A stretch of 64,000 nt of DNA from an uncultured Flavobacteriaceae bacterium (GTDB taxonomy: Bacteria > Bacteroidota > Bacteroidia > Flavobacteriales > Flavobacteriaceae). The notes beneath the pieces were generated by a model. It was not told the DNA's origin. It made no database searches and saw only the letters and a list, made by a program, of their open reading frames with translations. Made by a program: the position numbers and the translations under genes. Shown piece by piece: positions 1-64,000 of this stretch (the stretch's first letter is position 1; each line of letters begins with the position of its first letter). Location: assembly GCA_947500585.1 (NCBI GenBank), contig CANMSN010000004.1, forward strand, positions 1-64,000, given 5' to 3'.

Positions 1-476
1 TTGGTGATAATATGTAACTTAAAACCATAGAACCAGCCTAATGAACATTGCCCTCTTTGCGCCAAATCTTTAAAAACCTTATGTTGATTGATACGCCGTT
101 TATCACAAACCCTAAGTGGTGTGGAGTCAATAAAAGAAATACCTGTGCAGTTGGCTAGACCACAAACTTTTAAGTAGATGGCTAAAGGCACAAAGCTTTG
201 ACCTTTGAGCTCTACCATACGGTTGTAAGACACCAGCTCTGGAAAATCATCCCTTAAGTGTTTTAATACATGGCCAACATAAAAATCTTTGAAAGTTTTA
301 TATCCAGACAAATGAAAAAGTACCTGTATGGTCATCACTTCTGAGAGGCTCATTTTTGATGCACGAATACGTTTTTTACCATTAGCCAGTAGACTTTTTT
401 GCCAAAAAGGAACAAATTCTTGGCAAAAATCATCAATAGAACAAAAAATTTGAGTAATTTTAAATGAAGAAATCAT
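1..476 (-). CDS. IS982-family transposase, 5' part (cut by window edge)
   Basis: An open frame begins at an ATG at 476 and continues past base 1 without a stop, giving 158 visible residues. The N-terminal helical region (FKITQIFCSIDDFCQEF) and the block GISFIDSTPLRVC are typical of IS982-type DDE transposases; Asp117 in that block is probably the first catalytic acid. The line GWFYGFKLH at 148-156 normally sits shortly before the second catalytic Asp, which must lie beyond the edge. The visible part has no frameshift or internal stop, so the element may be intact. It lies beside a tRNA gene. The family call rests on remembered motifs and no search was done. Confidence 0.8.
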   Translation of the reverse strand, partial: MISSFKITQIFCSIDDFCQEFVPFWQKSLLANGKKRIRASKMSLSEVMTIQVLFHLSGYKTFKDFYVGHVLKHLRDDFPELVSYNRMVELKGQSFVPLAIYLKVCGLANCTGISFIDSTPLRVCDKRRINQHKVFKDLAQRGQCSLGWFYGFKLHIIT

Positions 477-580
477 AAGCGGAATAATTAGTTAAATAAT
501 TAAAATTCAGTACTTTAATTTACTAAATATTCTGCTTTTTTCTTCAATAAAAACTAAACTTTTTACGTCGAACTCACGTT
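1..580 (-). mobile_element. IS982-family insertion sequence, left part outside window
   Basis: The transposase reading frame runs off the left edge on the minus strand. Beyond its start codon lies about 100 bp of AT-rich non-coding DNA ending in ACGTCGAACTCACGTT at 565-580, which I take as the likely terminal inverted repeat. The outer boundary is inferred: the partner repeat and any target-site duplication lie outside the window. Confidence 0.6.
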
Positions 581-680
581 ATTTATTTAAGAAATAGAGT
601 GATAATTAATTACTTAATTGTAGTAAATCATAAAATTAGTCTTGATTCCATAAAATTCGGATGAACTTTGGGCAAATGAT

Positions 681-724
681 AAAAACAACAAAGCTTTCAA
701 TATATTGAAAGCTTTGTTGTTTTT
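681..724 (-). terminator. Perfect 21-bp palindromic terminator after tRNA-Arg
   Basis: Arms 681-701 and 704-724 are exact reverse complements around a 2-base centre, with A runs on the left and T runs on the right. The hairpin starts 3 bases beyond the tRNA 3' end and could terminate transcription in both directions. Confidence 0.85.
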
Positions 725-726
725 AG

Positions 727-800
727 TGACCTCGACTGGATTCAAACCAGTAACCTCTTGAGCCGTAATCAAGTGCGCTATTCAGTTGCGCCACGAGGCC
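727..800 (-). tRNA. tRNA-Arg (anticodon ACG)
   Basis: On the minus strand a cloverleaf folds with acceptor stem GGCCTCG / CGAGGTC (one G-U pair), discriminator A, anticodon stem CTTGA / TCAAG around the loop TTACGGC (anticodon ACG), and a T arm containing GGTTTGAATCC. It is 74 nt long and CCA is not encoded. A TATATTTG promoter element lies just upstream and a strong hairpin just downstream, so it looks like a single-gene transcript. Confidence 0.95.
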
Positions 801-813
801 TTTTTTGTGGGTG

Positions 814-821
814 CAAATATA
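814..821 (-). promoter_or_regulatory. -7 promoter element for tRNA-Arg
   Basis: The minus strand reads TATATTTG, matching the Bacteroidota -7 consensus TAnnTTTG. A TTTG lies 21 bp further upstream, in the range expected for the -33 element. It lies 14 bp from the tRNA 5' end. Confidence 0.7.
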
Positions 822-871
822 GTATTTTTATTAAAACCTAACCAAATATTTCATTCAATTTTCTAATTCCT

Positions 872-879
872 TATTTTTG
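872..879 (+). promoter_or_regulatory. -7 promoter element for the Crp/Fnr gene
   Basis: TATTTTTG is a perfect TAnnTTTG match. The ATG at 883 follows only 3 bases after it, so the transcript would be leaderless or nearly so. Confidence 0.6.
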
Positions 880-882
880 AAT

Positions 883-1512
883 ATGGATAAAGAATTATTA
901 CAAGAAAGATACAATCATATTCTAAGTAAAGACCTTATTAATGAAATATTTGAAATAGGGACTTTTAAAAAATTCAAAAAAAATGATATCATTATTGATA
1001 TTAATCAAACTCTACAATACATACCACTTTTATTATCTGGAAACATCAAGATTTTAAGAGAAGACAAAAATGGTAATGAACTACTCATATACTTTTTAGA
1101 AGCTGGAGAAACCTGTACCATGTCGCTTACCTGCTGTATGGGAACTACAAAAAGTAAAATTAGAGCAGTTGCCGAAAAAGATTCTAGTTTAGTCATGATT
1201 CCAGTCCAAAACATGCAAAAATGGTTTAATGAAAATGAAAGTTGGAGAAATTTTATTTTAGAAAGTTACCAAACGCGTTTTGATGAAATGCTTGATGCAA
1301 TTGACAATATAGCGTTTATGAAAATGGATGAACGCCTATATAAACACCTCATTAATAAAACTAAACTACATAATTCTAAAACGATAATAGTTAAGCATCA
1401 AGACATCGCTGAAGATTTACACACATCTCGTGTTGTCATTTCTCGATTATTAAAGCAGTTAGAAAATGATAATAAAATTATATTGAGCCGAAACAAAATT
1501 CAGGTTCTATAA
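883..1512 (+). CDS. Crp/Fnr-family transcriptional regulator, probable sulfur-stress sensor
   Basis: A 209-residue regulator. Residues 20-120 form the cyclic-nucleotide-binding-type beta barrel; residues 150-205 form a Crp winged helix-turn-helix (DIAEDLHTSRVVISRLLKQL). The barrel carries three clustered cysteines, C78, C84 and C85 (ETCTMSLTCCM), where cAMP-binding members keep an RxA phosphate cassette; a thiol or persulfide switch is a reasonable inference. The ATG at 883 is preferred over an in-frame TTG at 877 because the TTG overlaps the -7 element. It heads the sulfur genes that follow on the same strand, and a perfect Crp/Fnr-type palindrome lies at 3346. The family is certain; the sensing mode is inferred. 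Confidence 0.85.
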   Translation: MDKELLQERYNHILSKDLINEIFEIGTFKKFKKNDIIIDINQTLQYIPLLLSGNIKILREDKNGNELLIYFLEAGETCTMSLTCCMGTTKSKIRAVAEKDSSLVMIPVQNMQKWFNENESWRNFILESYQTRFDEMLDAIDNIAFMKMDERLYKHLINKTKLHNSKTIIVKHQDIAEDLHTSRVVISRLLKQLENDNKIILSRNKIQVL

Positions 1513-1571
1513 GTAACATTTATTACAAAGTTTAAAATAGCTAGCTTTACATTTACACAAAAATAAAATTT

Positions 1572-2129
1572 ATGGACTATATTTTAAATCCATGGCCTTG
1601 GTATGTTTCTGGGCCATTAATTGCCTTAGTTATGGCACTACTCCTTTATTTTGGTAAAACTTTCGGAATGTCATCAAATCTAAGAACATTTTGCGCTATT
1701 GGTGGTGCTGGAAAGTTTTCCAACTTTTTTAAATTTAATTGGAAAAACCAATCATGGAATTTAATAGTAGTACTAGGAGCCATTATTGGTGGTTTTATAG
1801 CAACACAATTTTTATCAAATGACAGTATTTCAGATTTAAATCCAGACACAGTAACTGAGCTTCAAAATATGGGGTTTGAAAATGCAGGTGCTACTTTAGT
1901 TCCTAATGAAATGTATAATATAGAAGCAATTACCTCAACTGGTGGTTTATTACTTTTAATTATTGGCGGACTTTTAGTTGGCTTTGGAACACGATATGCT
2001 GGCGGTTGTACATCTGGACATGCTATTACCGGACTTAGTAGTTTACAAAAACCATCTTTAATTGCTGTTATTGGTTTTTTTATTGGCGGATTAATTATGA
2101 CGAACTTTATTTTACCCTTAATTTTTTAA
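1572..2129 (+). CDS. YeeE/YedE-type sulfur transporter, first half-protein
   Basis: A 185-residue inner-membrane protein with about four to five hydrophobic segments. The motif YAGGCTSGHAITG (C146, H150) is the signature of YeeE/YedE (Sulf_transp) proteins, in which the Cys lies in the thiosulfate path of the full-length transporter. This protein carries only half of the full-length fold; the next gene supplies the other half. It starts 59 bp after the Crp/Fnr gene and ends 2 bp before the next ATG, so the run is probably one operon. Likely role: passage of thiosulfate or another reduced sulfur species. The substrate is inferred from family and neighbours. Confidence 0.85.
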   Translation: MDYILNPWPWYVSGPLIALVMALLLYFGKTFGMSSNLRTFCAIGGAGKFSNFFKFNWKNQSWNLIVVLGAIIGGFIATQFLSNDSISDLNPDTVTELQNMGFENAGATLVPNEMYNIEAITSTGGLLLLIIGGLLVGFGTRYAGGCTSGHAITGLSSLQKPSLIAVIGFFIGGLIMTNFILPLIF

Positions 2130-2131
2130 AA

Positions 2132-2545
2132 ATGAAGTATTTAAAATTTTTATTAGTTGGTGTTTTTTTCGGAATTGTATTAGTAAAATCTGAAGCTGTA
2201 TCATGGTATCGTATTTACGAAATGTTTAGATTTCAATCGTTTCATATGTATGGCATTATTGGAACCGCTGTTGCATCAGGTATTTTGTTTTTACAAATCT
2301 CAAAGAAAGGTTATATTAAGAGTATTAAAGGCGCTGATATTTTTGTTCCCAAAAAAGACAATGGCCTAATTAGATATATTGTAGGTGGTACAATTTTCGG
2401 ATTTGGTTGGGCACTAGTTGGTGCTTGTCCTGGCCCAATGTATATATTATTAGGAACTGGAGTTTATAGTATACTAATTGTAATAGGCGCAGCTATTTTA
2501 GGTACATTTTTATATGGTATTTTAAAAGACAAACTACCGCACTAA
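2132..2545 (+). CDS. YeeE/YedE-type sulfur transporter, second half-protein (DUF6691-like)
   Basis: A 137-residue membrane protein with about four hydrophobic segments. The block FGFGWALVGACPGPMYILLG, with C99, is the counterpart of the GCTSGH motif in the preceding gene. Pairs of half-size YeeE/YedE proteins encoded side by side are common in Bacteroidota and Proteobacteria and probably assemble into one transporter. It lies 2 bp from the gene before it and 1 bp from the gene after it, which suggests translational coupling. Substrate not shown by sequence. Confidence 0.83.
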   Translation: MKYLKFLLVGVFFGIVLVKSEAVSWYRIYEMFRFQSFHMYGIIGTAVASGILFLQISKKGYIKSIKGADIFVPKKDNGLIRYIVGGTIFGFGWALVGACPGPMYILLGTGVYSILIVIGAAILGTFLYGILKDKLPH

Positions 2546-2546
2546 C

Positions 2547-3338
2547 ATGGATAACACGCAACTTTTAGGGTATATTGGAGCGCTTATCGTCGGATTAGTT
2601 TTAGGACTTATAGGTGGTGGTGGTTCTATATTAACAGTGCCTTTATTAGTATATCTATTAGGTTACAATCCTGTAGTTGCCACAGCTTATTCTTTATTTG
2701 TAGTTGGCACTTCTTCTCTAGTAGGCTCATACCAAAAGTATAAAAAAGGATTAGTTGATTTTAAAACAGGTATAGCCTTTTCATTTCCATCCTTTATTGC
2801 AGTTTATCTATCTAGAAGATATTTAGTTCCTGGTATTCCAGAAACACTTTTTAATATTGGTGATTATACATTAACCAAAGGAATGGCTATCATGATTTTC
2901 TTTGCGATTATTATGTTTTTATCGTCTTATTCGATGATAAAAAACAGGAAAGACAAAGAAATAAATACCAAAGCGCAACCTTATTATAAAACATTCATTC
3001 AAGGATTAATAATAGGGACCATTACAGGGCTTATTGGTGCTGGTGGTGGCTTTCTATACGTTCCTGCTTTAGTACTTTGGGCTAATATTCCTATGAAAAA
3101 AGCAGTAGGAACCTCATTAATCATTGTTACTATAAACTCTTTAATAGGTTTTATGGGTGATGTGCAAACTCTAGATATAGAGTGGTTTTTTCTACTAACG
3201 TTTACATTAATTTCAATTATTGGAATTATTTTGGGTATATTTCTATCAAAATTTATAAGTGGAGAAAAACTAAAAAAGAGCTTTGGAGTTTTTACTCTAA
3301 TTATGGCTATATATATCATTTACAAGGAAGTAAACTAA
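2547..3338 (+). CDS. Sulfite exporter TauE/SafE family permease
   Basis: A 263-residue polytopic inner-membrane protein with the internal duplication of the TauE/SafE family. The first half carries LIGGGGSILTVPLLVYLLG (about 20-39); the second carries LIGAGGGFLYVPALVLW followed by KKAVGTSL. The family moves sulfite, sulfoacetate and other small organosulfur anions, usually outwards. It is the third membrane gene of the module and ends just before the Crp/Fnr-type palindrome, so it probably exports the sulfite made by the downstream dioxygenase. Export direction and substrate are inferred. Confidence 0.88.
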   Translation: MDNTQLLGYIGALIVGLVLGLIGGGGSILTVPLLVYLLGYNPVVATAYSLFVVGTSSLVGSYQKYKKGLVDFKTGIAFSFPSFIAVYLSRRYLVPGIPETLFNIGDYTLTKGMAIMIFFAIIMFLSSYSMIKNRKDKEINTKAQPYYKTFIQGLIIGTITGLIGAGGGFLYVPALVLWANIPMKKAVGTSLIIVTINSLIGFMGDVQTLDIEWFFLLTFTLISIIGIILGIFLSKFISGEKLKKSFGVFTLIMAIYIIYKEVN

Positions 3339-3345
3339 TTTTTAA

Positions 3346-3361
3346 TGTGACAAAAGTCACA
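3346..3361. promoter_or_regulatory. Crp/Fnr-type operator palindrome
   Basis: TGTGACAAAAGTCACA has two perfect 6-base arms (TGTGAC / GTCACA) and matches the general Crp-family pattern TGTGAnnnnnnTCACA. It lies between the TauE stop codon and the -7 element at 3383. Its centre is about 42 bp before the expected start of transcription, the class II activator position. The obvious ligand is the Crp/Fnr protein encoded at 883-1512; that link is inferred. Confidence 0.75.
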
Positions 3362-3382
3362 AAGCAAACTATTAAGTTTTAG

Positions 3383-3390
3383 TATTTTTG
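3383..3390 (+). promoter_or_regulatory. -7 promoter element for the persulfide dioxygenase gene
   Basis: TATTTTTG is a perfect TAnnTTTG match, 22 bp downstream of the Crp/Fnr-type palindrome and 53 bp before the start codon. The leader between them contains a small hairpin, ATTCCC with GGGAAT, around 3409-3427. Confidence 0.7.
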
Positions 3391-3442
3391 AAAAAATAAT
3401 TAAAAACGATTCCCACTTCTAGGGAATGACAAAAATAACACG

Positions 3443-4855
3443 ATGCGAATAGAACAAATATATACAGGATGTTTAGCTCAAGGCGCTTACTATATTGAAT
3501 CTGATGGTGAAGTTGCTATTATAGATCCTTTGCGTGAAACGCAACAATATGTAGATAAAGCAGCTAAAGAAAATGCAAAAATCAAATATATTTTTGAGAC
3601 TCATTTTCATGCAGATTTTGTTTCAGGACATGTTGATTTGGCAAAAAAAACTGGAGCAACTATTATTTTTGGTCCTGGAGCTGAAACAACATACAATATA
3701 CATTCGGCAAAAGATAACGAGGTATTCAAATTGGGTAATGTGTCTATTAAAGTACTACATACACCTGGGCATACTTTAGAATCTTCAACCTACCTTTTAC
3801 TTGATGAAAACAGAAAAGAACACGCTATATTTTCAGGAGACACACTATTTTTAGGTGATGTTGGACGACCAGATTTAGCCATAAAATCAAACTTAACAAA
3901 GGAAGACTTAGCAAGCATGTTATTCGATTCTTTGCGTAATAAAATTATGCCTTTACCAGATGACGTAATTGTATATCCTGCACATGGCGCTGGTTCTGCT
4001 TGTGGCAAAAATCTAAGTAAAGAAACAATAGGTGTTTTAGGTGACCAGAAAAAAACCAATTATGCCTTAAGGCCAGATATGACTCGCGATGAATTTATAA
4101 AAGAAGTTTTAGATGGTATCGCTCCACCACCTCAGTATTTTGCTAAAAATGCTATGATGAATAAATCGGGTTATGATGCGTTTGAAACTGTTTTAAAGAA
4201 AGGAGATAATCCCTTAACGCCTGAAGCGTTTGAAGCTATTGCAAACCAAGAAGATGCCTTAGTTTTAGATGTTAGGCATGAAAAAGACTTTGTAAAAAGT
4301 CATATTCCGAATTCTATATTTATTGGAATTCATGGTGGTTTTGCCCCCTGGGTTGGTGCTTTAATAACCGATTTAAAACAACCTATTTTATTAATTACAC
4401 CCGAGGGAAAAGAAAAAGAAACCGTTACTCGATTATCTCGCGTGGGTTATGATAATACATTAGGTTATTTAGAAGGTGGTATTGCCGCTTGGAAAGCTGC
4501 TGGAAAAGATATTGAAACGATAGAGTCTATATCTGTTGATGACTTTTCTAAACATTTTAAAAATGAAAATATTAATATTTTGGATGTTAGAAAAGATGGT
4601 GAATATAAATCTGAACATCTAGAAGGTGAAAATGTACAGCATTTTGCATTAGATTATATAAATGACAATATGAATGCCATTGACAAAGACAAAAACTATT
4701 ACATTCATTGTGCTGGTGGCTATCGCTCTGTTATTGCCGCTTCAATTTTAAAAGCACGCGGGTTTAATAATTTAGTAGATATAGCTGGTGGATTTGGAGC
4801 TATTAAAAATAGCGATTTACCAACCACAGATTTTGTTTGTCCGACAACATTATAA
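3443..4855 (+). CDS. Persulfide dioxygenase-like MBL-fold protein with two rhodanese domains
   Basis: A 470-residue cytosolic fusion. Residues 1-250 are an ETHE1-like metallo-beta-lactamase domain with THFHADFVSGH (H54, H56, D58, H63), HTPGHT, FSGDTLFLGDVGRPDL and YPAHGAGSACG, the metal ligands of glutathione- or thiol-persulfide dioxygenases. Two rhodanese domains follow, about 265-355 and 365-465. The first has ITPEGKE in the active-site loop and lacks the catalytic Cys; the second has HCAGGYRS with C423 and should be active. The layout resembles CstB of staphylococci. Expected reaction: oxidation of a persulfide to sulfite or thiosulfate. It has its own promoter and the palindrome at 3346. 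The family call is firm; the exact substrate is inferred. Confidence 0.88.
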   Translation: MRIEQIYTGCLAQGAYYIESDGEVAIIDPLRETQQYVDKAAKENAKIKYIFETHFHADFVSGHVDLAKKTGATIIFGPGAETTYNIHSAKDNEVFKLGNVSIKVLHTPGHTLESSTYLLLDENRKEHAIFSGDTLFLGDVGRPDLAIKSNLTKEDLASMLFDSLRNKIMPLPDDVIVYPAHGAGSACGKNLSKETIGVLGDQKKTNYALRPDMTRDEFIKEVLDGIAPPPQYFAKNAMMNKSGYDAFETVLKKGDNPLTPEAFEAIANQEDALVLDVRHEKDFVKSHIPNSIFIGIHGGFAPWVGALITDLKQPILLITPEGKEKETVTRLSRVGYDNTLGYLEGGIAAWKAAGKDIETIESISVDDFSKHFKNENINILDVRKDGEYKSEHLEGENVQHFALDYINDNMNAIDKDKNYYIHCAGGYRSVIAASILKARGFNNLVDIAGGFGAIKNSDLPTTDFVCPTTL

Positions 4856-4864
4856 ATTATTAAA

Positions 4865-5134
4865 ATGAAAACTACGTTTGAAATACAAAATTTAAAATGT
4901 GGAGGTTATGCACATACTATTATTAATAAGCTGTCTCATATAGCGGATATTGAAAACATTACAGTAAATAACGAAAGTAATACCGTATCATTTACTTATT
5001 TAAATGATTCGGCTATTAAAAATTCAAAAAAATTACTGAACGAGATTGGATATCCCGTAGTTGGAGATAAAAACAATATAATTACTAAAGCAAAGTCTTA
5101 TGTGAGTTGTACTATTGGGAAGATTAACAACTAA
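4865..5134 (+). CDS. HMA-like small protein with half of the CxxC motif
   Basis: An 89-residue protein with the ferredoxin-like heavy-metal-associated pattern: a beta strand, then LKCGGYAHTIINKL, then VNNESNTVSFTY. In metal-binding relatives the motif is CxxC; here C12 is kept and the second position is Tyr15 (codon TAT, one base from TGT). Another Cys (C82) lies near the C-terminus. It starts 9 bp after the dioxygenase gene and probably shares its transcript. One Cys beside a rhodanese fits a sulfur- or metal-handling role, but this is a guess. Its stop lies 2 bp from the convergent clpS stop. Confidence 0.7.
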   Translation: MKTTFEIQNLKCGGYAHTIINKLSHIADIENITVNNESNTVSFTYLNDSAIKNSKKLLNEIGYPVVGDKNNIITKAKSYVSCTIGKINN

Positions 5135-5136
5135 TG

Positions 5137-5412
5137 CTAAACTATTTCTGCACTTAAACCTGCTTCTAAAAGCATCGAACAACGTGGTTTCAAATCGTCA
5201 TACAAACCTGTTTTAACGGTACATTTACCTTTATAATGCACTATTAATGAACATTGTTCTGCTTGTTCTGAAGTATGATCGCAAGCATAAATAAGTGTTT
5301 CAATTACATGATCGAAAGTATTCACATCGTCATTGAATAATACAATTTCGTTTTGAGTTGAAACTTCCTCTTCAAGTAATAACTCTTCCGATACTTTTTC
5401 TTTTGTACTCAT
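5137..5412 (-). CDS. clpS: ATP-dependent Clp protease adaptor ClpS
   Basis: A 91-residue adaptor that delivers N-degron substrates to ClpAP-type proteases. After an acidic N-terminal tail comes the ClpS core: VLFNDDVNTFDHVIETL, then a helix with EQAEQCSLIVHYKGKC and VKTGLYDDLKPR. The Asn-Asp pair and the His of the second helix form the substrate pocket in known ClpS proteins. I use the ATG at 5412; an in-frame TTG two codons upstream is less likely. It is the last gene of a minus-strand run after prmA. Confidence 0.92.
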   Translation of the reverse strand: MSTKEKVSEELLLEEEVSTQNEIVLFNDDVNTFDHVIETLIYACDHTSEQAEQCSLIVHYKGKCTVKTGLYDDLKPRCSMLLEAGLSAEIV

Positions 5413-5443
5413 AGTCAAATAACCTTTGGGGATTAATTATCTA

Positions 5444-6277
5444 CTAATTTAAAAATTTTAACGAAACCCAATTGTTCCTTTCTAACTTTTCTTCAAATTT
5501 TAACATATATTTTTCGCATGCTGCTTGAATTAAAGGGATATCATCATTATAAAATCCACTTAAAAACAATATGCCTTCTTTATTTAAGCAAGAAACATAG
5601 GTCTTCATATCTTGTAATAAAATATTACGGTTTATGTTCGCAATAATAATATCGTATTTTTCATGTAAAACGGAAGCATCTCCTTCAATAACAGTGATGC
5701 GTTTACAGCTATTGCGTTCTACGTTTTCTAAACTATTTAGGTAACACCAATTATCATAATCTACAGCATCAATAGGTTTTGCGCCTTTTAGTTCTGCAAG
5801 AATTGCTAAAACGCCGGTACCACAACCCATATCTAAAACCGATTTGTTGGTAAAATCGTTTTTTAAAATATGCTGAATCATCATGTGCGTGGTTTCATGA
5901 TGTCCTGTACCAAAACTCATTTTTGGTTCTATAATAATATCGTATTCGGTATCAAATTTATCATGAAATGGTGCGCGAACTGCACAAAGATTATCTACCA
6001 CAATAGGGTTAAAGTTCTTTTCCCATTCGGCATTCCAGTTGGTTTGTTCTATGTCTTCAAAAGTATAGGTTATTTCAAATTCATCTGAAGTCAAAATTTG
6101 AATATCATCTAAAATATCATCTCGCCATTCCTCTTTTTGAATATAAGCGGTTACACCTTCTTCGGTTTCCACAAAACTTTCAAAACCAGCGTAACCGAGT
6201 TCAGCAATCAAAATTTCTACCGCAGGTTGTAATGGTTTAACTGTAAAGTAGTAGCCTATATAGACAATGTTTGACAT
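5444..6277 (-). CDS. prmA: Ribosomal protein L11 methyltransferase
   Basis: A 277-residue class I SAM-dependent methyltransferase. The N-terminal substrate-binding part (about 1-110) precedes FGTGHHETT, the glycine-rich SAM loop LDMGCGTGVLAIL and the NIN motif (IIANINRNILL). This order is diagnostic of PrmA. The start at 6277 (MSNIVYIGYYF) fits related proteins better than the ATG five codons upstream. Downstream of tpiA with a 166-bp gap that holds dispersed repeat copies, and 31 bp before clpS; prmA-clpS pairing is common in Flavobacteriaceae. Confidence 0.93.
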   Translation of the reverse strand: MSNIVYIGYYFTVKPLQPAVEILIAELGYAGFESFVETEEGVTAYIQKEEWRDDILDDIQILTSDEFEITYTFEDIEQTNWNAEWEKNFNPIVVDNLCAVRAPFHDKFDTEYDIIIEPKMSFGTGHHETTHMMIQHILKNDFTNKSVLDMGCGTGVLAILAELKGAKPIDAVDYDNWCYLNSLENVERNSCKRITVIEGDASVLHEKYDIIIANINRNILLQDMKTYVSCLNKEGILFLSGFYNDDIPLIQAACEKYMLKFEEKLERNNWVSLKFLN

Positions 6278-6306
6278 AATTATTAAGAACATTTATTAGC
6301 AATTAG

Positions 6307-6430
6307 ACCCGCGTTAGCGATTGAAGTGAAAAGCCCACATTGAGGCATGAATGAGGACTTGTAACCCTTCGACTTCGCTCAAGATAAACCGCAAGCGCGA
6401 TCCCACACCAAAGTAGGATAACGTCCAAAC
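6307..6430. repeat. Dispersed intergenic repeat, two motifs side by side
   Basis: The tpiA-prmA gap holds CCGCGTTAGCGATTGAA (from about 6309), which has a diverged copy near 35329, and CTTCGACTTCGCTCA (6367-6381), a close relative of the repeats around the GIY-YIG gene at 32 kb. No reading frame or promoter was seen here. Confidence 0.55.
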
Positions 6431-6443
6431 TATTTTTAGTTAA

Positions 6444-7193
6444 TTAAAACGCATTTACAATAGCGAAAAAATCTTCAGCCTTTAGAGCTGCTCCACCAAT
6501 TAAACCGCCATCTACATCTGGTTTAGAAAAAATTTCGACTGCATTTGCTGGTTTAACACTACCACCGTAAAGTATTGAAACTTCATCGGCAACATTAGCA
6601 CCATATTTATTAGCTAACGTCTTTCTAATAAAGGCGTGCATATCTTGTGCTTGCTCAGGACTTGCCGTTTCGCCAGTACCAATAGCCCAAACTGGTTCGT
6701 AAGCTAAAACGATGTTTTTAAAAGCAGAAGCCTCTAAATGAAATAAGGCATTTTTAATTTGAGAACCAACAACATGTTCTTCCTTTCCAGATTTTCTATC
6801 GGCTAATTCTTCTCCAAAACAGAAAATAACACGCATGTCGTTTGTTAAAGCTGCATCAACCTTTTTAGCTAATAACTCATCGGTTTCATTAAAATACTCT
6901 CGTCTTTCACTATGACCTAAAATAACGGTTTGTACACCAACACTTTTAAGCATACTTGCACTTATTTCTCCTGTGTAAGCTCCATTTTCAGCAAAATGCA
7001 TGTTTTGAGCTACAACTTCAATATCTGTTGTTCTTAAAGCCTCAAAAGCATGATATAGATTTGTAAATGTAGGCGCTACCATAACCTCTGCATTTGATGT
7101 TTGTGTTTGCTTTTTTAAATCGGTTAATAACGACTCTGTTTGTGCTAAATCGTTATTCATCTTCCAGTTTCCTGCTACGATATTTTTTCTCAT
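6444..7193 (-). CDS. tpiA: Triosephosphate isomerase
   Basis: A 249-residue TIM-barrel enzyme converting dihydroxyacetone phosphate and glyceraldehyde 3-phosphate. Clear family blocks: AGNWKMN at the N-terminus (substrate Lys), GHSERR around residue 97 (electrophilic His), AYEPVWAIGTG around 165 (catalytic Glu) and SILYGGSVKP with GGLIGGAAL near the C-terminus (phosphate loops). Usual length. It follows the TlpA-like gene by about 50 bp on the same strand and is probably part of that run. Confidence 0.97.
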   Translation of the reverse strand: MRKNIVAGNWKMNNDLAQTESLLTDLKKQTQTSNAEVMVAPTFTNLYHAFEALRTTDIEVVAQNMHFAENGAYTGEISASMLKSVGVQTVILGHSERREYFNETDELLAKKVDAALTNDMRVIFCFGEELADRKSGKEEHVVGSQIKNALFHLEASAFKNIVLAYEPVWAIGTGETASPEQAQDMHAFIRKTLANKYGANVADEVSILYGGSVKPANAVEIFSKPDVDGGLIGGAALKAEDFFAIVNAF

Positions 7194-7244
7194 TTTCCCA
7201 TCATTACCTTTCCCAAAGGGAAGGAATTTGTTAAATTAATATAT

Positions 7245-7733
7245 TTAGTTTAAAATTTGTTTGATTCGTTTATCGTTTGCTTTAACAGCTTTAAATAGTT
7301 TTATGTTTCCTTCTGCATCAACAACCATGTAGCGTGGTATCCAATCTAAATTTACAAATTCACCAAATGGCCCTTCCCATCCAGATTGCATATAGTAATT
7401 CTCGCCTACGACATTATACTTTTTAATACCTTTTTTCCAAGCTTCTTCGGTTCTATCTAATGACAAAAATATATACGTTGCATCTTTATATTCCTCCTGC
7501 AACGCCTTTACTTTTGGCATACCTTTAATACAATCGGCACACCAAGACGCCCAAATATCGATAACTAAAGTTTTGCCTTTGTGTGTTTCTAAAATATCTT
7601 TAAAAGCTACCGAGTTTCCATCTAATGTTATAAAAGTATCATTTAAAGCGTCTTCTGAAAAATGCGTGGGTGTTTCAGTATTACAACTAAATATGCTTAA
7701 TAGTAAAACTAATAAATAGGTCATTTTTTTCAT
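7245..7733 (-). CDS. TlpA-family thioredoxin-like lipoprotein
   Basis: A 162-residue periplasmic thiol-disulfide protein. The N-terminus is a lipoprotein signal with lipobox FSC and Cys17. The thioredoxin fold carries IDIWASWCADCIKG with the redox pair C65/C68, and a cis-Pro region around WIPRYMVV. The AlkC/TlpA-like part is compact with no long insertion. Neighbours are the OppB-like permease upstream and tpiA downstream. Since the DoxX-type protein two genes upstream also has a thioredoxin-like C-terminal part, a shared envelope redox task is plausible but not shown. Confidence 0.88.
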   Translation of the reverse strand: MKKMTYLLVLLLSIFSCNTETPTHFSEDALNDTFITLDGNSVAFKDILETHKGKTLVIDIWASWCADCIKGMPKVKALQEEYKDATYIFLSLDRTEEAWKKGIKKYNVVGENYYMQSGWEGPFGEFVNLDWIPRYMVVDAEGNIKLFKAVKANDKRIKQILN

Positions 7734-7781
7734 GTATTAATACATTCATAATTAGATTTCCGCCTTCGCGGAAATGAAAAA

Positions 7782-8858
7782 TTACTCTAGTTTGACTTTA
7801 GGATCTAACCAAACATAAATTATATCTACAAAAATATTGATAATTATAAACAATACCGCGATAATTAGTACTGAACCCATAATTACTGGTAAATCTAAAG
7901 TATTTAGCGCATTTACTATTTCTTTTCCGAGTCCGTTCCAGCCAAAAATATACTCAACAAAAACAGCACCTGCTAACATGGATGCAAACCAACCTGAAAT
8001 AGCTGTTACAACAGGGTTTAGAGCGTTCTTTACGGCATGCTTTTTTATAATTTGAAATTCGCTTAAGCCTTTTGCTCTTGCGGTTCTTATATAATCTTGA
8101 TTAAAAACTTCTAGTAAAGAATTTCGCATTAATTGAATAACTACCGCCAAAGGGCGAATACCTAAAACAACTGCTGGTAGTATTAAGTTTTTCCATTTTA
8201 TGTGCATGCCTTCTCCAAAGTCATCTAGTTCGTAAAGGCTTCCTGTCATTTCTAAATTGGTATATTGATGCAAAACATAGCCAAAGAACCAAGCAAATAA
8301 TATGGCACTAAAAAACGATGGCACACTCATACCAAACGTGCTGAATATTTGAATGGTTTTGTCTATCCAAGTATCTTTATAAAGCGCTGAAATAATGCCG
8401 AATATAATACCAATAATTATAGCTATAATTATCGCTGAAACTGCCAATACAAATGTATTAGGAAGTGTTTCTGCCAACACTTCACTTACCTTTTTACCTT
8501 GTTTTGTAAAGGATTCTCTTAAATATGGAACTTTTAAAACGGTAGTGGTATTACCAATTGAAAAAAGTGTTGTTGCATTATATTTTTTATCCGTTAAAAA
8601 TGTATAATCCTCTGAGCTTTTAGAATGAAAGGAAATTGGCGATAAATCATTTAAATAATATAAAAACTGAGTACCAATGGGCTTATCAAATCCATATTTT
8701 TGTTTTACTAAAGCTAATTGTTTACTGTCTTCATTTTGCCCCATCATCATTTGAGCAGGGTCTCCAGGAAGCACACTAAATAATAAGAATATAACCGTGA
8801 CTACTCCGAATAATGTGAGTATGGCGTAGGTAATTTTATTTAGTAAGTAGCTTATCAG
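7782..8858 (-). CDS. ABC transporter permease, OppB/DppB type, orphan
   Basis: About 358 residues: TM1 with an extracytoplasmic loop, then five helices and the BPD_transp_1 domain with the EAA-type loop IRTARAKGLSEFQIIKKHAVKNAL. The reading frame extends 28 codons upstream of an in-frame GTG at 8774 and completes the expected TM1 (TLFGVVTVIFLLF) before LPGDPAQ, but this stretch has no ATG, GTG or TTG; CTG at 8858, 1 bp after the upstream stop codon, is the best candidate start. No partner permease, ATPase or binding protein is encoded nearby. Family certain; start codon and partner unknown. Confidence 0.82.
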   Translation of the reverse strand: MISYLLNKITYAILTLFGVVTVIFLLFSVLPGDPAQMMMGQNEDSKQLALVKQKYGFDKPIGTQFLYYLNDLSPISFHSKSSEDYTFLTDKKYNATTLFSIGNTTTVLKVPYLRESFTKQGKKVSEVLAETLPNTFVLAVSAIIIAIIIGIIFGIISALYKDTWIDKTIQIFSTFGMSVPSFFSAILFAWFFGYVLHQYTNLEMTGSLYELDDFGEGMHIKWKNLILPAVVLGIRPLAVVIQLMRNSLLEVFNQDYIRTARAKGLSEFQIIKKHAVKNALNPVVTAISGWFASMLAGAVFVEYIFGWNGLGKEIVNALNTLDLPVIMGSVLIIAVLFIIINIFVDIIYVWLDPKVKLE

Positions 8859-8859
8859 A

Positions 8860-10179
8860 TTATTCGTTTTTTAATTCAATTACTACTAGTGCTTTATAAT
8901 TACTATTATTAACTTGGTTAATTGAATCTAACAGTTTTTTAGCCGATCCATCTTTTGATACTGAAACTGCTTTGATACTATTAGGATTTATATTATCTGC
9001 TTCTTCCTTTGAAGAAATTTTATTATCAATTAAATATAAAACAGATTCTTTTTCTGTAATAGGCTCAGGTCTACGCTCAACTTCGGGTAACTCTAAATCC
9101 TCAATATCATTCCAATGTACTTTTTGTTTTACTGTTCCGGCATCTAACTCTAATACTCCAGGGTTAGAACGCACAACCGTTTTGAGTGCTTTTTCATCAC
9201 ATAAATACCATTCAAAATCTATATTATAGGCTTCTTTTATGCGTTGTTTTGCTTCTTCGCCTGATGCTGTTAAACCAATAATTTTATAATTGTTTTTTCT
9301 AGCGTTCTCTTGTAAAGCTTTTAATTTTAAAGCACCGCCTTGTTCCATTTTTTCTAAACTGTAAGACACAACAACTATCAAATTTTCTTCACTTAAAAAC
9401 TGTTCTGTTAAATCTTCATCTTCAGTTTCAATCGAGAAGTCATAAATTGGTGGTTCATAGCCTTCTTTAATAACTTTAGTATCCACACTTACAAAATCAC
9501 CTTCCACCGACGGATATGAACCATTTGTTGTCAGTATCTTTTCTTCGCCATTCACATTAAATTTCCAATAATATTCAACAATGGGTTTGGGTGCATCTTC
9601 AGGAATTATCATGCCCTCTTTAATATTTGCGCCTATTTTGTACGCTCTAAAATCTTTAGAAGGTAAATGCATTAATACATGATAGCCAAACCATAAACTA
9701 CATATAAAACTTAAAAGAGCGATAATAGTTGTGGGCAACTTTCCAAATATTGCATTTATATGTTTAACTCCAAAAAATAAAATGAGAATGAAAAATAATA
9801 GGATAATATCTTTTGCAAAGCTTTCCCATGGCGTTAATTTTAAAGCATCACCGAAGCAGCCACAGTCTTTTACTTTATCAAAATACGCTGAATAGAACGT
9901 TAAAAATGTAAAAAACACAATCATTAACAATAAACTCCAAACTGTAAATTTAGGTTTATAACCAATGAGTAGAAATACGCCTAAAACGACTTCAAAAACG
10001 ACAACTAAAACAGAAATCATTAAAGCGTAAGGCTCTAAAAAAGGAATATTTAATACATCTGGACTAAAATATTCTTGAAGTTTATAAGAAAACCCAAGCG
10101 GATCATTCAATTTTATTAATCCTGAAATGATGAATAAAACTCCAACTAAAATTCTTGAGATACTTACTAAAATTTTCAT
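8860..10179 (-). CDS. BT_3928-type DoxX-like membrane protein with thioredoxin-like C-terminus
   Basis: A 439-residue protein. Residues 1-150 contain four hydrophobic helices of the DoxX/MauE type (RILVGVLFIISGLIKLNDP; DKVKDCGCFGDAL with two cysteines at the membrane face). A fifth membrane helix (about 150-170) is followed by a large soluble part; around 270-360 it shows a thioredoxin-like pattern (LIVVVSYSLEKM, NNYKIIGLTAS) without a CxxC. It lies 1 bp after DUF1599 and 1 bp before the permease frame, so the three are tightly coupled. MauE-like proteins help disulfide or cofactor maturation; the precise role here is unknown. Confidence 0.78.
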   Translation of the reverse strand: MKILVSISRILVGVLFIISGLIKLNDPLGFSYKLQEYFSPDVLNIPFLEPYALMISVLVVVFEVVLGVFLLIGYKPKFTVWSLLLMIVFFTFLTFYSAYFDKVKDCGCFGDALKLTPWESFAKDIILLFFILILFFGVKHINAIFGKLPTTIIALLSFICSLWFGYHVLMHLPSKDFRAYKIGANIKEGMIIPEDAPKPIVEYYWKFNVNGEEKILTTNGSYPSVEGDFVSVDTKVIKEGYEPPIYDFSIETEDEDLTEQFLSEENLIVVVSYSLEKMEQGGALKLKALQENARKNNYKIIGLTASGEEAKQRIKEAYNIDFEWYLCDEKALKTVVRSNPGVLELDAGTVKQKVHWNDIEDLELPEVERRPEPITEKESVLYLIDNKISSKEEADNINPNSIKAVSVSKDGSAKKLLDSINQVNNSNYKALVVIELKNE

Positions 10180-10180
10180 C

Positions 10181-10717
10181 TTAATTATTTAAATGAATTA
10201 ATGCAAAAACCGCATAATTAATCATGTCTTGATAATTGGCATCAATACCTTCGCTGACAATGGTTTTTCCTTTATTATCCTCAATTTGCTTAACCCGTAA
10301 TAATTTCTGTAAAATCAAATCGGTTAAACTACTCACACGCATATCGCGCCACGCTTCACCATAATCATGGTTTTTATCTTCCATTAATTGCTTGGTAATA
10401 GCTACATGTTTTTCATACAATTCGGTTGCTTCTTCAGTTGATAAATCAGGTTGTTCAACCACACCTTTTTCTAACTGAATTAAAGCCATTATAGAATAAT
10501 TTATTATACCAATAAACTCACTAACCTCGCCTTCATCAACCTTTCTTACGTCATTTTGTTGTAAACTCCTAATACGTTGCGCTTTTATAAAAATTTGGTC
10601 AGTAAGTGATGGTAAACGCAATATTCTCCATGCGCTACCGTAATCACTCATTTTTTTAATAAATAAACTTTTACAGGCATCTATTACGGCATCGTATTGT
10701 TTTGAAGTATCTTGCAT
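10181..10717 (-). CDS. DUF1599 (nucleotide-modification-associated domain 1) protein, two repeats
   Basis: A 178-residue soluble protein made of two copies of the same domain. Copy 1 (about 8-75) has SDYGSAWRILRLPSLTDQI; copy 2 (about 100-178) has HDYGEAWRDMRVSSLTDLI. The repeated DYGxAWR..R..SLTD line is the DUF1599/Nmad1 signature. In phages the domain is linked to modified bases; in Bacteroidota it is a conserved chromosomal gene of unknown role. It is divergent from folP across 104 bp and starts the minus-strand run toward clpS. Confidence 0.85.
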   Translation of the reverse strand: MQDTSKQYDAVIDACKSLFIKKMSDYGSAWRILRLPSLTDQIFIKAQRIRSLQQNDVRKVDEGEVSEFIGIINYSIMALIQLEKGVVEQPDLSTEEATELYEKHVAITKQLMEDKNHDYGEAWRDMRVSSLTDLILQKLLRVKQIEDNKGKTIVSEGIDANYQDMINYAVFALIHLNN

Positions 10718-10821
10718 AAATAAATTGAATTTTGCGTAAATTTCGCATAAATAATTAGAATGTTCAAGGTTTCTGGTTTAAAGTTTTAAACTATGTACCA
10801 ACACCTTACAAAACTTTATAA

Positions 10822-11652
10822 ATGACTATTAATTGTAAAGGACAACTCATCGATTTATCATCACCAAAAGTGATGGGGATTTTAAATATTACTCCCGATT
10901 CGTTTTATGATGGCGGTTTGTATAAAGACGATTCTGAAATTTTGAATCAAGTTGAAAACATACTCAATGAAGGCGCAACTTTTATTGATGTTGGCGCATA
11001 CAGTTCTAGACCAAATGCAGACCATGTAAGTGAAGATGAAGAACTAAAACGCATACTACCTATTGTGGATTTAGTTTTAAAAGAATTTCCAGAAACACTG
11101 CTTTCAATCGATACATTTAGAAGTACCGTTGCAAAACAATGTATTGAAGCTGGAGCTTGTATGATTAATGATATATCTGCAGGAAAATTAGATGCTAATA
11201 TGTTGCAAACCATAGCCAACTTGCATGTGCCTTATATTATGATGCATATGCGAGGTACTCCGCAAACCATGCGGCAACAAACTAATTATGACAATTTAGT
11301 GAAAGATGTTATTTATTATTTTTCTGAACGTATTTCTGCCGCAAGAAATTTAGGTATTACAGATTTAATTATTGATCCTGGGTTTGGTTTTGCAAAAACT
11401 TTAGAACAAAATTTTGAATTATTAAATAAACTTGAATTATTTAAAATGATAGAAAAACCATTATTAGTTGGTGTTTCTAGAAAATCTATGATATACAAGA
11501 CATTACAAACTACAGCTAAAAACGCTTTAAATGGAACTTCTGTTTTAAATACAGTTGCATTGCAAAAAAGAGCCTCAATTTTACGAGTTCATGATGTGAA
11601 AGAAGCCATGGAATGTGTTAAATTAGTTAAGAAGTTAGAAGTTAGAAGTTAG
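10822..11652 (+). CDS. folP: Dihydropteroate synthase
   Basis: A 276-residue TIM-barrel enzyme joining p-aminobenzoate to 6-hydroxymethyl-dihydropterin pyrophosphate. Blocks in order: VMGILNITPDSFYDGG (pterin/Mg), DVGAYSSRP, SIDTFRS, INDISAG, MHMRGTPQTM, IIDPGFGFAKT and LVGVSRKSMIY. The C-terminal end (KKLEVRS) is encoded by a GAAGTTA tandem repeat that runs through the stop codon. First of a plus-strand run with the lipoprotein and cdaA. Confidence 0.96.
   Translation: MTINCKGQLIDLSSPKVMGILNITPDSFYDGGLYKDDSEILNQVENILNEGATFIDVGAYSSRPNADHVSEDEELKRILPIVDLVLKEFPETLLSIDTFRSTVAKQCIEAGACMINDISAGKLDANMLQTIANLHVPYIMMHMRGTPQTMRQQTNYDNLVKDVIYYFSERISAARNLGITDLIIDPGFGFAKTLEQNFELLNKLELFKMIEKPLLVGVSRKSMIYKTLQTTAKNALNGTSVLNTVALQKRASILRVHDVKEAMECVKLVKKLEVRS
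11631..11651 (+). repeat. Tandem heptamer GAAGTTA x3
   Basis: Three exact GAAGTTA units plus a partial fourth cover the last codons and stop of folP and end a few bases before the next ATG (11658). Confidence 0.85.
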
Positions 11653-11657
11653 AAGCT

Positions 11658-12341
11658 ATGAAGTATATTTTACTGTTACTTGTTGCATTACTTTTATTGT
11701 CCTGCGGAAAAGAAAAAGTGGTTCTTTTACCTGAAATAAGTCATTCTGAAATCACAGAAATCAATGATGTATCAGCTGCTTATTTATTTTATGATGAAAC
11801 CCAAAAAGATAGTGTTGAACTTAACAGAAAAAACCTCATAAGCACAACCAATTGGTTGGTTAATGTTGATAAACGATTGACTTTAAAACAAGTTATTCCT
11901 CATATTAAATTTTTACAAGACAAAAAGAAAAATGCAGGACATAAAAACGAAAATGCTAAAAACTATTTTACTTGTAATGACACGAGTAGAGGAAATTTAG
12001 GGTTTGTTGAGTTTACCGATGTTGATTATCACCAAGAACCAGCAGGGGAATATTTTTCAAAAACCTCAAGCATTCTTAAAAACATAAGGTTTAGTATAAT
12101 AACATATTCATTGGAAAATATTGAAATTATGGGGTTCACTGATTATTTAATTTCTAAAAAAACAAATCTACCTGATTTAATTTTTCAACTTAAGAAGTTG
12201 ATTAATCCAGATATGAAAGTTGAAATTGTTTTAAATCTTAATGAGATTTTGAAATTTCAAGATTATATTTCACTTAAATCTAGTATCTCAAAATTAGATT
12301 TACAAAATGTTATCATCTCAAATCATGAATTCATTTTTTAA
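11658..12341 (+). CDS. Hypothetical lipoprotein between folP and cdaA
   Basis: A 227-residue protein with a lipoprotein signal (LLLLSCGKE, Cys16). No domain recognised. It begins 5 bp after folP and ends 39 bp before cdaA on the same strand. The mature part is mixed alpha/beta with a late block MGFTDYLISKKTNLPDL and PDMKVEIVLNLNEIL. Presumably faces the periplasm. Function unknown. Confidence 0.75.
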   Translation: MKYILLLLVALLLLSCGKEKVVLLPEISHSEITEINDVSAAYLFYDETQKDSVELNRKNLISTTNWLVNVDKRLTLKQVIPHIKFLQDKKKNAGHKNENAKNYFTCNDTSRGNLGFVEFTDVDYHQEPAGEYFSKTSSILKNIRFSIITYSLENIEIMGFTDYLISKKTNLPDLIFQLKKLINPDMKVEIVLNLNEILKFQDYISLKSSISKLDLQNVIISNHEFIF

Positions 12342-12380
12342 TTAACCCTATTTTACTAAATTTACAAAAACCCACTGCCT

Positions 12381-13166
12381 TTGGATATTTTTAAAGACCT
12401 TTTAAAATTTACTGTTGTAGATATTATAGATGTTATTTTGGTAGCACTTCTTCTATACTACGTTTATAAACTGGTAAAAGGTACTGTTGCTATTAATATT
12501 TTTATTGGCATCATCATTATTTATTTGGTCTGGAAACTCACAAGTTTTCTTGAAATGGAGCTCCTAACTGGTATTTTTGGAGGCTTTATGAAAGTAGGGA
12601 TCATAGCTTTAATAGTTGTTTTTCAACCAGAAATAAGGAAATTTTTACTTATGGTTGGATCGACTAACTTTAATAGACGGCGGAAATTTTTACAACAATT
12701 TAAATTTTTAAAAACAGAAACTAGTGATGAAACTAACGTTGATGCCATCATTTCTGCTTGCAGCAAAATGTCAATGTCCAAAACAGGTGCATTAATTGTT
12801 TTTGAGCGTAATAATAACCTTGATTTTTTATCGTCTTCTGGTGACGAAATGAACATAAAAGTTACGCAACCCATCATAGAAAGTATCTTTTTTAAAAACA
12901 GCCCCTTACACGATGGTGCTATTATTGTAAGTAATAATATTGTAAAAGCTACACGTGTTATTCTACCTGTTAATAATGAAAAAAGCATTCCGCAGCGTTT
13001 TGGTTTACGCCATAGAGCAGCCATTGGCATCAGTGAAAAAACTGATGCTTTAGCTTTAGTTGTGAGTGAAGAAACTGGAAGTATATCTTATTTTAAAGAT
13101 GGTGAGTTTGTAGTTTTTGAGGACACCAATCAACTCAATTTAATGATAAAAAAGGATTTAGCTTAA
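12381..13166 (+). CDS. cdaA: Diadenylate cyclase (c-di-AMP synthase)
   Basis: A 261-residue membrane-bound cyclase making c-di-AMP from two ATP. Three N-terminal membrane helices (about 10-85) are followed by the DisA_N catalytic domain with the two family motifs LHDGAIIV and RHRAAIG, and FQPEIRKFL at the domain entry. The best start is a TTG at 12381, giving MDIFKDLL, as no in-frame ATG precedes the first helix. No cdaR-like regulator or glmM is adjacent. Confidence 0.93.
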   Translation: MDIFKDLLKFTVVDIIDVILVALLLYYVYKLVKGTVAINIFIGIIIIYLVWKLTSFLEMELLTGIFGGFMKVGIIALIVVFQPEIRKFLLMVGSTNFNRRRKFLQQFKFLKTETSDETNVDAIISACSKMSMSKTGALIVFERNNNLDFLSSSGDEMNIKVTQPIIESIFFKNSPLHDGAIIVSNNIVKATRVILPVNNEKSIPQRFGLRHRAAIGISEKTDALALVVSEETGSISYFKDGEFVVFEDTNQLNLMIKKDLA

Positions 13167-13168
13167 CT

Positions 13169-13954
13169 ATGGAATGTATAAACTGTAATAACTCCCTCAG
13201 AACTGATTTTAGTTTTTGTCCAGACTGTGGTTCCAAAATTGTTAGAGATAGGTTGACTGTTAAAAGTCTAACATACGATTTTTTAGAACGCTATTTCAAT
13301 TTAGATAATACGTTTTTAAAAACGATTTGGCATATGATAATAAAGCCAGAGCAAGTTTGCAATGGTTACGTAAGCGGTTTACGAAAAAAGTACTTAAACC
13401 CTATAAGCATGTTGGCTATTTCAATAACCTTATCTGGATTTATTTTGTTTTTAATGAAAAAACTAGCTTGGGAAAATATTGATTTTTCTAAAATAAGTTA
13501 TGCTCAAACAAGCTCAGGAGGTGCGGGTACAGAGAAAATTATGGCATCAACCATGGAATATAGTTCTCTGTTATTTTTATTATATATTCCAATTTTAGCT
13601 TTTGCTAGTTATGTGTTTTTCAATAAGAAAAATCAGAATTTAGCTGAACATACCGTTACTGCTATATATGCCTTAACTAGTTTTAGTATTTTGTCTGCGG
13701 TATATGCTATTATAACACTACTTGTAAGTCCACAATTTTATATAGATACGGCACTTATTTATTCCCTTATTATGGTATTATTTTGTGTTTACGTAGCTTA
13801 CAAAAACTCCATGGATTCTTTAAAAAGTTTATTTTGGAGAGTCCCTTTATTTTTACTGTTTTTTTTTATTGGCTATATGGGCATTTCACTTGCAACTTTA
13901 GCGGTACTATTTATTACTGGCGAAATCTCAATACAAGATTTTGCTCCAAAATAA
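13169..13954 (+). CDS. DUF3667-family membrane protein with zinc ribbon
   Basis: A 261-residue protein. Residues 3-20 form a zinc ribbon with two CxxC pairs (C3/C6, C17/C20). Then comes the DUF3667 line TIWHMIIKPEQVCNGYVSG and RKKYLNPISMLAI, followed by about five membrane helices. It begins 2 bp after cdaA and is probably co-transcribed. It ends 5 bp from the convergent ABC exporter gene. Function unknown; membrane location is clear. Confidence 0.82.
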   Translation: MECINCNNSLRTDFSFCPDCGSKIVRDRLTVKSLTYDFLERYFNLDNTFLKTIWHMIIKPEQVCNGYVSGLRKKYLNPISMLAISITLSGFILFLMKKLAWENIDFSKISYAQTSSGGAGTEKIMASTMEYSSLLFLLYIPILAFASYVFFNKKNQNLAEHTVTAIYALTSFSILSAVYAIITLLVSPQFYIDTALIYSLIMVLFCVYVAYKNSMDSLKSLFWRVPLFLLFFFIGYMGISLATLAVLFITGEISIQDFAPK

Positions 13955-13959
13955 ATCAT

Positions 13960-15726
13960 TTAAGCTACTTCCTCCTGTAAAAACTGTACCTCATATAAAT
14001 TTCTGTAGTAACCGCCTTCTATTTTTAGAAGTTCATTGTGTGTCCCTTGTTCTACAATTTTACCTGCATCCATAACAATAATTTTATCAGCCTTTTTTAT
14101 CGTTGCCAAACGGTGCGCAATAACAATAGACGTTCTACCTTTTGTTATTTTATCGGTAGCATTTTGAATAAGTTGCTCTGAATAAGAATCTACCGAAGAC
14201 GTGGCTTCGTCTAATACTAAAATACTTGGGTTGGTAACATAAGCTCTTAAAAAAGAAATAAGTTGACGCTGACCAGAAGATAACATAGCACCACGCTCTT
14301 TTACATTGTAATGATAACCATTTGGTAAACTCATAATGAAATCATGAATACCTATATCTTTGGAAGCTTTAATAACTTCAGATTCTGTTATCTCGGGAGT
14401 ATTTAAGGTAATGTTACTTAAAATAGTATCTGCAAATAAAAATACATCTTGCAATACCACAGCAATCTGGGTTCGTAAAGAAGATAAGGTCACATCTTTT
14501 ATATGTATACCATCAACAGAAATGATGCCTTCCTTTATTTCATAAAACCGATTCAATAAATTTATAATAGTCGATTTTCCTGCACCAGTTGCACCAACTA
14601 TGGCAACAGTATCTCCTGCATTAACTTCAAATGAAATACCTTTTAAAACCTCTTCATCTTCAACATAACTAAAATGAACATTATCAAATTTTATGTTTCC
14701 TTTAAAATGTTCAGCAACATGAGTACCGGTATCATCTATTTGCGATGTGGTATCTATAACATTAAAAACTCTATTTGCAGCGACCATACCCATTTGAAGG
14801 GTGTTAAACTTATCAGCTATTTGTCGTAACGGTCTAAATAACATAGGTATAAACATGATGAAAGCAATCAAATCGCCTTCTGAAACCACGCCTTCTAAAA
14901 CCACATTTAAACCACCATACCATGCCACCAAACCAATACTTACTGAAGATACCAAATCTGCCAAAGGAAAAAAGATAGAGTTATACCAAACCGTTTTTAC
15001 CCATGCTTTTTTATGACGTTCGTTTATGGCTTTAAAATTTTTAAGTTCAATGGTTTCTCGCGTAAACAATTGTAATATTTTCATTCCTGTAATACGTTCT
15101 TGCACAAAAGAATTTAAGTTTGAAACTTCATTTCTAACCTCCTCAAAGGCACGTTTCATATACTTTTGAAAAATTCTTGTCGCATATAGTAAAAGAGGAA
15201 GCATTACTAATACAATTAAACCTAATCGCCAATTTATAAACATCATAACTCCAAAAACTACAAGCATGGTTAGTAAATCTCTAACAATCATGAACAAACC
15301 TTCACCAAAAATATCGGCAATTCGTTCCATATCCGTTACTGCTCTGGTAATTAAAACACCTACCGAGGAGTTATCATAATACTTCATTTTAAAACGTAAT
15401 AAGTGATTGAACAGTTTTACACGAACATCCATTACTAAATTCTGACCTAACCAAGCAGCATAATAAATAAATAATAACTGAAATACCGTTTGTAAAATTA
15501 AAACACCAAGCATTAAAAGGATATAAAATAAAAACCCTTCGGAAGCTTTAGTTGCTATACTTACATCTATAGCATTTTTGGTAATATAAGGCGTTGCAGC
15601 ACTAAAAATTGCTAACAAAATAACGAGTATATTTAACCCGAAAAACACACCCATATATGGTTTTATGTATTGAAAAAGACGTTTAAATAAGGTTACGTCA
15701 AATATGTTTTCTTTCTTTTTTGTCAT
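13960..15726 (-). CDS. ABC exporter, fused permease and ATPase (MsbA/MdlB type)
   Basis: A 588-residue half-transporter. Six membrane helices occupy about 20-310. The nucleotide-binding domain has Walker A (GATGAGKST), Q-loop, the signature LSSGQRQL, Walker B (ILVLDEATSS) and the switch His (IVIAHRL). It probably works as a homodimer exporting a lipid or drug-like substrate; sequence alone does not say which. Its ATG shares a base with the truA stop (TAATG), so translation is coupled. An ABC exporter next to truA is usual in Flavobacteriaceae. Confidence 0.92.
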   Translation of the reverse strand: MTKKKENIFDVTLFKRLFQYIKPYMGVFFGLNILVILLAIFSAATPYITKNAIDVSIATKASEGFLFYILLMLGVLILQTVFQLLFIYYAAWLGQNLVMDVRVKLFNHLLRFKMKYYDNSSVGVLITRAVTDMERIADIFGEGLFMIVRDLLTMLVVFGVMMFINWRLGLIVLVMLPLLLYATRIFQKYMKRAFEEVRNEVSNLNSFVQERITGMKILQLFTRETIELKNFKAINERHKKAWVKTVWYNSIFFPLADLVSSVSIGLVAWYGGLNVVLEGVVSEGDLIAFIMFIPMLFRPLRQIADKFNTLQMGMVAANRVFNVIDTTSQIDDTGTHVAEHFKGNIKFDNVHFSYVEDEEVLKGISFEVNAGDTVAIVGATGAGKSTIINLLNRFYEIKEGIISVDGIHIKDVTLSSLRTQIAVVLQDVFLFADTILSNITLNTPEITESEVIKASKDIGIHDFIMSLPNGYHYNVKERGAMLSSGQRQLISFLRAYVTNPSILVLDEATSSVDSYSEQLIQNATDKITKGRTSIVIAHRLATIKKADKIIVMDAGKIVEQGTHNELLKIEGGYYRNLYEVQFLQEEVA

Positions 15727-16469
15727 TATATTTTTATGTCCTTGGGATATTCAACTTCAATTAAATACAAAGCATGAGCTGGAACTGAAAACCCCGCTTC
15801 ACTCCTATTTTTAGATTGAATTATAGTATGTAAATCGTCAATATTTATTTTTCCTAAACCAATATTTATAAGCGTACCAACAATGGCTCTTACCATATTT
15901 CTTAAAAAGCGGTCTGCCTTAATAGTAAACTGTAGTTCGTCATTTACTAAAACCCAATCTGCTTTCATAATATCACAATTATACGTTTTTACATCGGTAT
16001 TACTTTTAGAAAAGCATTGAAAATCTTTATACTGAAATAAAACCTTAGTAGCCTGTTTCATTTTTTCAATATCTAATACTTGCTTTACATAAAACGTATT
16101 ATTGAATGCAAATGCATTTTTTTTAAAAGAAATTCTATATAAATACGTTCTGCTTAAAGCATTAAAACGAGCATGTGCTTCCTCTTTGACTTGAAAAACA
16201 GCATGAATAGCAATATCGCTTGGTAAAAATGAATTCAGTTTAAAAACTAAATGGCTTTCATCGAAATTAGATTTATAATCAAAATGGGCAAACATTTGTT
16301 TAGCATGTACACCAGTATCGGTTCGACCAGCCCCCATAATGGATATGTTCGCCTTCAATAAAGTGGATAATCCTTTTTCTATAACTTCTTGTACAGAAAT
16401 AGCGTTTGGTTGATTTTGCCAACCATGATATGCACTACCATTAAAAGAAAGTTCTATAAAATATCGCAA
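15726..16469 (-). CDS. truA: tRNA pseudouridine(38-40) synthase
   Basis: A 247-residue enzyme that modifies the tRNA anticodon arm. GAGRTDTGVHA contains the catalytic Asp51; ARFNALSRTYLYRI and FLRNMVRAIVGTL are further TruA blocks. The start is a TTG at 16469, 27 bp after a TATATTTG element. It overlaps the ABC exporter start by one base. Confidence 0.95.
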   Translation of the reverse strand: MRYFIELSFNGSAYHGWQNQPNAISVQEVIEKGLSTLLKANISIMGAGRTDTGVHAKQMFAHFDYKSNFDESHLVFKLNSFLPSDIAIHAVFQVKEEAHARFNALSRTYLYRISFKKNAFAFNNTFYVKQVLDIEKMKQATKVLFQYKDFQCFSKSNTDVKTYNCDIMKADWVLVNDELQFTIKADRFLRNMVRAIVGTLINIGLGKINIDDLHTIIQSKNRSEAGFSVPAHALYLIEVEYPKDIKI

Positions 16470-16496
16470 TTAGTTTTTATACTTTTGTTTAAACAA

Positions 16497-16504
16497 CAAA
16501 TATA
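16497..16504 (-). promoter_or_regulatory. -7 promoter element for truA
   Basis: The minus strand reads TATATTTG (TAnnTTTG), 27 bp upstream of the TTG start of truA. It would drive the truA and ABC exporter pair. Confidence 0.6.
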
Positions 16505-16582
16505 GAGAGATTTGAGCTTCCTGAGAAGTTCCTAATCTTAATTAAATATTAAAAGGTAACTTTTGAAAATGTTCAACGAATT

Positions 16583-17077
16583 ATGACAAAAATATTATTA
16601 CTCTCTGACACACATAGTTATATTGATGATGATATTTTAAAATATGTAAAACTAGTTGATGAAGTTTGGCATGCTGGCGATATTGGCGATTTAAAAGTAA
16701 CCGATGCTATAAAAAACCTGAAACCCTTACGTGGTGTTTATGGTAATATTGACGATGCTCAAATTCGTGTTGAGTTTCCTGAGCATAATCGTTTTAAATG
16801 TGAAGATGTTGATGTTTGGATGACTCACATTGGCGGTTACCCAAAAGCTTACAATGTTAGAGTTCGTGATGAAATAAGATTAAACCCACCGAAACTTTTT
16901 ATTTGTGGGCATTCACATATTTTAAAGGTCATGCCCGATAAAAAATTGCATTTATTACATATGAACCCAGGAGCTGTTGGCAAACACGGTTTTCATAAAA
17001 CACGAACCATGTTACGTTTTACGATTGATGGCAGTAAAATTGATAATTTGGAAGTTATAGAGTTTAAAAAACGATAA
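16583..17077 (+). CDS. YfcE/MJ0936-type metallophosphoesterase
   Basis: A 164-residue calcineurin-fold phosphodiesterase. Metal ligands are visible in order: SDTH (D9, H11), HAGDIGD, GNIDD, MTHIGG and CGHSHIL. The length fits the small single-domain YfcE family, which cleaves phosphodiesters such as bis-p-nitrophenyl phosphate in vitro; the natural substrate is unsettled. It is a single gene, divergent from truA, with a terminator right after its stop. Confidence 0.9.
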   Translation: MTKILLLSDTHSYIDDDILKYVKLVDEVWHAGDIGDLKVTDAIKNLKPLRGVYGNIDDAQIRVEFPEHNRFKCEDVDVWMTHIGGYPKAYNVRVRDEIRLNPPKLFICGHSHILKVMPDKKLHLLHMNPGAVGKHGFHKTRTMLRFTIDGSKIDNLEVIEFKKR

Positions 17078-17080
17078 TAA

Positions 17081-17109
17081 AAAAACCCAAAGCTTTCGCT
17101 CTGGGTTTT
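17081..17109. terminator. Bidirectional terminator between phosphoesterase and DUF4293 genes
   Basis: Arms AAAACCCAAAGC (82-93) and GCTCTGGGTTTT (98-109) pair with one mismatch around a TTTC loop. The A run on the left and T run on the right serve the two convergent genes. Confidence 0.8.
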
Positions 17110-17139
17110 ACGCACTAATACTACTAAGATATTAGGTTT

Positions 17140-17550
17140 TTATCGTAATCGATCTACAGATTTTACAAGATCTTCATCCTTCTTGATGGCCTTATTGGCT
17201 AAAGCCAAAAACACGATAGAAACAATAGGAAGAAGCATCCCAATACCTTTCTCAGAAACCGCCGTTTCTCCAGATATGTTTAGAGATTGATATACAAAAA
17301 ATCCTAGTAAAAAAAAGTTTAATATGATGTTAAGACGCCCCAACATAAATTGAGACTTCCTGTTTTTGTATCTAAATATGGATATGATTGATAATAATGC
17401 AGAAGCAAAAAAAGCTCCAAAAACATAAATATTATCATCAGCAAATACTTTTAAATCTTCAGATGTAGCGTATAACTCAAATACATAAATTAAACCTGCA
17501 GAAACTCCCGCAGCTATTAAAAGATATATAGTTTGAATACGTTGTAACAT
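17140..17550 (-). CDS. DUF4293-family membrane protein
   Basis: A 136-residue protein with four membrane helices: MLQRIQTIYLLIAAGVSAG at the N-terminus (the typical DUF4293 opening), then segments at about 40-60, 72-90 and 100-120, and a charged C-terminal tail. Conserved beside rho in Flavobacteriaceae. Function unknown. A -7 element lies 23 bp upstream. Confidence 0.82.
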   Translation of the reverse strand: MLQRIQTIYLLIAAGVSAGLIYVFELYATSEDLKVFADDNIYVFGAFFASALLSIISIFRYKNRKSQFMLGRLNIILNFFLLGFFVYQSLNISGETAVSEKGIGMLLPIVSIVFLALANKAIKKDEDLVKSVDRLR

Positions 17551-17572
17551 TATATTTTGAAAATCTAGACCG

Positions 17573-17580
17573 CAAAAATA
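17573..17580 (-). promoter_or_regulatory. -7 promoter element for DUF4293 gene
   Basis: The minus strand reads TATTTTTG, a perfect TAnnTTTG match 23 bp before the ATG at 17550. Confidence 0.6.
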
Positions 17581-17736
17581 ATGGAATTAATGCTAAAAAT
17601 TAAAATAAAGTTGTATAATTGCAGTAATATTTCTCAACGACCGTAATAACAGGTTGTTAATTCTTCAGAATAAAAATCAATTTTTTTTCAGAATAACTCA
17701 AGTTTATATTCAAAATAAAATATTCGATAAACATAA

Positions 17737-19392
17737 ATGTTTGAAATTTCACAATTAAAAGAAAAGAAGCTCGCTGATTTACAGGAGATTGCTAAAAAAT
17801 TGAACGTCCCAAAATACCGTTCATTAAAAAAGTTAGACTTAGTCTACCAAATTTTAGATCAACAAGCTGCAGACCCAACAGTTGTCAAAGCAGTTGTTAC
17901 GCCTACTGAAGCTGAAGCAGAAAAAACGCCTGTAGCTAAAAAACCTAGACAGCGTGTACAAAAACCTGCGAAAAACGATACTAAACCCGTAGAAGAAAAT
18001 AACGCTCCTAAAATAGATTTTCCTCCAACAGAGGAGAAAACACAAGCTACTCCTACGCAAGCACCTGCTGTTAACGAAACTAAAGAAAATAAACCACAAC
18101 ATAAACCTAACCCTAGACCTAAGTCTAATAACGACAGACAGCCTAGAGAGGCGCAAAAGTCACATCAAAAGAGAGACAATAATCAAAATAAAAATCAGCA
18201 TAAAAACCAAAAAAATGGTAATGTTGATAGCGGTAATAAAGATAGCCGAAACCGTTATCGTGAACCAGATTTTGAATTTGATGCCATTATTGAAAGTGAA
18301 GGTGTTTTAGATATTATGCAAGATGGCTATGGTTTTTTACGTTCATCAGATTATAATTATTTATCATCACCTGATGATATTTATGTATCACAATCACAAA
18401 TTAGATTATTTGGACTAAAAACAGGAGATACTGTTTTAGGACATGTACGTCCACCAAAAGAAGGTGAAAAATATTTCCCTTTAATAAAGGTTAGTAAAAT
18501 TAATGGACAAAATCCAAATGTGGTAAGAGACCGTGTATCTTTCGAACATTTAACGCCATTATTTCCGCAAGAGAAATTCAATTTAGCAGAACGCCAAAGT
18601 ACTATTTCAACTAGAATTATGGACTTGTTCTCTCCCATTGGGAAAGGTCAACGTGGCATGATTGTATCACAACCAAAAACTGGTAAAACCATGTTACTAA
18701 AGGATGTTGCTAACGCTATTGCAGCAAATCATCCTGAAGTTTATCAAATGGTTTTATTAATTGATGAGCGCCCTGAAGAGGTTACAGACATGCAACGTAA
18801 TGTTCGAGGTGAAGTTATTGCTTCTACATTTGATAAAGAAGCTCATGAGCATGTAAAAATTGCTAATATTGTTCTTGAAAAAGCAAAACGATTAGTAGAA
18901 TGTGGGCATGATGTGGTTATTCTTTTAGATTCAATAACCCGTCTAGCCAGAGCTTACAATACGGTACAGCCTGCATCTGGTAAAATATTATCTGGTGGTG
19001 TAGATGCTAATGCTTTACACAAACCAAAACGTTTTTTTGGTGCTGCTCGTAATATTGAAAATGGAGGTTCGTTAACCATTATTGCCACAGCACTTACTGA
19101 AACAGGTTCTAAAATGGATGAAGTCATTTTTGAAGAGTTTAAAGGAACTGGTAATATGGAACTTCAATTAGATCGTAAGATATCTAACCGTAGAATTTTC
19201 CCTGCTATCGATTTAACATCATCAAGTACGCGTCGTGACGATATTCTATTGGACGAAAACACCATACAACGCATGTGGGTAATGCGAAAATACCTTGCCG
19301 ACATGAACCCTGTTGAAGCTATGGAATTTATTAACGAACGCTTTAAACAAACAAGAAATAACGAAGAATTTCTATTATCCATGAATGGATAA
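17737..19392 (+). CDS. rho: Transcription termination factor Rho with long N-terminal insertion
   Basis: A 551-residue RNA-dependent ATPase that ends transcripts. Order: Rho_N SAP-like helices (1-45), a 120-residue low-complexity insertion rich in Lys, Asn, Gln and Pro (about 50-175), the cold-shock-like RNA-binding domain ([20 protein letters not shown]), then the ATPase core with Walker A SQPKTGKT, Walker [16 protein letters not shown] and SGGVDANAL (Q-loop region). The insertion is common in Bacteroidota. The 186-bp leader contains TAACA-GGT-TGTTA near 17649. A strong terminator follows 22 bp after the stop. Confidence 0.97.
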
Positions 19393-19414
19393 ACAACTAA
19401 ATAAACATTAAACC

Positions 19415-19448
19415 AAAAAGCCTTAACATTAATTTGTTAAGGCTTTTT
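19415..19448 (+). terminator. Rho gene terminator, 14-bp perfect stem
   Basis: Arms 19415-19428 and 19435-19448 are exact complements with a 6-base loop, and a T run closes the right arm. It ends the rho transcript and may serve the convergent gene at 19476 too. Confidence 0.88.
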
Positions 19449-19475
19449 ATTATAATGTGAGCTTAAGGCTATAAA

Positions 19476-19838
19476 TTAATAGGCTAGCAAAAGGTCTCTA
19501 TACTCTCTTAAATCAGAAATATTGCCTTTGTTTTTCAAGTTTTTCATAAGCGCTATTAAATACTTAAGGCTTTCCACGGGAGAATCTAAATCATTTTCTT
19601 CAATAGAATCTGCTTCATCCAAAGGCTCATCATCTAACATAGGTATAAGAAATGTGTCATTTTCCTCGATATGCTCGTAAGTAAATCTAAGTACTTTAAC
19701 AACTAGTGGTACTTGCTCTTCTAAAGCATATGCTCTTAATGTTTTAATGTCATCAACTAATGCTCCAGAATTGATACCAGTTTTATCAAGATTATCTATA
19801 ATTTTGTCGATTAATTTATTTGCGTCTTTATTTTCCAA
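19476..19838 (-). CDS. Conserved hypothetical acidic protein
   Basis: A 120-residue soluble protein, strongly acidic in the middle (ENDTFLIPMLDDEPLDEADS), otherwise mostly helical. No signal peptide, membrane segment or known motif. A TAAATTTG -7 element lies 38 bp before its ATG, which supports expression as a single gene. The frame sits between rho and rpsT, a stable core neighbourhood. Function unknown. Confidence 0.75.
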   Translation of the reverse strand: MENKDANKLIDKIIDNLDKTGINSGALVDDIKTLRAYALEEQVPLVVKVLRFTYEHIEENDTFLIPMLDDEPLDEADSIEENDLDSPVESLKYLIALMKNLKNKGNISDLREYRDLLLAY

Positions 19839-19875
19839 AGGAATACTATTAAAAATGAATAACTAATTATTGTTG

Positions 19876-19883
19876 CAAATTTA
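19876..19883 (-). promoter_or_regulatory. -7 promoter element for the 19.5-kb hypothetical gene
   Basis: The minus strand reads TAAATTTG, matching TAnnTTTG, 38 bp before the ATG at 19838. Confidence 0.55.
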
Positions 19884-19965
19884 TATTTTTAAAAAAGAAA
19901 TAAGGTCTCTTTTTTACTATTTAAGTGATTTTTTTTCTTCAATTAAAAAAAAGAATAAATTCACA

Positions 19966-19995
19966 AAAAAAGCCTCTCATTTTTGAGAAGCTTTT
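19966..19995 (-). terminator. rpsT terminator hairpin
   Basis: AAAAGCCTCTCA pairs with TGAGAAGCTTTT with one mismatch around a TTTT loop; the A run on the plus strand is a T run for the minus-strand rpsT transcript. Confidence 0.75.
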
Positions 19996-20020
19996 AAATA
20001 TTTTAAACTTTAAATTATAA

Positions 20021-20272
20021 TTAAAGTGCAGCAACGTGTTTCGCTAAACCTGATTTTAGGTTAGCCGCTTTGTTAGCATGTATAATATTTTTCTTAGCTA
20101 ATCTATCTAACATAGAAACAACTGAAGGAAACATTTTTTCAGCTTCTTTCTTATCAGTTAACTCACGTAATTTTTTAATAGCATTACGAGTTGTTTTGTG
20201 CTGATATTTGTTTACTAATCTTTTAGATTCGTTACTTCTAATTCTTTTTAACGCTGACTTGTGATTTGCCAT
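20021..20272 (-). CDS. rpsT: 30S ribosomal protein S20
   Basis: An 83-residue basic helical protein of the small subunit. [19 protein letters not shown] at the N-terminus and [19 protein letters not shown] at the C-terminus are classic S20 lines. It lies 25 bp downstream of tRNA-Glu on the same strand with no promoter motif seen between them, so the two are probably transcribed together. Confidence 0.97.
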
Positions 20273-20297
20273 TTTGCTTTTCTTAATTTTTTTATTG

Positions 20298-20369
20298 TAG
20301 CCCGTAGGGGAATCGAACCCCTCTTACCAGGATGAAAACCTGGCGTCCTAGCCGATAGACGAACGGGCC
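20298..20369 (-). tRNA. tRNA-Glu (anticodon TTC)
   Basis: On the minus strand the acceptor stem GGCCCGT pairs with ACGGGCT (one G-U pair), with discriminator A. The anticodon stem CCAGG / CCTGG encloses the loop TTTTCAT, so the anticodon is TTC. The T arm is GAGGGGTTCGATTCCCCT. It is 72 nt and CCA is not encoded. Confidence 0.95.
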
Positions 20370-20454
20370 ATTTGTTTTTCAGTGCAAGTTTAAATTATTA
20401 ATAACTTAAACTATAATACCTTTCAAATAACTTACAACGTTTCCATTGCGGATG

Positions 20455-20462
20455 CAAAAATA
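20455..20462 (-). promoter_or_regulatory. -7 promoter element for tRNA-Glu and rpsT
   Basis: The minus strand reads TATTTTTG with a TTG 19 bp upstream, fitting the -33/-7 spacing of Bacteroidota promoters. It is 85 bp before the tRNA 5' end. Confidence 0.65.
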
Positions 20463-20517
20463 CAACTATTTTTAAATGTTGCAAGTGCTATATAATCTTT
20501 TTTTAAAAAAAATTGTA

Positions 20518-21996
20518 TTAGTATGCTTTTGCGAACAATACTCTACGTTTTGAAGGATTTCCAGTGTATACACAAACCCCTTCTTCTTCCTTTCCATCAA
20601 GAGGAATACATCTAATGGTAGCTTTAGTCAATTCTTTTATTTTATCTTCGGTTTCATTAGTGCCATCCCAATGCGCAGAAATAAAACCTGTTTTTGTTTC
20701 TAAAGTAGTTTTAAAAGCTTCAAAAGTATCCACTTCGGTTATGTGAGTATTTCTAAAATCTAGAGCCTTATCAAATAAATATTTTTGGATATCAGCTAAT
20801 AGTCCTTCTATTTTCTCAGTTAGTGCTTCTAAAGCGACTACTTCCTTAGTCAACGTATCACGTCGTGCCAATTCTACGGTTCCATTTGCTAAATCTCTAG
20901 CACCAATAGCTATTCGTAATGGTACACCTTGTAGTTCGTGTTGTGCAAATTTTGCACCTGGTCTGTGCGTAGTTCTATTATCAAATTTAACAGTTATATT
21001 TTTGGCTCTTAAATCTTTTATAATACCATTCGCTACTTCCGTAATAGCATTTAAATCTTCTTCACTCTTATATATAGGAACTATAACGACTTGATTTGGC
21101 GCTAAACTTGGTGGTAAAACTAACCCATTATCATCACTGTGAGTCATGATTAACGCACCCATTAATCGTGTTGAAACGCCCCAAGATGTAGCCCAAACAT
21201 AATCTTGCTTGCCTTCTTTATTAGCAAACTTAACATCAAATGCTTTCGCGAAATTCTGTCCTAAAAAGTGTGAAGTCCCTGCTTGTAGAGCTTTCCCGTC
21301 TTGCATTAAGGCTTCAATACAAAATGTTTCTTCTGCACCTGCAAAACGCTCGCTCTCTGTTTTTACACCTTGTATAACGGGTATAGCCATAAAATTTTCA
21401 ACAAACGTAGCATATACATTGTTCATTAACTTAGCTTCTGTTAAAGCTTCTGTTTTTGTTTCGTGTGCCGTATGTCCTTCTTGCCACAAAAACTCTGCTG
21501 TACGCAAAAATAATCGTGTACGCATTTCCCAGCGCACCACATTGGCCCACTGGTTTATTAAAATTGGCAAATCTCTGTAAGACTGAATCCATCCTCTATA
21601 TGTGTTCCAAATAATAGCCTCGCTAGTTGGTCTTACAATTAATTCTTCTTCTAATTTCGCTTCAGGATCTACTCTTAATTTTCCTGGTTTATCTGGATCG
21701 TTTTGTAATCTATAATGTGTAACAATGGCACATTCTTTGGCAAAACCTTCAGCATTTTTTTCTTCAGCTTCAAATAAACTTTTAGGTACAAAAAGTGGAA
21801 AATATGCGTTTTGATGCCCTGTTTCTTTAAACATCTTATCTAATTCTGCCTGCATTTTCTCCCAAATAGCATAACCATAAGGTTTAATTACCATACATCC
21901 TCTAACTGCTGAATTCTCTGCGAGGTCAGCTTTAACAACCAATTCGTTATACCATTTTGAATAATCTTCTGCTCTACTGGTAAGTTTTTTGCTCAT
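20518..21996 (-). CDS. proS: Prolyl-tRNA synthetase, short archaeal/eukaryotic-like type
   Basis: A 492-residue class II synthetase that charges tRNA-Pro. Motif-bearing lines include [18 protein letters not shown] at the N-terminus, [17 protein letters not shown] (motif 1 region), [20 protein letters not shown] (motif 2) and [12 protein letters not shown] (motif 3). It lacks the large editing insertion of E. coli-type ProRS and has the C-terminal extension ending in Tyr that marks the archaeal-like type. I use the ATG at 21996 (MSKKLTSR); an in-frame TTG six codons upstream is poor. Confidence 0.95.
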
Positions 21997-22059
21997 ACTA
22001 ATGTTTTGGCACAAATATTGTGACTATGTTAAATAAAAAAATAGTTGAGCAAAACTAAC

Positions 22060-22067
22060 TATTTTTG
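22060..22067 (+). promoter_or_regulatory. -7 promoter element for the Gly/Trp-rich lipoprotein
   Basis: TATTTTTG, a perfect TAnnTTTG match, 28 bp before the ATG at 22096; this argues against the longer in-frame start at 22045. Confidence 0.65.
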
Positions 22068-22095
22068 TTATGTCCAACAATTAAAATCTAGAGAT

Positions 22096-23328
22096 ATGCA
22101 ATTTAACAGCTACTTAAAACGAAAAATACCATACTTAGCAATTTTTGCTTTAGTATTTGGTTTATCATCTTGTGGCTCATATCAATACGTTGGTGTTGAT
22201 AATGATGGTATTTATGGAGACACTCCTATTACAATAACTGAAACCAATCAAGGTACCACAGTAGAAATACCAAATAATTCAAACAGTGATTACTATCAAA
22301 ACTATTTTAGAAATAAATCTATGGAATATGATAGTATGACCAATAATGGTGAAATATTTACCGATATAGATTCATACGAAGGCAACAACTATATTGAAAA
22401 CGACTCCTTAGTAAATTCAAATGATTACATAGGATATGCTGGCTGGGGACAAGATAGTAATAACGTAACAATAAACTATATAGACAACGGTTGGAATAAC
22501 TGGGGTTGGAACGGTGGTTTTGGTTGGGGATGGAATGATCCTTTCTGGGGCGGTGGCTTTGGCTGGGGCGGTTGGAACAACTGGGGTTGGAACCGATGGA
22601 ACAATTGGGGCTGGAATCGTGGCTTTGGCTGGGGATGGAATGATCCTTTCTGGGGCGGTGGCTTTGGTTGGGGCGGAGGCTTCTATGGAGGAGGCTGGGG
22701 CTGGAATAATGGCTGGGGCTGGAACAATGGTTTTAGAAATAATAGAGGCTTTTACAATGGTAGAAATGCATCTTTTAGCGCAAGCAGAAGAGGTAGTTAT
22801 GCATCTTTAAATAATAGAAATTTAACCAGTAGATCTAATAATCTTAATAGAAGAAGTAGTGTTTCTACAACTTCACGGAGTGCTAATGCAACTTCTAAAT
22901 ATAACACAACAACTAGGAGAAGCACGTCCAGTATAGCTAATAATACACGATCTAGTATAAATGGTAACACCGTTAGAAGAAGCACCAATGCTTCTACTGC
23001 GACTAGAAATTACAATCCTAGAACAAGTTCAGGTAACAGTACGGTGCGAAGAAGCTCTTCAGTAAGAACACCTTCTGCAAACTCAACTTCAAGGTCTTCT
23101 TCATCAAATGTAAGACGTAGTTCAACGTATACACCTTCTAACAGTAGCAGAAGTTCTAGTTATAATTCTTCTAGGTCTTCATCTTCAAGAAGTTCAACTT
23201 ATACACCAAGTAGAAGTAGTTCTTCAAGTTCTAGTTCAGCTAGATCTTCAAGTAGCAGTAGCAGAAGCTCTGGTGGAAGTTCAAGGAGCTCTGGTGGAAG
23301 TTCAAGAAGTTCTGGAGGTCGTAGATAG
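22096..23328 (+). CDS. Low-complexity lipoprotein: Gly/Trp repeats and Ser/Arg tail
   Basis: A 410-residue protein. Lipobox LSSCGSYQY near residue 25 marks it as a lipoprotein. Residues about 135-215 are Gly/Trp/Asn/Phe rich and contain a 35-residue in-frame duplication (NDPFWGGGFGWGG occurs twice, 105 bp apart). From about 235 to the end it is Ser/Arg/Thr rich, closing with SSRSSGG repeats. The tail is very basic for a cell-surface protein. It lies 33 bp before the OMPP1 gene and may share its transcript. No known domain; a structural or adhesive envelope role is a guess. Confidence 0.8.
   Translation: MQFNSYLKRKIPYLAIFALVFGLSSCGSYQYVGVDNDGIYGDTPITITETNQGTTVEIPNNSNSDYYQNYFRNKSMEYDSMTNNGEIFTDIDSYEGNNYIENDSLVNSNDYIGYAGWGQDSNNVTINYIDNGWNNWGWNGGFGWGWNDPFWGGGFGWGGWNNWGWNRWNNWGWNRGFGWGWNDPFWGGGFGWGGGFYGGGWGWNNGWGWNNGFRNNRGFYNGRNASFSASRRGSYASLNNRNLTSRSNNLNRRSSVSTTSRSANATSKYNTTTRRSTSSIANNTRSSINGNTVRRSTNASTATRNYNPRTSSGNSTVRRSSSVRTPSANSTSRSSSSNVRRSSTYTPSNSSRSSSYNSSRSSSSRSSTYTPSRSSSSSSSSARSSSSSSRSSGGSSRSSGGSSRSSGGRR
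22515..22676 (+). repeat. In-frame 105-bp direct duplication inside the lipoprotein gene
   Basis: Two nearly identical segments of about 56 bp (22515-22571 and 22621-22676) encode GFGWGWNDPFWGGGFGWGG. The spacing of 105 bp is 35 codons, so the reading frame is kept. Confidence 0.85.
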
Positions 23329-23361
23329 AAATAAAACATTTAAAACATAAAAAAACTAAAT

Positions 23362-24885
23362 ATGAAGAAGTTAAGTTTTCTATTCATAGGCATATTTTCT
23401 ATGTCCGTAATATACGCTCAAGATATTTCTGATGCGCTAAGATATTCTCAAAATGAAATTCAAGGAACAGCTAGATTTAGAGCATTAAGCGGAGCATTCG
23501 GCGCATTAGGTGGCGATATGAGTGCCGTTAGCGCAAACCCAGCAGGTTCAGCGGTTTTTAGTCAAAGTCACGCGTCTTTTACATTATCAAATTTAGATAC
23601 TGAAAACAATACGCAATATTTTAATGGTCTAGGAACATCAAACGAATCGAACTTTGATATTAACCAAGGTGGTGCTGTATTTGTTTTTGCGAATCGCAAT
23701 TCAAATTCGCCTTGGAAAAAATTTACATTAGGTATTGCTTACGAGAGAACAAATAATTTTGATGATAATTGGTTTGCTTTTGGTACTAATACAAATGACG
23801 ATGGTCAGTTCAGTAATTCTATAGCAAGTTATTTTTATGATTATGCTGATGGAGTTAGATTAGATGAAATATCTGCTCTACCTGGTGAATCATTATCAGA
23901 CGCCTATAGAGATATTGGAGCTATTTACGGTTTTGCTAACCAGCAAGCTTTTTTAGGATTTGAATCCTTTATTCTTGAACCTGATGATATTAATAACGAT
24001 GCCAATACATTTTACTCTTCGAATGTTTCTCCAGGTAATTTTGACCACGATTACTCTTATCTGGCAACAGGATTCAACGGCAAAATAACATTTAATCTTG
24101 CAACTCAATATGAAGATAATTTGTACCTAGGCTTAAACCTAAATTCTCATTTTATTGATTATGAGAGATCTACACTATTATTCGAAGACAACGCAAATGC
24201 TGGGTCACGAGTAGATTTTGTAGAATTTGAAAATAATTTATTCACTAGAGGTAACGGATTCTCTTTTCAACTTGGTGGTATTTTAAAATTAAGTAATGAG
24301 TTTAGAGTTGGCTTAACTTACGATTCTCCAATATGGTACAATATTGAAGAAGAAACTTCTCAATATTTAGCAACTGATGGCTTAGATGGATTTGCTGAGA
24401 TTAATCCTCAAGTAGTAAACATTTACCCAAGCTACAGATTACAAACACCATCAAAAGTTACAGGTAGTTTAGCTTATGTATTTGCAAAACAAGGACTGAT
24501 TAGTTTTGATTATTCTATTAAAGATTATAGCAAAACTGAATTTAGACCAAATGCAGATTTCACAACACTAAATAACGATATTAGTAATATTTTAACTAGT
24601 GCAGCTACGTATAAAATAGGTGGCGAATATAAAGTAAAACAGATTAGTTTTAGAGGTGGTTATCGTTTTGAAGAGAGTCCGTATGTAAACGGATTTACGA
24701 TAGGCGATTTAACAGGTTACTCACTTGGACTTGGTTACAATTTTGGGAACACCAGACTAGATGTAACTTATGATAGTTGGAACAGAACTGACGAAACACC
24801 TTTATATAACGTTGGGTTAATTGATACTGCGACTATAGATAGAACAAACTCAAACTTAACACTATCCTTAAGTTTTAATATTTAA
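23362..24885 (+). CDS. OMPP1/FadL/TodX-type outer-membrane transport protein
   Basis: A 507-residue outer-membrane beta barrel. Signal peptide 1-19 (ends IYAQ). The mature N-terminus carries RFRALSGAFGALGGDMSAVSANPAGSAVF, split here as RALSGAFGALGGDMSAV and SANPAGSAVF, the FadL/OMPP1 signature. Aromatic-rich barrel strands follow, and the last strand ends LTLSLSFNI. The family passes hydrophobic compounds such as fatty acids. The preceding lipoprotein may be its partner. Substrate unknown. A 13-bp hairpin terminator follows. Confidence 0.9.
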   Translation: MKKLSFLFIGIFSMSVIYAQDISDALRYSQNEIQGTARFRALSGAFGALGGDMSAVSANPAGSAVFSQSHASFTLSNLDTENNTQYFNGLGTSNESNFDINQGGAVFVFANRNSNSPWKKFTLGIAYERTNNFDDNWFAFGTNTNDDGQFSNSIASYFYDYADGVRLDEISALPGESLSDAYRDIGAIYGFANQQAFLGFESFILEPDDINNDANTFYSSNVSPGNFDHDYSYLATGFNGKITFNLATQYEDNLYLGLNLNSHFIDYERSTLLFEDNANAGSRVDFVEFENNLFTRGNGFSFQLGGILKLSNEFRVGLTYDSPIWYNIEEETSQYLATDGLDGFAEINPQVVNIYPSYRLQTPSKVTGSLAYVFAKQGLISFDYSIKDYSKTEFRPNADFTTLNNDISNILTSAATYKIGGEYKVKQISFRGGYRFEESPYVNGFTIGDLTGYSLGLGYNFGNTRLDVTYDSWNRTDETPLYNVGLIDTATIDRTNSNLTLSLSFNI

Positions 24886-24908
24886 AAAATAAATACATAT
24901 TTTTTTTC

Positions 24909-24942
24909 AAAAAGCTTGAACCCATAAAAGTTCAAGCTTTTT
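24909..24942 (+). terminator. OMPP1 gene terminator, 13-bp perfect stem
   Basis: Arms 24909-24921 and 24930-24942 are exact complements with an 8-base loop; the right arm ends in a T run. Confidence 0.88.
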
Positions 24943-25025
24943 AATGTAAATAAATTCGAAAAACGCAGACAAATACAACAAAATTAATTGTTTGCTAAGA
25001 TAAAACATAAGAAAAGTGTTTTGCT

Positions 25026-25033
25026 TATCTTTG
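25026..25033 (+). promoter_or_regulatory. -7 promoter element for folE
   Basis: TATCTTTG matches TAnnTTTG, 25 bp before the folE ATG at 25059. Confidence 0.65.
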
Positions 25034-25058
25034 CAGCCTAAAACCTGATTTTTTACAT

Positions 25059-25736
25059 ATGAAATTTGGAAATAACTTAGAAGATTTTGAATCATTGGGA
25101 GATGACCATATAAGCACATCATCAAACACGCCAATGCGTAATGATGCATTCAAATTAACTAACGAAGAGAAAATAGACATTATTAAAGATGATGTGCGCC
25201 ACATCATGGAAACATTAGGTCTTGATTTAACAGATGATAGCTTAAGTGGCACACCAAACCGTGTTGCAAAAATGTTTGTAAAAGAAATTTTTGGAGGTTT
25301 AAATCCTGATAAAAAACCAAGTGCTTCCACTTTTGAGAACAAATATAAGTATGGCGAAATGCTTGTTGAAAAAAACATTACGGTGTATTCAACTTGCGAA
25401 CATCATTTATTACCAATTGTAGGTAAAGCGCATATAGCTTATATTTCTAATGGCACTGTAGTAGGGTTGTCAAAAATGAATCGCATTGTTGATTATTTTG
25501 CCAAACGCCCGCAAGTACAAGAACGTTTAACGATTCAGGTTGTTAAAGAACTTCAAGAGGTTTTAAACACTCAAGACGTTGCTTGTGTTATTGATGCTAA
25601 ACATTTATGTGTAAATTCAAGAGGTATTAGAGATATTGAAAGTAGCACAGTAACTTCAGAATTCGGTGGAAAGTTTAAGGACAAAGCCGTGAGACGCGAA
25701 TTTTTAGATTACATAAAATTAGATACCAAGTTCTAA
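25059..25736 (+). CDS. folE: GTP cyclohydrolase I (FolE type)
   Basis: A 225-residue enzyme making 7,8-dihydroneopterin triphosphate from GTP, first step of folate/pterin synthesis. Zinc and active-site lines are present: TCEHHLLPIVGKAHI (Cys and His ligands), KMNRIVDYFAKRPQVQERL, and KHLCVNSRG. The first 30 residues are a variable tail. 30 bp before cysS, so the two may be co-transcribed. Confidence 0.96.
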   Translation: MKFGNNLEDFESLGDDHISTSSNTPMRNDAFKLTNEEKIDIIKDDVRHIMETLGLDLTDDSLSGTPNRVAKMFVKEIFGGLNPDKKPSASTFENKYKYGEMLVEKNITVYSTCEHHLLPIVGKAHIAYISNGTVVGLSKMNRIVDYFAKRPQVQERLTIQVVKELQEVLNTQDVACVIDAKHLCVNSRGIRDIESSTVTSEFGGKFKDKAVRREFLDYIKLDTKF

Positions 25737-25766
25737 TCTATTATTCAAAAACCCAATCAACCAGGA

Positions 25767-27248
25767 ATGCAGTTATACCAATCAAACCAAATAAAACTAT
25801 ACAATTCACTTACTGGCAAAAAAGAAGTTTTTAAACCTATCGAGGAAGGTTATGTAGGTATGTATGTTTGCGGACCAACAGTTTACAGCAATGTACACTT
25901 AGGTAATGTAAGGACTTTCATGTCGTTCGATGTGATTTTTAGATACCTCAAGCATTTAGGTTATAAAGTACGCTATGTTCGGAATATTACTGATGCTGGA
26001 CATTTAGAAAATGATGCAGATGTTGGAGAAGATAAAATCACGAAAAAAGCGCGTTTAGAACAAATTGAACCTATGGAAGTCGTGCAACGTTATACTGTAG
26101 ATTTTCATAATATATTAAACACACTCAACTTTTTACCACCTAGTATTGAGCCCACAGCAACTGGACATATTATAGAGCAAATTGAACTTATAAAAAGTAT
26201 TATTAGTAACGGTTTTGCTTACGAAGTAAATGGATCGGTTTATTTTGATGTTCACAAATTCAATAAAACCAATAAATACGGCAAATTAAGCAAGCGAAAA
26301 CTTGAAGATTTAATTCATAATACGCGCACACTTGACGGACAAAGTGATAAAAAAAATCCACAAGATTTCGCCCTTTGGAAAAAAGCAGAACCTCAACACA
26401 TTATGCGTTGGCCTTCACCTTGGAGTGATGGTTTTCCTGGTTGGCATTTAGAGTGTACAGCTATGAGTACTAAATATTTAGGTGAACAGTTTGATATTCA
26501 TGGTGGTGGAATGGATTTGAAATTTCCGCATCACGAATGTGAAATTGCACAAAACGAAGCTGCTAAAGGAAAATCGCCAGTAAATTATTGGTTACATGCT
26601 AATATGCTCGAGTTAAACGGACAACGCATGTCTAAAACTACTGGAAATACTGTTAATCCAGACGAATTATTATCTGGAAACAATAAATTCTTCAGTAAAG
26701 CCTATGCACCAAGTGTTATTCGTTTTTTTAATGCGCAATCGTCTTACAGAAGTGTTTTAGATTTAACAGATGATGGTTTATTAGCAAGTGAAAAAGGATT
26801 TTACAGATTGATGGATGCCGTTAATCTTCTAGAAAATTTAAAACCTTCTGATAAATCAACCATTGATATTCATGCATGGAAACAGAAATGTTACGATGCC
26901 ATGAATGACGATTTTAATTCGCCCATATTAATTGCACATTTATTTGAAGCAGCGAAATATATTAATCAAATTAAAGACGGTTCTGAACGTTTAAATACTG
27001 AAGATTTAAAAACTTTTACAGACACTATAAATGCATTTGTTTTTGATGTTTTAGGACTAGAAAACACCTCAAAAAATGAATCAGGAACCGATAAACTTTC
27101 TGGCGCTGTAGATTTATTGATTAAACTTCGTCAAGAAGCAAGAGCCAATAAAGATTTTGCTTTATCAGATAAAATTCGTGATGAATTAGCTGAAGTTGGC
27201 ATTCAATTAAAGGATGGCAAAGACGGAACTACGTTTTCTGTGAATTAA
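25767..27248 (+). CDS. cysS: Cysteinyl-tRNA synthetase
   Basis: A 493-residue class I synthetase. [19 protein letters not shown] holds the first zinc Cys and the HIGH-type motif (HLGN). [29 protein letters not shown] supply the other zinc ligands. The KMSKS-type loop reads QRMSKTTGN. Usual length and complete. It follows folE closely and has no promoter motif of its own. Confidence 0.96.
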
Positions 27249-27326
27249 TTCGTCGTAATGTCGTTTGTTGTAAAGCTGTTTGTTTAATTTCGACTCAACA
27301 TCTAAACAACTTACAAATAACAAAAT

Positions 27327-27548
27327 TTGAAAAAACTACTCATTGTACCGTTTTTGTTTTTAATAAAAGTGTATCAAACACTCATATCACCAATTACACC
27401 TGCAACTTGTAGATATCAACCAACCTGCTCCCATTATTCTAAAGAAGCATTACAAAAACATGGTTTATTTAAAGGAAGTTGGCTCGCTATAAAACGTATT
27501 TTTAGTTGTCATCCTTGGGGTGGTTCAGGATATGATCCTGTACCATGA
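27327..27548 (+). CDS. yidD: Membrane protein insertion efficiency factor YidD
   Basis: A 73-residue protein of the YidD family: an amphipathic N-terminal helix ([17 protein letters not shown]), then [22 protein letters not shown] with three conserved Cys, and [19 protein letters not shown]. It helps YidC/Sec insertion in E. coli. Start is TTG at 27327; no ATG fits. It stands alone here, not next to yidC or rnpA. Confidence 0.93.
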
Positions 27549-27549
27549 T

Positions 27550-27640
27550 AAAACATTCCGAGGTAACAAAGAATCTTATTCATTACTAATAGAATAGATT
27601 CATCACTCTGTTCTGAATGACAAAAATATGATTATGCGTG
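27550..27640. repeat. Degenerate copy of a dispersed intergenic repeat
   Basis: The yidD-pepD gap contains CATTCCGAGGTAACAAAGAATC and CTCTGTTCTGAATGACAAA, diverged versions of motifs found at 35445 and 39099. The first motif is listed in two halves of the same family only; no gene or promoter was seen. Confidence 0.4.
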
Positions 27641-27699
27641 ATTAAAGACATTCATAAATAATTTTGTTTAGCTGAATATCTAATTTAAATCAATAAAAT

Positions 27700-29160
27700 T
27701 TACTTAACAGGAATCGCCTTCAATATCTCTAAAACAAATTTCCAATATTTTTGTACGGAAGAAATTTGAGCGCGTTCATCTGGCGAGTGTGCACCTTTAA
27801 TATTTGGTCCGAAACTAATCATATCCATATTTGGGTAATTTTGCCCAAGAATACCACATTCTAACCCTGCATGACAAGCAGCTACATGAGGTTTTTCTCC
27901 ATTTAAATCTTCATAGAGTTTTTCCATAACTTTTAAAATAGGCGAATCCATATTTGGAGCCCATCCTGGATAATCGCCAGATAATTCAACCTCACAACCT
28001 GTTAATTCAAAAGTTGCGCGCAGTGTATTTGCCAAATCCACCTTAGAACTCTCAACTGAAGACCGTGTTAAGCAACAAATCTTAATCTTCCCATTTTTTA
28101 CAATAACCCGAGCTATGTTATTTGATGTTTCAACCAAATCAGGTATGTCGGCACTCATTCTGTAAACACCATTTAAAGCGGCGTATAATGCTCTTGTTAA
28201 GCCTTCTTGAACACCCAAATCCATTATTTTTTCTGGAGTTTCACATTTAGAAATTAAAATTTCTAAATCAGGTTCCATGGTTTTATATTCTGTTTTAATA
28301 GTTTGAGCTAAATCTGTAATTTCATTTTTAAAAACGGCTTCGTTTACCGCATCAATAGCAACAATAGCATGACTTTCTCGTGGAATGGCGTTTCGCAAAC
28401 TGCCACCATCAATTTCTGAAATTCTTAATCCAAAATTCTCAAACCCATCAAACAATAAGCGGTTCATAATTTTATTGGCGTTTCCTAAACCTTCATGAAT
28501 TTGCATTCCGGAATGTCCGCCTTGTAATCCTTTCACCGAAACGTTGTAGCCAATTTTAAATTCAGGAGTTTCTTCTTCTTCATAAGTTCTTGTTGCTGTC
28601 ACATCAATTCCACCTGCGCATCCTACGCCTATTTCGTCATCTTCTTCGGTATCTAAATTCAATAAAATTCCTCCTGAAAGCAAACCACCATTTAAACCCA
28701 TGGCACCCGTCATTCCTGTTTCTTCATCAATGGTAAATAAGGCTTCAATAGCAGGGTGTGGAATATCTGTACTTTCTAAAATGGCCATTATTGTCGCAAC
28801 ACCTAAACCATTATCTGCACCAAGCGTTGTACCTTTTGCTCGAACCCAATCACCATCCACATACATTTCGATGCCTTGTTTGTCAAAATCAAAAATAGTA
28901 TCCCCATTTTTTTGATGCACCATATCTAAATGTGATTGCATCACAACAGTAGTTCTGTTATCCATTCCTGAGGTTGCAGTTTTTTTTATAATCACATTTC
29001 CAACTTCATCTTCTAAGGTTTCTAGACCCAGATTTTCACCAAAACCTTTCATAAAAGCGATAACACGTTCTTCTTTTTTTGAAGGGCGTGGTACTGCATT
29101 TAAATCTGCAAATTTATTCCAAAGAACTTGTGGTTGTAGTTGTCTTATTTCTGAGCTCAT
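27700..29160 (-). CDS. pepD: Aminoacyl-histidine dipeptidase (PepD, M20 family)
   Basis: A 486-residue cytosolic metallopeptidase cleaving Xaa-His dipeptides. M20 metal lines are visible: VVMQSHLDMVHQ (His, Asp), TLGADNGLGVA (bridging Asp), LFTIDEETGMTGA (catalytic Glu), LNLDTEEDDE, and AACHAGLECGIL and GAHSPDERA near the C-terminus. The two-domain length fits PepD rather than PepT. A TACCTTTG element lies 22 bp upstream. Divergent from the DUF3810 gene. Confidence 0.93.
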   Translation of the reverse strand: MSSEIRQLQPQVLWNKFADLNAVPRPSKKEERVIAFMKGFGENLGLETLEDEVGNVIIKKTATSGMDNRTTVVMQSHLDMVHQKNGDTIFDFDKQGIEMYVDGDWVRAKGTTLGADNGLGVATIMAILESTDIPHPAIEALFTIDEETGMTGAMGLNGGLLSGGILLNLDTEEDDEIGVGCAGGIDVTATRTYEEEETPEFKIGYNVSVKGLQGGHSGMQIHEGLGNANKIMNRLLFDGFENFGLRISEIDGGSLRNAIPRESHAIVAIDAVNEAVFKNEITDLAQTIKTEYKTMEPDLEILISKCETPEKIMDLGVQEGLTRALYAALNGVYRMSADIPDLVETSNNIARVIVKNGKIKICCLTRSSVESSKVDLANTLRATFELTGCEVELSGDYPGWAPNMDSPILKVMEKLYEDLNGEKPHVAACHAGLECGILGQNYPNMDMISFGPNIKGAHSPDERAQISSVQKYWKFVLEILKAIPVK

Positions 29161-29181
29161 AGTAATACTTATAAAGTTTTA

Positions 29182-29189
29182 CAAAGGTA
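29182..29189 (-). promoter_or_regulatory. -7 promoter element for pepD
   Basis: The minus strand reads TACCTTTG (TAnnTTTG), 22 bp before the ATG at 29160. Confidence 0.6.
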
Positions 29190-29221
29190 CATATTCTCGT
29201 TAAGGTTTATAAATAGTTTCC

Positions 29222-29229
29222 TATTTTTG
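29222..29229 (+). promoter_or_regulatory. -7 promoter element for the DUF3810 gene
   Basis: TATTTTTG followed by AAT and ATG at 29233, the same arrangement as at 872-885; leaderless transcription is likely. Confidence 0.6.
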
Positions 29230-29232
29230 AAT

Positions 29233-30300
29233 ATGCTGAAAAACAAAAAAACCATACTTGCGCTATCCTTAATCCCTCAATATTTTTTAATAAAATTACT
29301 AGCTAATTTCCCTGAATTTATTGAGCAATATTACAGCAATGGATTTTATCAGTTCATATCGAAAATTTTTAGATATATATTGGGTTGGATGCCTTTTTCA
29401 TTTGGTGATTTAATTTATGCTTTCGGTATTATTTATATAATCCGTTGGTTTTACAAAAACCAGAGACGGTTACGAAAAGATACGAAGAATTGGATAAGAG
29501 ATGTTTTAGCTACCACTGCCCTATTGTACTTTGCATTTCATATACTTTGGGGACTTAACTACTACCGATTACCACTTCATAAAAATTTAAATTTAAATGC
29601 GGACTACACAACAGAACAACTTGTTGCTGTTACTGAAAAATTGATTCAAAAATCTAATGAAGTCCATTTAGAAATCACACAAAATGACACCTTAAGAGTT
29701 GATATTCCTATTACTAAAAGTGATATTTTAAAACTTGCACCTATTGGATATAAAAATTTAAACCGTGTTTTTCCGCATTTGGAATACCATCCAAAAAGCA
29801 TTAAAAAATCGTTATTTAGCTATCCGTTAACATACATGGGCTTTAGTGGTTATTTAAATCCGTTAACCAATGAAGCACAGGTTGATAGACTAATTCCCGC
29901 TTATAAATTTCCAACAACAGCTTCACATGAAATTGCACACCAATTAGGTTATGCCGCAGAAAATGAAGCCAATTTTATAGGGTGTTTAGCAGCTATAAAT
30001 CATGATAATATTTACTTTAGATACACAGGTTACACGTTTGGATTACGTTATTGTTTAAACGAAATTTATAATAGAGATGAATGTTTATTTGAAGATATGG
30101 TTGCCGATATTAATACAGGTATTTTAAAAAATTATGAAGAAGTGAGGTTGTTTTGGGAAGCACATCAAAATCCTGCTGAACCCTATTTTAAGATTTTTTA
30201 TAGCAACTTTCTAAAAGCAAATAAACAGAGTAAGGGTATGGAGAGTTATAGTTATGTCGTGGCACTTTTAACTAACTATTTTGATAAAACAAAAACTTAA
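29233..30300 (+). CDS. DUF3810 membrane protein with zinc-protease-like motif
   Basis: A 355-residue protein. Three N-terminal hydrophobic segments (about 8-25, 38-55 and 85-105) are followed by a large domain carrying PTTASHEIAHQLGYAAENEANF, i.e. HEIAH plus a downstream Glu, the layout of gluzincin metalloproteases. YMGFSGYLNPLTNEAQ precedes it. DUF3810 is widespread in Bacteroidota and uncharacterised. The ATG at 29233 is chosen over TTG 29227, which overlaps the promoter. Proteolytic activity is inferred only from the motif. Confidence 0.85.
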   Translation: MLKNKKTILALSLIPQYFLIKLLANFPEFIEQYYSNGFYQFISKIFRYILGWMPFSFGDLIYAFGIIYIIRWFYKNQRRLRKDTKNWIRDVLATTALLYFAFHILWGLNYYRLPLHKNLNLNADYTTEQLVAVTEKLIQKSNEVHLEITQNDTLRVDIPITKSDILKLAPIGYKNLNRVFPHLEYHPKSIKKSLFSYPLTYMGFSGYLNPLTNEAQVDRLIPAYKFPTTASHEIAHQLGYAAENEANFIGCLAAINHDNIYFRYTGYTFGLRYCLNEIYNRDECLFEDMVADINTGILKNYEEVRLFWEAHQNPAEPYFKIFYSNFLKANKQSKGMESYSYVVALLTNYFDKTKT

Positions 30301-30361
30301 TAGTCCTATTAACCTTTCAACTTTATTACTTACTTAAAAGTTAATGCTTTGTCCAAGAGGC

Positions 30362-31153
30362 TTATTCTATAATAATTGCACCTTCAGGAACTTCAAAAAT
30401 AGCTTCATCTGGTTTTTCTTTTGAAAGTTTCACATTGGTAAACTGTAAATCGTTGCGCTTTGTTGTTGGTAAATTATTTTCATAATTATACCACGTTAAC
30501 GTTTCTGGCAATGCTAAGCCTTCAACCATTTGCCAACTGCTGTATTTAATAAAATGAAACTCTTTACTTTTCTCCTTTGAGAAATACGTTACAGTATAAC
30601 CTAACCATTCCATTTGATATGTTTCAGAATCGTAATACAAAATATATTCATCTTCAGGCGATTCTCCAATATCACTTTCATATGATATTTTTATTCCAGG
30701 ATAACTTTTTTCTTCAAACACTAAAGGTTCTACATCTTCATAGTTTATACCATCATCTGATAAAATAAAAGGCATCGCATAAAAGTAAAACATCAAATTA
30801 TAATAAAATCGTGGGTTGCCTTTGTATTGGGCTGTATCTTTATTTTTTAGCCAAACATCTTCTCCGTTAAATCCAATCATGTGATTTGGCATTTCTATTA
30901 AAGAACTTCTGTTTTTTAAATTGGTAGTTGTTATTTCATCGCCATTTGGTTTTCCCATTGTAAACTCTAACGATTGCATAGTATTCCAAGTGTCTATTCC
31001 TCCGTGGACATCAAACACCTTTGAGATATTTTCTGGATAAATACTTGTGCTTACATCTAATTTTTCTTCTGAATAATCTAGAGTAGGTGTTGTTTTATTT
31101 TTGCATGAGATTATAGTTATAAATAAGACTAAAATAAGAGCTTTAATTTTCAT
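30362..31153 (-). CDS. Hypothetical lipoprotein (possibly DUF6503)
   Basis: A 263-residue lipoprotein (lipobox IISCKN, Cys17). The mature part begins with FDVHGGIDTWNTMQSLEFTM and is rich in beta strands, with pairs of aromatic residues (LEWLGYTVTYF). The opening HGG..W line resembles outer-membrane lipoprotein-sorting-like folds seen in DUF6503 proteins; I hold that family name loosely. Single gene between two divergent or convergent units. Function unknown. Confidence 0.7.
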   Translation of the reverse strand: MKIKALILVLFITIISCKNKTTPTLDYSEEKLDVSTSIYPENISKVFDVHGGIDTWNTMQSLEFTMGKPNGDEITTTNLKNRSSLIEMPNHMIGFNGEDVWLKNKDTAQYKGNPRFYYNLMFYFYAMPFILSDDGINYEDVEPLVFEEKSYPGIKISYESDIGESPEDEYILYYDSETYQMEWLGYTVTYFSKEKSKEFHFIKYSSWQMVEGLALPETLTWYNYENNLPTTKRNDLQFTNVKLSKEKPDEAIFEVPEGAIIIE

Positions 31154-31215
31154 AGTAATACATTTTGGTTTATTGCTTTGACGAAGTTAATTGAAAATAA
31201 TTACATGAAAACAAT

Positions 31216-31223
31216 TACTTTTG
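31216..31223 (+). promoter_or_regulatory. -7 promoter element for the SpoU methylase gene
   Basis: TACTTTTG matches TAnnTTTG, 9 bp before the ATG at 31233, so the leader would be very short. Confidence 0.6.
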
Positions 31224-31232
31224 CTTAGCATT

Positions 31233-32027
31233 ATGAAAGAAATTAGCAGCACTCAAAACACATATATAAAACAGCTCGCACAATTAAAAGACAAATCCCG
31301 AGAACGTAAAAAAACAGGTTTATTTTTAATTGAAGGTGTTCGTGAAATATCATTGGCGATAAAAGGCGGTTATGAATTAGAAACCGTTTTATTTTATCCT
31401 GAATTATTCTCTTTAGAACTGCTAAACGACTTAACAGCTCAACAAATCAACACCATTGAAATTTCAAAAGAGGTCTATCAAAAACTAGCCTATCGTGACA
31501 CTACAGAAGGTGTTTTAGCAGTTGCTAAAAGTAAATCTCATGATTTAGGTAACTTAAATTTTCAAACAAAAACCCCATTACTATTAATTGCTGAAGCTCC
31601 AGAAAAACCAGGGAATATTGGTGCTATATTGAGAACCGCTGATGCAGCAAATGTAGATGCTGTAATTATAGCAAACCCAAAAACAGATTTGTATAACCCA
31701 AACATCATTCGTTCTAGCGTGGGTTGTGTTTTCACCAATCAAATTTCCGTGGGAGCTACTTCTGAAATTATTAAATTTTTAAAAGATCAAAATATTAATA
31801 TCTATTGTGCGGCATTACTAGCTTCGGTAAATTATAACACACAAGATTACACGAAGCCAACAGCAATTATTGTTGGTACAGAAGCAACAGGACTAAGTAA
31901 TGATTGGTTAGAGAATTCGACTCAAAATATTATTATACCTATGCAAGGCGAAATAGATTCTATGAATGTGTCGGTTGCCGCAGGAATTCTTATTTTTGAG
32001 GCGAAGAGACAACGAGATTTTAAATAA
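31233..32027 (+). CDS. TrmH/SpoU-family RNA 2'-O-methyltransferase
   Basis: A 264-residue SPOUT enzyme. The N-terminal substrate-binding part (KDKSRERKKTGLFLIEGVREI) precedes the knotted domain with APEKPGNIGAILRTADAAN (motif 1), IIVGTEATGLSNDWL (motif 2) and IPMQGEIDSMNVSVAAGIL (motif 3). The layout fits RlmB-like 23S rRNA or related RNA methylases; the target cannot be told. The ATG at 31233 follows a -7 element; the frame can extend to a TTG at 31221 within the promoter, which I reject. Confidence 0.9.
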   Translation: MKEISSTQNTYIKQLAQLKDKSRERKKTGLFLIEGVREISLAIKGGYELETVLFYPELFSLELLNDLTAQQINTIEISKEVYQKLAYRDTTEGVLAVAKSKSHDLGNLNFQTKTPLLLIAEAPEKPGNIGAILRTADAANVDAVIIANPKTDLYNPNIIRSSVGCVFTNQISVGATSEIIKFLKDQNINIYCAALLASVNYNTQDYTKPTAIIVGTEATGLSNDWLENSTQNIIIPMQGEIDSMNVSVAAGILIFEAKRQRDFK

Positions 32028-32042
32028 TATCGTATTCTTGTA

Positions 32043-32065
32043 TGTCAGTCTGAGCGCAGTCGAAG
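32043..32065 (+). repeat. Left inverted repeat flanking the GIY-YIG gene
   Basis: A 23-base element containing CTGAGCGCAGTCGAAG, 22 bp before the GIY-YIG ATG. It matches the reverse complement of 32406-32428 at 21 of 23 positions. Confidence 0.85.
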
Positions 32066-32087
32066 ACCTTGTAAAACTCAAACTAAT

Positions 32088-32402
32088 ATGTATTTCTACT
32101 ATGTATATATCCTAAAATGTTCAGATGATTCTTATTACACAGGTATTACAAGTAATTTGGACAAACGAATAAACGAACATAAACTCGGAAAATATAAAAA
32201 TTGTTATACTTACAAAAGACGACCAATTGAGGTTAAATTTTATGAAACTTTCAATGACGTTCTACAAGCTATTTATTTTGAAAAGAAAATAAAGAAATGG
32301 ACTCGCGCTAAAAAGGAGGCTTTGATAAATAGAAATTTTAATATGCTTCAAATATTAGCTGAATGCAGAAACGCAACTCATTATAAATATATCGACAAAT
32401 AA
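32088..32402 (+). CDS. GIY-YIG nuclease-domain protein (UPF0213-like)
   Basis: A 104-residue single-domain protein. YYVYILKCSDDSYYTGITS carries the GIY-YIG-type pair (YVY and YTG), followed by DKRINEHKLGK (catalytic Arg) and a later FEKKIKKWTRAKKEALI helix (catalytic Glu region). The family holds homing and repair-like nucleases; small chromosomal members are poorly characterised. The gene sits exactly between two inverted copies of a dispersed 23-bp repeat, the right one starting 3 bp after its stop. That arrangement suggests a nuclease linked to the repeat family; this is inference. Confidence 0.85.
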   Translation: MYFYYVYILKCSDDSYYTGITSNLDKRINEHKLGKYKNCYTYKRRPIEVKFYETFNDVLQAIYFEKKIKKWTRAKKEALINRNFNMLQILAECRNATHYKYIDK

Positions 32403-32405
32403 GCA

Positions 32406-32428
32406 CTTCGACTGCGCTCAGTGTGACA
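32406..32428 (-). repeat. Right inverted repeat flanking the GIY-YIG gene
   Basis: Plus strand CTTCGACTGCGCTCAGTG then TGACA; begins 3 bp after the stop codon. Shorter relatives are at 6367 and 39213. Confidence 0.85.
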
Positions 32429-32472
32429 TATAGTATATATTTTTACTTTTTAAAAATTTTTATTAAAACATA

Positions 32473-33705
32473 ATGACATCAACAACACTATTTTATATAA
32501 TCATTGCCATAATAATCATCAATTTTATAGTTGATAAAGTTTTAGACGCCTTAAACGCAAAACATTATAATGATAAACTCCCAGAGGATTTACAGGATGT
32601 TTATGATGACGCTGAATATAAAAAATCACAAAATTATAAAGCCACGAACTATAAATTTGGTATACTTACCTCAACATTTTCTATACTTTTAACTTTAGGC
32701 TTTTTATGGTTTGATGGTTTTGAATTTGTCGATAATATTGCTAGAAATTATAGCGAAAACCCAATTATTATAGCACTTATTTTCTTTGGAATTATTATGA
32801 TTGGGAGCGATATTTTAACAACGCCGTTTTCATATTACAGCACTTTTGTTATTGAAGAAAAATTTGGTTTTAATAAAACGACAGTTAAAACATTCTTCTT
32901 AGACAAAATTAAAGGTTGGTTAATGATGGTTATTATTGGCGGTGGTATTTTAGCTTTAATCATTTGGTTTTACGAGGTAACGGGGCAATATTTCTGGCTT
33001 TATGCTTGGGGATTAGTCGCCATCTTTACCTTGTTTATGAATATGTTTTATTCTAAACTTATTGTACCTCTTTTTAATAAACAAACCCCTTTAGAGGAAG
33101 GTGCTTTGCGTGATAAAATTTCTGCTTATGCAAAAACGGTAGGTTTTAAATTAGATAAAATTTTTGTGATTGACGGCTCTAAACGAAGCACCAAAGCCAA
33201 TGCCTATTTTTCTGGGTTTGGAAGTGAAAAACGCGTCACACTTTATGATACCTTAATTAATGATTTAGATGACGAAGAAATTGTTGCCGTTTTGGCACAC
33301 GAAGTTGGGCATTATAAAAAGAAACACATCATTTTTAATTTGTTTGCTTCTATTTTATTAACTGGGTTGACGCTTTATATTTTGTCATTGTTTATTTCAA
33401 ATCCGTTATTATCAAAAGCTTTGGGTGTTGACATTCCAAGTTTTCATATTGGGTTAATTGCTTTTGGACTGCTCTACTCGCCTATTTCTGAAATTACAGG
33501 ATTGATTATGAACGTGTTTTCTAGAAAATTTGAATACCAAGCCGATGATTATGCCAAAAACACGTATAAAGGTGAACCTTTAATTACCTCGCTTAAAAAA
33601 CTATCTAAAAATAGTTTGAGCAATTTAACACCGCATCCAGCTTATGTATTTATGCATTATTCACATCCTACGCTTTTGGAACGTATTGGGAATTTGAGGA
33701 AGTAG
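32473..33705 (+). CDS. M48 family metallopeptidase (CAAX prenyl protease/Ste24-like)
   Basis: A 410-residue integral membrane protease. N-terminal helices at about 4-20 and 65-85 and two further pairs precede the zinc motif VLAHEVGHYKKKH around residue 275; the third ligand is in FEYQADDYA around 355. The C-terminal line SNLTPHPAYVFMHYSHP is typical of the Ste24 group. The last 100 bp of the gene occur a second time at 34324-34427. Role in Bacteroidota unknown; presumed quality control at the inner membrane. Confidence 0.93.
   Translation: MTSTTLFYIIIAIIIINFIVDKVLDALNAKHYNDKLPEDLQDVYDDAEYKKSQNYKATNYKFGILTSTFSILLTLGFLWFDGFEFVDNIARNYSENPIIIALIFFGIIMIGSDILTTPFSYYSTFVIEEKFGFNKTTVKTFFLDKIKGWLMMVIIGGGILALIIWFYEVTGQYFWLYAWGLVAIFTLFMNMFYSKLIVPLFNKQTPLEEGALRDKISAYAKTVGFKLDKIFVIDGSKRSTKANAYFSGFGSEKRVTLYDTLINDLDDEEIVAVLAHEVGHYKKKHIIFNLFASILLTGLTLYILSLFISNPLLSKALGVDIPSFHIGLIAFGLLYSPISEITGLIMNVFSRKFEYQADDYAKNTYKGEPLITSLKKLSKNSLSNLTPHPAYVFMHYSHPTLLERIGNLRK
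33605..33704 (+). repeat. Direct repeat, copy 1 (3' end of the M48 gene)
   Basis: This 100-bp tail of the M48 gene is repeated at 34324-34427 with a few substitutions and a 4-bp insertion. The two copies flank the lipoprotein gene at 33761. Confidence 0.88.
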
Positions 33706-33760
33706 TATTCCTACGCAACCTTTTATAGAAAAATGCATCTAAGAGATAAATTGTTCTATC

Positions 33761-34327
33761 ATGATAAAAAATTTTTTCTTTTTTTTATTCTTATTATTAG
33801 TATTAGCGTCTTGTTCAAATAATGATGATTCTGATAAAAATAAATTATTAATATTATCTACATTAAAAGGCGTAGATGGACTTTCTTATAACGAAAGTAT
33901 CGAAAAATGGACTGAACTAAAAAGAGTTAACGGAAATTCTTATATATACCAAACAACTCTCCTTTCATGGGTAGGGTTTGGAAATATAACTGAAATTAAA
34001 GTTGAAGAAGGGAAAGTCACAACTAGAGTTTATAAAGAGTTTTATATTGATGATCTCACTGGAGAAAGAATAATGATGAGCTCGAACTCCTATACTGAAT
34101 CAGCAAATGAAATTGGTAGTAATGAAAATGGAGCTTTGCCGCTAACTGTTGATGAACTATATAATTCTTGCGTAAACGATTACTTGATAGTTGATCAAGA
34201 AAACAATAGTATATACTTTGAAACTGAAATTTCTGGATTAATGACATTATGTGGATATGTTCCCAATGGATGTGCAGATGATTGCTTCAGAGGTATTAGT
34301 ATAAACTCATTTATTTGGATTGACTAA
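33761..34327 (+). CDS. Hypothetical lipoprotein between direct repeats
   Basis: A 188-residue protein with a lipoprotein signal (LLVLASCSNNDD, Cys18) and no recognised domain. The mature part is beta-rich and ends MTLCGYVPNGCADDCF, with four Cys that may form disulfides. The last codon and stop lie inside the second copy of the M48 tail, so its 3' end coincides with a recombination joint. It is probably a cargo gene brought in between the two tails. Function unknown. Confidence 0.72.
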   Translation: MIKNFFFFLFLLLVLASCSNNDDSDKNKLLILSTLKGVDGLSYNESIEKWTELKRVNGNSYIYQTTLLSWVGFGNITEIKVEEGKVTTRVYKEFYIDDLTGERIMMSSNSYTESANEIGSNENGALPLTVDELYNSCVNDYLIVDQENNSIYFETEISGLMTLCGYVPNGCADDCFRGISINSFIWID

Positions 34328-34427
34328 AAATAGTTTAAGTAATTTAACCCCGCATCTGGCTTATTTATTTATTTATGCATTATTCGCATCCTACGCTTTT
34401 GGAACGGATTGGGAATTTGAGGAAGTA
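34324..34427 (+). pseudogene. Duplicated, frameshifted 3' tail of the M48 protease gene
   Basis: Matches 33605-33704 nearly base for base but carries an extra 4 bp in a TATT run (CTTATTTATTTATTTATGC against CTTATGTATTTATGC), which breaks the frame. Read in frame it gives KNSLSNLTPHLAYLF and then diverges. No start signal precedes it. Treated as a gene remnant. Confidence 0.85.
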
Positions 34428-34554
34428 AGTTTGAATCGTTTTGTCATTTACAATTTCGATGTGAGAAAAAATGTCATAATTTATAATTTGCAAAGTCGCT
34501 AAGCAAAATCACTTTTTGTTTTAATCAAGACTTTTTTTTGTAAAAAATTTCTAC

Positions 34555-34562
34555 TACATTTG
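34555..34562 (+). promoter_or_regulatory. -7 promoter element for the 34.6-kb lipoprotein
   Basis: TACATTTG matches TAnnTTTG. It makes an initiation codon at 34564 impossible and favours the TTG at 34639. Confidence 0.55.
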
Positions 34563-34638
34563 TTTGACTTTTGAATACAAAACCTTAAATAGACTGATAT
34601 CATTAAGTTGTGAAAAACTAACTATTAAATCAAACAAA

Positions 34639-35247
34639 TTGAGAATTATTAAACTTACCTTTTTATTTATTACAATTTCAACATTGGTGAATTGTGCCTC
34701 TGGATACAAAATGATTGAGCCAAAATCTATTAATTACGTTTCAACTAATGAAACTGACAATGTAAAACTTGAATACAAATACGATTTACTTGATAAAAAA
34801 TATGCTAAAAGAGAGCTAGAAAAAGGAGTTAAACTTGTTGCAATAAAAATTACTAATAATTCTGATAAAGATTTAATGTTTGGAAGAGATACCAAATTGA
34901 CTTACGAAAATGGAACTGAAATTTTTGTAATGGAAAACAGTAAAGTGTTTAAAACTTTAAAACAAAGTCCAGCTTCTTATTTATGGTATTTACTCTTAAC
35001 TCCAATGAATTTATATACAACGGGTTCTGATGGTCAACAAACAAGCTCAACACCAATAGGTCTTGTAATTGGTCCTGGTTTAGCTGGTGGCAATATGATC
35101 GCTGCTGGTTCTGCAAATAAAAAATTTGAAACTGAGATGTTAGAATATAATATTAACGGAACAATAATTAAAAAAGGAGAAACAAAATATGGATTGATTG
35201 GAATAAAAGCAGACTCTTTCGATTCATTAAAATTAAAAATTGAATAA
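34639..35247 (+). CDS. Hypothetical lipoprotein
   Basis: About 202 residues from a TTG at 34639, giving MRIIKLTFLFITISTLVNC, a good lipoprotein signal. The frame is open back to 34564, but that start lies within the promoter. The mature part has an immunoglobulin-like strand pattern (VKLVAIKITNNSDKDLMF) and a Gly-rich hydrophobic stretch IGLVIGPGLAGGNMIAAGSA that may enter the membrane. No family recognised. Orphan gene in a patch with repeats on both sides. Confidence 0.68.
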   Translation: MRIIKLTFLFITISTLVNCASGYKMIEPKSINYVSTNETDNVKLEYKYDLLDKKYAKRELEKGVKLVAIKITNNSDKDLMFGRDTKLTYENGTEIFVMENSKVFKTLKQSPASYLWYLLLTPMNLYTTGSDGQQTSSTPIGLVIGPGLAGGNMIAAGSANKKFETEMLEYNINGTIIKKGETKYGLIGIKADSFDSLKLKIE

Positions 35248-35280
35248 AAATCTTAGCGGAGATCTAATAAGCTTATAACA

Positions 35281-35472
35281 TATTATCCCAGTCGTTCCTA
35301 CTTTTACAGCAATGATGTTATCAGATAAGCGCGTTAACGATTGAACGGTCTGTTTGAAATCCTTTTTGCTATTTCTGCAAAAAGATTGAGTAGTGAAAGC
35401 GTGTTAAAACGCCAAAAAAACAAATTTAAAACTCTTATTAATGAGATTCTTCGCTACGCTCTGAATGACAAA
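35281..35472. repeat. Intergenic region with dispersed-repeat copies
   Basis: The 370-bp gap before the DEAD-box gene holds GCGCGTTAACGATTGAA (from 35329), a diverged copy of the motif at 6309, and GATTCTTCGCTACGCTCTGA (from 35445), related to motifs near 27595. I see no credible gene here. Confidence 0.5.
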
Positions 35473-35482
35473 TAAAAAAGTG

Positions 35483-35490
35483 TATCTTTG
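35483..35490 (+). promoter_or_regulatory. -7 promoter element for the DEAD-box helicase
   Basis: TATCTTTG (TAnnTTTG) lies 128 bp before the ATG, implying an unusually long leader of about 120 nt for this genome. Confidence 0.65.
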
Positions 35491-35496
35491 CCGCTT

Positions 35497-35617
35497 GAAA
35501 CTCAAGACGAGTTTAAATTCCTCAGAGTGAGGATGTGTTACTAGAAGTTTAGGTTTAAGTATGTCGATTCGCTTCTTTATGTAACACTGCATAATAAATC
35601 GCATACATTAAATTAAA
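35497..35617 (+). promoter_or_regulatory. Long structured 5' leader of the DEAD-box helicase mRNA
   Basis: The leader can form several hairpins: CTTGA/TCAAG (35494-35506) competing with AAACTC/GAGTTT (35498-35514), TCCTCA/TGAGGA (35519-35533), and a long-range stem GTGTTAC/GTAACAC (35535-35541 with 35581-35587) extended by AGAAG/CTTCT. Long leaders with autoregulation are known for cold-shock RNA helicase genes; regulation here is inferred. Confidence 0.5.
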
Positions 35618-37483
35618 ATGAGCACATTCCAAGAATTAGGTCTTAATAACGACCTATTACAAGCAATTACAGATTTAGGTTTTACAAAACCAAGTGAAGT
35701 ACAAGAAAAGGCTATTCCTATTCTTTTAAACGACGAAACCGATTTAGTGGCATTAGCACAAACCGGAACTGGTAAAACAGCCGCGTTTGGTTTCCCGATG
35801 CTTCAAAAAATTGATATCGATAGCCGTACAACTCAAGGTTTAATTTTATCGCCAACTCGCGAACTTTGTTTACAAATAACTAACGAAATGAAACAATACG
35901 GTAAGTACTGCAAAGGGCTTAACGTGGTTGCTATTTACGGCGGATCGAGTATTACAGACCAGGCTAGAGAGGTTAAAAGAGGGGCACAAATTATAGTGGC
36001 TACTCCTGGTAGAATGAAAGATATGATTAGCAGGCGTTTGGTTGATATTTCTAAAATACAATATTCTGTTTTAGATGAGGCCGATGAAATGTTAAACATG
36101 GGCTTTAAAGAAGATATTACCGATATTCTGTCGCACACACCCGAAGATAAAAATACATGGTTGTTTTCTGCAACTATGCCAAGAGAAGTTGCAACTATTG
36201 CTAAAAAATTCATGCATAGTCCACAGGAAATTACTGTTGGAAATAAAAATGAAAGTACCAATAACGTTTCTCATGAGTATTATTTAGTTAATTCTAGAGA
36301 CCGTTACCAAGCTTTAAAACGTCTAGCGGATGCTAATCCTGATATATTTTCGGTGATTTTTTGTAGAACAAAACGTGATACTCAAAAAGTGGCTGAAAAC
36401 CTTATTGAAGATGGGTATAGCGCTGGAGCTTTACATGGCGATTTAAGCCAGAATCAACGTGATTTAGTCATGAAATCGTTTAGAAACCAACAAATACAAA
36501 TGCTTGTAGCAACTGATGTTGCTGCGCGTGGTATTGATGTCGACGATATTACACACGTTATAAATTACCAGTTACCAGATGAAATTGAAACCTATACACA
36601 CCGCTCTGGACGAACAGGACGCGCTGGTAAAACGGGTATTTCCATGGTTATTGTTTCTAAAAGTGAGGTGCGTAAAATAAAAAGTATTGAGCGCATTATT
36701 AAACAACAATTTGAGAAAAAAGACATCCCTGATGGTATGGAAATTTGTGAAGTACAGTTAATGTCGCTTGCAAATAAAATTCACAATACAGAAATCAACC
36801 ATGAAATTGATAAATACCTTACTAGTATTAATACTTTGTTTGAAGATTCTACCAAAGATGAATTAATCAAAAAATTCTTTTCAGTTGAATTTACACGTTT
36901 TTATAATTATTACAATAAATCTAAAAATTTAAATATTGCTGAAGGCTCTTTTGATAGAGATGGTGGACGCGAAGGTGGCAGAGGTTTTGGAAGTAAAAAT
37001 GATTCTACACGTTACTTTATAAACGTTGGTGCTAAAGATGGTTTCGACTGGATGAAACTTAAAGACTTCTTAAAAGACGTTTTACAACTTGGTAGAGATG
37101 ATGTTTTTAAAGTTGAAGTAAAAGATAGTTTCTCATTCTTTAATACAGAAAATGAAGTAAAAGAAAAAGTTTTAGCATTCTTTACCGATTACAAACATGA
37201 AGGTCGTTTTGTAAATGTAGAAGTATCTGAAAATCGTGGTGGTGGAAAACGCAACGACAGACGCGGAGGTGGAAAACGTGACGGACGTGGTGGCGGAAGA
37301 CGCGACGATAGAAAAAATGGTTCAGGAAACAGAAACGACAGACGCGGTGGTGGAGATTCATACTCAAAATCAAGACGCTCTGGAAGTGATTCAAATTCAA
37401 GTTCAGATAGACCTAGACGTTCAGATTCTAATTCAAACTCTGGAAAACCTAGCTTTGATAGACCAAGACGTTCTCGTAGATAG
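35618..37483 (+). CDS. DEAD-box RNA helicase with DbpA-type RNA-binding domain and RGG tail
   Basis: A 621-residue helicase of the DeaD/CsdA group. Helicase core 1-370 with the Q motif, AQTGTGKT (I), PTRELCLQ (Ia), DEADEMLNMGF (II), SATMP (III) and HRSGRTGRAG (VI). Residues about 455-535 match a DbpA-type RNA-binding domain (FINVGAKDGFDWMKLKDFL). The last 85 residues are Arg/Gly/Asp and then Ser rich. Likely roles: ribosome assembly and mRNA unwinding in the cold. It has its own promoter and a long structured leader. Confidence 0.93.
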   Translation: MSTFQELGLNNDLLQAITDLGFTKPSEVQEKAIPILLNDETDLVALAQTGTGKTAAFGFPMLQKIDIDSRTTQGLILSPTRELCLQITNEMKQYGKYCKGLNVVAIYGGSSITDQAREVKRGAQIIVATPGRMKDMISRRLVDISKIQYSVLDEADEMLNMGFKEDITDILSHTPEDKNTWLFSATMPREVATIAKKFMHSPQEITVGNKNESTNNVSHEYYLVNSRDRYQALKRLADANPDIFSVIFCRTKRDTQKVAENLIEDGYSAGALHGDLSQNQRDLVMKSFRNQQIQMLVATDVAARGIDVDDITHVINYQLPDEIETYTHRSGRTGRAGKTGISMVIVSKSEVRKIKSIERIIKQQFEKKDIPDGMEICEVQLMSLANKIHNTEINHEIDKYLTSINTLFEDSTKDELIKKFFSVEFTRFYNYYNKSKNLNIAEGSFDRDGGREGGRGFGSKNDSTRYFINVGAKDGFDWMKLKDFLKDVLQLGRDDVFKVEVKDSFSFFNTENEVKEKVLAFFTDYKHEGRFVNVEVSENRGGGKRNDRRGGGKRDGRGGGRRDDRKNGSGNRNDRRGGGDSYSKSRRSGSDSNSSSDRPRRSDSNSNSGKPSFDRPRRSRR

Positions 37484-37588
37484 TTAAACTATTTTGTTAA
37501 TTTTTAGTCAAAATAAAACTTATAGACCTTGTTTTGTTGTTTTGTTTAGTACTTTTATAACAAAATTAGCGTTGATTAAGGGAAACAC

Positions 37589-38365
37589 ATGAAAAATAGC
37601 CTACTACTTTTTATATTATTATTAGCTTCTACTTTTTGTATAGCACAAGAAGTAGATAAAGTTATTGGTGTTGCTGTAAACGCATCTAACGGCGAACCCT
37701 TAGAGAGTGTTAACATCGTTAATTTAAACCAAGTAATAGGGACAACTACCAACAAAATGGGTGAGTTTACATTAGCTGCTAAAGTTAATGACACACTACA
37801 TTTCTCTTATTTAGGTTTTAAGTCTTTAAAAGTTAGAGTTACTAATGACTGGTTAAAGTATGGGAATTCTAAAATTGAATTAACAGAACTAGCTCTTGCT
37901 CTTGAAGAAGTGGTTGTAAATCAATTAAAACTTACAGGTTTTTTAGAAGTTGATATTAAGCAAGTTCCTATTATTAATAACAATTACCGTTACAGTATTT
38001 CTGGTTTACCTAATTCTGGTTACGAAGCAGATGCACCAGGAACGGTTAGTAAAATTATAGGTTCTATTTTTAATCCTGCCGATTTTTTACATCGTATGTT
38101 TGGTAAAAAACCAAATGAGTTAAAGAAGTTAAAAAAGATGAAGGAAGATGATGAAATAAGAAACCTTTTAGCTGCAAGATTTGACAGAGAAATGCTAACC
38201 GTTTTACTTCAGGTTGATCGTGTTGATTTAGATGAAATTGTTAGTCAATGCAACTATTCCAAAGGCTTTATACAAACAGCTAACGATTTACAAATACTTG
38301 ATGCCATTAGCGAATGTTATGAAGAATATAAAGTTTTAAGTAGAGGACGAAGTAGAAAGATTTAA
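37589..38365 (+). CDS. Carboxypeptidase-regulatory-like domain protein
   Basis: A 258-residue exported protein. The signal peptide ends at about FCIAQ. Residues 24-105 form a CarboxypepD_reg-like beta sandwich (VIGVAVNASNGEPLESVNI, GTTTNKMGEFTLAA, LHFSYLGFKSL), the domain found at the start of many TonB receptors. The rest (about 110-258) is a helical segment of unknown role with no barrel. Such stand-alone proteins are common in Flavobacteriaceae and uncharacterised. Confidence 0.82.
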   Translation: MKNSLLLFILLLASTFCIAQEVDKVIGVAVNASNGEPLESVNIVNLNQVIGTTTNKMGEFTLAAKVNDTLHFSYLGFKSLKVRVTNDWLKYGNSKIELTELALALEEVVVNQLKLTGFLEVDIKQVPIINNNYRYSISGLPNSGYEADAPGTVSKIIGSIFNPADFLHRMFGKKPNELKKLKKMKEDDEIRNLLAARFDREMLTVLLQVDRVDLDEIVSQCNYSKGFIQTANDLQILDAISECYEEYKVLSRGRSRKI

Positions 38366-38389
38366 AGTAAAAAACAGATAATAAACTTA

Positions 38390-38412
38390 ATAGGCTTTTA
38401 TAGCCTCTTTTT
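38390..38412 (+). terminator. Weak terminator hairpin
   Basis: AGGCT/AGCCT (38392-38396 with 38402-38406) around a 5-base loop, followed by a T run. The stem is only 5 bp, so the call is tentative. Confidence 0.5.
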
Positions 38413-39080
38413 TATGGATTAAACTTAATACTTTGATTATATCGCTCAATAATCTCCTCATAACTTTTAATTGTTTTTTTACACCAATCTAAACGTTTTT
38501 CTAGCTTTTCTTCTTTAGTAAGTTTCCAATTTATATCGGTCTGTTTTAGTTTTGTTGTAACATGTTGCAAAATAATAGCCGCAGAAACCGATATATTTAA
38601 ACTTTCCGTAAAACCAACCATAGGTATTTTCAAAAAACAATCAGCAGCATCTAAAACGTCTTGAGATAAGCCTTCAGTTTCCCTTCCAAAGAAAAAACAA
38701 GATTTTTTAGTCACATCAAACTCATGCAATAAACAATCGTTAGTATGAGGTGTTGTAGCAACAATTTGACACCCATTATTTTTTAAATCTGAAATACAAT
38801 CTCTTACATTATTATATCTATTTAAATCCACCCATTTTTGAGCACCCATAGCTATTTCTCTATCTATATTTTTCGAGTTTTGCTCTTCAATGATATTCAA
38901 TTCTTGAATACCAAACACATCGCAAGTTCGCATTACGGCACTTGTATTATGTAATTGATAAACATCTTCTGTAGCTACTGTAAAATGCTTAGTACGTTGT
39001 GATAATACTTTAGTGAACTTTTCCTTTCTGGGTTCTGTTAAGTAAGTCTCAAGATGTTCTAAAAGTTTTAAATTGGTCAT
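38412..39080 (-). CDS. trmH: tRNA (guanosine(18)-2'-O)-methyltransferase
   Basis: A 222-residue SPOUT methylase. TVATEDVYQLHNTSAVMRTCDVFG, split as EDVYQLHNTSAVMRTCDVFG, is motif 1; CFFFGRETEGLSQDVLDAA is motif 2; IPMVGFTESLNISVSAAII is motif 3 of TrmH. The C-terminal helices (EEKLEKRLDWCKKTIKSYEE) fit the tRNA-binding extension. A TATTTTTG element ends 5 bp before the ATG, so the mRNA is nearly leaderless. Confidence 0.92.
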   Translation of the reverse strand: MTNLKLLEHLETYLTEPRKEKFTKVLSQRTKHFTVATEDVYQLHNTSAVMRTCDVFGIQELNIIEEQNSKNIDREIAMGAQKWVDLNRYNNVRDCISDLKNNGCQIVATTPHTNDCLLHEFDVTKKSCFFFGRETEGLSQDVLDAADCFLKIPMVGFTESLNISVSAAIILQHVTTKLKQTDINWKLTKEEKLEKRLDWCKKTIKSYEEIIERYNQSIKFNP

Positions 39081-39084
39081 GTTT

Positions 39085-39092
39085 CAAAAATA
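39085..39092 (-). promoter_or_regulatory. -7 promoter element for trmH
   Basis: The minus strand reads TATTTTTG; the trmH ATG (39080) follows 4 bases after its last G. Confidence 0.6.
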
Positions 39093-39098
39093 CGGAAT

Positions 39099-39237
39099 GT
39101 CATTACGAGGAACAAAGTGACGTAGTAATCTTTTAAATTGAATCGTCATTACGAAAGAGGCATGACTGAAGTAATCTAATGAATTGTCACTAAAATTATA
39201 CAGATTGCCATACTTCTACTCCGCTCAGCATAAACTG
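39099..39237. repeat. Cluster of dispersed intergenic repeats
   Basis: Two copies of a GTCATTACGA-headed motif (39099-39132 and 39145-39179, both ending GTAATCT) and one CTTCTACTCCGCTCAGC (39213), related to the repeats flanking the GIY-YIG gene. Nothing coding is seen between trmH and the sirtuin gene. Confidence 0.6.
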
Positions 39238-39276
39238 TTCCTTTACAGCAATGACTAAAGTTAGTATATTTATAAA

Positions 39277-39960
39277 ATGAAAAAACACATCGTTATTCTA
39301 ACTGGAGCAGGTATGAGTGCTGAAAGTGGCATAAAAACATTTAGAGATGCAGACGGATTATGGGAAGGACATGATGTTATGGAAGTTGCCACACCTGAGG
39401 GCTTTGAAGCAAATCCAGAATTGGTTTTAGATTTTTACAACCAAAGACGAAGACAACTTTTTGAAGTTAAACCAAATAGTGCTCATTTTAATTTGGCCGA
39501 ATTAGAAAAGCAATATGATGTTACAATAATCACTCAAAATGTTGATGATTTACATAAACGTGCCGGTAGTAAAAAAGTAATTCATTTACATGGTGAATTA
39601 TTAAAAGTAAGAAGCACTTATGATGAACATGATATACAAAGTTGGAAAACAGATTTAGTATTAGGAGACACCTGTAAAAAAGGTTATCAATTACGCCCAC
39701 ATATTGTTTGGTTTGGAGAAGATGTGCCTATCATTGAAAAAGCAGTCTCTATTTGCGAAACTGCCGATATTTTAATCATAATTGGTACATCAATGCAAGT
39801 ATATCCAGCTGCAAGTTTAATGCATTATGTTCCAGAAAATACGCCTACTTATTTAATTGACCCTAAACCAAATATTGAAAGTAAAAAGAACTTAACAGTT
39901 ATTGCAGAAACAGCAACAATTGGAATAAAAAAAATTATAGAATTATTAACTACCTCATAA
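39277..39960 (+). CDS. cobB: Sirtuin (NAD-dependent protein deacylase), SIRT5-like
   Basis: A 227-residue Sir2-family enzyme. GAGMSAESGIKTFRDADGLW is the NAD site; TQNVDDLHKRAGSKKVIHLHGEL carries the catalytic His; VWFGEDVP and IIGTSMQVYPAA follow. FYNQRRRQL contains the Y-x-x-R pair (about Y70/R73 region) seen in desuccinylase sirtuins. The zinc module is reduced: of the four Cys normally present only one remains (DTCKKG). The family is clear; acyl preference is inferred. Confidence 0.9.
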   Translation: MKKHIVILTGAGMSAESGIKTFRDADGLWEGHDVMEVATPEGFEANPELVLDFYNQRRRQLFEVKPNSAHFNLAELEKQYDVTIITQNVDDLHKRAGSKKVIHLHGELLKVRSTYDEHDIQSWKTDLVLGDTCKKGYQLRPHIVWFGEDVPIIEKAVSICETADILIIIGTSMQVYPAASLMHYVPENTPTYLIDPKPNIESKKNLTVIAETATIGIKKIIELLTTS

Positions 39961-40108
39961 TTATTGATTTTAGTAATACTTTTTTGTTATAATAATAAAT
40001 TCGCAGCTTGATTAATAAACTATAATTAGCCACTTTCTATTATTAATCATCTACATTTGAAATACTACCAATTTTGGTAATAACCAATGTTTATAACACC
40101 ATTTATTT

Positions 40109-40897
40109 ATGTGGTTACGCGTTAGTTGTAATTTGGTTTTCGATGTAGAAATTTCAACCCCTTTTATTTTAATGTTACGCTCCCGAAGTGGCGCACAGCA
40201 ATGGATAGAACATGATGAATTCAATATAGAACCAAATATACCAGTAACTGAATATACAGATGGTTATGGAAATCTATGCCAACGTCTTGTTGCTCCATCA
40301 GGAATTTTTTCAATATACACTACCGCAGATGTTAAAACTTCAGAATTTGTAGATGTTGATTTTGGAGCTCCTTTTATAGAAATTCAAAATTTACCAGACG
40401 ATGTCCTTTGTTATTTATTACCAAGTAGATATTGTGAGTCGGACCGTTTTAACGATTTAGCTATGTCTATTACTTTTAATCAACTTCAAGGTTTTAATCA
40501 AGTAGCCGCCATTGAAGATTGGTTACGAAATACCATTAGTTATATTCCAGGTAGTAGTGATTTTCCAATTTCTGCTATAGAGGTTAACCAAAAACAATCT
40601 GGAGTCTGTAGAGATTTGGCTCATTTAGGAATAGCATTATGTAGAAGTTTGAGTATTCCTGCACGTATGGTGGTTGGATATTTATATCAACTCCAACCAA
40701 TGGATATGCATGCTTGGTTTGAAGCTTATGTTGGAGGACGTTGGTATACATTTGACGCTACACAAACTGCACCAAAAGGTGGCTATGTTGCCGTAGGGTA
40801 TGGACTTGATGCTGCAGATATTGCTATTTTCAACCAATTTGGTCCAGCAGTTTATCCAATACAGCAAATTACTACTGTAGAACAGATTAAAAATTGA
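40109..40897 (+). CDS. Transglutaminase-like (Cys protease fold) protein
   Basis: A 262-residue cytosolic protein. The N-terminal beta domain (1-110) is of the kind found in bacterial transglutaminase-like proteins. The catalytic triad is visible as SGVCRDLAHLGIALCR (Cys), MDMHAWFEAYVGGRWY (His) and TFDATQ (Asp). The family includes peptidases and amidases. No operon partner: it lies between the sirtuin and a convergent glycosyltransferase. Substrate unknown. Confidence 0.87.
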   Translation: MWLRVSCNLVFDVEISTPFILMLRSRSGAQQWIEHDEFNIEPNIPVTEYTDGYGNLCQRLVAPSGIFSIYTTADVKTSEFVDVDFGAPFIEIQNLPDDVLCYLLPSRYCESDRFNDLAMSITFNQLQGFNQVAAIEDWLRNTISYIPGSSDFPISAIEVNQKQSGVCRDLAHLGIALCRSLSIPARMVVGYLYQLQPMDMHAWFEAYVGGRWYTFDATQTAPKGGYVAVGYGLDAADIAIFNQFGPAVYPIQQITTVEQIKN

Positions 40898-40905
40898 GTC
40901 GTATA

Positions 40906-42072
40906 TTAATTAGAGTTTTTCTCCTCTATCCATTTACTCATAAACTTAGTACTTTGCAAAGTATGGTGTTGAAGCATTTGCCCTGTAAAATTGTTTAAAC
41001 GTTTTTTGTTTAGCTGCTCAATTGCTGAATCCAGACATTCAATGAATTTTTTCTGAAAATCTGTTTTATTAAAGCGTGCGTTAATAATATCAAATCCGCT
41101 TTGTTGTTTTGAGCTCCAAATGGATTTATTATTATAAATTTCTATGGCTTTTTTAGCAAATAACTCTGGTGAATCTTCAATAAAGACACTAGGTTGATAA
41201 TTGCCAAACATACCTTCTGCTGCTATACTTGTCATCACAGAAGGTGTCCCATTCTTCATGGCATCAACCAATTTACCTTTTAAGCCAGCTCCAAATTGTA
41301 TGGATGCTAAACATACTTTAACTTGCTGCATCACCTCATTTACATCTTGAGCAAAACCTTTAATTAAAAACCCTTGCTTTTCATTATGTAATTGATTCAC
41401 TTTTTGTGATGCGTAGGCACCATATACATGTAATTCTGCGTTTGGTAATTGCTCTTTTATTAGTGGCCAAATAGTTTGTTTTAAATATAAAATCGCATTA
41501 TAATTGGGTTCATGTAAAAAATTACCAATTGTAACAAAATGTTCACGTTCATCAAATTTCGGAAGGTTTTTTATGTCATTTTCTGAAATTTCATCTAACA
41601 TAAAAGGTAAATACACTAAAAGCACTTCATCAAGTTTAAAATCGTTTTTAAGAATTTCCATCTCAGCTTCTGAAATAATTAAACTTAAATCACTTCTATA
41701 AATAGAAGCTATTTCGCGTTTTGCTACATCATTAAATAAGTAGGCTTTACTAAAAGGCTTGCCATCTTTAAAAGCTAGTTGCCTACCCTTTCTTAAACAG
41801 TGTAAGTCTTCAGTATCTAAAATACGTAATGCATTGGGGCACTGTTCTGCAACACGCCACCCAAATTGTTCTTCAGTCATAAAACGATCAAATAGAACCA
41901 CATTCGGATTTAATTCTTTTATAAAATCATCAAAACTAGAACTATTTAATGCTATTGTTTTTTGAAAAACGCCTATACTTTCAAGATTAAAAGCATTATC
42001 TGTTTTAGCACAAGCTGTAGCGAAAGTAATTTTATAATCATTAGATTGAAAAACTTCAATTAATTGCATCAT
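40906..42072 (-). CDS. Glycosyltransferase, GT-B type, with unclear start
   Basis: 388 residues from the ATG at 42072. The C-terminal half has GT-B/GT1-like lines (HFVTIGNFLHEPNYNAILYL, VHVYGAYA-like ELHVYGAYASQKV, FGAGLKGKLVDAMKNGTPSV). The frame stays open upstream to about 42165 and encodes LLIIGFVWPEPKSSAAGSR, which is the expected first beta strand and loop, yet no ATG, GTG or TTG occurs there; ATC at 42141 or ATT at 42120-42123 are the only near-start codons. A tandem 8-bp repeat blocks the frame further up. The true N-terminus may be damaged. Family moderately sure; acceptor unknown. Confidence 0.75.
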   Translation of the reverse strand: MMQLIEVFQSNDYKITFATACAKTDNAFNLESIGVFQKTIALNSSSFDDFIKELNPNVVLFDRFMTEEQFGWRVAEQCPNALRILDTEDLHCLRKGRQLAFKDGKPFSKAYLFNDVAKREIASIYRSDLSLIISEAEMEILKNDFKLDEVLLVYLPFMLDEISENDIKNLPKFDEREHFVTIGNFLHEPNYNAILYLKQTIWPLIKEQLPNAELHVYGAYASQKVNQLHNEKQGFLIKGFAQDVNEVMQQVKVCLASIQFGAGLKGKLVDAMKNGTPSVMTSIAAEGMFGNYQPSVFIEDSPELFAKKAIEIYNNKSIWSSKQQSGFDIINARFNKTDFQKKFIECLDSAIEQLNKKRLNNFTGQMLQHHTLQSTKFMSKWIEEKNSN

Positions 42073-42154
42073 CCTACTACCAGCAGCAGAACTTTTTGGT
42101 TCTGGCCATACAAAACCAATAATTAATAAATGTTTATCGATTGGATTGATAGAC

Positions 42155-42186
42155 TTGTTAGATTGTTAGATTGTTAGATTGTTAGA
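42155..42186 (-). repeat. Tandem octamer TTGTTAGA x4
   Basis: Four exact TTGTTAGA units (TCTAACAA on the minus strand) lie immediately upstream of the glycosyltransferase frame. Any reading frame passing through three units meets TAA. Confidence 0.88.
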
Positions 42187-42247
42187 AGTATATAACCGCT
42201 TTTCTTTATTACTGGAAAACACTAATATTTCAGAATCCGCTTTCTCT

Positions 42248-42280
42248 TTCCCCTTGGGGAAGATAGAATGTAGCATTCTA
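42248..42280 (-). terminator. Two adjacent hairpins after the haem-binding gene
   Basis: TTCCCC-TT-GGGGAA (42248-42261) and TAGAATG-TAG-CATTCTA (42264-42280) are perfect small palindromes at and just beyond the stop of the minus-strand haem-binding gene. No long T run follows, so terminator activity is only likely. Confidence 0.45.
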
Positions 42281-42751
42281 CTCAGGCTTTTTCTCCAAAC
42301 TATATTTTATACGTACTTTTTTTGCCCAATCTATAACAGAAGCTATTTGAGCATCAGTAAGTTTTGCCTCAGAATGCGTCCAAGTATAAGAATTTAGTGG
42401 CATCTCTTTTTCTTCAACCATTTCAATAAGTTCTTCAAATTTATGATCCTTCCGTTTTATCGAACTTCCCTCCCATTTTGAGACATTAAAATGTTTTTTA
42501 CCATCTTCTATGTGTTCAGCTAACCAATAATTTAATGGAGTTATATTATTGTACCACGGATATCGTGTAACGTCACTATGACAATCATAACAGGTCTCCT
42601 TTAAAATAAGTTTTACATCTTCAGGAGGATTTGTTTCAGCTAAAAAAGCGTCAATAGATGCAATATCGCCCTCATTTTTCTCTGGCACAAAAAATTGAGC
42701 AATTACAAACACGACTAATAGAAGTAAAAGTGTCTTTTTTATTACTTTCAT
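42278..42751 (-). CDS. Haem-binding domain protein (c-type CxxCH)
   Basis: A 157-residue protein with an N-terminal membrane anchor or signal (LLLLLVVFVIAQFF). The domain has ETCYDCHSDVTRYPWYNNI, where CYDCH is a haem c attachment motif, then WLAEHIEDGKKHFNVSKW and a distal MPLNSYTWTHSEAKLTDAQI with the likely Met ligand. This is the Haem_bd (PF14376-like) family, periplasmic, role in electron transfer not defined. Confidence 0.87.
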   Translation of the reverse strand: MKVIKKTLLLLLVVFVIAQFFVPEKNEGDIASIDAFLAETNPPEDVKLILKETCYDCHSDVTRYPWYNNITPLNYWLAEHIEDGKKHFNVSKWEGSSIKRKDHKFEELIEMVEEKEMPLNSYTWTHSEAKLTDAQIASVIDWAKKVRIKYSLEKKPE

Positions 42752-42810
42752 ATTTTAAATTTTATGATTTTTAATAGTATTTTAGAAGCTTAAAAGTAGT
42801 AAAATATCTT

Positions 42811-43383
42811 ATGAGTTTAGAAGAATTCTACAAAGAATTAAGTAACATAACAGCTTTACGCGAAAACCGCTTAAAGTATGCTGATATGGTATTGAAGGAT
42901 ATGCGTTTATTCCCTAAACTTATAGACATTCTATTTATGGTAGATGACAAAGTATCATGTCGTGCAGCATGGGTTTTCGAGTTTGTTTGTGTAGAATATA
43001 TTTACGCTATTATACCGCATTTAGATAGGTTTACTAAAAATTTAAAAACAATACATTTTGATTCGGCTATACGCCCCATAGCCAAAGTTTGTGAGCTTAT
43101 TGCAAAAGCATACTATTCTAAAAAATCAAATACATTACAAAAAGCACTAACACCAACTCATAAAGAATTGATTATTGAAGCCTGTTTTGACTGGATGATT
43201 AGCGATATAAAAATAGCGCCCAAAGCCTATACCATGGAGACACTTTATCTTTTTGGAAAAGATACTGATTGGATTCATACTGAACTTGTTTTAATTTTAG
43301 AGCAAGACTTCCATACGCAAAGCGCTGGTTATAAAGCACGTGCCAAACGTACGCTAGAAAAAATAAAGAAAAACAGGAAATAA
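42811..43383 (+). CDS. Conserved hypothetical protein upstream of purB
   Basis: A 190-residue all-helical protein with HEAT-like spacing (VDDKVSCRAAWVFEFVC, HLDRFTKNLKTIHFDSAIRP). No signal peptide or membrane segment. Homologues sit directly before purB in many Flavobacteriaceae and are sometimes misnamed adenylosuccinate lyase; it has none of the PurB catalytic lines. 71 bp before purB, which has its own promoter. Function unknown. Confidence 0.75.
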   Translation: MSLEEFYKELSNITALRENRLKYADMVLKDMRLFPKLIDILFMVDDKVSCRAAWVFEFVCVEYIYAIIPHLDRFTKNLKTIHFDSAIRPIAKVCELIAKAYYSKKSNTLQKALTPTHKELIIEACFDWMISDIKIAPKAYTMETLYLFGKDTDWIHTELVLILEQDFHTQSAGYKARAKRTLEKIKKNRK

Positions 43384-43421
43384 CTTACTGTTACTAACTT
43401 CGCTCTTCTAACTTTCTTTCA

Positions 43422-43429
43422 TATCTTTG
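43422..43429 (+). promoter_or_regulatory. -7 promoter element for purB
   Basis: TATCTTTG (TAnnTTTG), 25 bp before the purB ATG at 43455. Confidence 0.65.
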
Positions 43430-43454
43430 CAACTTCAAAAAAAAGAACACAAAA

Positions 43455-44798
43455 ATGTCATTATCTCCATTAAATGCTATCTCTCCTATTGATGGAAGAT
43501 ATAGAAATAAAGTTAACGAATTAGCACCTTACTTTTCTGAAGAAGCACTTATTAAATACCGTGTTTTGGTTGAAATAGAATACTTTATTGCACTTTGCGA
43601 AATTCCTTTGCCTCAACTTTCAGAAATCGACACCAATATCTTTGGAGATTTAAGAGCTATTTATAAAAACTTCTCATCTGAAGATGCTTTAGCCATTAAA
43701 AAAATTGAAAGTGTAACCAACCACGATGTTAAAGCTGTTGAATATTTTATAAAAGAAAAGTTTGATGTTTTAGGTTTATCTGAATATAAAGAATTTATTC
43801 ACTTTGGTTTAACTTCACAAGACATTAATAACACCTCTATTCCTTTAAGCATTAAGGAAGCTATGAATGACGTATATGTCCCTGAATATTTTAAAGTATT
43901 AGAAAAATTAAAAATACTATCTAAAGATTGGGCAAACATACCAATGCTTGCAAGAACGCATGGACAACCAGCGTCTCCTACGCGTTTAGGGAAAGAAATT
44001 GAAGTTTTTGTTGTACGTTTAAAAGAACAATTTAATTTATTAAACGATATACCAAGTGCCGCAAAGTTTGGTGGAGCAACGGGTAATTTTAATGCACACC
44101 ATGTGGCGTATCCAAATATTGATTGGAAAGCTTTTGGAAGCACTTTTGTTCAAGAAAAATTAGGCTTACAACATTCTTTTCCAACCACACAAATTGAGCA
44201 TTACGACCATATGGCAGCTCTTTTTGATACCTTAAAGCGTATAAATACCATTATTATAGATTTAGATAGAGATATTTGGACTTATGTATCGATGGATTAT
44301 TTTAAGCAAAGAATTAAAGCTGGTGAAGTTGGAAGTTCTGCTATGCCCCACAAAGTAAATCCTATAGATTTTGAAAACTCTGAAGGTAATTTAGGTATTG
44401 CAAATGCTATTTTAGAACACCTATCTGCTAAATTACCAATTTCAAGATTGCAACGCGATTTAACCGATAGTACTGTTTTACGTAACGTTGGTGTACCCTT
44501 TGGACATACTTTAATTGGTTTTAAATCAACCATAAAAGGTTTAGATAAATTATTGCTAAATGAATCAAAATTTGCTGAAGATTTAGAAAACAATTGGGCT
44601 GTAGTTGCTGAAGCTATACAAACGATATTACGCAGGGAAGCCTATCCAAACCCCTACGAAGCTTTGAAAGGCTTAACTAGAACTAATGAAAAAATAAATC
44701 AAACTTCCATTTCTAATTTTATTGACACATTAGAGGTTTCTGATACAATAAAAGACGAATTAAAACGTATTACACCTAGTAATTATACCGGAATATAA
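43455..44798 (+). CDS. purB: Adenylosuccinate lyase
   Basis: A 447-residue homotetrameric lyase acting twice in purine synthesis (SAICAR to AICAR; adenylosuccinate to AMP). Fumarase/aspartase superfamily lines are present: SPIDGRYRNKV at the N-terminus, FIHFGLTSQDINNT, ARTHGQPASPTRLG (catalytic His), GSSAMPHKVNPIDFENSEGN (flexible signature loop with the catalytic Ser) and DLTDSTVLRNVG. Long form like E. coli PurB. Confidence 0.96.
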   Translation: MSLSPLNAISPIDGRYRNKVNELAPYFSEEALIKYRVLVEIEYFIALCEIPLPQLSEIDTNIFGDLRAIYKNFSSEDALAIKKIESVTNHDVKAVEYFIKEKFDVLGLSEYKEFIHFGLTSQDINNTSIPLSIKEAMNDVYVPEYFKVLEKLKILSKDWANIPMLARTHGQPASPTRLGKEIEVFVVRLKEQFNLLNDIPSAAKFGGATGNFNAHHVAYPNIDWKAFGSTFVQEKLGLQHSFPTTQIEHYDHMAALFDTLKRINTIIIDLDRDIWTYVSMDYFKQRIKAGEVGSSAMPHKVNPIDFENSEGNLGIANAILEHLSAKLPISRLQRDLTDSTVLRNVGVPFGHTLIGFKSTIKGLDKLLLNESKFAEDLENNWAVVAEAIQTILRREAYPNPYEALKGLTRTNEKINQTSISNFIDTLEVSDTIKDELKRITPSNYTGI

Positions 44799-44804
44799 TT
44801 TAAT

Positions 44805-44999
44805 ATGATAAATGACAAACAATCCTTAATTCTTTGCGGTGTTATGGCTGGGGGTATTTTTGTTGGTGGTATACTAGATATTTTGGATCATTATGTCGTA
44901 CTAACTATTTTAACGCTTGTTTTTTTAACAATTGTTATAAATCTTTTTCTGTTGAAAAGAGATCCTGAAGAAAAACAAAAACAGAATGATACTGAATAA
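44805..44999 (+). CDS. Small two-helix membrane protein
   Basis: A 64-residue protein with two hydrophobic segments (LILCGVMAGGIFVGGI and VVLTILTLVFLTIVINLFLL) and a charged Lys/Glu tail. It starts 6 bp after purB and shares its transcript; a terminator follows. Function unknown. Confidence 0.65.
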   Translation: MINDKQSLILCGVMAGGIFVGGILDILDHYVVLTILTLVFLTIVINLFLLKRDPEEKQKQNDTE

Positions 45000-45009
45000 A
45001 TTTTATATT

Positions 45010-45037
45010 GAATCTCCTAGAAAAATCTAGGAGATTC
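45010..45037 (+). terminator. purB operon terminator, 12-bp perfect stem
   Basis: GAATCTCCTAGA and TCTAGGAGATTC pair exactly around an AAAA loop, followed by a T run. Confidence 0.9.
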
Positions 45038-45097
45038 TTTTTTGTATTAAACTCTAACTAAATTTCGTCCAAAACTCAGGAGCTTTATTTTTTCATT

Positions 45098-45727
45098 TTA
45101 AGGAATATTCAAATATTTATGAGTCTGTAAAGATACTTTCCATTTCGGATTTGCCATTACATAATCTACAATTTCCGGAACTACTTTATCACGTTTACTC
45201 CACTCAGGTTGTAAATACAAAATACAGTCTTTATTTACTTTAGCAGCTTGTTCTTCTGCAAAACGGAAATCATCCTTATTATATACAATGACCTTGAGTT
45301 CATGAGCTTTATCATAAACTTCTTGTGTTGGTAACTTCATTTTTTTTGGGGATAAACAAATCCAATCCCAAATGCCAGTAAGTTTATAAGCACCAGAAGT
45401 TTCTATATGTACCTGAAGGCCTTCTTCTTTTAATTGCGTGGTTAAAGCCGTCATATCCCAAGTTAAAGGTTCTCCGCCCGTTACAACTATGGTATCGCTA
45501 TATTTTTTAGCATTTTCAACAATCTTAACAGTTTCGGTAGGTGGGTGTATATCTGCATTCCAACTCTCTTTTACATCACACCAATGACAACCTACGTCAC
45601 AACCACCAATACGTATAAAATAAGCCGCAGTTCCTTTGTGAAACCCTTCACCTTGAATGGTGTAAAACTCTTCCATCAGAGGCAGCATTTCTCCTTTATT
45701 AACCCTTAATTGTATGTCTTTATTCAT
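45098..45727 (-). CDS. queE: 7-carboxy-7-deazaguanine synthase (radical SAM)
   Basis: A 209-residue radical SAM enzyme of queuosine synthesis that contracts the ring of 6-carboxytetrahydropterin. EEFYTIQGEGFHKGTAAYF is the QueE opening; GGCDVGCHWCD is the Cx3Cx2C cluster motif; VVTGGEPL and IETSGAY bind SAM. A TATCTTTG promoter at 45737-45744 lies inside the longer open frame that reaches 45784, so the ATG at 45727 is the start. Folate-pathway enzymes are nearby in the window but queC/queD are not. Confidence 0.9.
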   Translation of the reverse strand: MNKDIQLRVNKGEMLPLMEEFYTIQGEGFHKGTAAYFIRIGGCDVGCHWCDVKESWNADIHPPTETVKIVENAKKYSDTIVVTGGEPLTWDMTALTTQLKEEGLQVHIETSGAYKLTGIWDWICLSPKKMKLPTQEVYDKAHELKVIVYNKDDFRFAEEQAAKVNKDCILYLQPEWSKRDKVVPEIVDYVMANPKWKVSLQTHKYLNIP

Positions 45728-45736
45728 AATCGCCTG

Positions 45737-45744
45737 CAAAGATA
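45737..45744 (-). promoter_or_regulatory. -7 promoter element for queE
   Basis: The minus strand reads TATCTTTG, 9 bp before the ATG at 45727; it decides the start codon. Confidence 0.65.
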
Positions 45745-45905
45745 CATAATTACTTTTCTTAACCTTCAGTATTTTAAATTCCATTGCATTTATATCATTT
45801 TAGTATACTTTATGAATATTAATCTATTTTTTATTGATTAATTACAAGTAATACTCATTTTTTTGTTCCTCTTTTTTCCTGTATTTTTATGCAAAATTAA
45901 ACTGC

Positions 45906-47453
45906 ATGAGTAATAAAGAGACTTTTTTTAATTATATAACTGAAGGTAATACAACGAAAGGCGAATATATTCCTGTTGGAGCTGCAATGTTAGATGGAGA
46001 AACCGTTACTGGTGCACATGTAAAAATACCTTTAAAAACAATGAATCGTCATGGTTTAATTGCGGGAGCTACAGGTACAGGAAAAACAAAATCTTTACAA
46101 GTATTAGCTGAAAATTTAAGCGATAAAGGTATTCCCGTATTGTTAATGGACATAAAAGGGGATTTAAGTGGTTTGGCACAACCAAGTCCTGGCCACCCAA
46201 AAATTGATGAACGTCATGAAAAAATAGGACTTCCTTTTGAAGCTAAAGCGTTCCCTGTTGAAATTTTAACACTTTCCGAACAAGATGGTGTACGATTAAG
46301 AGCTACAGTGAGTGAATTTGGTCCTGTTTTACTATCAAGAATCTTAGATTTAACTGAAACACAATCAGGCATTGTTGCTGTTATCTTTCAGTATTGCGAT
46401 GATAATAAATTACCCATTCTTGACTTAAAAGATTTTAAAAAAATATTACAATACGCTACGCAAGAAGGCAAAGATGAATTTACTGAGTCCTATGGCAGAA
46501 TTTCAACATCATCAACTGGTGCTATTCTTCGTAAAATTATTGAATTAGAACAACAAGGCGCCGATTTGTTTTTTGGTGAAACTTCTTTTGAAGTAGATGA
46601 TTTATTACGAGTAGATGAAGATGGACGTGGTTACATTAACATCCTAAGACTTACAGATATTCAAGATAGACCAAAATTATTCTCAACATTTATGTTAAGT
46701 TTATTGGCTGAAATTTACTCTACATTTCCTGAACAAGGTGATAGTGATAGACCTGAACTTATTATATTCATTGATGAGGCTCATTTAATTTTTAGTGAAG
46801 CTTCAAAGGCATTACTAAATCAAATTGAAAGTATTGTAAAACTTATAAGAAGTAAAGGTGTTGGTTTATATTTTGTAACTCAAAACCCTACCGATGTTCC
46901 TGAAGCAGTTCTAGGACAATTAGGTTTAAAATTACAGCATGCCTTGAGGGCATTTACGGCAAAAGATAGAAAAGCTATTAAATTAACTGCTCAAAACTAT
47001 CCAGATTCTGAATACTATGATACAACCGAAGTATTAACCTCCTTAGGAATTGGTGAAGCCCTAGTGTCTGCATTAGATGAAAAAGGGCGTCCTACGCCAC
47101 TTGCTGCTACGATGATGCGTGCACCAATGAGCAGAATGGATATTCTAAATGATATAGAATTAAGTAGTTTGCTTTCAAAATCTAAAATGGTTAAAAAATA
47201 TAATGAAACCATTGATAGAGAAAGTGCTTATGAAATGCTTAATAAAAAAATAGAACTAGCCGAAGCTGATGAAGCCAAAGAAAAAGCGAAACAAGAACGT
47301 GAAACTCTAAAAAAAGCGGAATCTAAGCGAAAAACTACAAGTACTCGTACTCGCCGAAAAAGTACGGCAATGAATCCTATTGTAAAAGTACTTACTAGCG
47401 CCACTTTTATTAGAAGTGTTTTTGGTATTTTAACCAAAGTGATGAAAAAATAA
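45906..47453 (+). CDS. HerA-like ATPase (DUF853 family)
   Basis: A 515-residue P-loop ATPase. Walker A is AGATGTGKT near residue 57; Walker B is LIIFIDEAHLIF; an arginine-containing stretch SIVKLIRSKGVGLYFVTQNP follows. This is the DUF853/YjgR-like branch of HerA/FtsK ATPases. The C-terminal 80 residues are a Lys/Glu coiled coil (KAKQERETLKKAESKRK) and a basic tail. DNA pumping or repair is assumed for the wider family; this branch is not characterised. No nurA-like nuclease is adjacent. Confidence 0.87.
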   Translation: MSNKETFFNYITEGNTTKGEYIPVGAAMLDGETVTGAHVKIPLKTMNRHGLIAGATGTGKTKSLQVLAENLSDKGIPVLLMDIKGDLSGLAQPSPGHPKIDERHEKIGLPFEAKAFPVEILTLSEQDGVRLRATVSEFGPVLLSRILDLTETQSGIVAVIFQYCDDNKLPILDLKDFKKILQYATQEGKDEFTESYGRISTSSTGAILRKIIELEQQGADLFFGETSFEVDDLLRVDEDGRGYINILRLTDIQDRPKLFSTFMLSLLAEIYSTFPEQGDSDRPELIIFIDEAHLIFSEASKALLNQIESIVKLIRSKGVGLYFVTQNPTDVPEAVLGQLGLKLQHALRAFTAKDRKAIKLTAQNYPDSEYYDTTEVLTSLGIGEALVSALDEKGRPTPLAATMMRAPMSRMDILNDIELSSLLSKSKMVKKYNETIDRESAYEMLNKKIELAEADEAKEKAKQERETLKKAESKRKTTSTRTRRKSTAMNPIVKVLTSATFIRSVFGILTKVMKK

Positions 47454-47496
47454 GTCGATACTCGGCATTTACAAATTAATACAATATATCTATTTA

Positions 47497-48060
47497 ATGC
47501 GCAATTTACTTCTAGGCTTTTTGGCCTTAATACTATTATTCACAAGCTGTAATAAAGAACAAAATCCTTTCGAAATAGGGAAACAACATATTGGTTTTTT
47601 AACTGATTCTACTCAAGTTAAAGACTTAAAAACTATTTTTATAAACGATTCGGTCGTGTCACATATAAGTGGTGATGAGTTTACTGGAAACAGAAACAAT
47701 ATAGATATATTTGAAAAAGGTGGTAAAAAACTATTATCATTAACACCTAAGCAATCTTTAGACTCTACATCAGTTATAGAAAGCATACAAATTATTGATT
47801 CTCGTTATACAACTGCTAAGAATATTTCAACATTAAGTACATTTAAAGATATTTCTAGTAGCTATAAAATATCTAAAATCAGTAATTTAATAAATTCAGT
47901 ACTTATTAGCGTAAATGAATTGAATGCAAGTTTTGCAATAGATAAAAAAGAGTTACCAGCAAATCTAAGATTTGATATGAATTTAAATATTGAAGCTACT
48001 CATATTCCAGATAATGCTAAATTAAAATACTTTTTTATTAACTGGAGCAAGGTCAATTAA
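47497..48060 (+). CDS. Hypothetical lipoprotein before the YitT gene
   Basis: A 187-residue protein with lipobox LLFTSCNKE (Cys18). The line HIGFLTDSTQVKDLKTIF near the mature start suggests a small alpha/beta domain; no family recognised. It lies 9 bp before the YitT gene on the same strand and probably shares its transcript. Function unknown. Confidence 0.72.
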   Translation: MRNLLLGFLALILLFTSCNKEQNPFEIGKQHIGFLTDSTQVKDLKTIFINDSVVSHISGDEFTGNRNNIDIFEKGGKKLLSLTPKQSLDSTSVIESIQIIDSRYTTAKNISTLSTFKDISSSYKISKISNLINSVLISVNELNASFAIDKKELPANLRFDMNLNIEATHIPDNAKLKYFFINWSKVN

Positions 48061-48069
48061 CAGAAAAAA

Positions 48070-49050
48070 ATGAATCCATTCTTATCTAAAATACTAATTG
48101 ATATTGCTCGTAAAAAGCTTGAGAAAAAACAAGTAAACAAGCCTGTTAGCAAAAAGCAAATAGTACCTTTAGTAAGAACGTTTCAAGTTGAACTATCGCA
48201 TGCAGTAAAAGAGTATATTTTTATAATTATCGGTGTATTTTCAGCAGGGTTTGGGTTAAAAGGTTTTTTATTACCAAATCATTTTATTGATGGCGGAGCT
48301 ACCGGTATTTCTCTATTATTAGAACATACAACATCTTTAAACTTAGGCCTCCTTCTAGTTGTAGTTAACCTTCCTTTTCTAATACTTGCTTCAAGAACTA
48401 TTGGTAAAAAATTTGCTATCAGAAGTATTGCTGCCATTACGCTTTTAGCAATTGTGGTTCACTTTGTTAACTACCCTATTATCACCGAAGACAAATTATT
48501 AATTGCCATTTTTGGTGGGTTCTTTTTAGGCTCTGGAATTGGATTATCTATGAGAGGTGGAAGTGTTATTGACGGAACAGAAGTTTTAGCCATTTTTTTA
48601 AGTAGAAAACTGTCGCTAACAATTGGTGATGTTTTATTCTTGATTAATCTATTAATATTTTCTGTTGGTGCTTATGTGCTTTCTGTTGAAGTGGCTCTTT
48701 ATGCCATATTAACATATTTAGCAGCTGCAAAAACTGTAGATTTTGTTGTTGATGGTGTTGAAGAATATGTTGGCGTAACCATTATATCAAACAAACATGA
48801 AGAATTACGTTTAATGCTAACTGAAAAACTTAGAAGAGCCTGTACAATTTATGCAGGAAAAGGCGGTTATGGTACTTCAGGTGAAAGTTATGATAAGGAC
48901 ATTATTTATACTGTTGTAACACGATTAGAATTGGCTAGACTACAAACTGAAATTGATAAAATAGATAAAAAAGCCTTTATAATTATGGGTGTTGTTAAAG
49001 ACTTAAAAGGTGGTATGATAAAGAAAAAACCATTAAAAGAAGAACATTGA
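48070..49050 (+). CDS. YitT-family membrane protein (DUF161 plus DUF2179)
   Basis: A 326-residue protein. A basic N-terminal 50 residues precede five to six membrane helices (GFGLKGFLLPNHFIDGGATG is the YitT opening; GTEVLAIFLSRKLS follows). The C-terminal soluble part (about 235-320) is a DUF2179 domain with KGGYGTSGESYDKDIIYTVV. Widespread, function not established. It overlaps the cupin start (TTGA), so translation is coupled. Confidence 0.9.
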   Translation: MNPFLSKILIDIARKKLEKKQVNKPVSKKQIVPLVRTFQVELSHAVKEYIFIIIGVFSAGFGLKGFLLPNHFIDGGATGISLLLEHTTSLNLGLLLVVVNLPFLILASRTIGKKFAIRSIAAITLLAIVVHFVNYPIITEDKLLIAIFGGFFLGSGIGLSMRGGSVIDGTEVLAIFLSRKLSLTIGDVLFLINLLIFSVGAYVLSVEVALYAILTYLAAAKTVDFVVDGVEEYVGVTIISNKHEELRLMLTEKLRRACTIYAGKGGYGTSGESYDKDIIYTVVTRLELARLQTEIDKIDKKAFIIMGVVKDLKGGMIKKKPLKEEH

Positions 49051-49409
49051 AAAAATATACTATTCAAAATAATCCGTTTGTTGTTCCTACCAACGACGGA
49101 AAAATAATAAAAGAACATTTTGGTTTGGCTACTAATGGCAATTCGGAAATTAGTATTGCACATATGAAAGCACCTGCAGGATGGAGCGAACCTTTCCAAA
49201 CTCCAGAATTTGATGAGTTTACTTTCATCATTAGAGGAAAAAAACAATTTATTATTGAAGGAGAAATCATTGTTTTAGAAGCTGGTCAATCTATCAAAAT
49301 TGTAAAAAACACCAGAGTACAATACTCTAACCCGTTTACCGAAGTATGCGAATATATTGCTATATGTACCCCAGCCTTTTCTATGGATCTAGTTAATAGA
49401 GAAGACTAA
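49047..49409 (+). CDS. Cupin-fold protein
   Basis: A 120-residue single-domain cupin: PEFDEFTFIIRGKKQFIIEG (motif 1 region) and LEAGQSIKIVKNTRVQYSN (motif 2). The usual metal-binding His residues are mostly missing, so it may not be an enzyme. The start is a TTG at 49047 overlapping the YitT stop. It ends 1 base before the alpha/beta hydrolase ATG, so the three genes form one unit. Confidence 0.82.
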   Translation: MKKYTIQNNPFVVPTNDGKIIKEHFGLATNGNSEISIAHMKAPAGWSEPFQTPEFDEFTFIIRGKKQFIIEGEIIVLEAGQSIKIVKNTRVQYSNPFTEVCEYIAICTPAFSMDLVNRED

Positions 49410-50237
49410 ATGAGTAAATATATCCCGAAGATTATTGGTGGCTTCATCAATTTTATAAGTTTATTTTCTGTTACTTTTGCGTCAAAAATTGCTATTTATA
49501 TTTTTTCTAAACCCAGAAAAGGACATATTAATGCAAAAGAAAAAGAATACTTAGATACTGCGAATCAAGAAATTGTTTATTACCAAGATATTGCCATACA
49601 GACGTATCAATGGCAAGGTAATAAACCAACTGTTTTATTGGTTCATGGTTGGGAAAGCAATTCCTATAGATGGAAAGATTTAATTAAACATTTAAAAGTA
49701 GAAAACTATAATATTATTTCAATTGATGCTCCAGCGCATGGTAATTCTGGCAATAAAACATTTAATGCCATATTATATTCAGAATGTATAAATGCAGTAA
49801 TCAATCAATTTAATATTCACACTGTTATAGGGCACTCTGTAGGAGGAACTGCTTGCGCAATTGCGCTACATAATTATAAGATTTCATCTGTTAAAAAATT
49901 TATATCCCTTGGTGCACCTTCAAATTTTATTGCATTAAGTAAAAACTATCGAAAAATGATGGGTTTTAACAAAAGGGTAATGAAAGCGATGGACGCTTAT
50001 TATCTTCAAGAATTTGGGCATTTGCCAGAATACTTTACGGTTGCTAATTACTCTAAAAACATTCAGGCCAAAGGACTTATTATTCACGATAGAAAAGATA
50101 GAATTATTCCTTACAAGGATGCTATTGAAATTGCGCGGTATTACAAAAATTCTAAACTCGTAAAAACTGTTGGGTTTGGTCACGGACTTAAATCTGAAAA
50201 AGTTTATAATCATATATTAGAGTTTCTAAACGATTAA
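49410..50237 (+). CDS. Alpha/beta hydrolase
   Basis: A 275-residue hydrolase. LLVHGWESNSYRWKDL is the oxyanion loop; GHSVGGTAC holds the nucleophile Ser; IIHDRKDRIIPY carries the acid; VGFGHGLKS the His. A hydrophobic N-terminal stretch (FINFISLFSVTFASKIAIY) could anchor it to the membrane. Directly downstream of the cupin gene. Substrate unknown. Confidence 0.87.
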   Translation: MSKYIPKIIGGFINFISLFSVTFASKIAIYIFSKPRKGHINAKEKEYLDTANQEIVYYQDIAIQTYQWQGNKPTVLLVHGWESNSYRWKDLIKHLKVENYNIISIDAPAHGNSGNKTFNAILYSECINAVINQFNIHTVIGHSVGGTACAIALHNYKISSVKKFISLGAPSNFIALSKNYRKMMGFNKRVMKAMDAYYLQEFGHLPEYFTVANYSKNIQAKGLIIHDRKDRIIPYKDAIEIARYYKNSKLVKTVGFGHGLKSEKVYNHILEFLND

Positions 50238-50245
50238 GTTTATTG

Positions 50246-50253
50246 TATTTTTG
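50246..50253 (+). promoter_or_regulatory. -7 promoter element for the pseudouridine synthase
   Basis: TATTTTTG then ATTT and ATG at 50258: promoter motif only 4 bp from the start codon. Confidence 0.55.
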
Positions 50254-50257
50254 ATTT

Positions 50258-51019
50258 ATGGAAGTACAACTAAAACGCATCAATAAATTTTTAAGTGAAG
50301 TTGGTTATTGCTCGCGCAGAGAGGCAGATAAACTTATTGAAGCTGGCAGAGTAACCATTAATGGTGTTGTTCCAGAAATGGGCACAAAACTAGCACCTAA
50401 CGATGTAGTTCATGTAGATGGAAAAGAAATTAAAAACACAAAAGAACCCTTTGTTTATTTAGCTTTTAACAAACCTGTTGGTATTGTTTGTACAACAGAT
50501 ACTTCCGTAGAAAAAGATAATATTATAGATTTTATAAACTACCCAAAACGTATTTTTCCAATTGGTAGATTAGACAAACCTAGTGAAGGCTTAATTCTTC
50601 TAACCGATGATGGCGATATTGTAAATAAAATTCTTCGTGCTAGCAATAATCACGAAAAAGAATATATTGTAAAAGTTGACAAGCCAATTTCTCAAACTTT
50701 TATTGAACGGATGCGTGGAGGAATTCCTTTAGCTGAATTAAATAAAACGACTAAAAAATGTAAAGTTGATAAACTTGATACTTACACTTTTAAAATTGTT
50801 TTAACTCAAGGATTGAACAGACAAATACGTCGTATGTGTGAATATCTAACCTATGAAGTTGAAACGCTAAAACGTGTTCGTATCATGAATATTACTTTAG
50901 ATATGCCTATTGGGGAATATCGTGAACTTACAAAAGATGAATTTACAGAGTTAAATACATTAATTAGTAACTCAACCAAAGAGTATTTAGCTTCATCTAC
51001 CAAAATAAAGAAACCCTAA
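50258..51019 (+). CDS. rluF: 23S rRNA pseudouridine synthase, RluF-like
   Basis: A 253-residue enzyme of the RsuA/RluB/E/F group. The N-terminal S4 domain (INKFLSEVGYCSRREADKL) is followed by the catalytic line FPIGRLDKPSEGLILLTDDG with the conserved Asp, and by LTQGLNRQIRRMCEYL. The overall pattern fits RluF (U2604) best, but RluB/E cannot be excluded without alignment. Confidence 0.88.
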   Translation: MEVQLKRINKFLSEVGYCSRREADKLIEAGRVTINGVVPEMGTKLAPNDVVHVDGKEIKNTKEPFVYLAFNKPVGIVCTTDTSVEKDNIIDFINYPKRIFPIGRLDKPSEGLILLTDDGDIVNKILRASNNHEKEYIVKVDKPISQTFIERMRGGIPLAELNKTTKKCKVDKLDTYTFKIVLTQGLNRQIRRMCEYLTYEVETLKRVRIMNITLDMPIGEYRELTKDEFTELNTLISNSTKEYLASSTKIKKP

Positions 51020-51081
51020 ATTTTGACTGGTGTTTTTTCTAAAATATCATCTCAAAAAAACATATCGTTATCATCATAGGT

Positions 51082-51885
51082 GTGTTTCTTTTAGCTATTT
51101 TATTTGAAACTTTACAACAGTTATATTATATAAAACGTTTCAACATCGCTCAAAATGTTCAGTTTATTGAGCTTTTAAAAACACAATCATATAAATGGTT
51201 GGTTTGGTTAATCCTTTCTATATTTCTTATTCAATTTGTAAAAAAACAATCTTCAAGAAAAACAAACTATTTAAAATATGTTCTTTTCATTTTTAGTTTA
51301 GTGTTTTTATGTGTAATAACCATATCTGTAATCCAACTTTTTATATCTAAAAACCCATTTTCGTTCTCTATTTTCATCAATGAATATGTCACATTTTTCA
51401 CCTTTCAAAAAGCCCCTATTTATACTTTGGGTTACATAGCTATTGCTATTATTACTCATTTTTATTTTACTAATGAACAATTGCAAATTGAAGTTGAATC
51501 CCTTTCCAACTTGAAAAAAACAAATACTGAGCTTTATAAAGAACTTAGCAAACATATAGAAGATAAAGCCACGGTATTAAATATTAAAATAGGTAACAAA
51601 CGAAAAATAATAGCTACTAAAAATATTACTTGGATTGAAGCTGATGATTATTGTGTGATTGTTCACACTAAAAAAGACCAAGCTTATACGATGCGAAGCA
51701 CACTAAAAGCTTTAGAAAACAAATTAGCTAATAATTTCCTTAGGGTTCATAGAAAAGCTATTGCTAATATGGATATGGCTAAAGAGTTAAACCTATCTAA
51801 CACTCCAAAACTTATTCTCCACAATAACACTGAAATTCCAGTTTCAAAGAGTAACTTAAAAACAGTAAAAGACTTTATTTTTTGA
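51082..51885 (+). CDS. LytTR-family DNA-binding protein with membrane N-terminus
   Basis: A 267-residue regulator. Residues 1-140 hold three to four hydrophobic segments (VWLILSIFLIQFV, LFIFSLVFLCVITISVI, YIAIAIITHFYF); a coiled stretch follows and residues 170-265 are a LytTR domain (ITWIEADDYCVIVHTK, MRSTLKALENKL, FLRVHRKAIANM). There is no response-receiver domain, so the membrane part may sense. The start used is a GTG at 51082; the frame is open about 13 codons further up without a standard start. A partner kinase is not seen. Confidence 0.82.
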   Translation: MFLLAILFETLQQLYYIKRFNIAQNVQFIELLKTQSYKWLVWLILSIFLIQFVKKQSSRKTNYLKYVLFIFSLVFLCVITISVIQLFISKNPFSFSIFINEYVTFFTFQKAPIYTLGYIAIAIITHFYFTNEQLQIEVESLSNLKKTNTELYKELSKHIEDKATVLNIKIGNKRKIIATKNITWIEADDYCVIVHTKKDQAYTMRSTLKALENKLANNFLRVHRKAIANMDMAKELNLSNTPKLILHNNTEIPVSKSNLKTVKDFIF

Positions 51886-51995
51886 TGTTTTATAATATTA
51901 TTAACTAAGCTTACTGCAAATACTTATCCATTCTCTGCAATTTTAGTTTTTGTAATTCTTTTTTTCATTGATTTGATAAAACTAAAATCATCATC

Positions 51996-52565
51996 ATGAA
52001 AAAAGCGAACAGTTTTATCATTCTTTTTATATCATTATCGGCATTAGCTCAATATGAGTATGATGTTTCAAAAGATTATCCTTATGGAAGACCTAATCCA
52101 GAAGCACCCAAACAAATTACAGATTATGAATCCATGATTGGAGAATGTAATTGCAAATCGAGTACTAAAAAACAAGATGGAAGTTGGAGCGAAGAAGTTC
52201 ATATGATATGGCGTTGGAAATATATTTTAAATGGCATGGCAGTTCAAGACGAAACTCTGAAAGTTGATAACGGTCATTCTGGAAGCATTCGTCAATTTAT
52301 TGCAGATAGCAGTAAATGGTATGTACATTGGTTTTCATCAAAAACACCATCAACAAAGTTTTTTGTTTGGAAAGGCAATAAAAAAGATGATAAAATTGTG
52401 TTGTATAAAGAACAGAAAGCTCCTGATGGAATTGATGGTTTTTATAGATTGACCTTTTACGATATGTCTGAAACAGGTTATAAATGGATTGGAGAATGGA
52501 CAGACAAAACCGAGAGCGTTGTGTTTCCTACTTGGAAAATAAATTGTAAACGAGAAAAGACATAA
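51996..52565 (+). CDS. Hypothetical exported protein (DUF1579-like)
   Basis: A 189-residue protein with a signal peptide ([13 protein letters not shown]). The body has the DUF1579/lipocalin-like pattern of beta strands rich in Trp ([42 protein letters not shown]). No catalytic motif. Separate gene, possibly regulated with the VOC gene 46 bp downstream. Function unknown. Confidence 0.7.
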
Positions 52566-52611
52566 ACATTTTAATATAGTATCTTTATTTATAGAAATTA
52601 AAAAAATAAAG

Positions 52612-53040
52612 ATGAAAGAAATCATTTCTCCTTTTCACCTAGCTATACCTGTTCATAATTTAAATGCATGTAGAACATTTTATAGAGATGTTTTAGAATG
52701 TGAAGAAGGACGTAGTAGTGAATATTGGGTAGATTTCAATTTCTTTGGTCATCAACTGGTTATTCATTACAAATCAAAAGAAGACTCAAAAGAATTACAC
52801 ACTAATGCCGTTGATGGAAAAGATGTTCCTGTACCGCATTTTGGTGTGGTTTTAGCTTGGGATATTTTTCACACTTTTGCTGACAAACTAAAAAGTAAAA
52901 ACATTGAATTTGTTATTGAGCCTTATATCCGTTTTGAAGGTTTAGTTGGTGAACAAGCCACCATGTTTTTTTATGATCCTTCAGGAAATGCCTTAGAGTT
53001 TAAGGCTTTCAAAGATATAGGCCAATTGTTTGCTAAATAA
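52612..53040 (+). CDS. VOC-superfamily (glyoxalase-like) protein
   Basis: A 142-residue protein with two beta-alpha-beta-beta-beta halves: [20 protein letters not shown] opens the first and [18 protein letters not shown] the second. Candidate metal ligands are His9 in the first line, the His of PHFG, and Glu in GNALEFKAF. The family includes dioxygenases, lactoylglutathione lyases and resistance proteins; this one cannot be assigned. It ends 2 bp from the convergent folD stop. Confidence 0.85.
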
Positions 53041-53042
53041 GC

Positions 53043-53921
53043 TTACAGCATATGTCTTTCTCTTGCCAATAAGGTGTTTTTAAGCAGCATCGCAATAGTC
53101 ATCGGGCCAACGCCTCCGGGAACTGGTGTTATATAGCTCGCTTTTTTACAAACATTGGCAAAATCTACATCACCTACAATTCTATAGCCTCTTGGCTTAG
53201 TTTCATCAGGAACACGTGTAATACCAACGTCTATAATAACAGCATCATCTTTAACCATTTCTGCTTTTAAGAAATCCGGCACTCCTAATGCCGAAATAAT
53301 AATATCTGCTTGCGATGTAATTTGAGTGATATTTTTTGTATGACTATGCGTTAAAGTAACTGTAGAATTCCCAGGAAACCCTTTGCGCCCCATTAAAATA
53401 CTCATTGGTCTACCAACTATGTGGCTTCTACCAATTACAACTGTATGTTTGCCTTTAGTTTCAACACCATAGCGGTCTAGCAATTCCAAAATACCAAAAG
53501 GTGTTGCAGGAATAAACGTACTCATATCTAAAGCCATTTTACCAAAGTTTGTTGGATGAAATCCATCAACATCCTTATTAGGATCTACAGCTAATAATAC
53601 TTTTTGCTCGTTAATCTGTGGCGGTAAAGGTAATTGAACAATAAAACCATCTATCTCTGGGTCTTCATTTAGCTCTTGAATCTTATCTAGTAATTCAACA
53701 TCGCTGGTGGTGTTAGACATTTGCACCAAAGTAGACTCAAAACCAACACGTTCGCAAGCTTTTACCTTACTTCCTACGTAGGTCAAACTTGCGCCATCGT
53801 TACCAACTATAATAGCTGCAAGATGAGGCACTTTTTCACCTTTGTCCTTCATTTTTTTTACCTCAGCAGCGATTTCGTCTTTAATATCGTTACTAATTTT
53901 TTTTCCGTCTAAAATGATCAT
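53043..53921 (-). CDS. folD: Bifunctional methylenetetrahydrofolate dehydrogenase/cyclohydrolase
   Basis: A 292-residue enzyme of one-carbon metabolism. TYVGSKVKACERVGF contains the catalytic Lys and Tyr; DGFIVQLPLPPQI, DVDGFHPTNFGKMAL and VVIGRSHIVGRPMSILM follow, and TPVPGGVGPMTIAML closes the enzyme. A tandem TTTGGTG x6 repeat lies 9 bp before the ATG and must lie in or near its promoter. Confidence 0.96.
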   Translation of the reverse strand: MIILDGKKISNDIKDEIAAEVKKMKDKGEKVPHLAAIIVGNDGASLTYVGSKVKACERVGFESTLVQMSNTTSDVELLDKIQELNEDPEIDGFIVQLPLPPQINEQKVLLAVDPNKDVDGFHPTNFGKMALDMSTFIPATPFGILELLDRYGVETKGKHTVVIGRSHIVGRPMSILMGRKGFPGNSTVTLTHSHTKNITQITSQADIIISALGVPDFLKAEMVKDDAVIIDVGITRVPDETKPRGYRIVGDVDFANVCKKASYITPVPGGVGPMTIAMLLKNTLLARERHML

Positions 53922-53930
53922 ACTTTATAG

Positions 53931-53972
53931 TTTGGTGTTTGGTGTTTGGTGTTTGGTGTTTGGTGTTTGGTG
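53931..53972. repeat. Tandem heptamer TTTGGTG x6
   Basis: Six exact TTTGGTG units. On the minus strand (CACCAAA) this is the region immediately upstream of the folD start codon. Confidence 0.92.
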
Positions 53973-53986
53973 AAAATTACACTTCA

Positions 53987-54007
53987 ACTTTTAACTTTTA
54001 ACTTTTA
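53987..54007. repeat. Tandem heptamer ACTTTTA x3
   Basis: Three exact ACTTTTA units in the 92-bp gap between folD and ffh, ending 6 bp before the ffh stop codon. Confidence 0.85.
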
Positions 54008-54013
54008 ACAAAA

Positions 54014-55342
54014 CTAACGCATTCCCTTCATCATCTGCATCATCTTTTTACCGCCACCACCTTGCATCATCTTCATCATTTTACTCATTTGGTTAAACTG
54101 CTTTAATAATTGATTAACTTCTTGAACTGAGGTACCAGAACCATTAGCAACGCGCTTTTTTCTACTGGCATTTAACACTGATGGATTTGTACGCTCTTTA
54201 GGTGTCATAGAATGAATAATGGCTTCTATACCTTTAAATGCATCGTCATCAATATCAACATCTTTCATCATTTTTCCAGCACCAGGAATCATTCCAACAA
54301 GATCTTTCATGTTACCCATTTTCTTGATTTGCTGAATTTGTTTTAAAAAATCATCAAATCCGAACTGATTTTTGGCAATCTTCTTTTGAAGTTTTCTAGC
54401 TTCAACCTCATCGAATTGTTCTTGTGCACGTTCAACTAAAGACACCACATCACCCATACCCAGAATACGGTCTGCCATACGAGAAGGATAGAACACATCA
54501 ATAGCTTCCATTTTCTCACCTGTACCAATAAACTTGATCGGTTTATTAACTACTGATTTTATAGAAATTGCTGCTCCACCTCGTGTATCACCATCTAACT
54601 TGGTAAGGATAACACCATCAAAATTTAAAACATCATTAAAGGCTTTTGCTGTATTCACTGCATCTTGCCCCGTCATAGAATCTACAACAAACAACGTTTC
54701 TTGCGGTTGTATGGCTTTGTGAATATTTGATATTTCGGTCATCATCACCTCATCAACAGCTAATCGACCAGCGGTATCAATAATTACAACATTAAATCCG
54801 CTTGCTTTAGCATGAGCAATACCAGCTTGCGCTATGGCAACAGGATCATTATTTCCTTTGTCACTAAAAACCTCAACATTTATTTGATCTCCAACCACAT
54901 GTAATTGGTCTATCGCAGCAGGACGGTATACATCACAGGCTACTAACAAAGGTTTTTTTGTTTTTTTATTTTTAAGATAATTAGCAAGCTTACCAGAAAA
55001 AGTTGTTTTACCTGAACCTTGTAAACCAGACATTAAAATAATACTTGGTTTACCAGAAAGGTTTATACCTTCAACATCGCCACCCATAAGTTCGGTCAAT
55101 TCGTCTTTAACGATTTTAACCATTAACTGACCAGGTTGAAGTGTCGTTAATACATTCTGCCCTAATGCTTTTTCTTTTACCTTATTTGTAAATTCTTTAG
55201 CAATTTTAAAGTTAACATCGGCATCTAAAAGCGCGCGTCTTACTTCTTTTAAGGTTTCGGCAACATTTACTTCTGTAATACTACCATGACCTTTAAGAAC
55301 ATGAAGGGCTTTATCTAACTTTTCGCTTAAATTATTAAACAT
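54014..55342 (-). CDS. ffh: Signal recognition particle protein Ffh
   Basis: A 442-residue GTPase that binds 4.5S RNA and signal sequences. N domain 1-85; G domain with GLQGSGKTTFSGKLA (G1), DTAGRLAVDE (G3) and TKLDGDTRGGAA (G4); Met-rich M domain from about 325 to the C-terminal MMKMMQGGGGKKMMQMMKG. A -7 element lies 59 bp upstream. Length and order are standard. Confidence 0.97.
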   Translation of the reverse strand: MFNNLSEKLDKALHVLKGHGSITEVNVAETLKEVRRALLDADVNFKIAKEFTNKVKEKALGQNVLTTLQPGQLMVKIVKDELTELMGGDVEGINLSGKPSIILMSGLQGSGKTTFSGKLANYLKNKKTKKPLLVACDVYRPAAIDQLHVVGDQINVEVFSDKGNNDPVAIAQAGIAHAKASGFNVVIIDTAGRLAVDEVMMTEISNIHKAIQPQETLFVVDSMTGQDAVNTAKAFNDVLNFDGVILTKLDGDTRGGAAISIKSVVNKPIKFIGTGEKMEAIDVFYPSRMADRILGMGDVVSLVERAQEQFDEVEARKLQKKIAKNQFGFDDFLKQIQQIKKMGNMKDLVGMIPGAGKMMKDVDIDDDAFKGIEAIIHSMTPKERTNPSVLNASRKKRVANGSGTSVQEVNQLLKQFNQMSKMMKMMQGGGGKKMMQMMKGMR

Positions 55343-55401
55343 ATATTTCAGTCTTGAGTTAGCAGTCTACAGTTTGCAGTCTGCTCATAAATTTAAAGAT
55401 G

Positions 55402-55409
55402 CAAAGTTA
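55402..55409 (-). promoter_or_regulatory. -7 promoter element for ffh
   Basis: The minus strand reads TAACTTTG (TAnnTTTG), 59 bp before the ffh ATG. The leader contains degenerate 7-base repeats (GCAGTCT, ACAGTTT, GCAGTCT) at about 55362-55382. Confidence 0.6.
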
Positions 55410-55456
55410 AACATTTGATGCGTATTATTGAAGCGTGATTGTCAAAGTATGCAAAA

Positions 55457-55488
55457 AAAGGCTGTCAAAATTTGAATTGACAGCCTTT
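55457..55488 (-). terminator. Terminator of the large lipoprotein gene, 12-bp perfect stem
   Basis: AAAGGCTGTCAA pairs exactly with TTGACAGCCTTT around an 8-base loop. The A run at 55453 is the T run for minus-strand transcripts coming from the 55564-57309 gene. Confidence 0.88.
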
Positions 55489-55563
55489 AAATAGAAACTT
55501 ACTTAATAATTAACCTAACCAACCAAAAGGATAAGTTTCATACTTATTAACAAATAAACTATT

Positions 55564-57309
55564 TTATACTTTTTTTTCTAGAACTAAAACACGTTCTATC
55601 TCACCATTAGCAGAATAGTCTTTTAATTCAATTCTATCTGAAGTTATTTCCTTAACTCTCCATCTATCGTTCAATTCTTTAAATGGTTCATTAATTCCGT
55701 AGTGCATTCCTAAAAAGAACAATTGGTCATCTCTATAAGCAAACCAAGACCCTATGTAATTATTACCTTGTCCCTCAGCAAATAATTTACCTCCTTCGTT
55801 AAACATTATAACATAACCTTCGTAATTAGCAGTTAAATCGGCATCTAATTCCATATAAGATGAGACTTCCCATATTCCTGAAATTAATACAGGATCAATG
55901 TCATCGGCAGCTCCAATACAGTGTCTTTTCAAAATCATTGCATTATTTTCATTATATAATACTACTAAGTCTTCTGTAAGGAATGAAATTAACCATTCTA
56001 ATTTTAAATCTGGCCTTCCATCAAGAGTCATTTGTAATGTATATCCAGTGTTTCTTAAACCAATGTCGTAAGTGCCTTCTATTAATTCACCATTAACACG
56101 TAGTTTTACAACATCATCATCAAAGAATTTTAATGGTGTCCCTATATAATCATTTTCTTTTCTGATATTATTGACGCTTAAACTATCAACTCTCCAAAAA
56201 CATTCTTTTAAATAGTTTTTTATTCTTTCTTTGGTAATTTCAGCAATAACTACATCACAACGTCTCTTCATTATAATTCTATTTCCACCTTCTTCGAATA
56301 GTTTAATTATACCATCTTCAATGTCATATACAAACCACTCTAAGGTAAAATCTACCAAGGCATCAAATTCAAGTTTTAACAATGCGCCTCTATCGGTAAC
56401 ACGAGTACTCCATGTACCTGTTAATATATTACCTCCTCTAGCGCGCATGACTACAGAGTCGTTCTCTTTAAAGTTTAAAGCATACTCTTTATACAGATCC
56501 GTTTTATCTTCATCATCTCTTTCAAACTCATAAACAACCCATGGGCACGTTTTTAAGTACTGATCTAAACGCTCTTTTGTAAAATCGTCATCACCATAAT
56601 CGTTATCATCGTCTTCATCACAAGTGTCTTTTGCTTCTTCAATAGCGCGTTGTAGTTCTGTATTGTTATTTACAACTATTTCCGTACCATCTGCTAACTC
56701 CATGGTTACAGGAAAATTAAGACTAGCAAAAACTTCAGCGTTACTTACTCGTTTAATAAACTTGTATAATTCTCTATCATTTTCTATAGTTATAGTATTT
56801 ATAACTTGAAAATCTGTATTGTAAACTGAAAAGGAAACTGGGTACTGAAAATCAATACATTCTATATCGTCATCTTCTTCATTTTCACCACGACATTCGT
56901 CAATTAATTTATCTAGAGCTTCACGGTTTTGTATAACCACTTCATCGTGATTAGCTAAAATTATTGTAATAGGAAAAACGATATCTAGTGTATCTTCATC
57001 GTCATCAAGTTCTTTAAAAATAGCTTCAATAACTTTAAAGTCTTCTGTAGAATCAACAGTGATTTCTAAACCTCTTACAATTACGGTAACTGGTAATTCT
57101 ACAGACAAACAACTGGCATTATCTATAATATTATCAGCAGATCCGTCCATGATAGACGTGGCGCTAATTAAGCTGGTTAGAGTAGATTCGGCAACAAGTG
57201 TTTCCGTTTCGTCAGGTGGCGTGATATCTATTTCTTCATCTTGACAAGACGTAAACATTAAAAGGGCAAAAAAAGGAATTAGTAATAATGTACTTAATTT
57301 AGTTTTCAT
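55564..57309 (-). CDS. Large acidic repeat-built lipoprotein (lipocalin-like C-terminal units)
   Basis: A 581-residue lipoprotein (lipobox MFTSCQDEE). Two repeat families are visible. Residues about 60-235 hold four units of about 40 residues with the pattern hydrophobic-P-V/I-T, strand, Asp/Glu-rich link (FPITIILANHDEVVI; FPVTMELADGTEIVV). From about 240 there are three units of about 105 residues, two opening with TKER(L/I)..YLK.C.W and each with lipocalin-like strands (ILTGTWSTR; LIEGTYDIG; NYIGSWFAY). The protein is very acidic (many DDD/EDD runs), so it may bind Ca2+; that is inference. It is divergent from the ECF sigma gene and is a candidate target of that system. Confidence 0.78.
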   Translation of the reverse strand: MKTKLSTLLLIPFFALLMFTSCQDEEIDITPPDETETLVAESTLTSLISATSIMDGSADNIIDNASCLSVELPVTVIVRGLEITVDSTEDFKVIEAIFKELDDDEDTLDIVFPITIILANHDEVVIQNREALDKLIDECRGENEEDDDIECIDFQYPVSFSVYNTDFQVINTITIENDRELYKFIKRVSNAEVFASLNFPVTMELADGTEIVVNNNTELQRAIEEAKDTCDEDDDNDYGDDDFTKERLDQYLKTCPWVVYEFERDDEDKTDLYKEYALNFKENDSVVMRARGGNILTGTWSTRVTDRGALLKLEFDALVDFTLEWFVYDIEDGIIKLFEEGGNRIIMKRRCDVVIAEITKERIKNYLKECFWRVDSLSVNNIRKENDYIGTPLKFFDDDVVKLRVNGELIEGTYDIGLRNTGYTLQMTLDGRPDLKLEWLISFLTEDLVVLYNENNAMILKRHCIGAADDIDPVLISGIWEVSSYMELDADLTANYEGYVIMFNEGGKLFAEGQGNNYIGSWFAYRDDQLFFLGMHYGINEPFKELNDRWRVKEITSDRIELKDYSANGEIERVLVLEKKV

Positions 57310-57396
57310 AACATTTGATTTTGGGTTTAACATAGCTTTTTGATTATAAAACAGGATAACTTTAAAAATTCCTACCCTGCTTTTGAAAAAAGTTTT

Positions 57397-57420
57397 AAAG
57401 TTTCAAAGTTTCAAAGTTTT
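57397..57420 (+). repeat. Tandem octamer AAAGTTTC x3 upstream of the ECF sigma gene
   Basis: Units AAAGTTTC, AAAGTTTC, AAAGTTTT at 57397-57420, preceded by a related AAAGTTTT. They occupy the divergent promoter region, 37 bp before the sigma ATG. Confidence 0.82.
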
Positions 57421-57457
57421 AAAAGTCTTATTTTAGTTGCGTTAACTACCGATACCA

Positions 57458-57973
57458 ATGGAGAAACAGCTACATGAAAATATTTGCGAAGAGCGTTTAT
57501 TTTCTTCTATATTTAATAAATACTCCAAAGATTTACACAATTTTCTGTATTACAAGTTTGGCGATTTACTAAACCCAAAAGATAAAGTGCAAGAAGCTTT
57601 TATTAAGTTATGGCAAAACTGTGCAAAGATTTCACCCGATAAAGCAAAGAGCTTTGTGTTTACCACAGCCAATAATTTAATGTTGAATGAAGTAGCGCAT
57701 CAAAAAGTAGTTTTAAAACACCAACAGACTAAACCTAAACATTATACTAATGAGAGCCCTGAATTTTTAATGCAGGAAAGCGAGTATAATACTAAGTTAC
57801 AAAAAGCACTGGCTAATTTAACTAATGCACAACGTGAAGCTTTTATGATGAACCGTGTTGAAGGAAAACGCTTTAAAGAAATTGCTGAAATTTTAGATAT
57901 TTCTACCAAGGCGGTTGAAAAACGAATATATGGTGCTTTGGAAAAGTTACGTAAGGATATTAAGGAGTTATAA
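57458..57973 (+). CDS. ECF RNA polymerase sigma factor (FecI-like)
   Basis: A 171-residue sigma-70-family factor. Region 2 spans about 20-85 (FLYYKFGDLLNPKDKVQEAF, KLWQNC); region 4 spans about 110-165 (LTNAQREAFMMNRVEGKRF, KEIAEILDISTKAVEKRI, GALEKLRK). This is the small FecI/ECF type with no extra domains. It would be held by the FecR protein two genes downstream. Its promoter region is shared with the divergent lipoprotein. Confidence 0.92.
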   Translation: MEKQLHENICEERLFSSIFNKYSKDLHNFLYYKFGDLLNPKDKVQEAFIKLWQNCAKISPDKAKSFVFTTANNLMLNEVAHQKVVLKHQQTKPKHYTNESPEFLMQESEYNTKLQKALANLTNAQREAFMMNRVEGKRFKEIAEILDISTKAVEKRIYGALEKLRKDIKEL

Positions 57974-58006
57974 GTTTTTATTTAGATAATATTAAATGAA
58001 AAAAAT

Positions 58007-59008
58007 ATGAAATTAATTTATATCTCGTTTTTATTATTTTTTGTTTTGAATTGTTCAAAACCAAGTAAAAATTCTCTAATTAAAAAAGAATACTTGGAGG
58101 AAGTTTTAAAAATAGTTGAAGAGCATTCGATAAATAGAGATTCTATCAATTTTGATAAAATTAAAGAATCAACTTATGAGAAATTAAAATATACAGATTC
58201 ATTAAAAGATTGCTACCCTATAATTCAATCAGTCCTCAAAGACTTAAATGACAATCATAGTTTCTTTATGACTAAAGACCAAGTAGATAAATGGCAGTCT
58301 ACTAGTAAAACAGATATTAATAGTGAATCTATTACTTTTACAGGAAAACTATTAAGCAATAATATTGGATACCTGCATTTAAAAGGGTTTAGTAGTGGTG
58401 ATTCAATTTCAATTCAAAAATATTCAGATAGTTTACAACATAAAATAAAATCCATCGACAATGAAAATATTAAAGGTTGGATATTAGACTTAAGGGAAAA
58501 TACAGGTGGAAATTGCTGGCCAATGATAACAGGTTTAGGCCCTTTATTAGGAAATGGAATATGTGGTTATTTCATTGATAATAAAGAGCAAAAAGCCTCT
58601 TGGTTTTATCGTGATGGAGGGTCCGGTATTGACTCTACCATAATAACACAAGTAAGTAAAAAACCATATAAATTAATTAAGGGTTCAAAACCAATTGCGG
58701 TATTAACAGGTTCTAAAACTTGTAGTTCTGGAGAGGTTCTTGTCACTGCTTTTCATAATAAAAGTAATACTAAAAGTTTTGGAGAGAGAACTGCTGGTTT
58801 GTCTACTGGTAACGTAAATTTCAAATTAAGTGATGGATCAATGATTTTACTTACAACATCCATCTATGCGGACAGACATGAAAATATTTTTGGTAATGAA
58901 ATAATCCCTGATGAAATTATTAGCTTCTCGTATGAATCCATAGGTGAACCAAATGACCTTGTTATTAAAAGAGCAATAAACTGGATGAGTCAGAAAACAA
59001 AAAATTAA
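58007..59008 (+). CDS. S41-family serine peptidase lipoprotein
   Basis: A 333-residue lipoprotein (VLNCSKPS, Cys16). The C-terminal half is a peptidase S41 domain: NIKGWILDLRENTGGNCW, PIAVLTGSKTCSSGEVLVTA (catalytic Ser) and GERTAGLSTGNVNFKLSDG. A PDZ domain is not evident, so it resembles the retinol-binding/tail-specific-like S41 subgroup of Bacteroidota. It sits between the sigma gene (33 bp upstream) and fecR (72 bp downstream), an unusual place. A role in processing an envelope signal protein is possible but not shown. Confidence 0.85.
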   Translation: MKLIYISFLLFFVLNCSKPSKNSLIKKEYLEEVLKIVEEHSINRDSINFDKIKESTYEKLKYTDSLKDCYPIIQSVLKDLNDNHSFFMTKDQVDKWQSTSKTDINSESITFTGKLLSNNIGYLHLKGFSSGDSISIQKYSDSLQHKIKSIDNENIKGWILDLRENTGGNCWPMITGLGPLLGNGICGYFIDNKEQKASWFYRDGGSGIDSTIITQVSKKPYKLIKGSKPIAVLTGSKTCSSGEVLVTAFHNKSNTKSFGERTAGLSTGNVNFKLSDGSMILLTTSIYADRHENIFGNEIIPDEIISFSYESIGEPNDLVIKRAINWMSQKTKN

Positions 59009-59080
59009 AATTTCCAAAAAAAACTAAACCTTAGGGTAGGAAAAAATAAAACATAACTGTTATATAGTTGAATACGTATT

Positions 59081-59980
59081 ATGAAACGAGAAGAACTCAT
59101 ATCAAAATGGTTAGATAACGATCTAAATGATCAGGAACTACAAGCGTTTAAAAACCTTGAAGATTATGATGATTTAGTAAAGTTAAATGCTGGTTTACAA
59201 GCTTTTAAGGCTGATGATTACGATACTTCAAAAGAACTTGAAAACGTATTATCTAAAATTAAAAGTACCAAAACTCAAACTTCAACACATTGGATAAAAC
59301 CATTTATGCGTGTTGCAGCCATACTTGCTGTTTGTTTTAGCTTATACTATTACACCACAACTTTAGACACTACAATAACAACGGCTGTGGCTCAAAAAAC
59401 AACTATTGAGCTTCCAGATGCATCTCGTGTTTCCCTCAACGCACAATCGTTATTAGCTTTTAATAAAAACCATTGGAAAAAAGAGCGTGAAGTAGAACTT
59501 GAAGGTGAAGCTTTTTTTAAAGTTGCCAAAGGATCTACTTTTAAGGTTATTACAAAATCAGGAATCGTTACAGTTTACGGTACGCAGTTTAATGTAAAAC
59601 AACGCGACAATTATTTTGAGGTTATTTGCTACGAAGGTTTAGTTGGAGTTACCCACAATTCACAAGAAATTAAATTAAAACCTGGAGACAGCTTTTTAAT
59701 TATTGACGGGAAAACAATTGCTAAAGAAAAAGAAAACCGCACTACGCCTTCGTGGTTAAATAACGAAAGTACTTTTAAAAGCTTACCCTATAAAACTATA
59801 ATTGCTGAGTTTGAAAGACAGTATGGTGTAGATATTACCTTAATAAATATTGATTCTACTCAGCTATTTACAGGTAGTTTTCCTCACGACAATTTAGATT
59901 TGGCATTAAAAAATATTGCTATATCTTTAAATGCAACATATAGTAAAACAAACAATACTATAATCTTAAAACGTGAGTAG
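59081..59980 (+). CDS. FecR-type anti-sigma factor
   Basis: A 299-residue inner-membrane protein. The cytosolic part (1-68; sigma-binding) precedes one membrane helix (FMRVAAILAVCFSLYYYTT, about 75-93). The periplasmic FecR domain (about 100-195) has TTIELPDASRVSLNAQSLL and VTVYGTQFNVKQRD; the C-terminal DUF4974-type domain (about 225-299) has FKSLPYKTIIAEFERQYG. Stop overlaps the receptor start by 8 bp. Confidence 0.93.
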   Translation: MKREELISKWLDNDLNDQELQAFKNLEDYDDLVKLNAGLQAFKADDYDTSKELENVLSKIKSTKTQTSTHWIKPFMRVAAILAVCFSLYYYTTTLDTTITTAVAQKTTIELPDASRVSLNAQSLLAFNKNHWKKEREVELEGEAFFKVAKGSTFKVITKSGIVTVYGTQFNVKQRDNYFEVICYEGLVGVTHNSQEIKLKPGDSFLIIDGKTIAKEKENRTTPSWLNNESTFKSLPYKTIIAEFERQYGVDITLINIDSTQLFTGSFPHDNLDLALKNIAISLNATYSKTNNTIILKRE

Positions 59981-62327
59981 TAAAGGCTTCCTTTCTATTT
60001 TCATTATATTATTTTTTTTGAATCTTGCCAACCTAAAAGCGCAAACTATTCAAAAAGAAAAGCAACCGCTTATTACTATTTTAAAAGCTCTTGAAGAAAA
60101 ACATAGTATTAGTTTTTCTTATGCTGATGAAACCATAAAAGATAAAGAAGCTACAATACTTAATGACGATTTAACTCTAGAAGAAGCTTTAGAATTCTTA
60201 AAATTAGAAACTAATTTAGATTTCGAATTACTGAACAATCGTTTTGTAGCGATTAAAAAACCACAAAAAAAGCAAAGGCTATTCAACACACAACGTCTTG
60301 ATGAAATTGTAATAAGTAACTATTTAACTTCGGGTATAACCAAACTTAATGATGGATCGATTAACATAAAACCTGAAACCTTCGGGATTTTACCTGGTTT
60401 AATAGAACCTGACGTTTTACAAACTATACAAGCCATTCCTGGTGTTTTAAGTACAGACGAAACGGTATCAAATATTAATGTACGTGGTGGCACACACGAC
60501 CAAAATTTAATGCTTTGGGATGGTATAAAAATGTATCAATCGGGTCACTTTTTCGGACTTATTTCTGCGTTTAATCCTTACACAACAAAACGTGTAAACG
60601 TTTATAAAAATGGTACGCGCGCTAAGTATGGCGATGGTGTTTCTAGTATTATTGATATGCAATTGCCCGATGCTATTGATAACGAATTTGAAGCAGGTGG
60701 TGGTTTTAATTTAATTAATACTGATGCCTTTGCTAAAATTCCATTATCAGATAAAACGGAGTTACAATTATCTACACGTCGGTCAATAACCGATTTAATA
60801 AACACGGCAACATTCGAGAATTACTCAAAGCGTATTTTTCAAGATTCAGATTTCGAAAAATCTAAGAATAACATAAATTCAATATCGCAAAATGAATCGT
60901 TTTATTTTTATGATGTTACTGCTAAGTTTCTATATGATATCACGAAAAAAGATAAAGTTCGGTTTCACTTTTTTAACGTATATAACGACTTTAATTATGA
61001 CGAACGATCTACAATTAACGACAGAACTGAAGCTTTAAGAAGTAAACTTACCCAGCGTAATTCAGCAATTGGAATAACATATACCAGAGATTGGAATGAA
61101 GCGCTTTCAACAACCACTCAAGTATATGTGACTAATTACGATTTAGATGCTATTAATTTTGATGTTTTGAACAATCAACGCTTAATTCAAGAAAATGAAG
61201 TTTACGATGGCTCTGTAAAACTTGATATAAACTATATGCATAATCATCAATTAAAAATTAATGGAGGCTACCAATTCACCGAAGTGGGTATTGGTAATTT
61301 AGAAGATGTAAACAACCCTAATTTCAGGAGTTTTATTAAAGAGGTATTAAGATCGCATTCCATTTATGGCGAAACAAGTTTTTTATCAAACCATGCTAAA
61401 ACAAAACTAGTATTGGGCACACGTTTAAATTATATTGACAAGTTTAACATGTTTTTTGCGGAACCAAGACTCAGTTTTAGTCAACGATTTTTAAATAATT
61501 TCAGGTTTGAAGTTTTAGGTGAACTTAAAAGTCAAACCACTTCACAAATTATCGATTTACAAAACGATTTTTTAGGTATTGAAAACCGTCGTTGGGTTTT
61601 AGCAAACAATAAAACTGAAGTTGAAACTATAAACAATAAAAACCTTTACCCTGTTCCAATTACAAAAAGTAAACAAGCTTCTGCTGGTATTCATTTCAAC
61701 AAAAACAAATTATTAATAAGCGCGGAAGGGTATATTAAAAAAGTAAATGGCATAACTACACGAAGTCAAGGTTTTCAAAATCAATATCAATTTGTAAATA
61801 CTATTGGAAGTTATGAAATTAAAGGGATTGACATTTTATTGAATAAACAATTTAGTGATATTTTTAGTACTTGGATATCGTATTCATACAGCACCAACAA
61901 TTACACATTTGATGAATTAAATGATGGAAATCCATTCCCTAATAACGTAGATATTAGACATGCTTTAACATTTGCAGGTACATATACCTATAACCATTTA
62001 AAAATAGCTTTAGGTTTAAATTGGCATTCAGGTATCCCAAATACAGAACCAGATTTAAATGACACACCAGAAGGTGGCAGAATACCTTATACAAATCCGA
62101 ATAGTTCAAACTTAGATGATTATTTACGAACAGATTGTTCTGCTACTTATTCGTTTAATATATCAGAACATGCAAAAGCAACATTAGGAGCGTCTATTTG
62201 GAACCTCTTAAATCAAAAAAATATTATCAACAAATATTACAGTTTGAACGATGCAAACGAAATAATTCCCATTGAAAATCAATCTCTTGGTATTACTCCG
62301 AACGTAAGTTTTAGAGTACAGTTTTAG
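59973..62327 (+). CDS. TonB-dependent receptor with STN signalling domain
   Basis: A 784-residue outer-membrane receptor. Signal peptide 1-24 (LANLKAQ). Residues 30-88 form an STN domain (ITILKALEEKHSISFSYAD, TLEEALEFLKLET), which talks to FecR in FecA-type systems. The plug (about 125-235) has VLQTIQAIPGVLSTDE and NVRGGTHDQNLMLWDGI; the barrel follows and ends SFRVQF. No carboxypeptidase-like domain, unlike SusC, and no SusD gene follows, so the ligand is probably small. The start is a GTG at 59973 overlapping fecR. Confidence 0.93.
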   Translation: MSSKGFLSIFIILFFLNLANLKAQTIQKEKQPLITILKALEEKHSISFSYADETIKDKEATILNDDLTLEEALEFLKLETNLDFELLNNRFVAIKKPQKKQRLFNTQRLDEIVISNYLTSGITKLNDGSINIKPETFGILPGLIEPDVLQTIQAIPGVLSTDETVSNINVRGGTHDQNLMLWDGIKMYQSGHFFGLISAFNPYTTKRVNVYKNGTRAKYGDGVSSIIDMQLPDAIDNEFEAGGGFNLINTDAFAKIPLSDKTELQLSTRRSITDLINTATFENYSKRIFQDSDFEKSKNNINSISQNESFYFYDVTAKFLYDITKKDKVRFHFFNVYNDFNYDERSTINDRTEALRSKLTQRNSAIGITYTRDWNEALSTTTQVYVTNYDLDAINFDVLNNQRLIQENEVYDGSVKLDINYMHNHQLKINGGYQFTEVGIGNLEDVNNPNFRSFIKEVLRSHSIYGETSFLSNHAKTKLVLGTRLNYIDKFNMFFAEPRLSFSQRFLNNFRFEVLGELKSQTTSQIIDLQNDFLGIENRRWVLANNKTEVETINNKNLYPVPITKSKQASAGIHFNKNKLLISAEGYIKKVNGITTRSQGFQNQYQFVNTIGSYEIKGIDILLNKQFSDIFSTWISYSYSTNNYTFDELNDGNPFPNNVDIRHALTFAGTYTYNHLKIALGLNWHSGIPNTEPDLNDTPEGGRIPYTNPNSSNLDDYLRTDCSATYSFNISEHAKATLGASIWNLLNQKNIINKYYSLNDANEIIPIENQSLGITPNVSFRVQF

Positions 62328-62431
62328 ACGAAATACCATTTTTACCTATGAAATGACTGATTTTTAACGAAAAATACAGTCTTTAGGCAGCTTCCACTAA
62401 TCTTTTTTTTAATTTCCTCAAAAATTAATGT

Positions 62432-64000
62432 ATGGCGTCACTCAATCCGCTAAGTTCAAATTTAGACCTACGCAAGGCAAAACATCTACTCAGGCGGGCT
62501 ACTTTTAATTACACAAAAGAGCAGTTAGATACTTTTGTTGGTATGTCAGCTACAGATGCTGTTAACAGTTTAACAATAGATTCTGCAAACACTTTACCTG
62601 AACCGTACGATCCATTACCAACAGAATCACCTGATGGATTTTGGATATCTTCATCAGAACTTCCAAATACATTTGACGGTCAAAGTAGAAAACGAGCAAT
62701 AATTACTGCTTGGTGGTGGTATAATGCGATGCAACAAACCACTTTAAAGCATAAACTCGCTTTCTTTTTGCATACAAGTTTTCCAGTAGGTAAAGATGAT
62801 GGTGTTGGTTCAGCCACTTATTTTTATGATCACATAAATTTATTAGATTTTTATGCTTTTGGCAATCTCAAAACTATAGCTAAAAAACTCCCGTTAGATA
62901 ACGGTATGCTTGATTATTTGGATAATACACAAAACAATAAAAACAACCCTAATGACAACTATGCCCGTGAATATTTAGAACTTCATACTGTTTTAAAAGG
63001 TGCACAAATTGGACCAGAAAATTACACGAATTATACCGAAATAGATGTTCAACAAGCTGCTAGAGTGTTTTCTGGTTTTAAAAAACTTGCAGATCGAAGT
63101 ATTATTGATCCAGATACTAATATACCAATGGGGTATATTAATATTAATCAACATGACACAGATGATAAAACATTTAGTAGTGCATTCGGTAATCAAACTA
63201 TAATTGGTAGAGAGACTGAATTAGGAGCATTTGAAGAACTTGATGATTTTGTTGAAATGGTTTTTGCACAACCTGAAACAGCTAAAGCTTATTGCAGAAA
63301 ACTCTATCGCTATTTTGTAAAAAGTGAATGGAGTGAAGACGTTGAAACCGATATTATTGAACCTCTTGCTGAAATACTAATCGCTAATGATTATGAAATT
63401 TTACCAGTGGTAACTACTTTACTTTCTAGCAAACATTTTTATGATGCTGATGATGGCGACCCCACAGACAATATTATTGGAAGCATTATAAAAAGTCCAT
63501 TGCAATTACTATCGGAAATTAGTTCAATGTTTGAATTAGAGTATCCAGATCCAAGTACAAATGCATTATATTATTACAGTAATTTTTTCCAAAATTTTAT
63601 ACATAACAGATTTTTTCGAGCTGCTGGCATGGATTTATACAATCCAGATACTGTAGCTGGTTATCCTGCCTATTACCAAGAACCAAATTTTGATAGATAC
63701 TGGTTTTCGTCAAATACACTTATAGGTCGCTATAGACTCATTGAAAGCTTAGTTGAAGGTAAAAATACAATTAGCGGAGGTGACATTTACGCAAAAATAG
63801 ATACGGTTCTCTTTGTAAAGAATAAAATAGCAAATGCTTCGGACCCTAATTTACTGGTTTCTGAAATTGCCGATTTACTATATCCTGAAAGTATCGATAC
63901 AGATAGAATAAATTACTTTAAAAGCTTTTTAGTAGATGAAGGTTTTCCAGATTATTATTGGACGGGTGTTTGGTTACAATATATAAACGATAATGATGAT
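62432..64000 (+). CDS. DUF1800 family protein, 3' end outside window
   Basis: 523 residues are visible from the ATG at 62432 (MASLNPLSSNLDLRKAKHLL) and the frame is open to the edge. LRKAKHLLRRATFN, LKHKLAFFLHTSF, NDNYARELEL-like NYAREYLELHT and CRKLYRYFVKSEWSED follow the DUF1800 pattern. The family is usually paired with a DUF1501 gene just downstream. It lies 104 bp after the TonB receptor. Function unknown; redox or secretion roles have been suggested for relatives. No signal peptide is seen at this start. Confidence 0.85.
   Translation, partial: MASLNPLSSNLDLRKAKHLLRRATFNYTKEQLDTFVGMSATDAVNSLTIDSANTLPEPYDPLPTESPDGFWISSSELPNTFDGQSRKRAIITAWWWYNAMQQTTLKHKLAFFLHTSFPVGKDDGVGSATYFYDHINLLDFYAFGNLKTIAKKLPLDNGMLDYLDNTQNNKNNPNDNYAREYLELHTVLKGAQIGPENYTNYTEIDVQQAARVFSGFKKLADRSIIDPDTNIPMGYININQHDTDDKTFSSAFGNQTIIGRETELGAFEELDDFVEMVFAQPETAKAYCRKLYRYFVKSEWSEDVETDIIEPLAEILIANDYEILPVVTTLLSSKHFYDADDGDPTDNIIGSIIKSPLQLLSEISSMFELEYPDPSTNALYYYSNFFQNFIHNRFFRAAGMDLYNPDTVAGYPAYYQEPNFDRYWFSSNTLIGRYRLIESLVEGKNTISGGDIYAKIDTVLFVKNKIANASDPNLLVSEIADLLYPESIDTDRINYFKSFLVDEGFPDYYWTGVWLQYINDNDD

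Follow-up and report, generated by a model that had tools for sequence, protein, structure and literature searches.

A conserved palindromic operator before persulfide dioxygenase genes of Flavobacteriaceae and its candidate Crp/Fnr-family regulator

Upstream of a gene for a persulfide dioxygenase-type protein, in a 64-kb stretch of DNA from an uncultured Flavobacteriaceae bacterium (the whole stretch that was analysed, hereafter the window), lies a perfect palindrome of Crp/Fnr type. The preliminary description of this DNA took the regulator encoded in the same cluster for the natural ligand of the palindrome, and both together for a local sulfur-stress switch. The locus thus raises the questions of whether the palindrome is a regulatory site at all, which protein would read it and to which signal that protein would respond. 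The features of the cluster are collected in Table 1.

Table 1. Coordinates of the sulfur gene cluster and its promoter elements in the window
Feature	Position	Strand	Basis or remark
Crp/Fnr-family regulator (cNMP-binding fold and HTH_Crp_2), recognition helix TSRVVISR	883..1512	+	PF00027, PF13545
Second operator AGTAACATTTATTACA, before the YeeE/TauE operon	1512..1527	+	centre at predicted -40.5; own-genome composite search; 54/66 loci
-7 box TACATTTA, YeeE operon promoter	1548..1555	+	predicted +1 at 1560
YeeE/YedE-like sulfur (thiosulfate) transport protein, first half	1572..2129	+	PF04143 Sulf_transp
DUF6691, YeeE-like second half	2132..2545	+	PF20398, PF04143
TauE/SafE sulfite exporter family protein	2547..3338	+	PF01925
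Operator TGTGACAAAAGTCACA	3346..3361	+	centre at predicted -41.5, class II position; sequence, genome search, relatives
Sigma-A -7 box TATTTTTG	3383..3390	+	21 nt past operator; placement per PMC9723704
Predicted transcription start, dioxygenase operon	3395..3395	+	from position of -7 box
Persulfide dioxygenase-type protein: metallo-beta-lactamase domain and two rhodanese domains	3443..4855	+	PF00753, PF00581
Small HMA-domain protein	4865..5134	+	PF00403; 3' neighbour in many relatives

The palindrome and its promoter context

Direct reading of the bases gives TGTGAC-AAAA-GTCACA, and the two exact six-base arms that had been described are present. In the whole 3.76-Mb genome the string has a single exact match, and one further match appears at one mismatch. 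In the transcription start map of Flavobacterium psychrophilum the TAnnTTTG box occupies -12 to -5 (PMC9723704); placing the box of the dioxygenase promoter likewise yields the start in Table 1, a predicted leader of 48 nt and a palindrome centre (3353.5) at -41.5, in agreement with the distance of about 42 bp proposed earlier. A -33 TTTG is absent upstream of this box. The HMA gene, which begins about 10 nt past the dioxygenase stop codon, is probably on the same transcript. Inside the predicted leader lies a perfect hairpin, ATTCCC-ACTTCTA-GGGAATGA (3409-3429); because an ATTCCC-type stretch occurs in the longer leader of several relatives and is absent in others, it looks like an inserted small repeat.

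The preliminary description had named conservation in orthologous promoters as one of two observations on which its case would stand or fall. We compared 80 loci with the closest dioxygenase relatives, taken from named genomes and aligned on the start codon. The palindrome occurs in most of them, at distances of 44 to 243 nt from the start codon, with the consensus [T]GTRAY-N4-RTYAC[A] followed 20 or 21 nt on by TAnnTTTG. When at most one mismatch was allowed in the core and one in the box, both elements were found before the dioxygenase gene in 69 of 81 orthologous promoters, compared with a null rate of about 0.0016 per promoter in shuffled promoters under the same rule. Exact cores on both strands of the 80 loci lie 21 nt from an exact box 65 times and 20 nt from it 12 times, with six scattered other distances up to 45, so that 77 of 83 core/box pairs keep the spacing of 20 or 21 nt. 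The flanking sequence diverges while site sequence, symmetry and spacing stay constant. Judged by this comparison, the palindrome is a real and widely conserved regulatory site.

Perfect symmetry is not essential to it: relatives keep only GTRAY-N4-RTYAC with variable outer bases, and the two perfect six-base arms proposed as the motif have to give way to this looser form. A relaxed 16-mer scan of the genome that disregarded the -7 box returned 7 matches against 9 in the reversed control and is uninformative alone; it is the promoter context, rather than the bare 16-mer, that discriminates true sites.

No other palindrome of this kind had been noticed near a promoter in the window. In its strict form this stands, as a pattern search of the 64 kb found no second match within two mismatches of TGTGACNNNNGTCACA. 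A site of the same type, asymmetric, is nevertheless present at the YeeE promoter. Its first base is the final base of the regulator stop codon, and it lies 20 nt from its -7 box in the own-genome composite search described below. It was probably missed before because its outer base is unpaired, with arms GTAAC/ATTAC. Of the 66 regulator-positive loci, 54 carry this site; the string is nearly identical in relatives, whose -7 box reads TACATTTG or similar. At the edge of the window a transposase DDE-domain gene (PF13612; 3-476, minus strand) is truncated, and a tRNA-Arg gene (726-800, minus strand) adjoins it, upstream of the regulator.

The neighbouring regulator and its predicted DNA recognition

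The regulator belongs to the Crp/Fnr superfamily, as both of its Pfam domains exceed the gathering cut-offs, and its AlphaFold2 model (pLDDT 87.6) has the CRP fold, with CRP/FNR chains filling the list of structural matches at Z scores of 16-17. It is neither a CRP nor an NtcA equivalog, scoring 44.4 bits against a cut-off of 266 (NF008732) and 43.3 bits against 244.95 (TIGR03697). The FNR signature of an N-terminal cysteine cluster and a Glu..SR helix does not apply, as the protein has no conserved N-terminal cysteines. With E. coli CRP it shares the fold, a site compatible with TGTGA-N6-TCACA and the class II position. Unlike CRP it carries GETCTMSLTCCM in place of the cyclic-nucleotide cassette (aligned by eye) and Val184 at the position of Glu181, and a small sulfur regulon stands against a global one.

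In CRP, Arg180 contacts G2 of the half-site, and Arg185 and Glu181 contact the fourth base pair (PMC11253593). R183, V184 and R188 of the regulator align with CRP R180, E181 and R185, and V184 is found in all but one of 109 regulator sequences. A valine here suits A or G (R) as the fourth half-site base, as in NtcA of cyanobacteria. NtcA, also of CRP fold, aligns over the recognition helix as TRV..TR with the same Val and binds GTA-N8-TAC at about -41.5 (PMC3898017), which the GTAAC-N4-GTTAC form of our motif matches. Unlike our regulator, it senses 2-oxoglutarate, controls nitrogen genes and has no linkage to sulfur genes.

Regulator homologues were found in 147 of the 198 genomes searched. 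In distant Flavobacteriaceae genera the gene order is regulator-TauE-dioxygenase, and the TauE and dioxygenase promoters usually carry the site. Presence of the site follows presence of the regulator in the close set (65 of 66 loci with it, 10 of 15 without it; p=0.0006) and in 80 regions of other genera (35 of 39 against 10 of 41; Fisher p=1.8e-9), p-values that are inflated by shared ancestry since the counts are phylogenetically non-independent. The lone regulator-positive exception, L057, has its site further upstream, just outside the 250-nt window that was used. Gene trees reduce the comparison to five well-supported independent contrasts for the dioxygenase and one for the DUF983 gene considered below, mostly in the predicted direction and too few for significance. 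Several Psychroserpens relatives that lack the regulator have degraded or altered sites, in line with expectation after its loss. Among Psychroserpens loci, the dioxygenase promoters of L085, L088 and L092 carry an altered palindrome of the type CTGAY-N4-RTCAG. A TSREVISR helix in paralogues of genomes G202 and G204 possibly points to a regulator swap.

Predicted targets beyond the cluster and homologues in other lineages

We searched the genome with a composite pattern of the core, 22 nt and TAnnTTTG. It has two exact matches, one at the dioxygenase and one (L257, C1:602425-602468) on another contig at a gene for a DUF983 membrane protein, not far from where a divergent ABC-F gene starts. Relatives have the DUF983 site as well: 22 of 26 genomes with the regulator carry it, against 1 of 15 without it (p=1.1e-6, with the same inflation). 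Since this gene is unlinked to the regulator, the correlation between site and regulator is no by-product of linkage, and a role of DUF983 in sulfide stress is suggested by its promoter. With one mismatch allowed, the composite scan of the genome gave no excess above control. The promoter of an ArsM-type methyltransferase gene (C13:65825, TGTAATATTTGTTACA) was considered as an extra target and dropped, as its site is not generally conserved in 13 relatives. The earlier proposal of the neighbouring regulator as natural ligand thus survives in the form of a candidate: the site follows the regulator, also at the unlinked DUF983 gene, the recognition helix fits, and this protein appears to be the best candidate binder of the palindrome.

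A search of 40 genomes that carry the regulator found the exact composite motif at 126 places and the reversed control pattern at 5. The larger groups among the sampled downstream genes, named by Pfam, encode TolC-type outer-membrane efflux proteins (17), the dioxygenase (12), YeeE (7) and thioredoxin (5), and the smaller ones TauE and cytochrome bd subunit I (3 each) and peroxiredoxin, DUF2892 and DUF983 (2 each). Also downstream of the motif are an SQR-like oxidoreductase (our interpretation of a Pyr_redox_2 protein), a sulfate permease, DsrE and a copy of the regulator itself. From its annotation, the motif-defined set is one of sulfide-defence and respiration-protection genes; some groups, e.g. 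aldehyde dehydrogenase, may be under other regulators. The proposed local sulfur-stress switch must therefore be modified: a second site does lie in the cluster, while the unlinked DUF983 gene and the wider regulon of the relatives make the system more than a local one, and its sulfur signal is read from the genes it would control.

Homologues outside the family have similar neighbours. In Paracoccus these are DUF2892, YeeE, DUF6691, dioxygenase, oxidoreductase and sulfate permease genes, with divergent cydAB and peroxiredoxin genes, and in Spirosoma TauE, dioxygenase and YeeE genes. The gene set of the motif-based regulon is thus recovered independently of the motif, in other lineages. Plasmid-borne homologues of Paracoccus, Thioclava, Thiothrix and Azospirillum have Glu at the V184 position, and these loci (L429, L430 on Paracoccus p1PARARS4, L431 and L432) carry GTGAC-N3-GTCAC or close variants before DUF2892. 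A palindrome like GTGAC-N3-GTCAC is also found in the peroxiredoxin/Rrf2 intergenic region of Paracoccus. The spacer of the Pseudomonadota sites is one base shorter than the flavobacterial N4. These few examples suggest a covariation between residue and base, Val going with A/G and Glu with G at the fourth half-site base. We see about an even chance that all these proteins form a cross-phylum Crp/Fnr subfamily in which the cassette became a C-x5-C(C) persulfide sensor. Such proteins would directly activate sulfide defence (dioxygenase, YeeE, SQR, cytochrome bd, peroxiredoxin, DUF2892 and DUF983), with a recognition residue that co-varies with the fourth base.

Proposed mechanism, alternatives and significance

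We consider it probable that the regulator is a class II activator acting at GTRAY-N4-RTYAC operators in response to persulfide-type stress. A dimer would bind operators whose centres lie 40.5 or 41.5 bp ahead of the start, in the place of a -33 element, and the bound regulator would recruit RNA polymerase. Activation would follow when persulfide or polysulfide modifies C78 and C84/C85, at the place of the cyclic nucleotide in CRP. In the source genome the targets would be the dioxygenase-HMA operon, the YeeE/YeeE/TauE operon and the DUF983 gene, to which the relatives would add cytochrome bd, a sulfide:quinone oxidoreductase-like enzyme, peroxiredoxin, DUF2892 and efflux genes. The target and the architecture are strongly supported; binding by the regulator, activation, signal and cysteine chemistry we infer.

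The signal is read from the company of genes and from the cysteines. Within the stretch that replaces the cassette of CRP, C78 is invariant and C84/C85 nearly so, and these are the only conserved cysteines of the protein. The AlphaFold2 model is least certain around them, at residues 81-90. Homologues from Pseudomonadota also have the C-x5-C pair, and so, at the same place, does the closest solved sequence relative (3dv8 from structural genomics; E=1e-25 with a profile), which we compared by sequence and which is described only as 'transcriptional regulator, Crp/Fnr family'. W/E replaces C84/C85 in three of the aligned homologues from the distant set. These are presumably L212, L215 and L222, order-level homologues of about 42% identity that lie near a dioxygenase gene whose promoter is without the site. 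Most likely the signal is persulfide, polysulfide or a related thiol-reactive sulfur species acting on C78 and C84/C85. It is possible, if clearly less probable, that a class II activator of the cluster responds instead to thiosulfate, redox state or oxygen, a metal or nitrosative stress. Any thiol chemistry would be open to the cysteines, and so would the coordination of a metal or cluster. The dioxygenase operon encodes an HMA protein, and the regulon of the relatives holds TolC-type efflux, thioredoxin, cytochrome bd and peroxiredoxin genes. Against this, conservation among the targets is strongest for the persulfide dioxygenase, YeeE and TauE, which the SQR-like enzyme and SulP join in some genomes, and the company of the Paracoccus homologue points the same way. 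A signalling role of YeeE-like proteins is known from another system (SoxT1B, PMC11582611), and one may speculate that the cluster could feed its own sensor. The Crp of A. baumannii has been reported to be persulfidated, with an effect that is not established (PMC7315123).

Activation is read from the position of the site and its fixed spacing: it lies near -41.5 of the predicted start, at an almost constant distance from the -7 box. That the regulator binds the site and represses, to be released by persulfide, seems unlikely. Such a role would have precedent in BigR, SqrR and CstR, which repress operons of this kind (PMC5823870; PMC9774590), and the -33 region, too, would lie beneath the site. 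Yet the 20-21 nt to the -7 box are kept almost throughout, at the class II activator position of NtcA and CRP, and no consensus -33 lies beneath the site. A -33 TTTG was found in none of 93 target promoters; we do not count this as proof of activation, since TTTG is rare in control promoters too and its lack is only mildly informative.

We regard it as quite improbable that the site is really bound by a different Crp/Fnr paralogue of CRP or FNR type, with the neighbouring regulator in control of something else. The genome encodes eight Crp/Fnr-type proteins, and the strict palindrome also suits the TGTGA-N6-TCACA of E. coli CRP. Moreover, the dioxygenase promoters of three Winogradskyella loci (L087, L094 and L097) keep TGTGAYAAATATCACA, or a sequence close to it, with the proper spacing, in genomes where we found no clear orthologue of the regulator, and seven further loci carry the site with no regulator adjacent. 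The arginine pair at the R180/R185 positions is, however, found in the 883-1512 regulator and in none of the other seven proteins, presence of the site tracks this regulator even where unlinked, and the A/G degeneracy of the motif suits its Val and not a Glu. Two of the paralogues (L331 and L332) are FNR-like, with N-terminal cysteines and a Glu in the recognition helix. A chance origin of the palindrome, or a terminator-like repeat with no part in regulation, might be suggested by its place between two co-directional genes in an AT-rich window, but is hardly conceivable given the null rate and the conservation amid diverging flanks.

Among the one-component regulators of such operons, those known to respond to persulfide fall into the ArsR, CsoR and Fis families (PMC9774590). 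The class II activator proposed here is a Crp/Fnr protein, outside these three families, and would have at most its kind of function in common with BigR/SqrR, CstR and FisR. BigR/SqrR of Xylella, Agrobacterium and Rhodobacter are likewise dedicated one-component regulators with conserved sensor cysteines, encoded beside a sulfur transferase or dioxygenase and a TauE-related exporter (PMC5823870). They are ArsR-family repressors, BigR acting on the -10 region, whereas here a Crp/Fnr protein would act at -41.5. FisR of Cupriavidus and Acinetobacter is an activator responsive to reactive sulfur with conserved cysteines (PMC9774590); it activates sigma-54 promoters, in contrast to the sigma-A promoters and CRP fold described here. 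In the open-access journal literature, to which our search was confined, we found no published Crp/Fnr persulfide regulator.

Operator and regulator most likely serve to protect marine Bacteroidota, and perhaps members of other phyla, against sulfide. If this is true, a gap would be closed for the Bacteroidota, major degraders of polymers at the sulfidic margin of marine systems: they would have an activator of Crp/Fnr type that possesses an operator of its own, a defined regulon and an invariant cysteine. Membership in the regulon would give a function to YeeE/DUF6691, DUF983 and DUF2892 genes, and the regulator would show how a cyclic-nucleotide pocket can become a thiol sensor.
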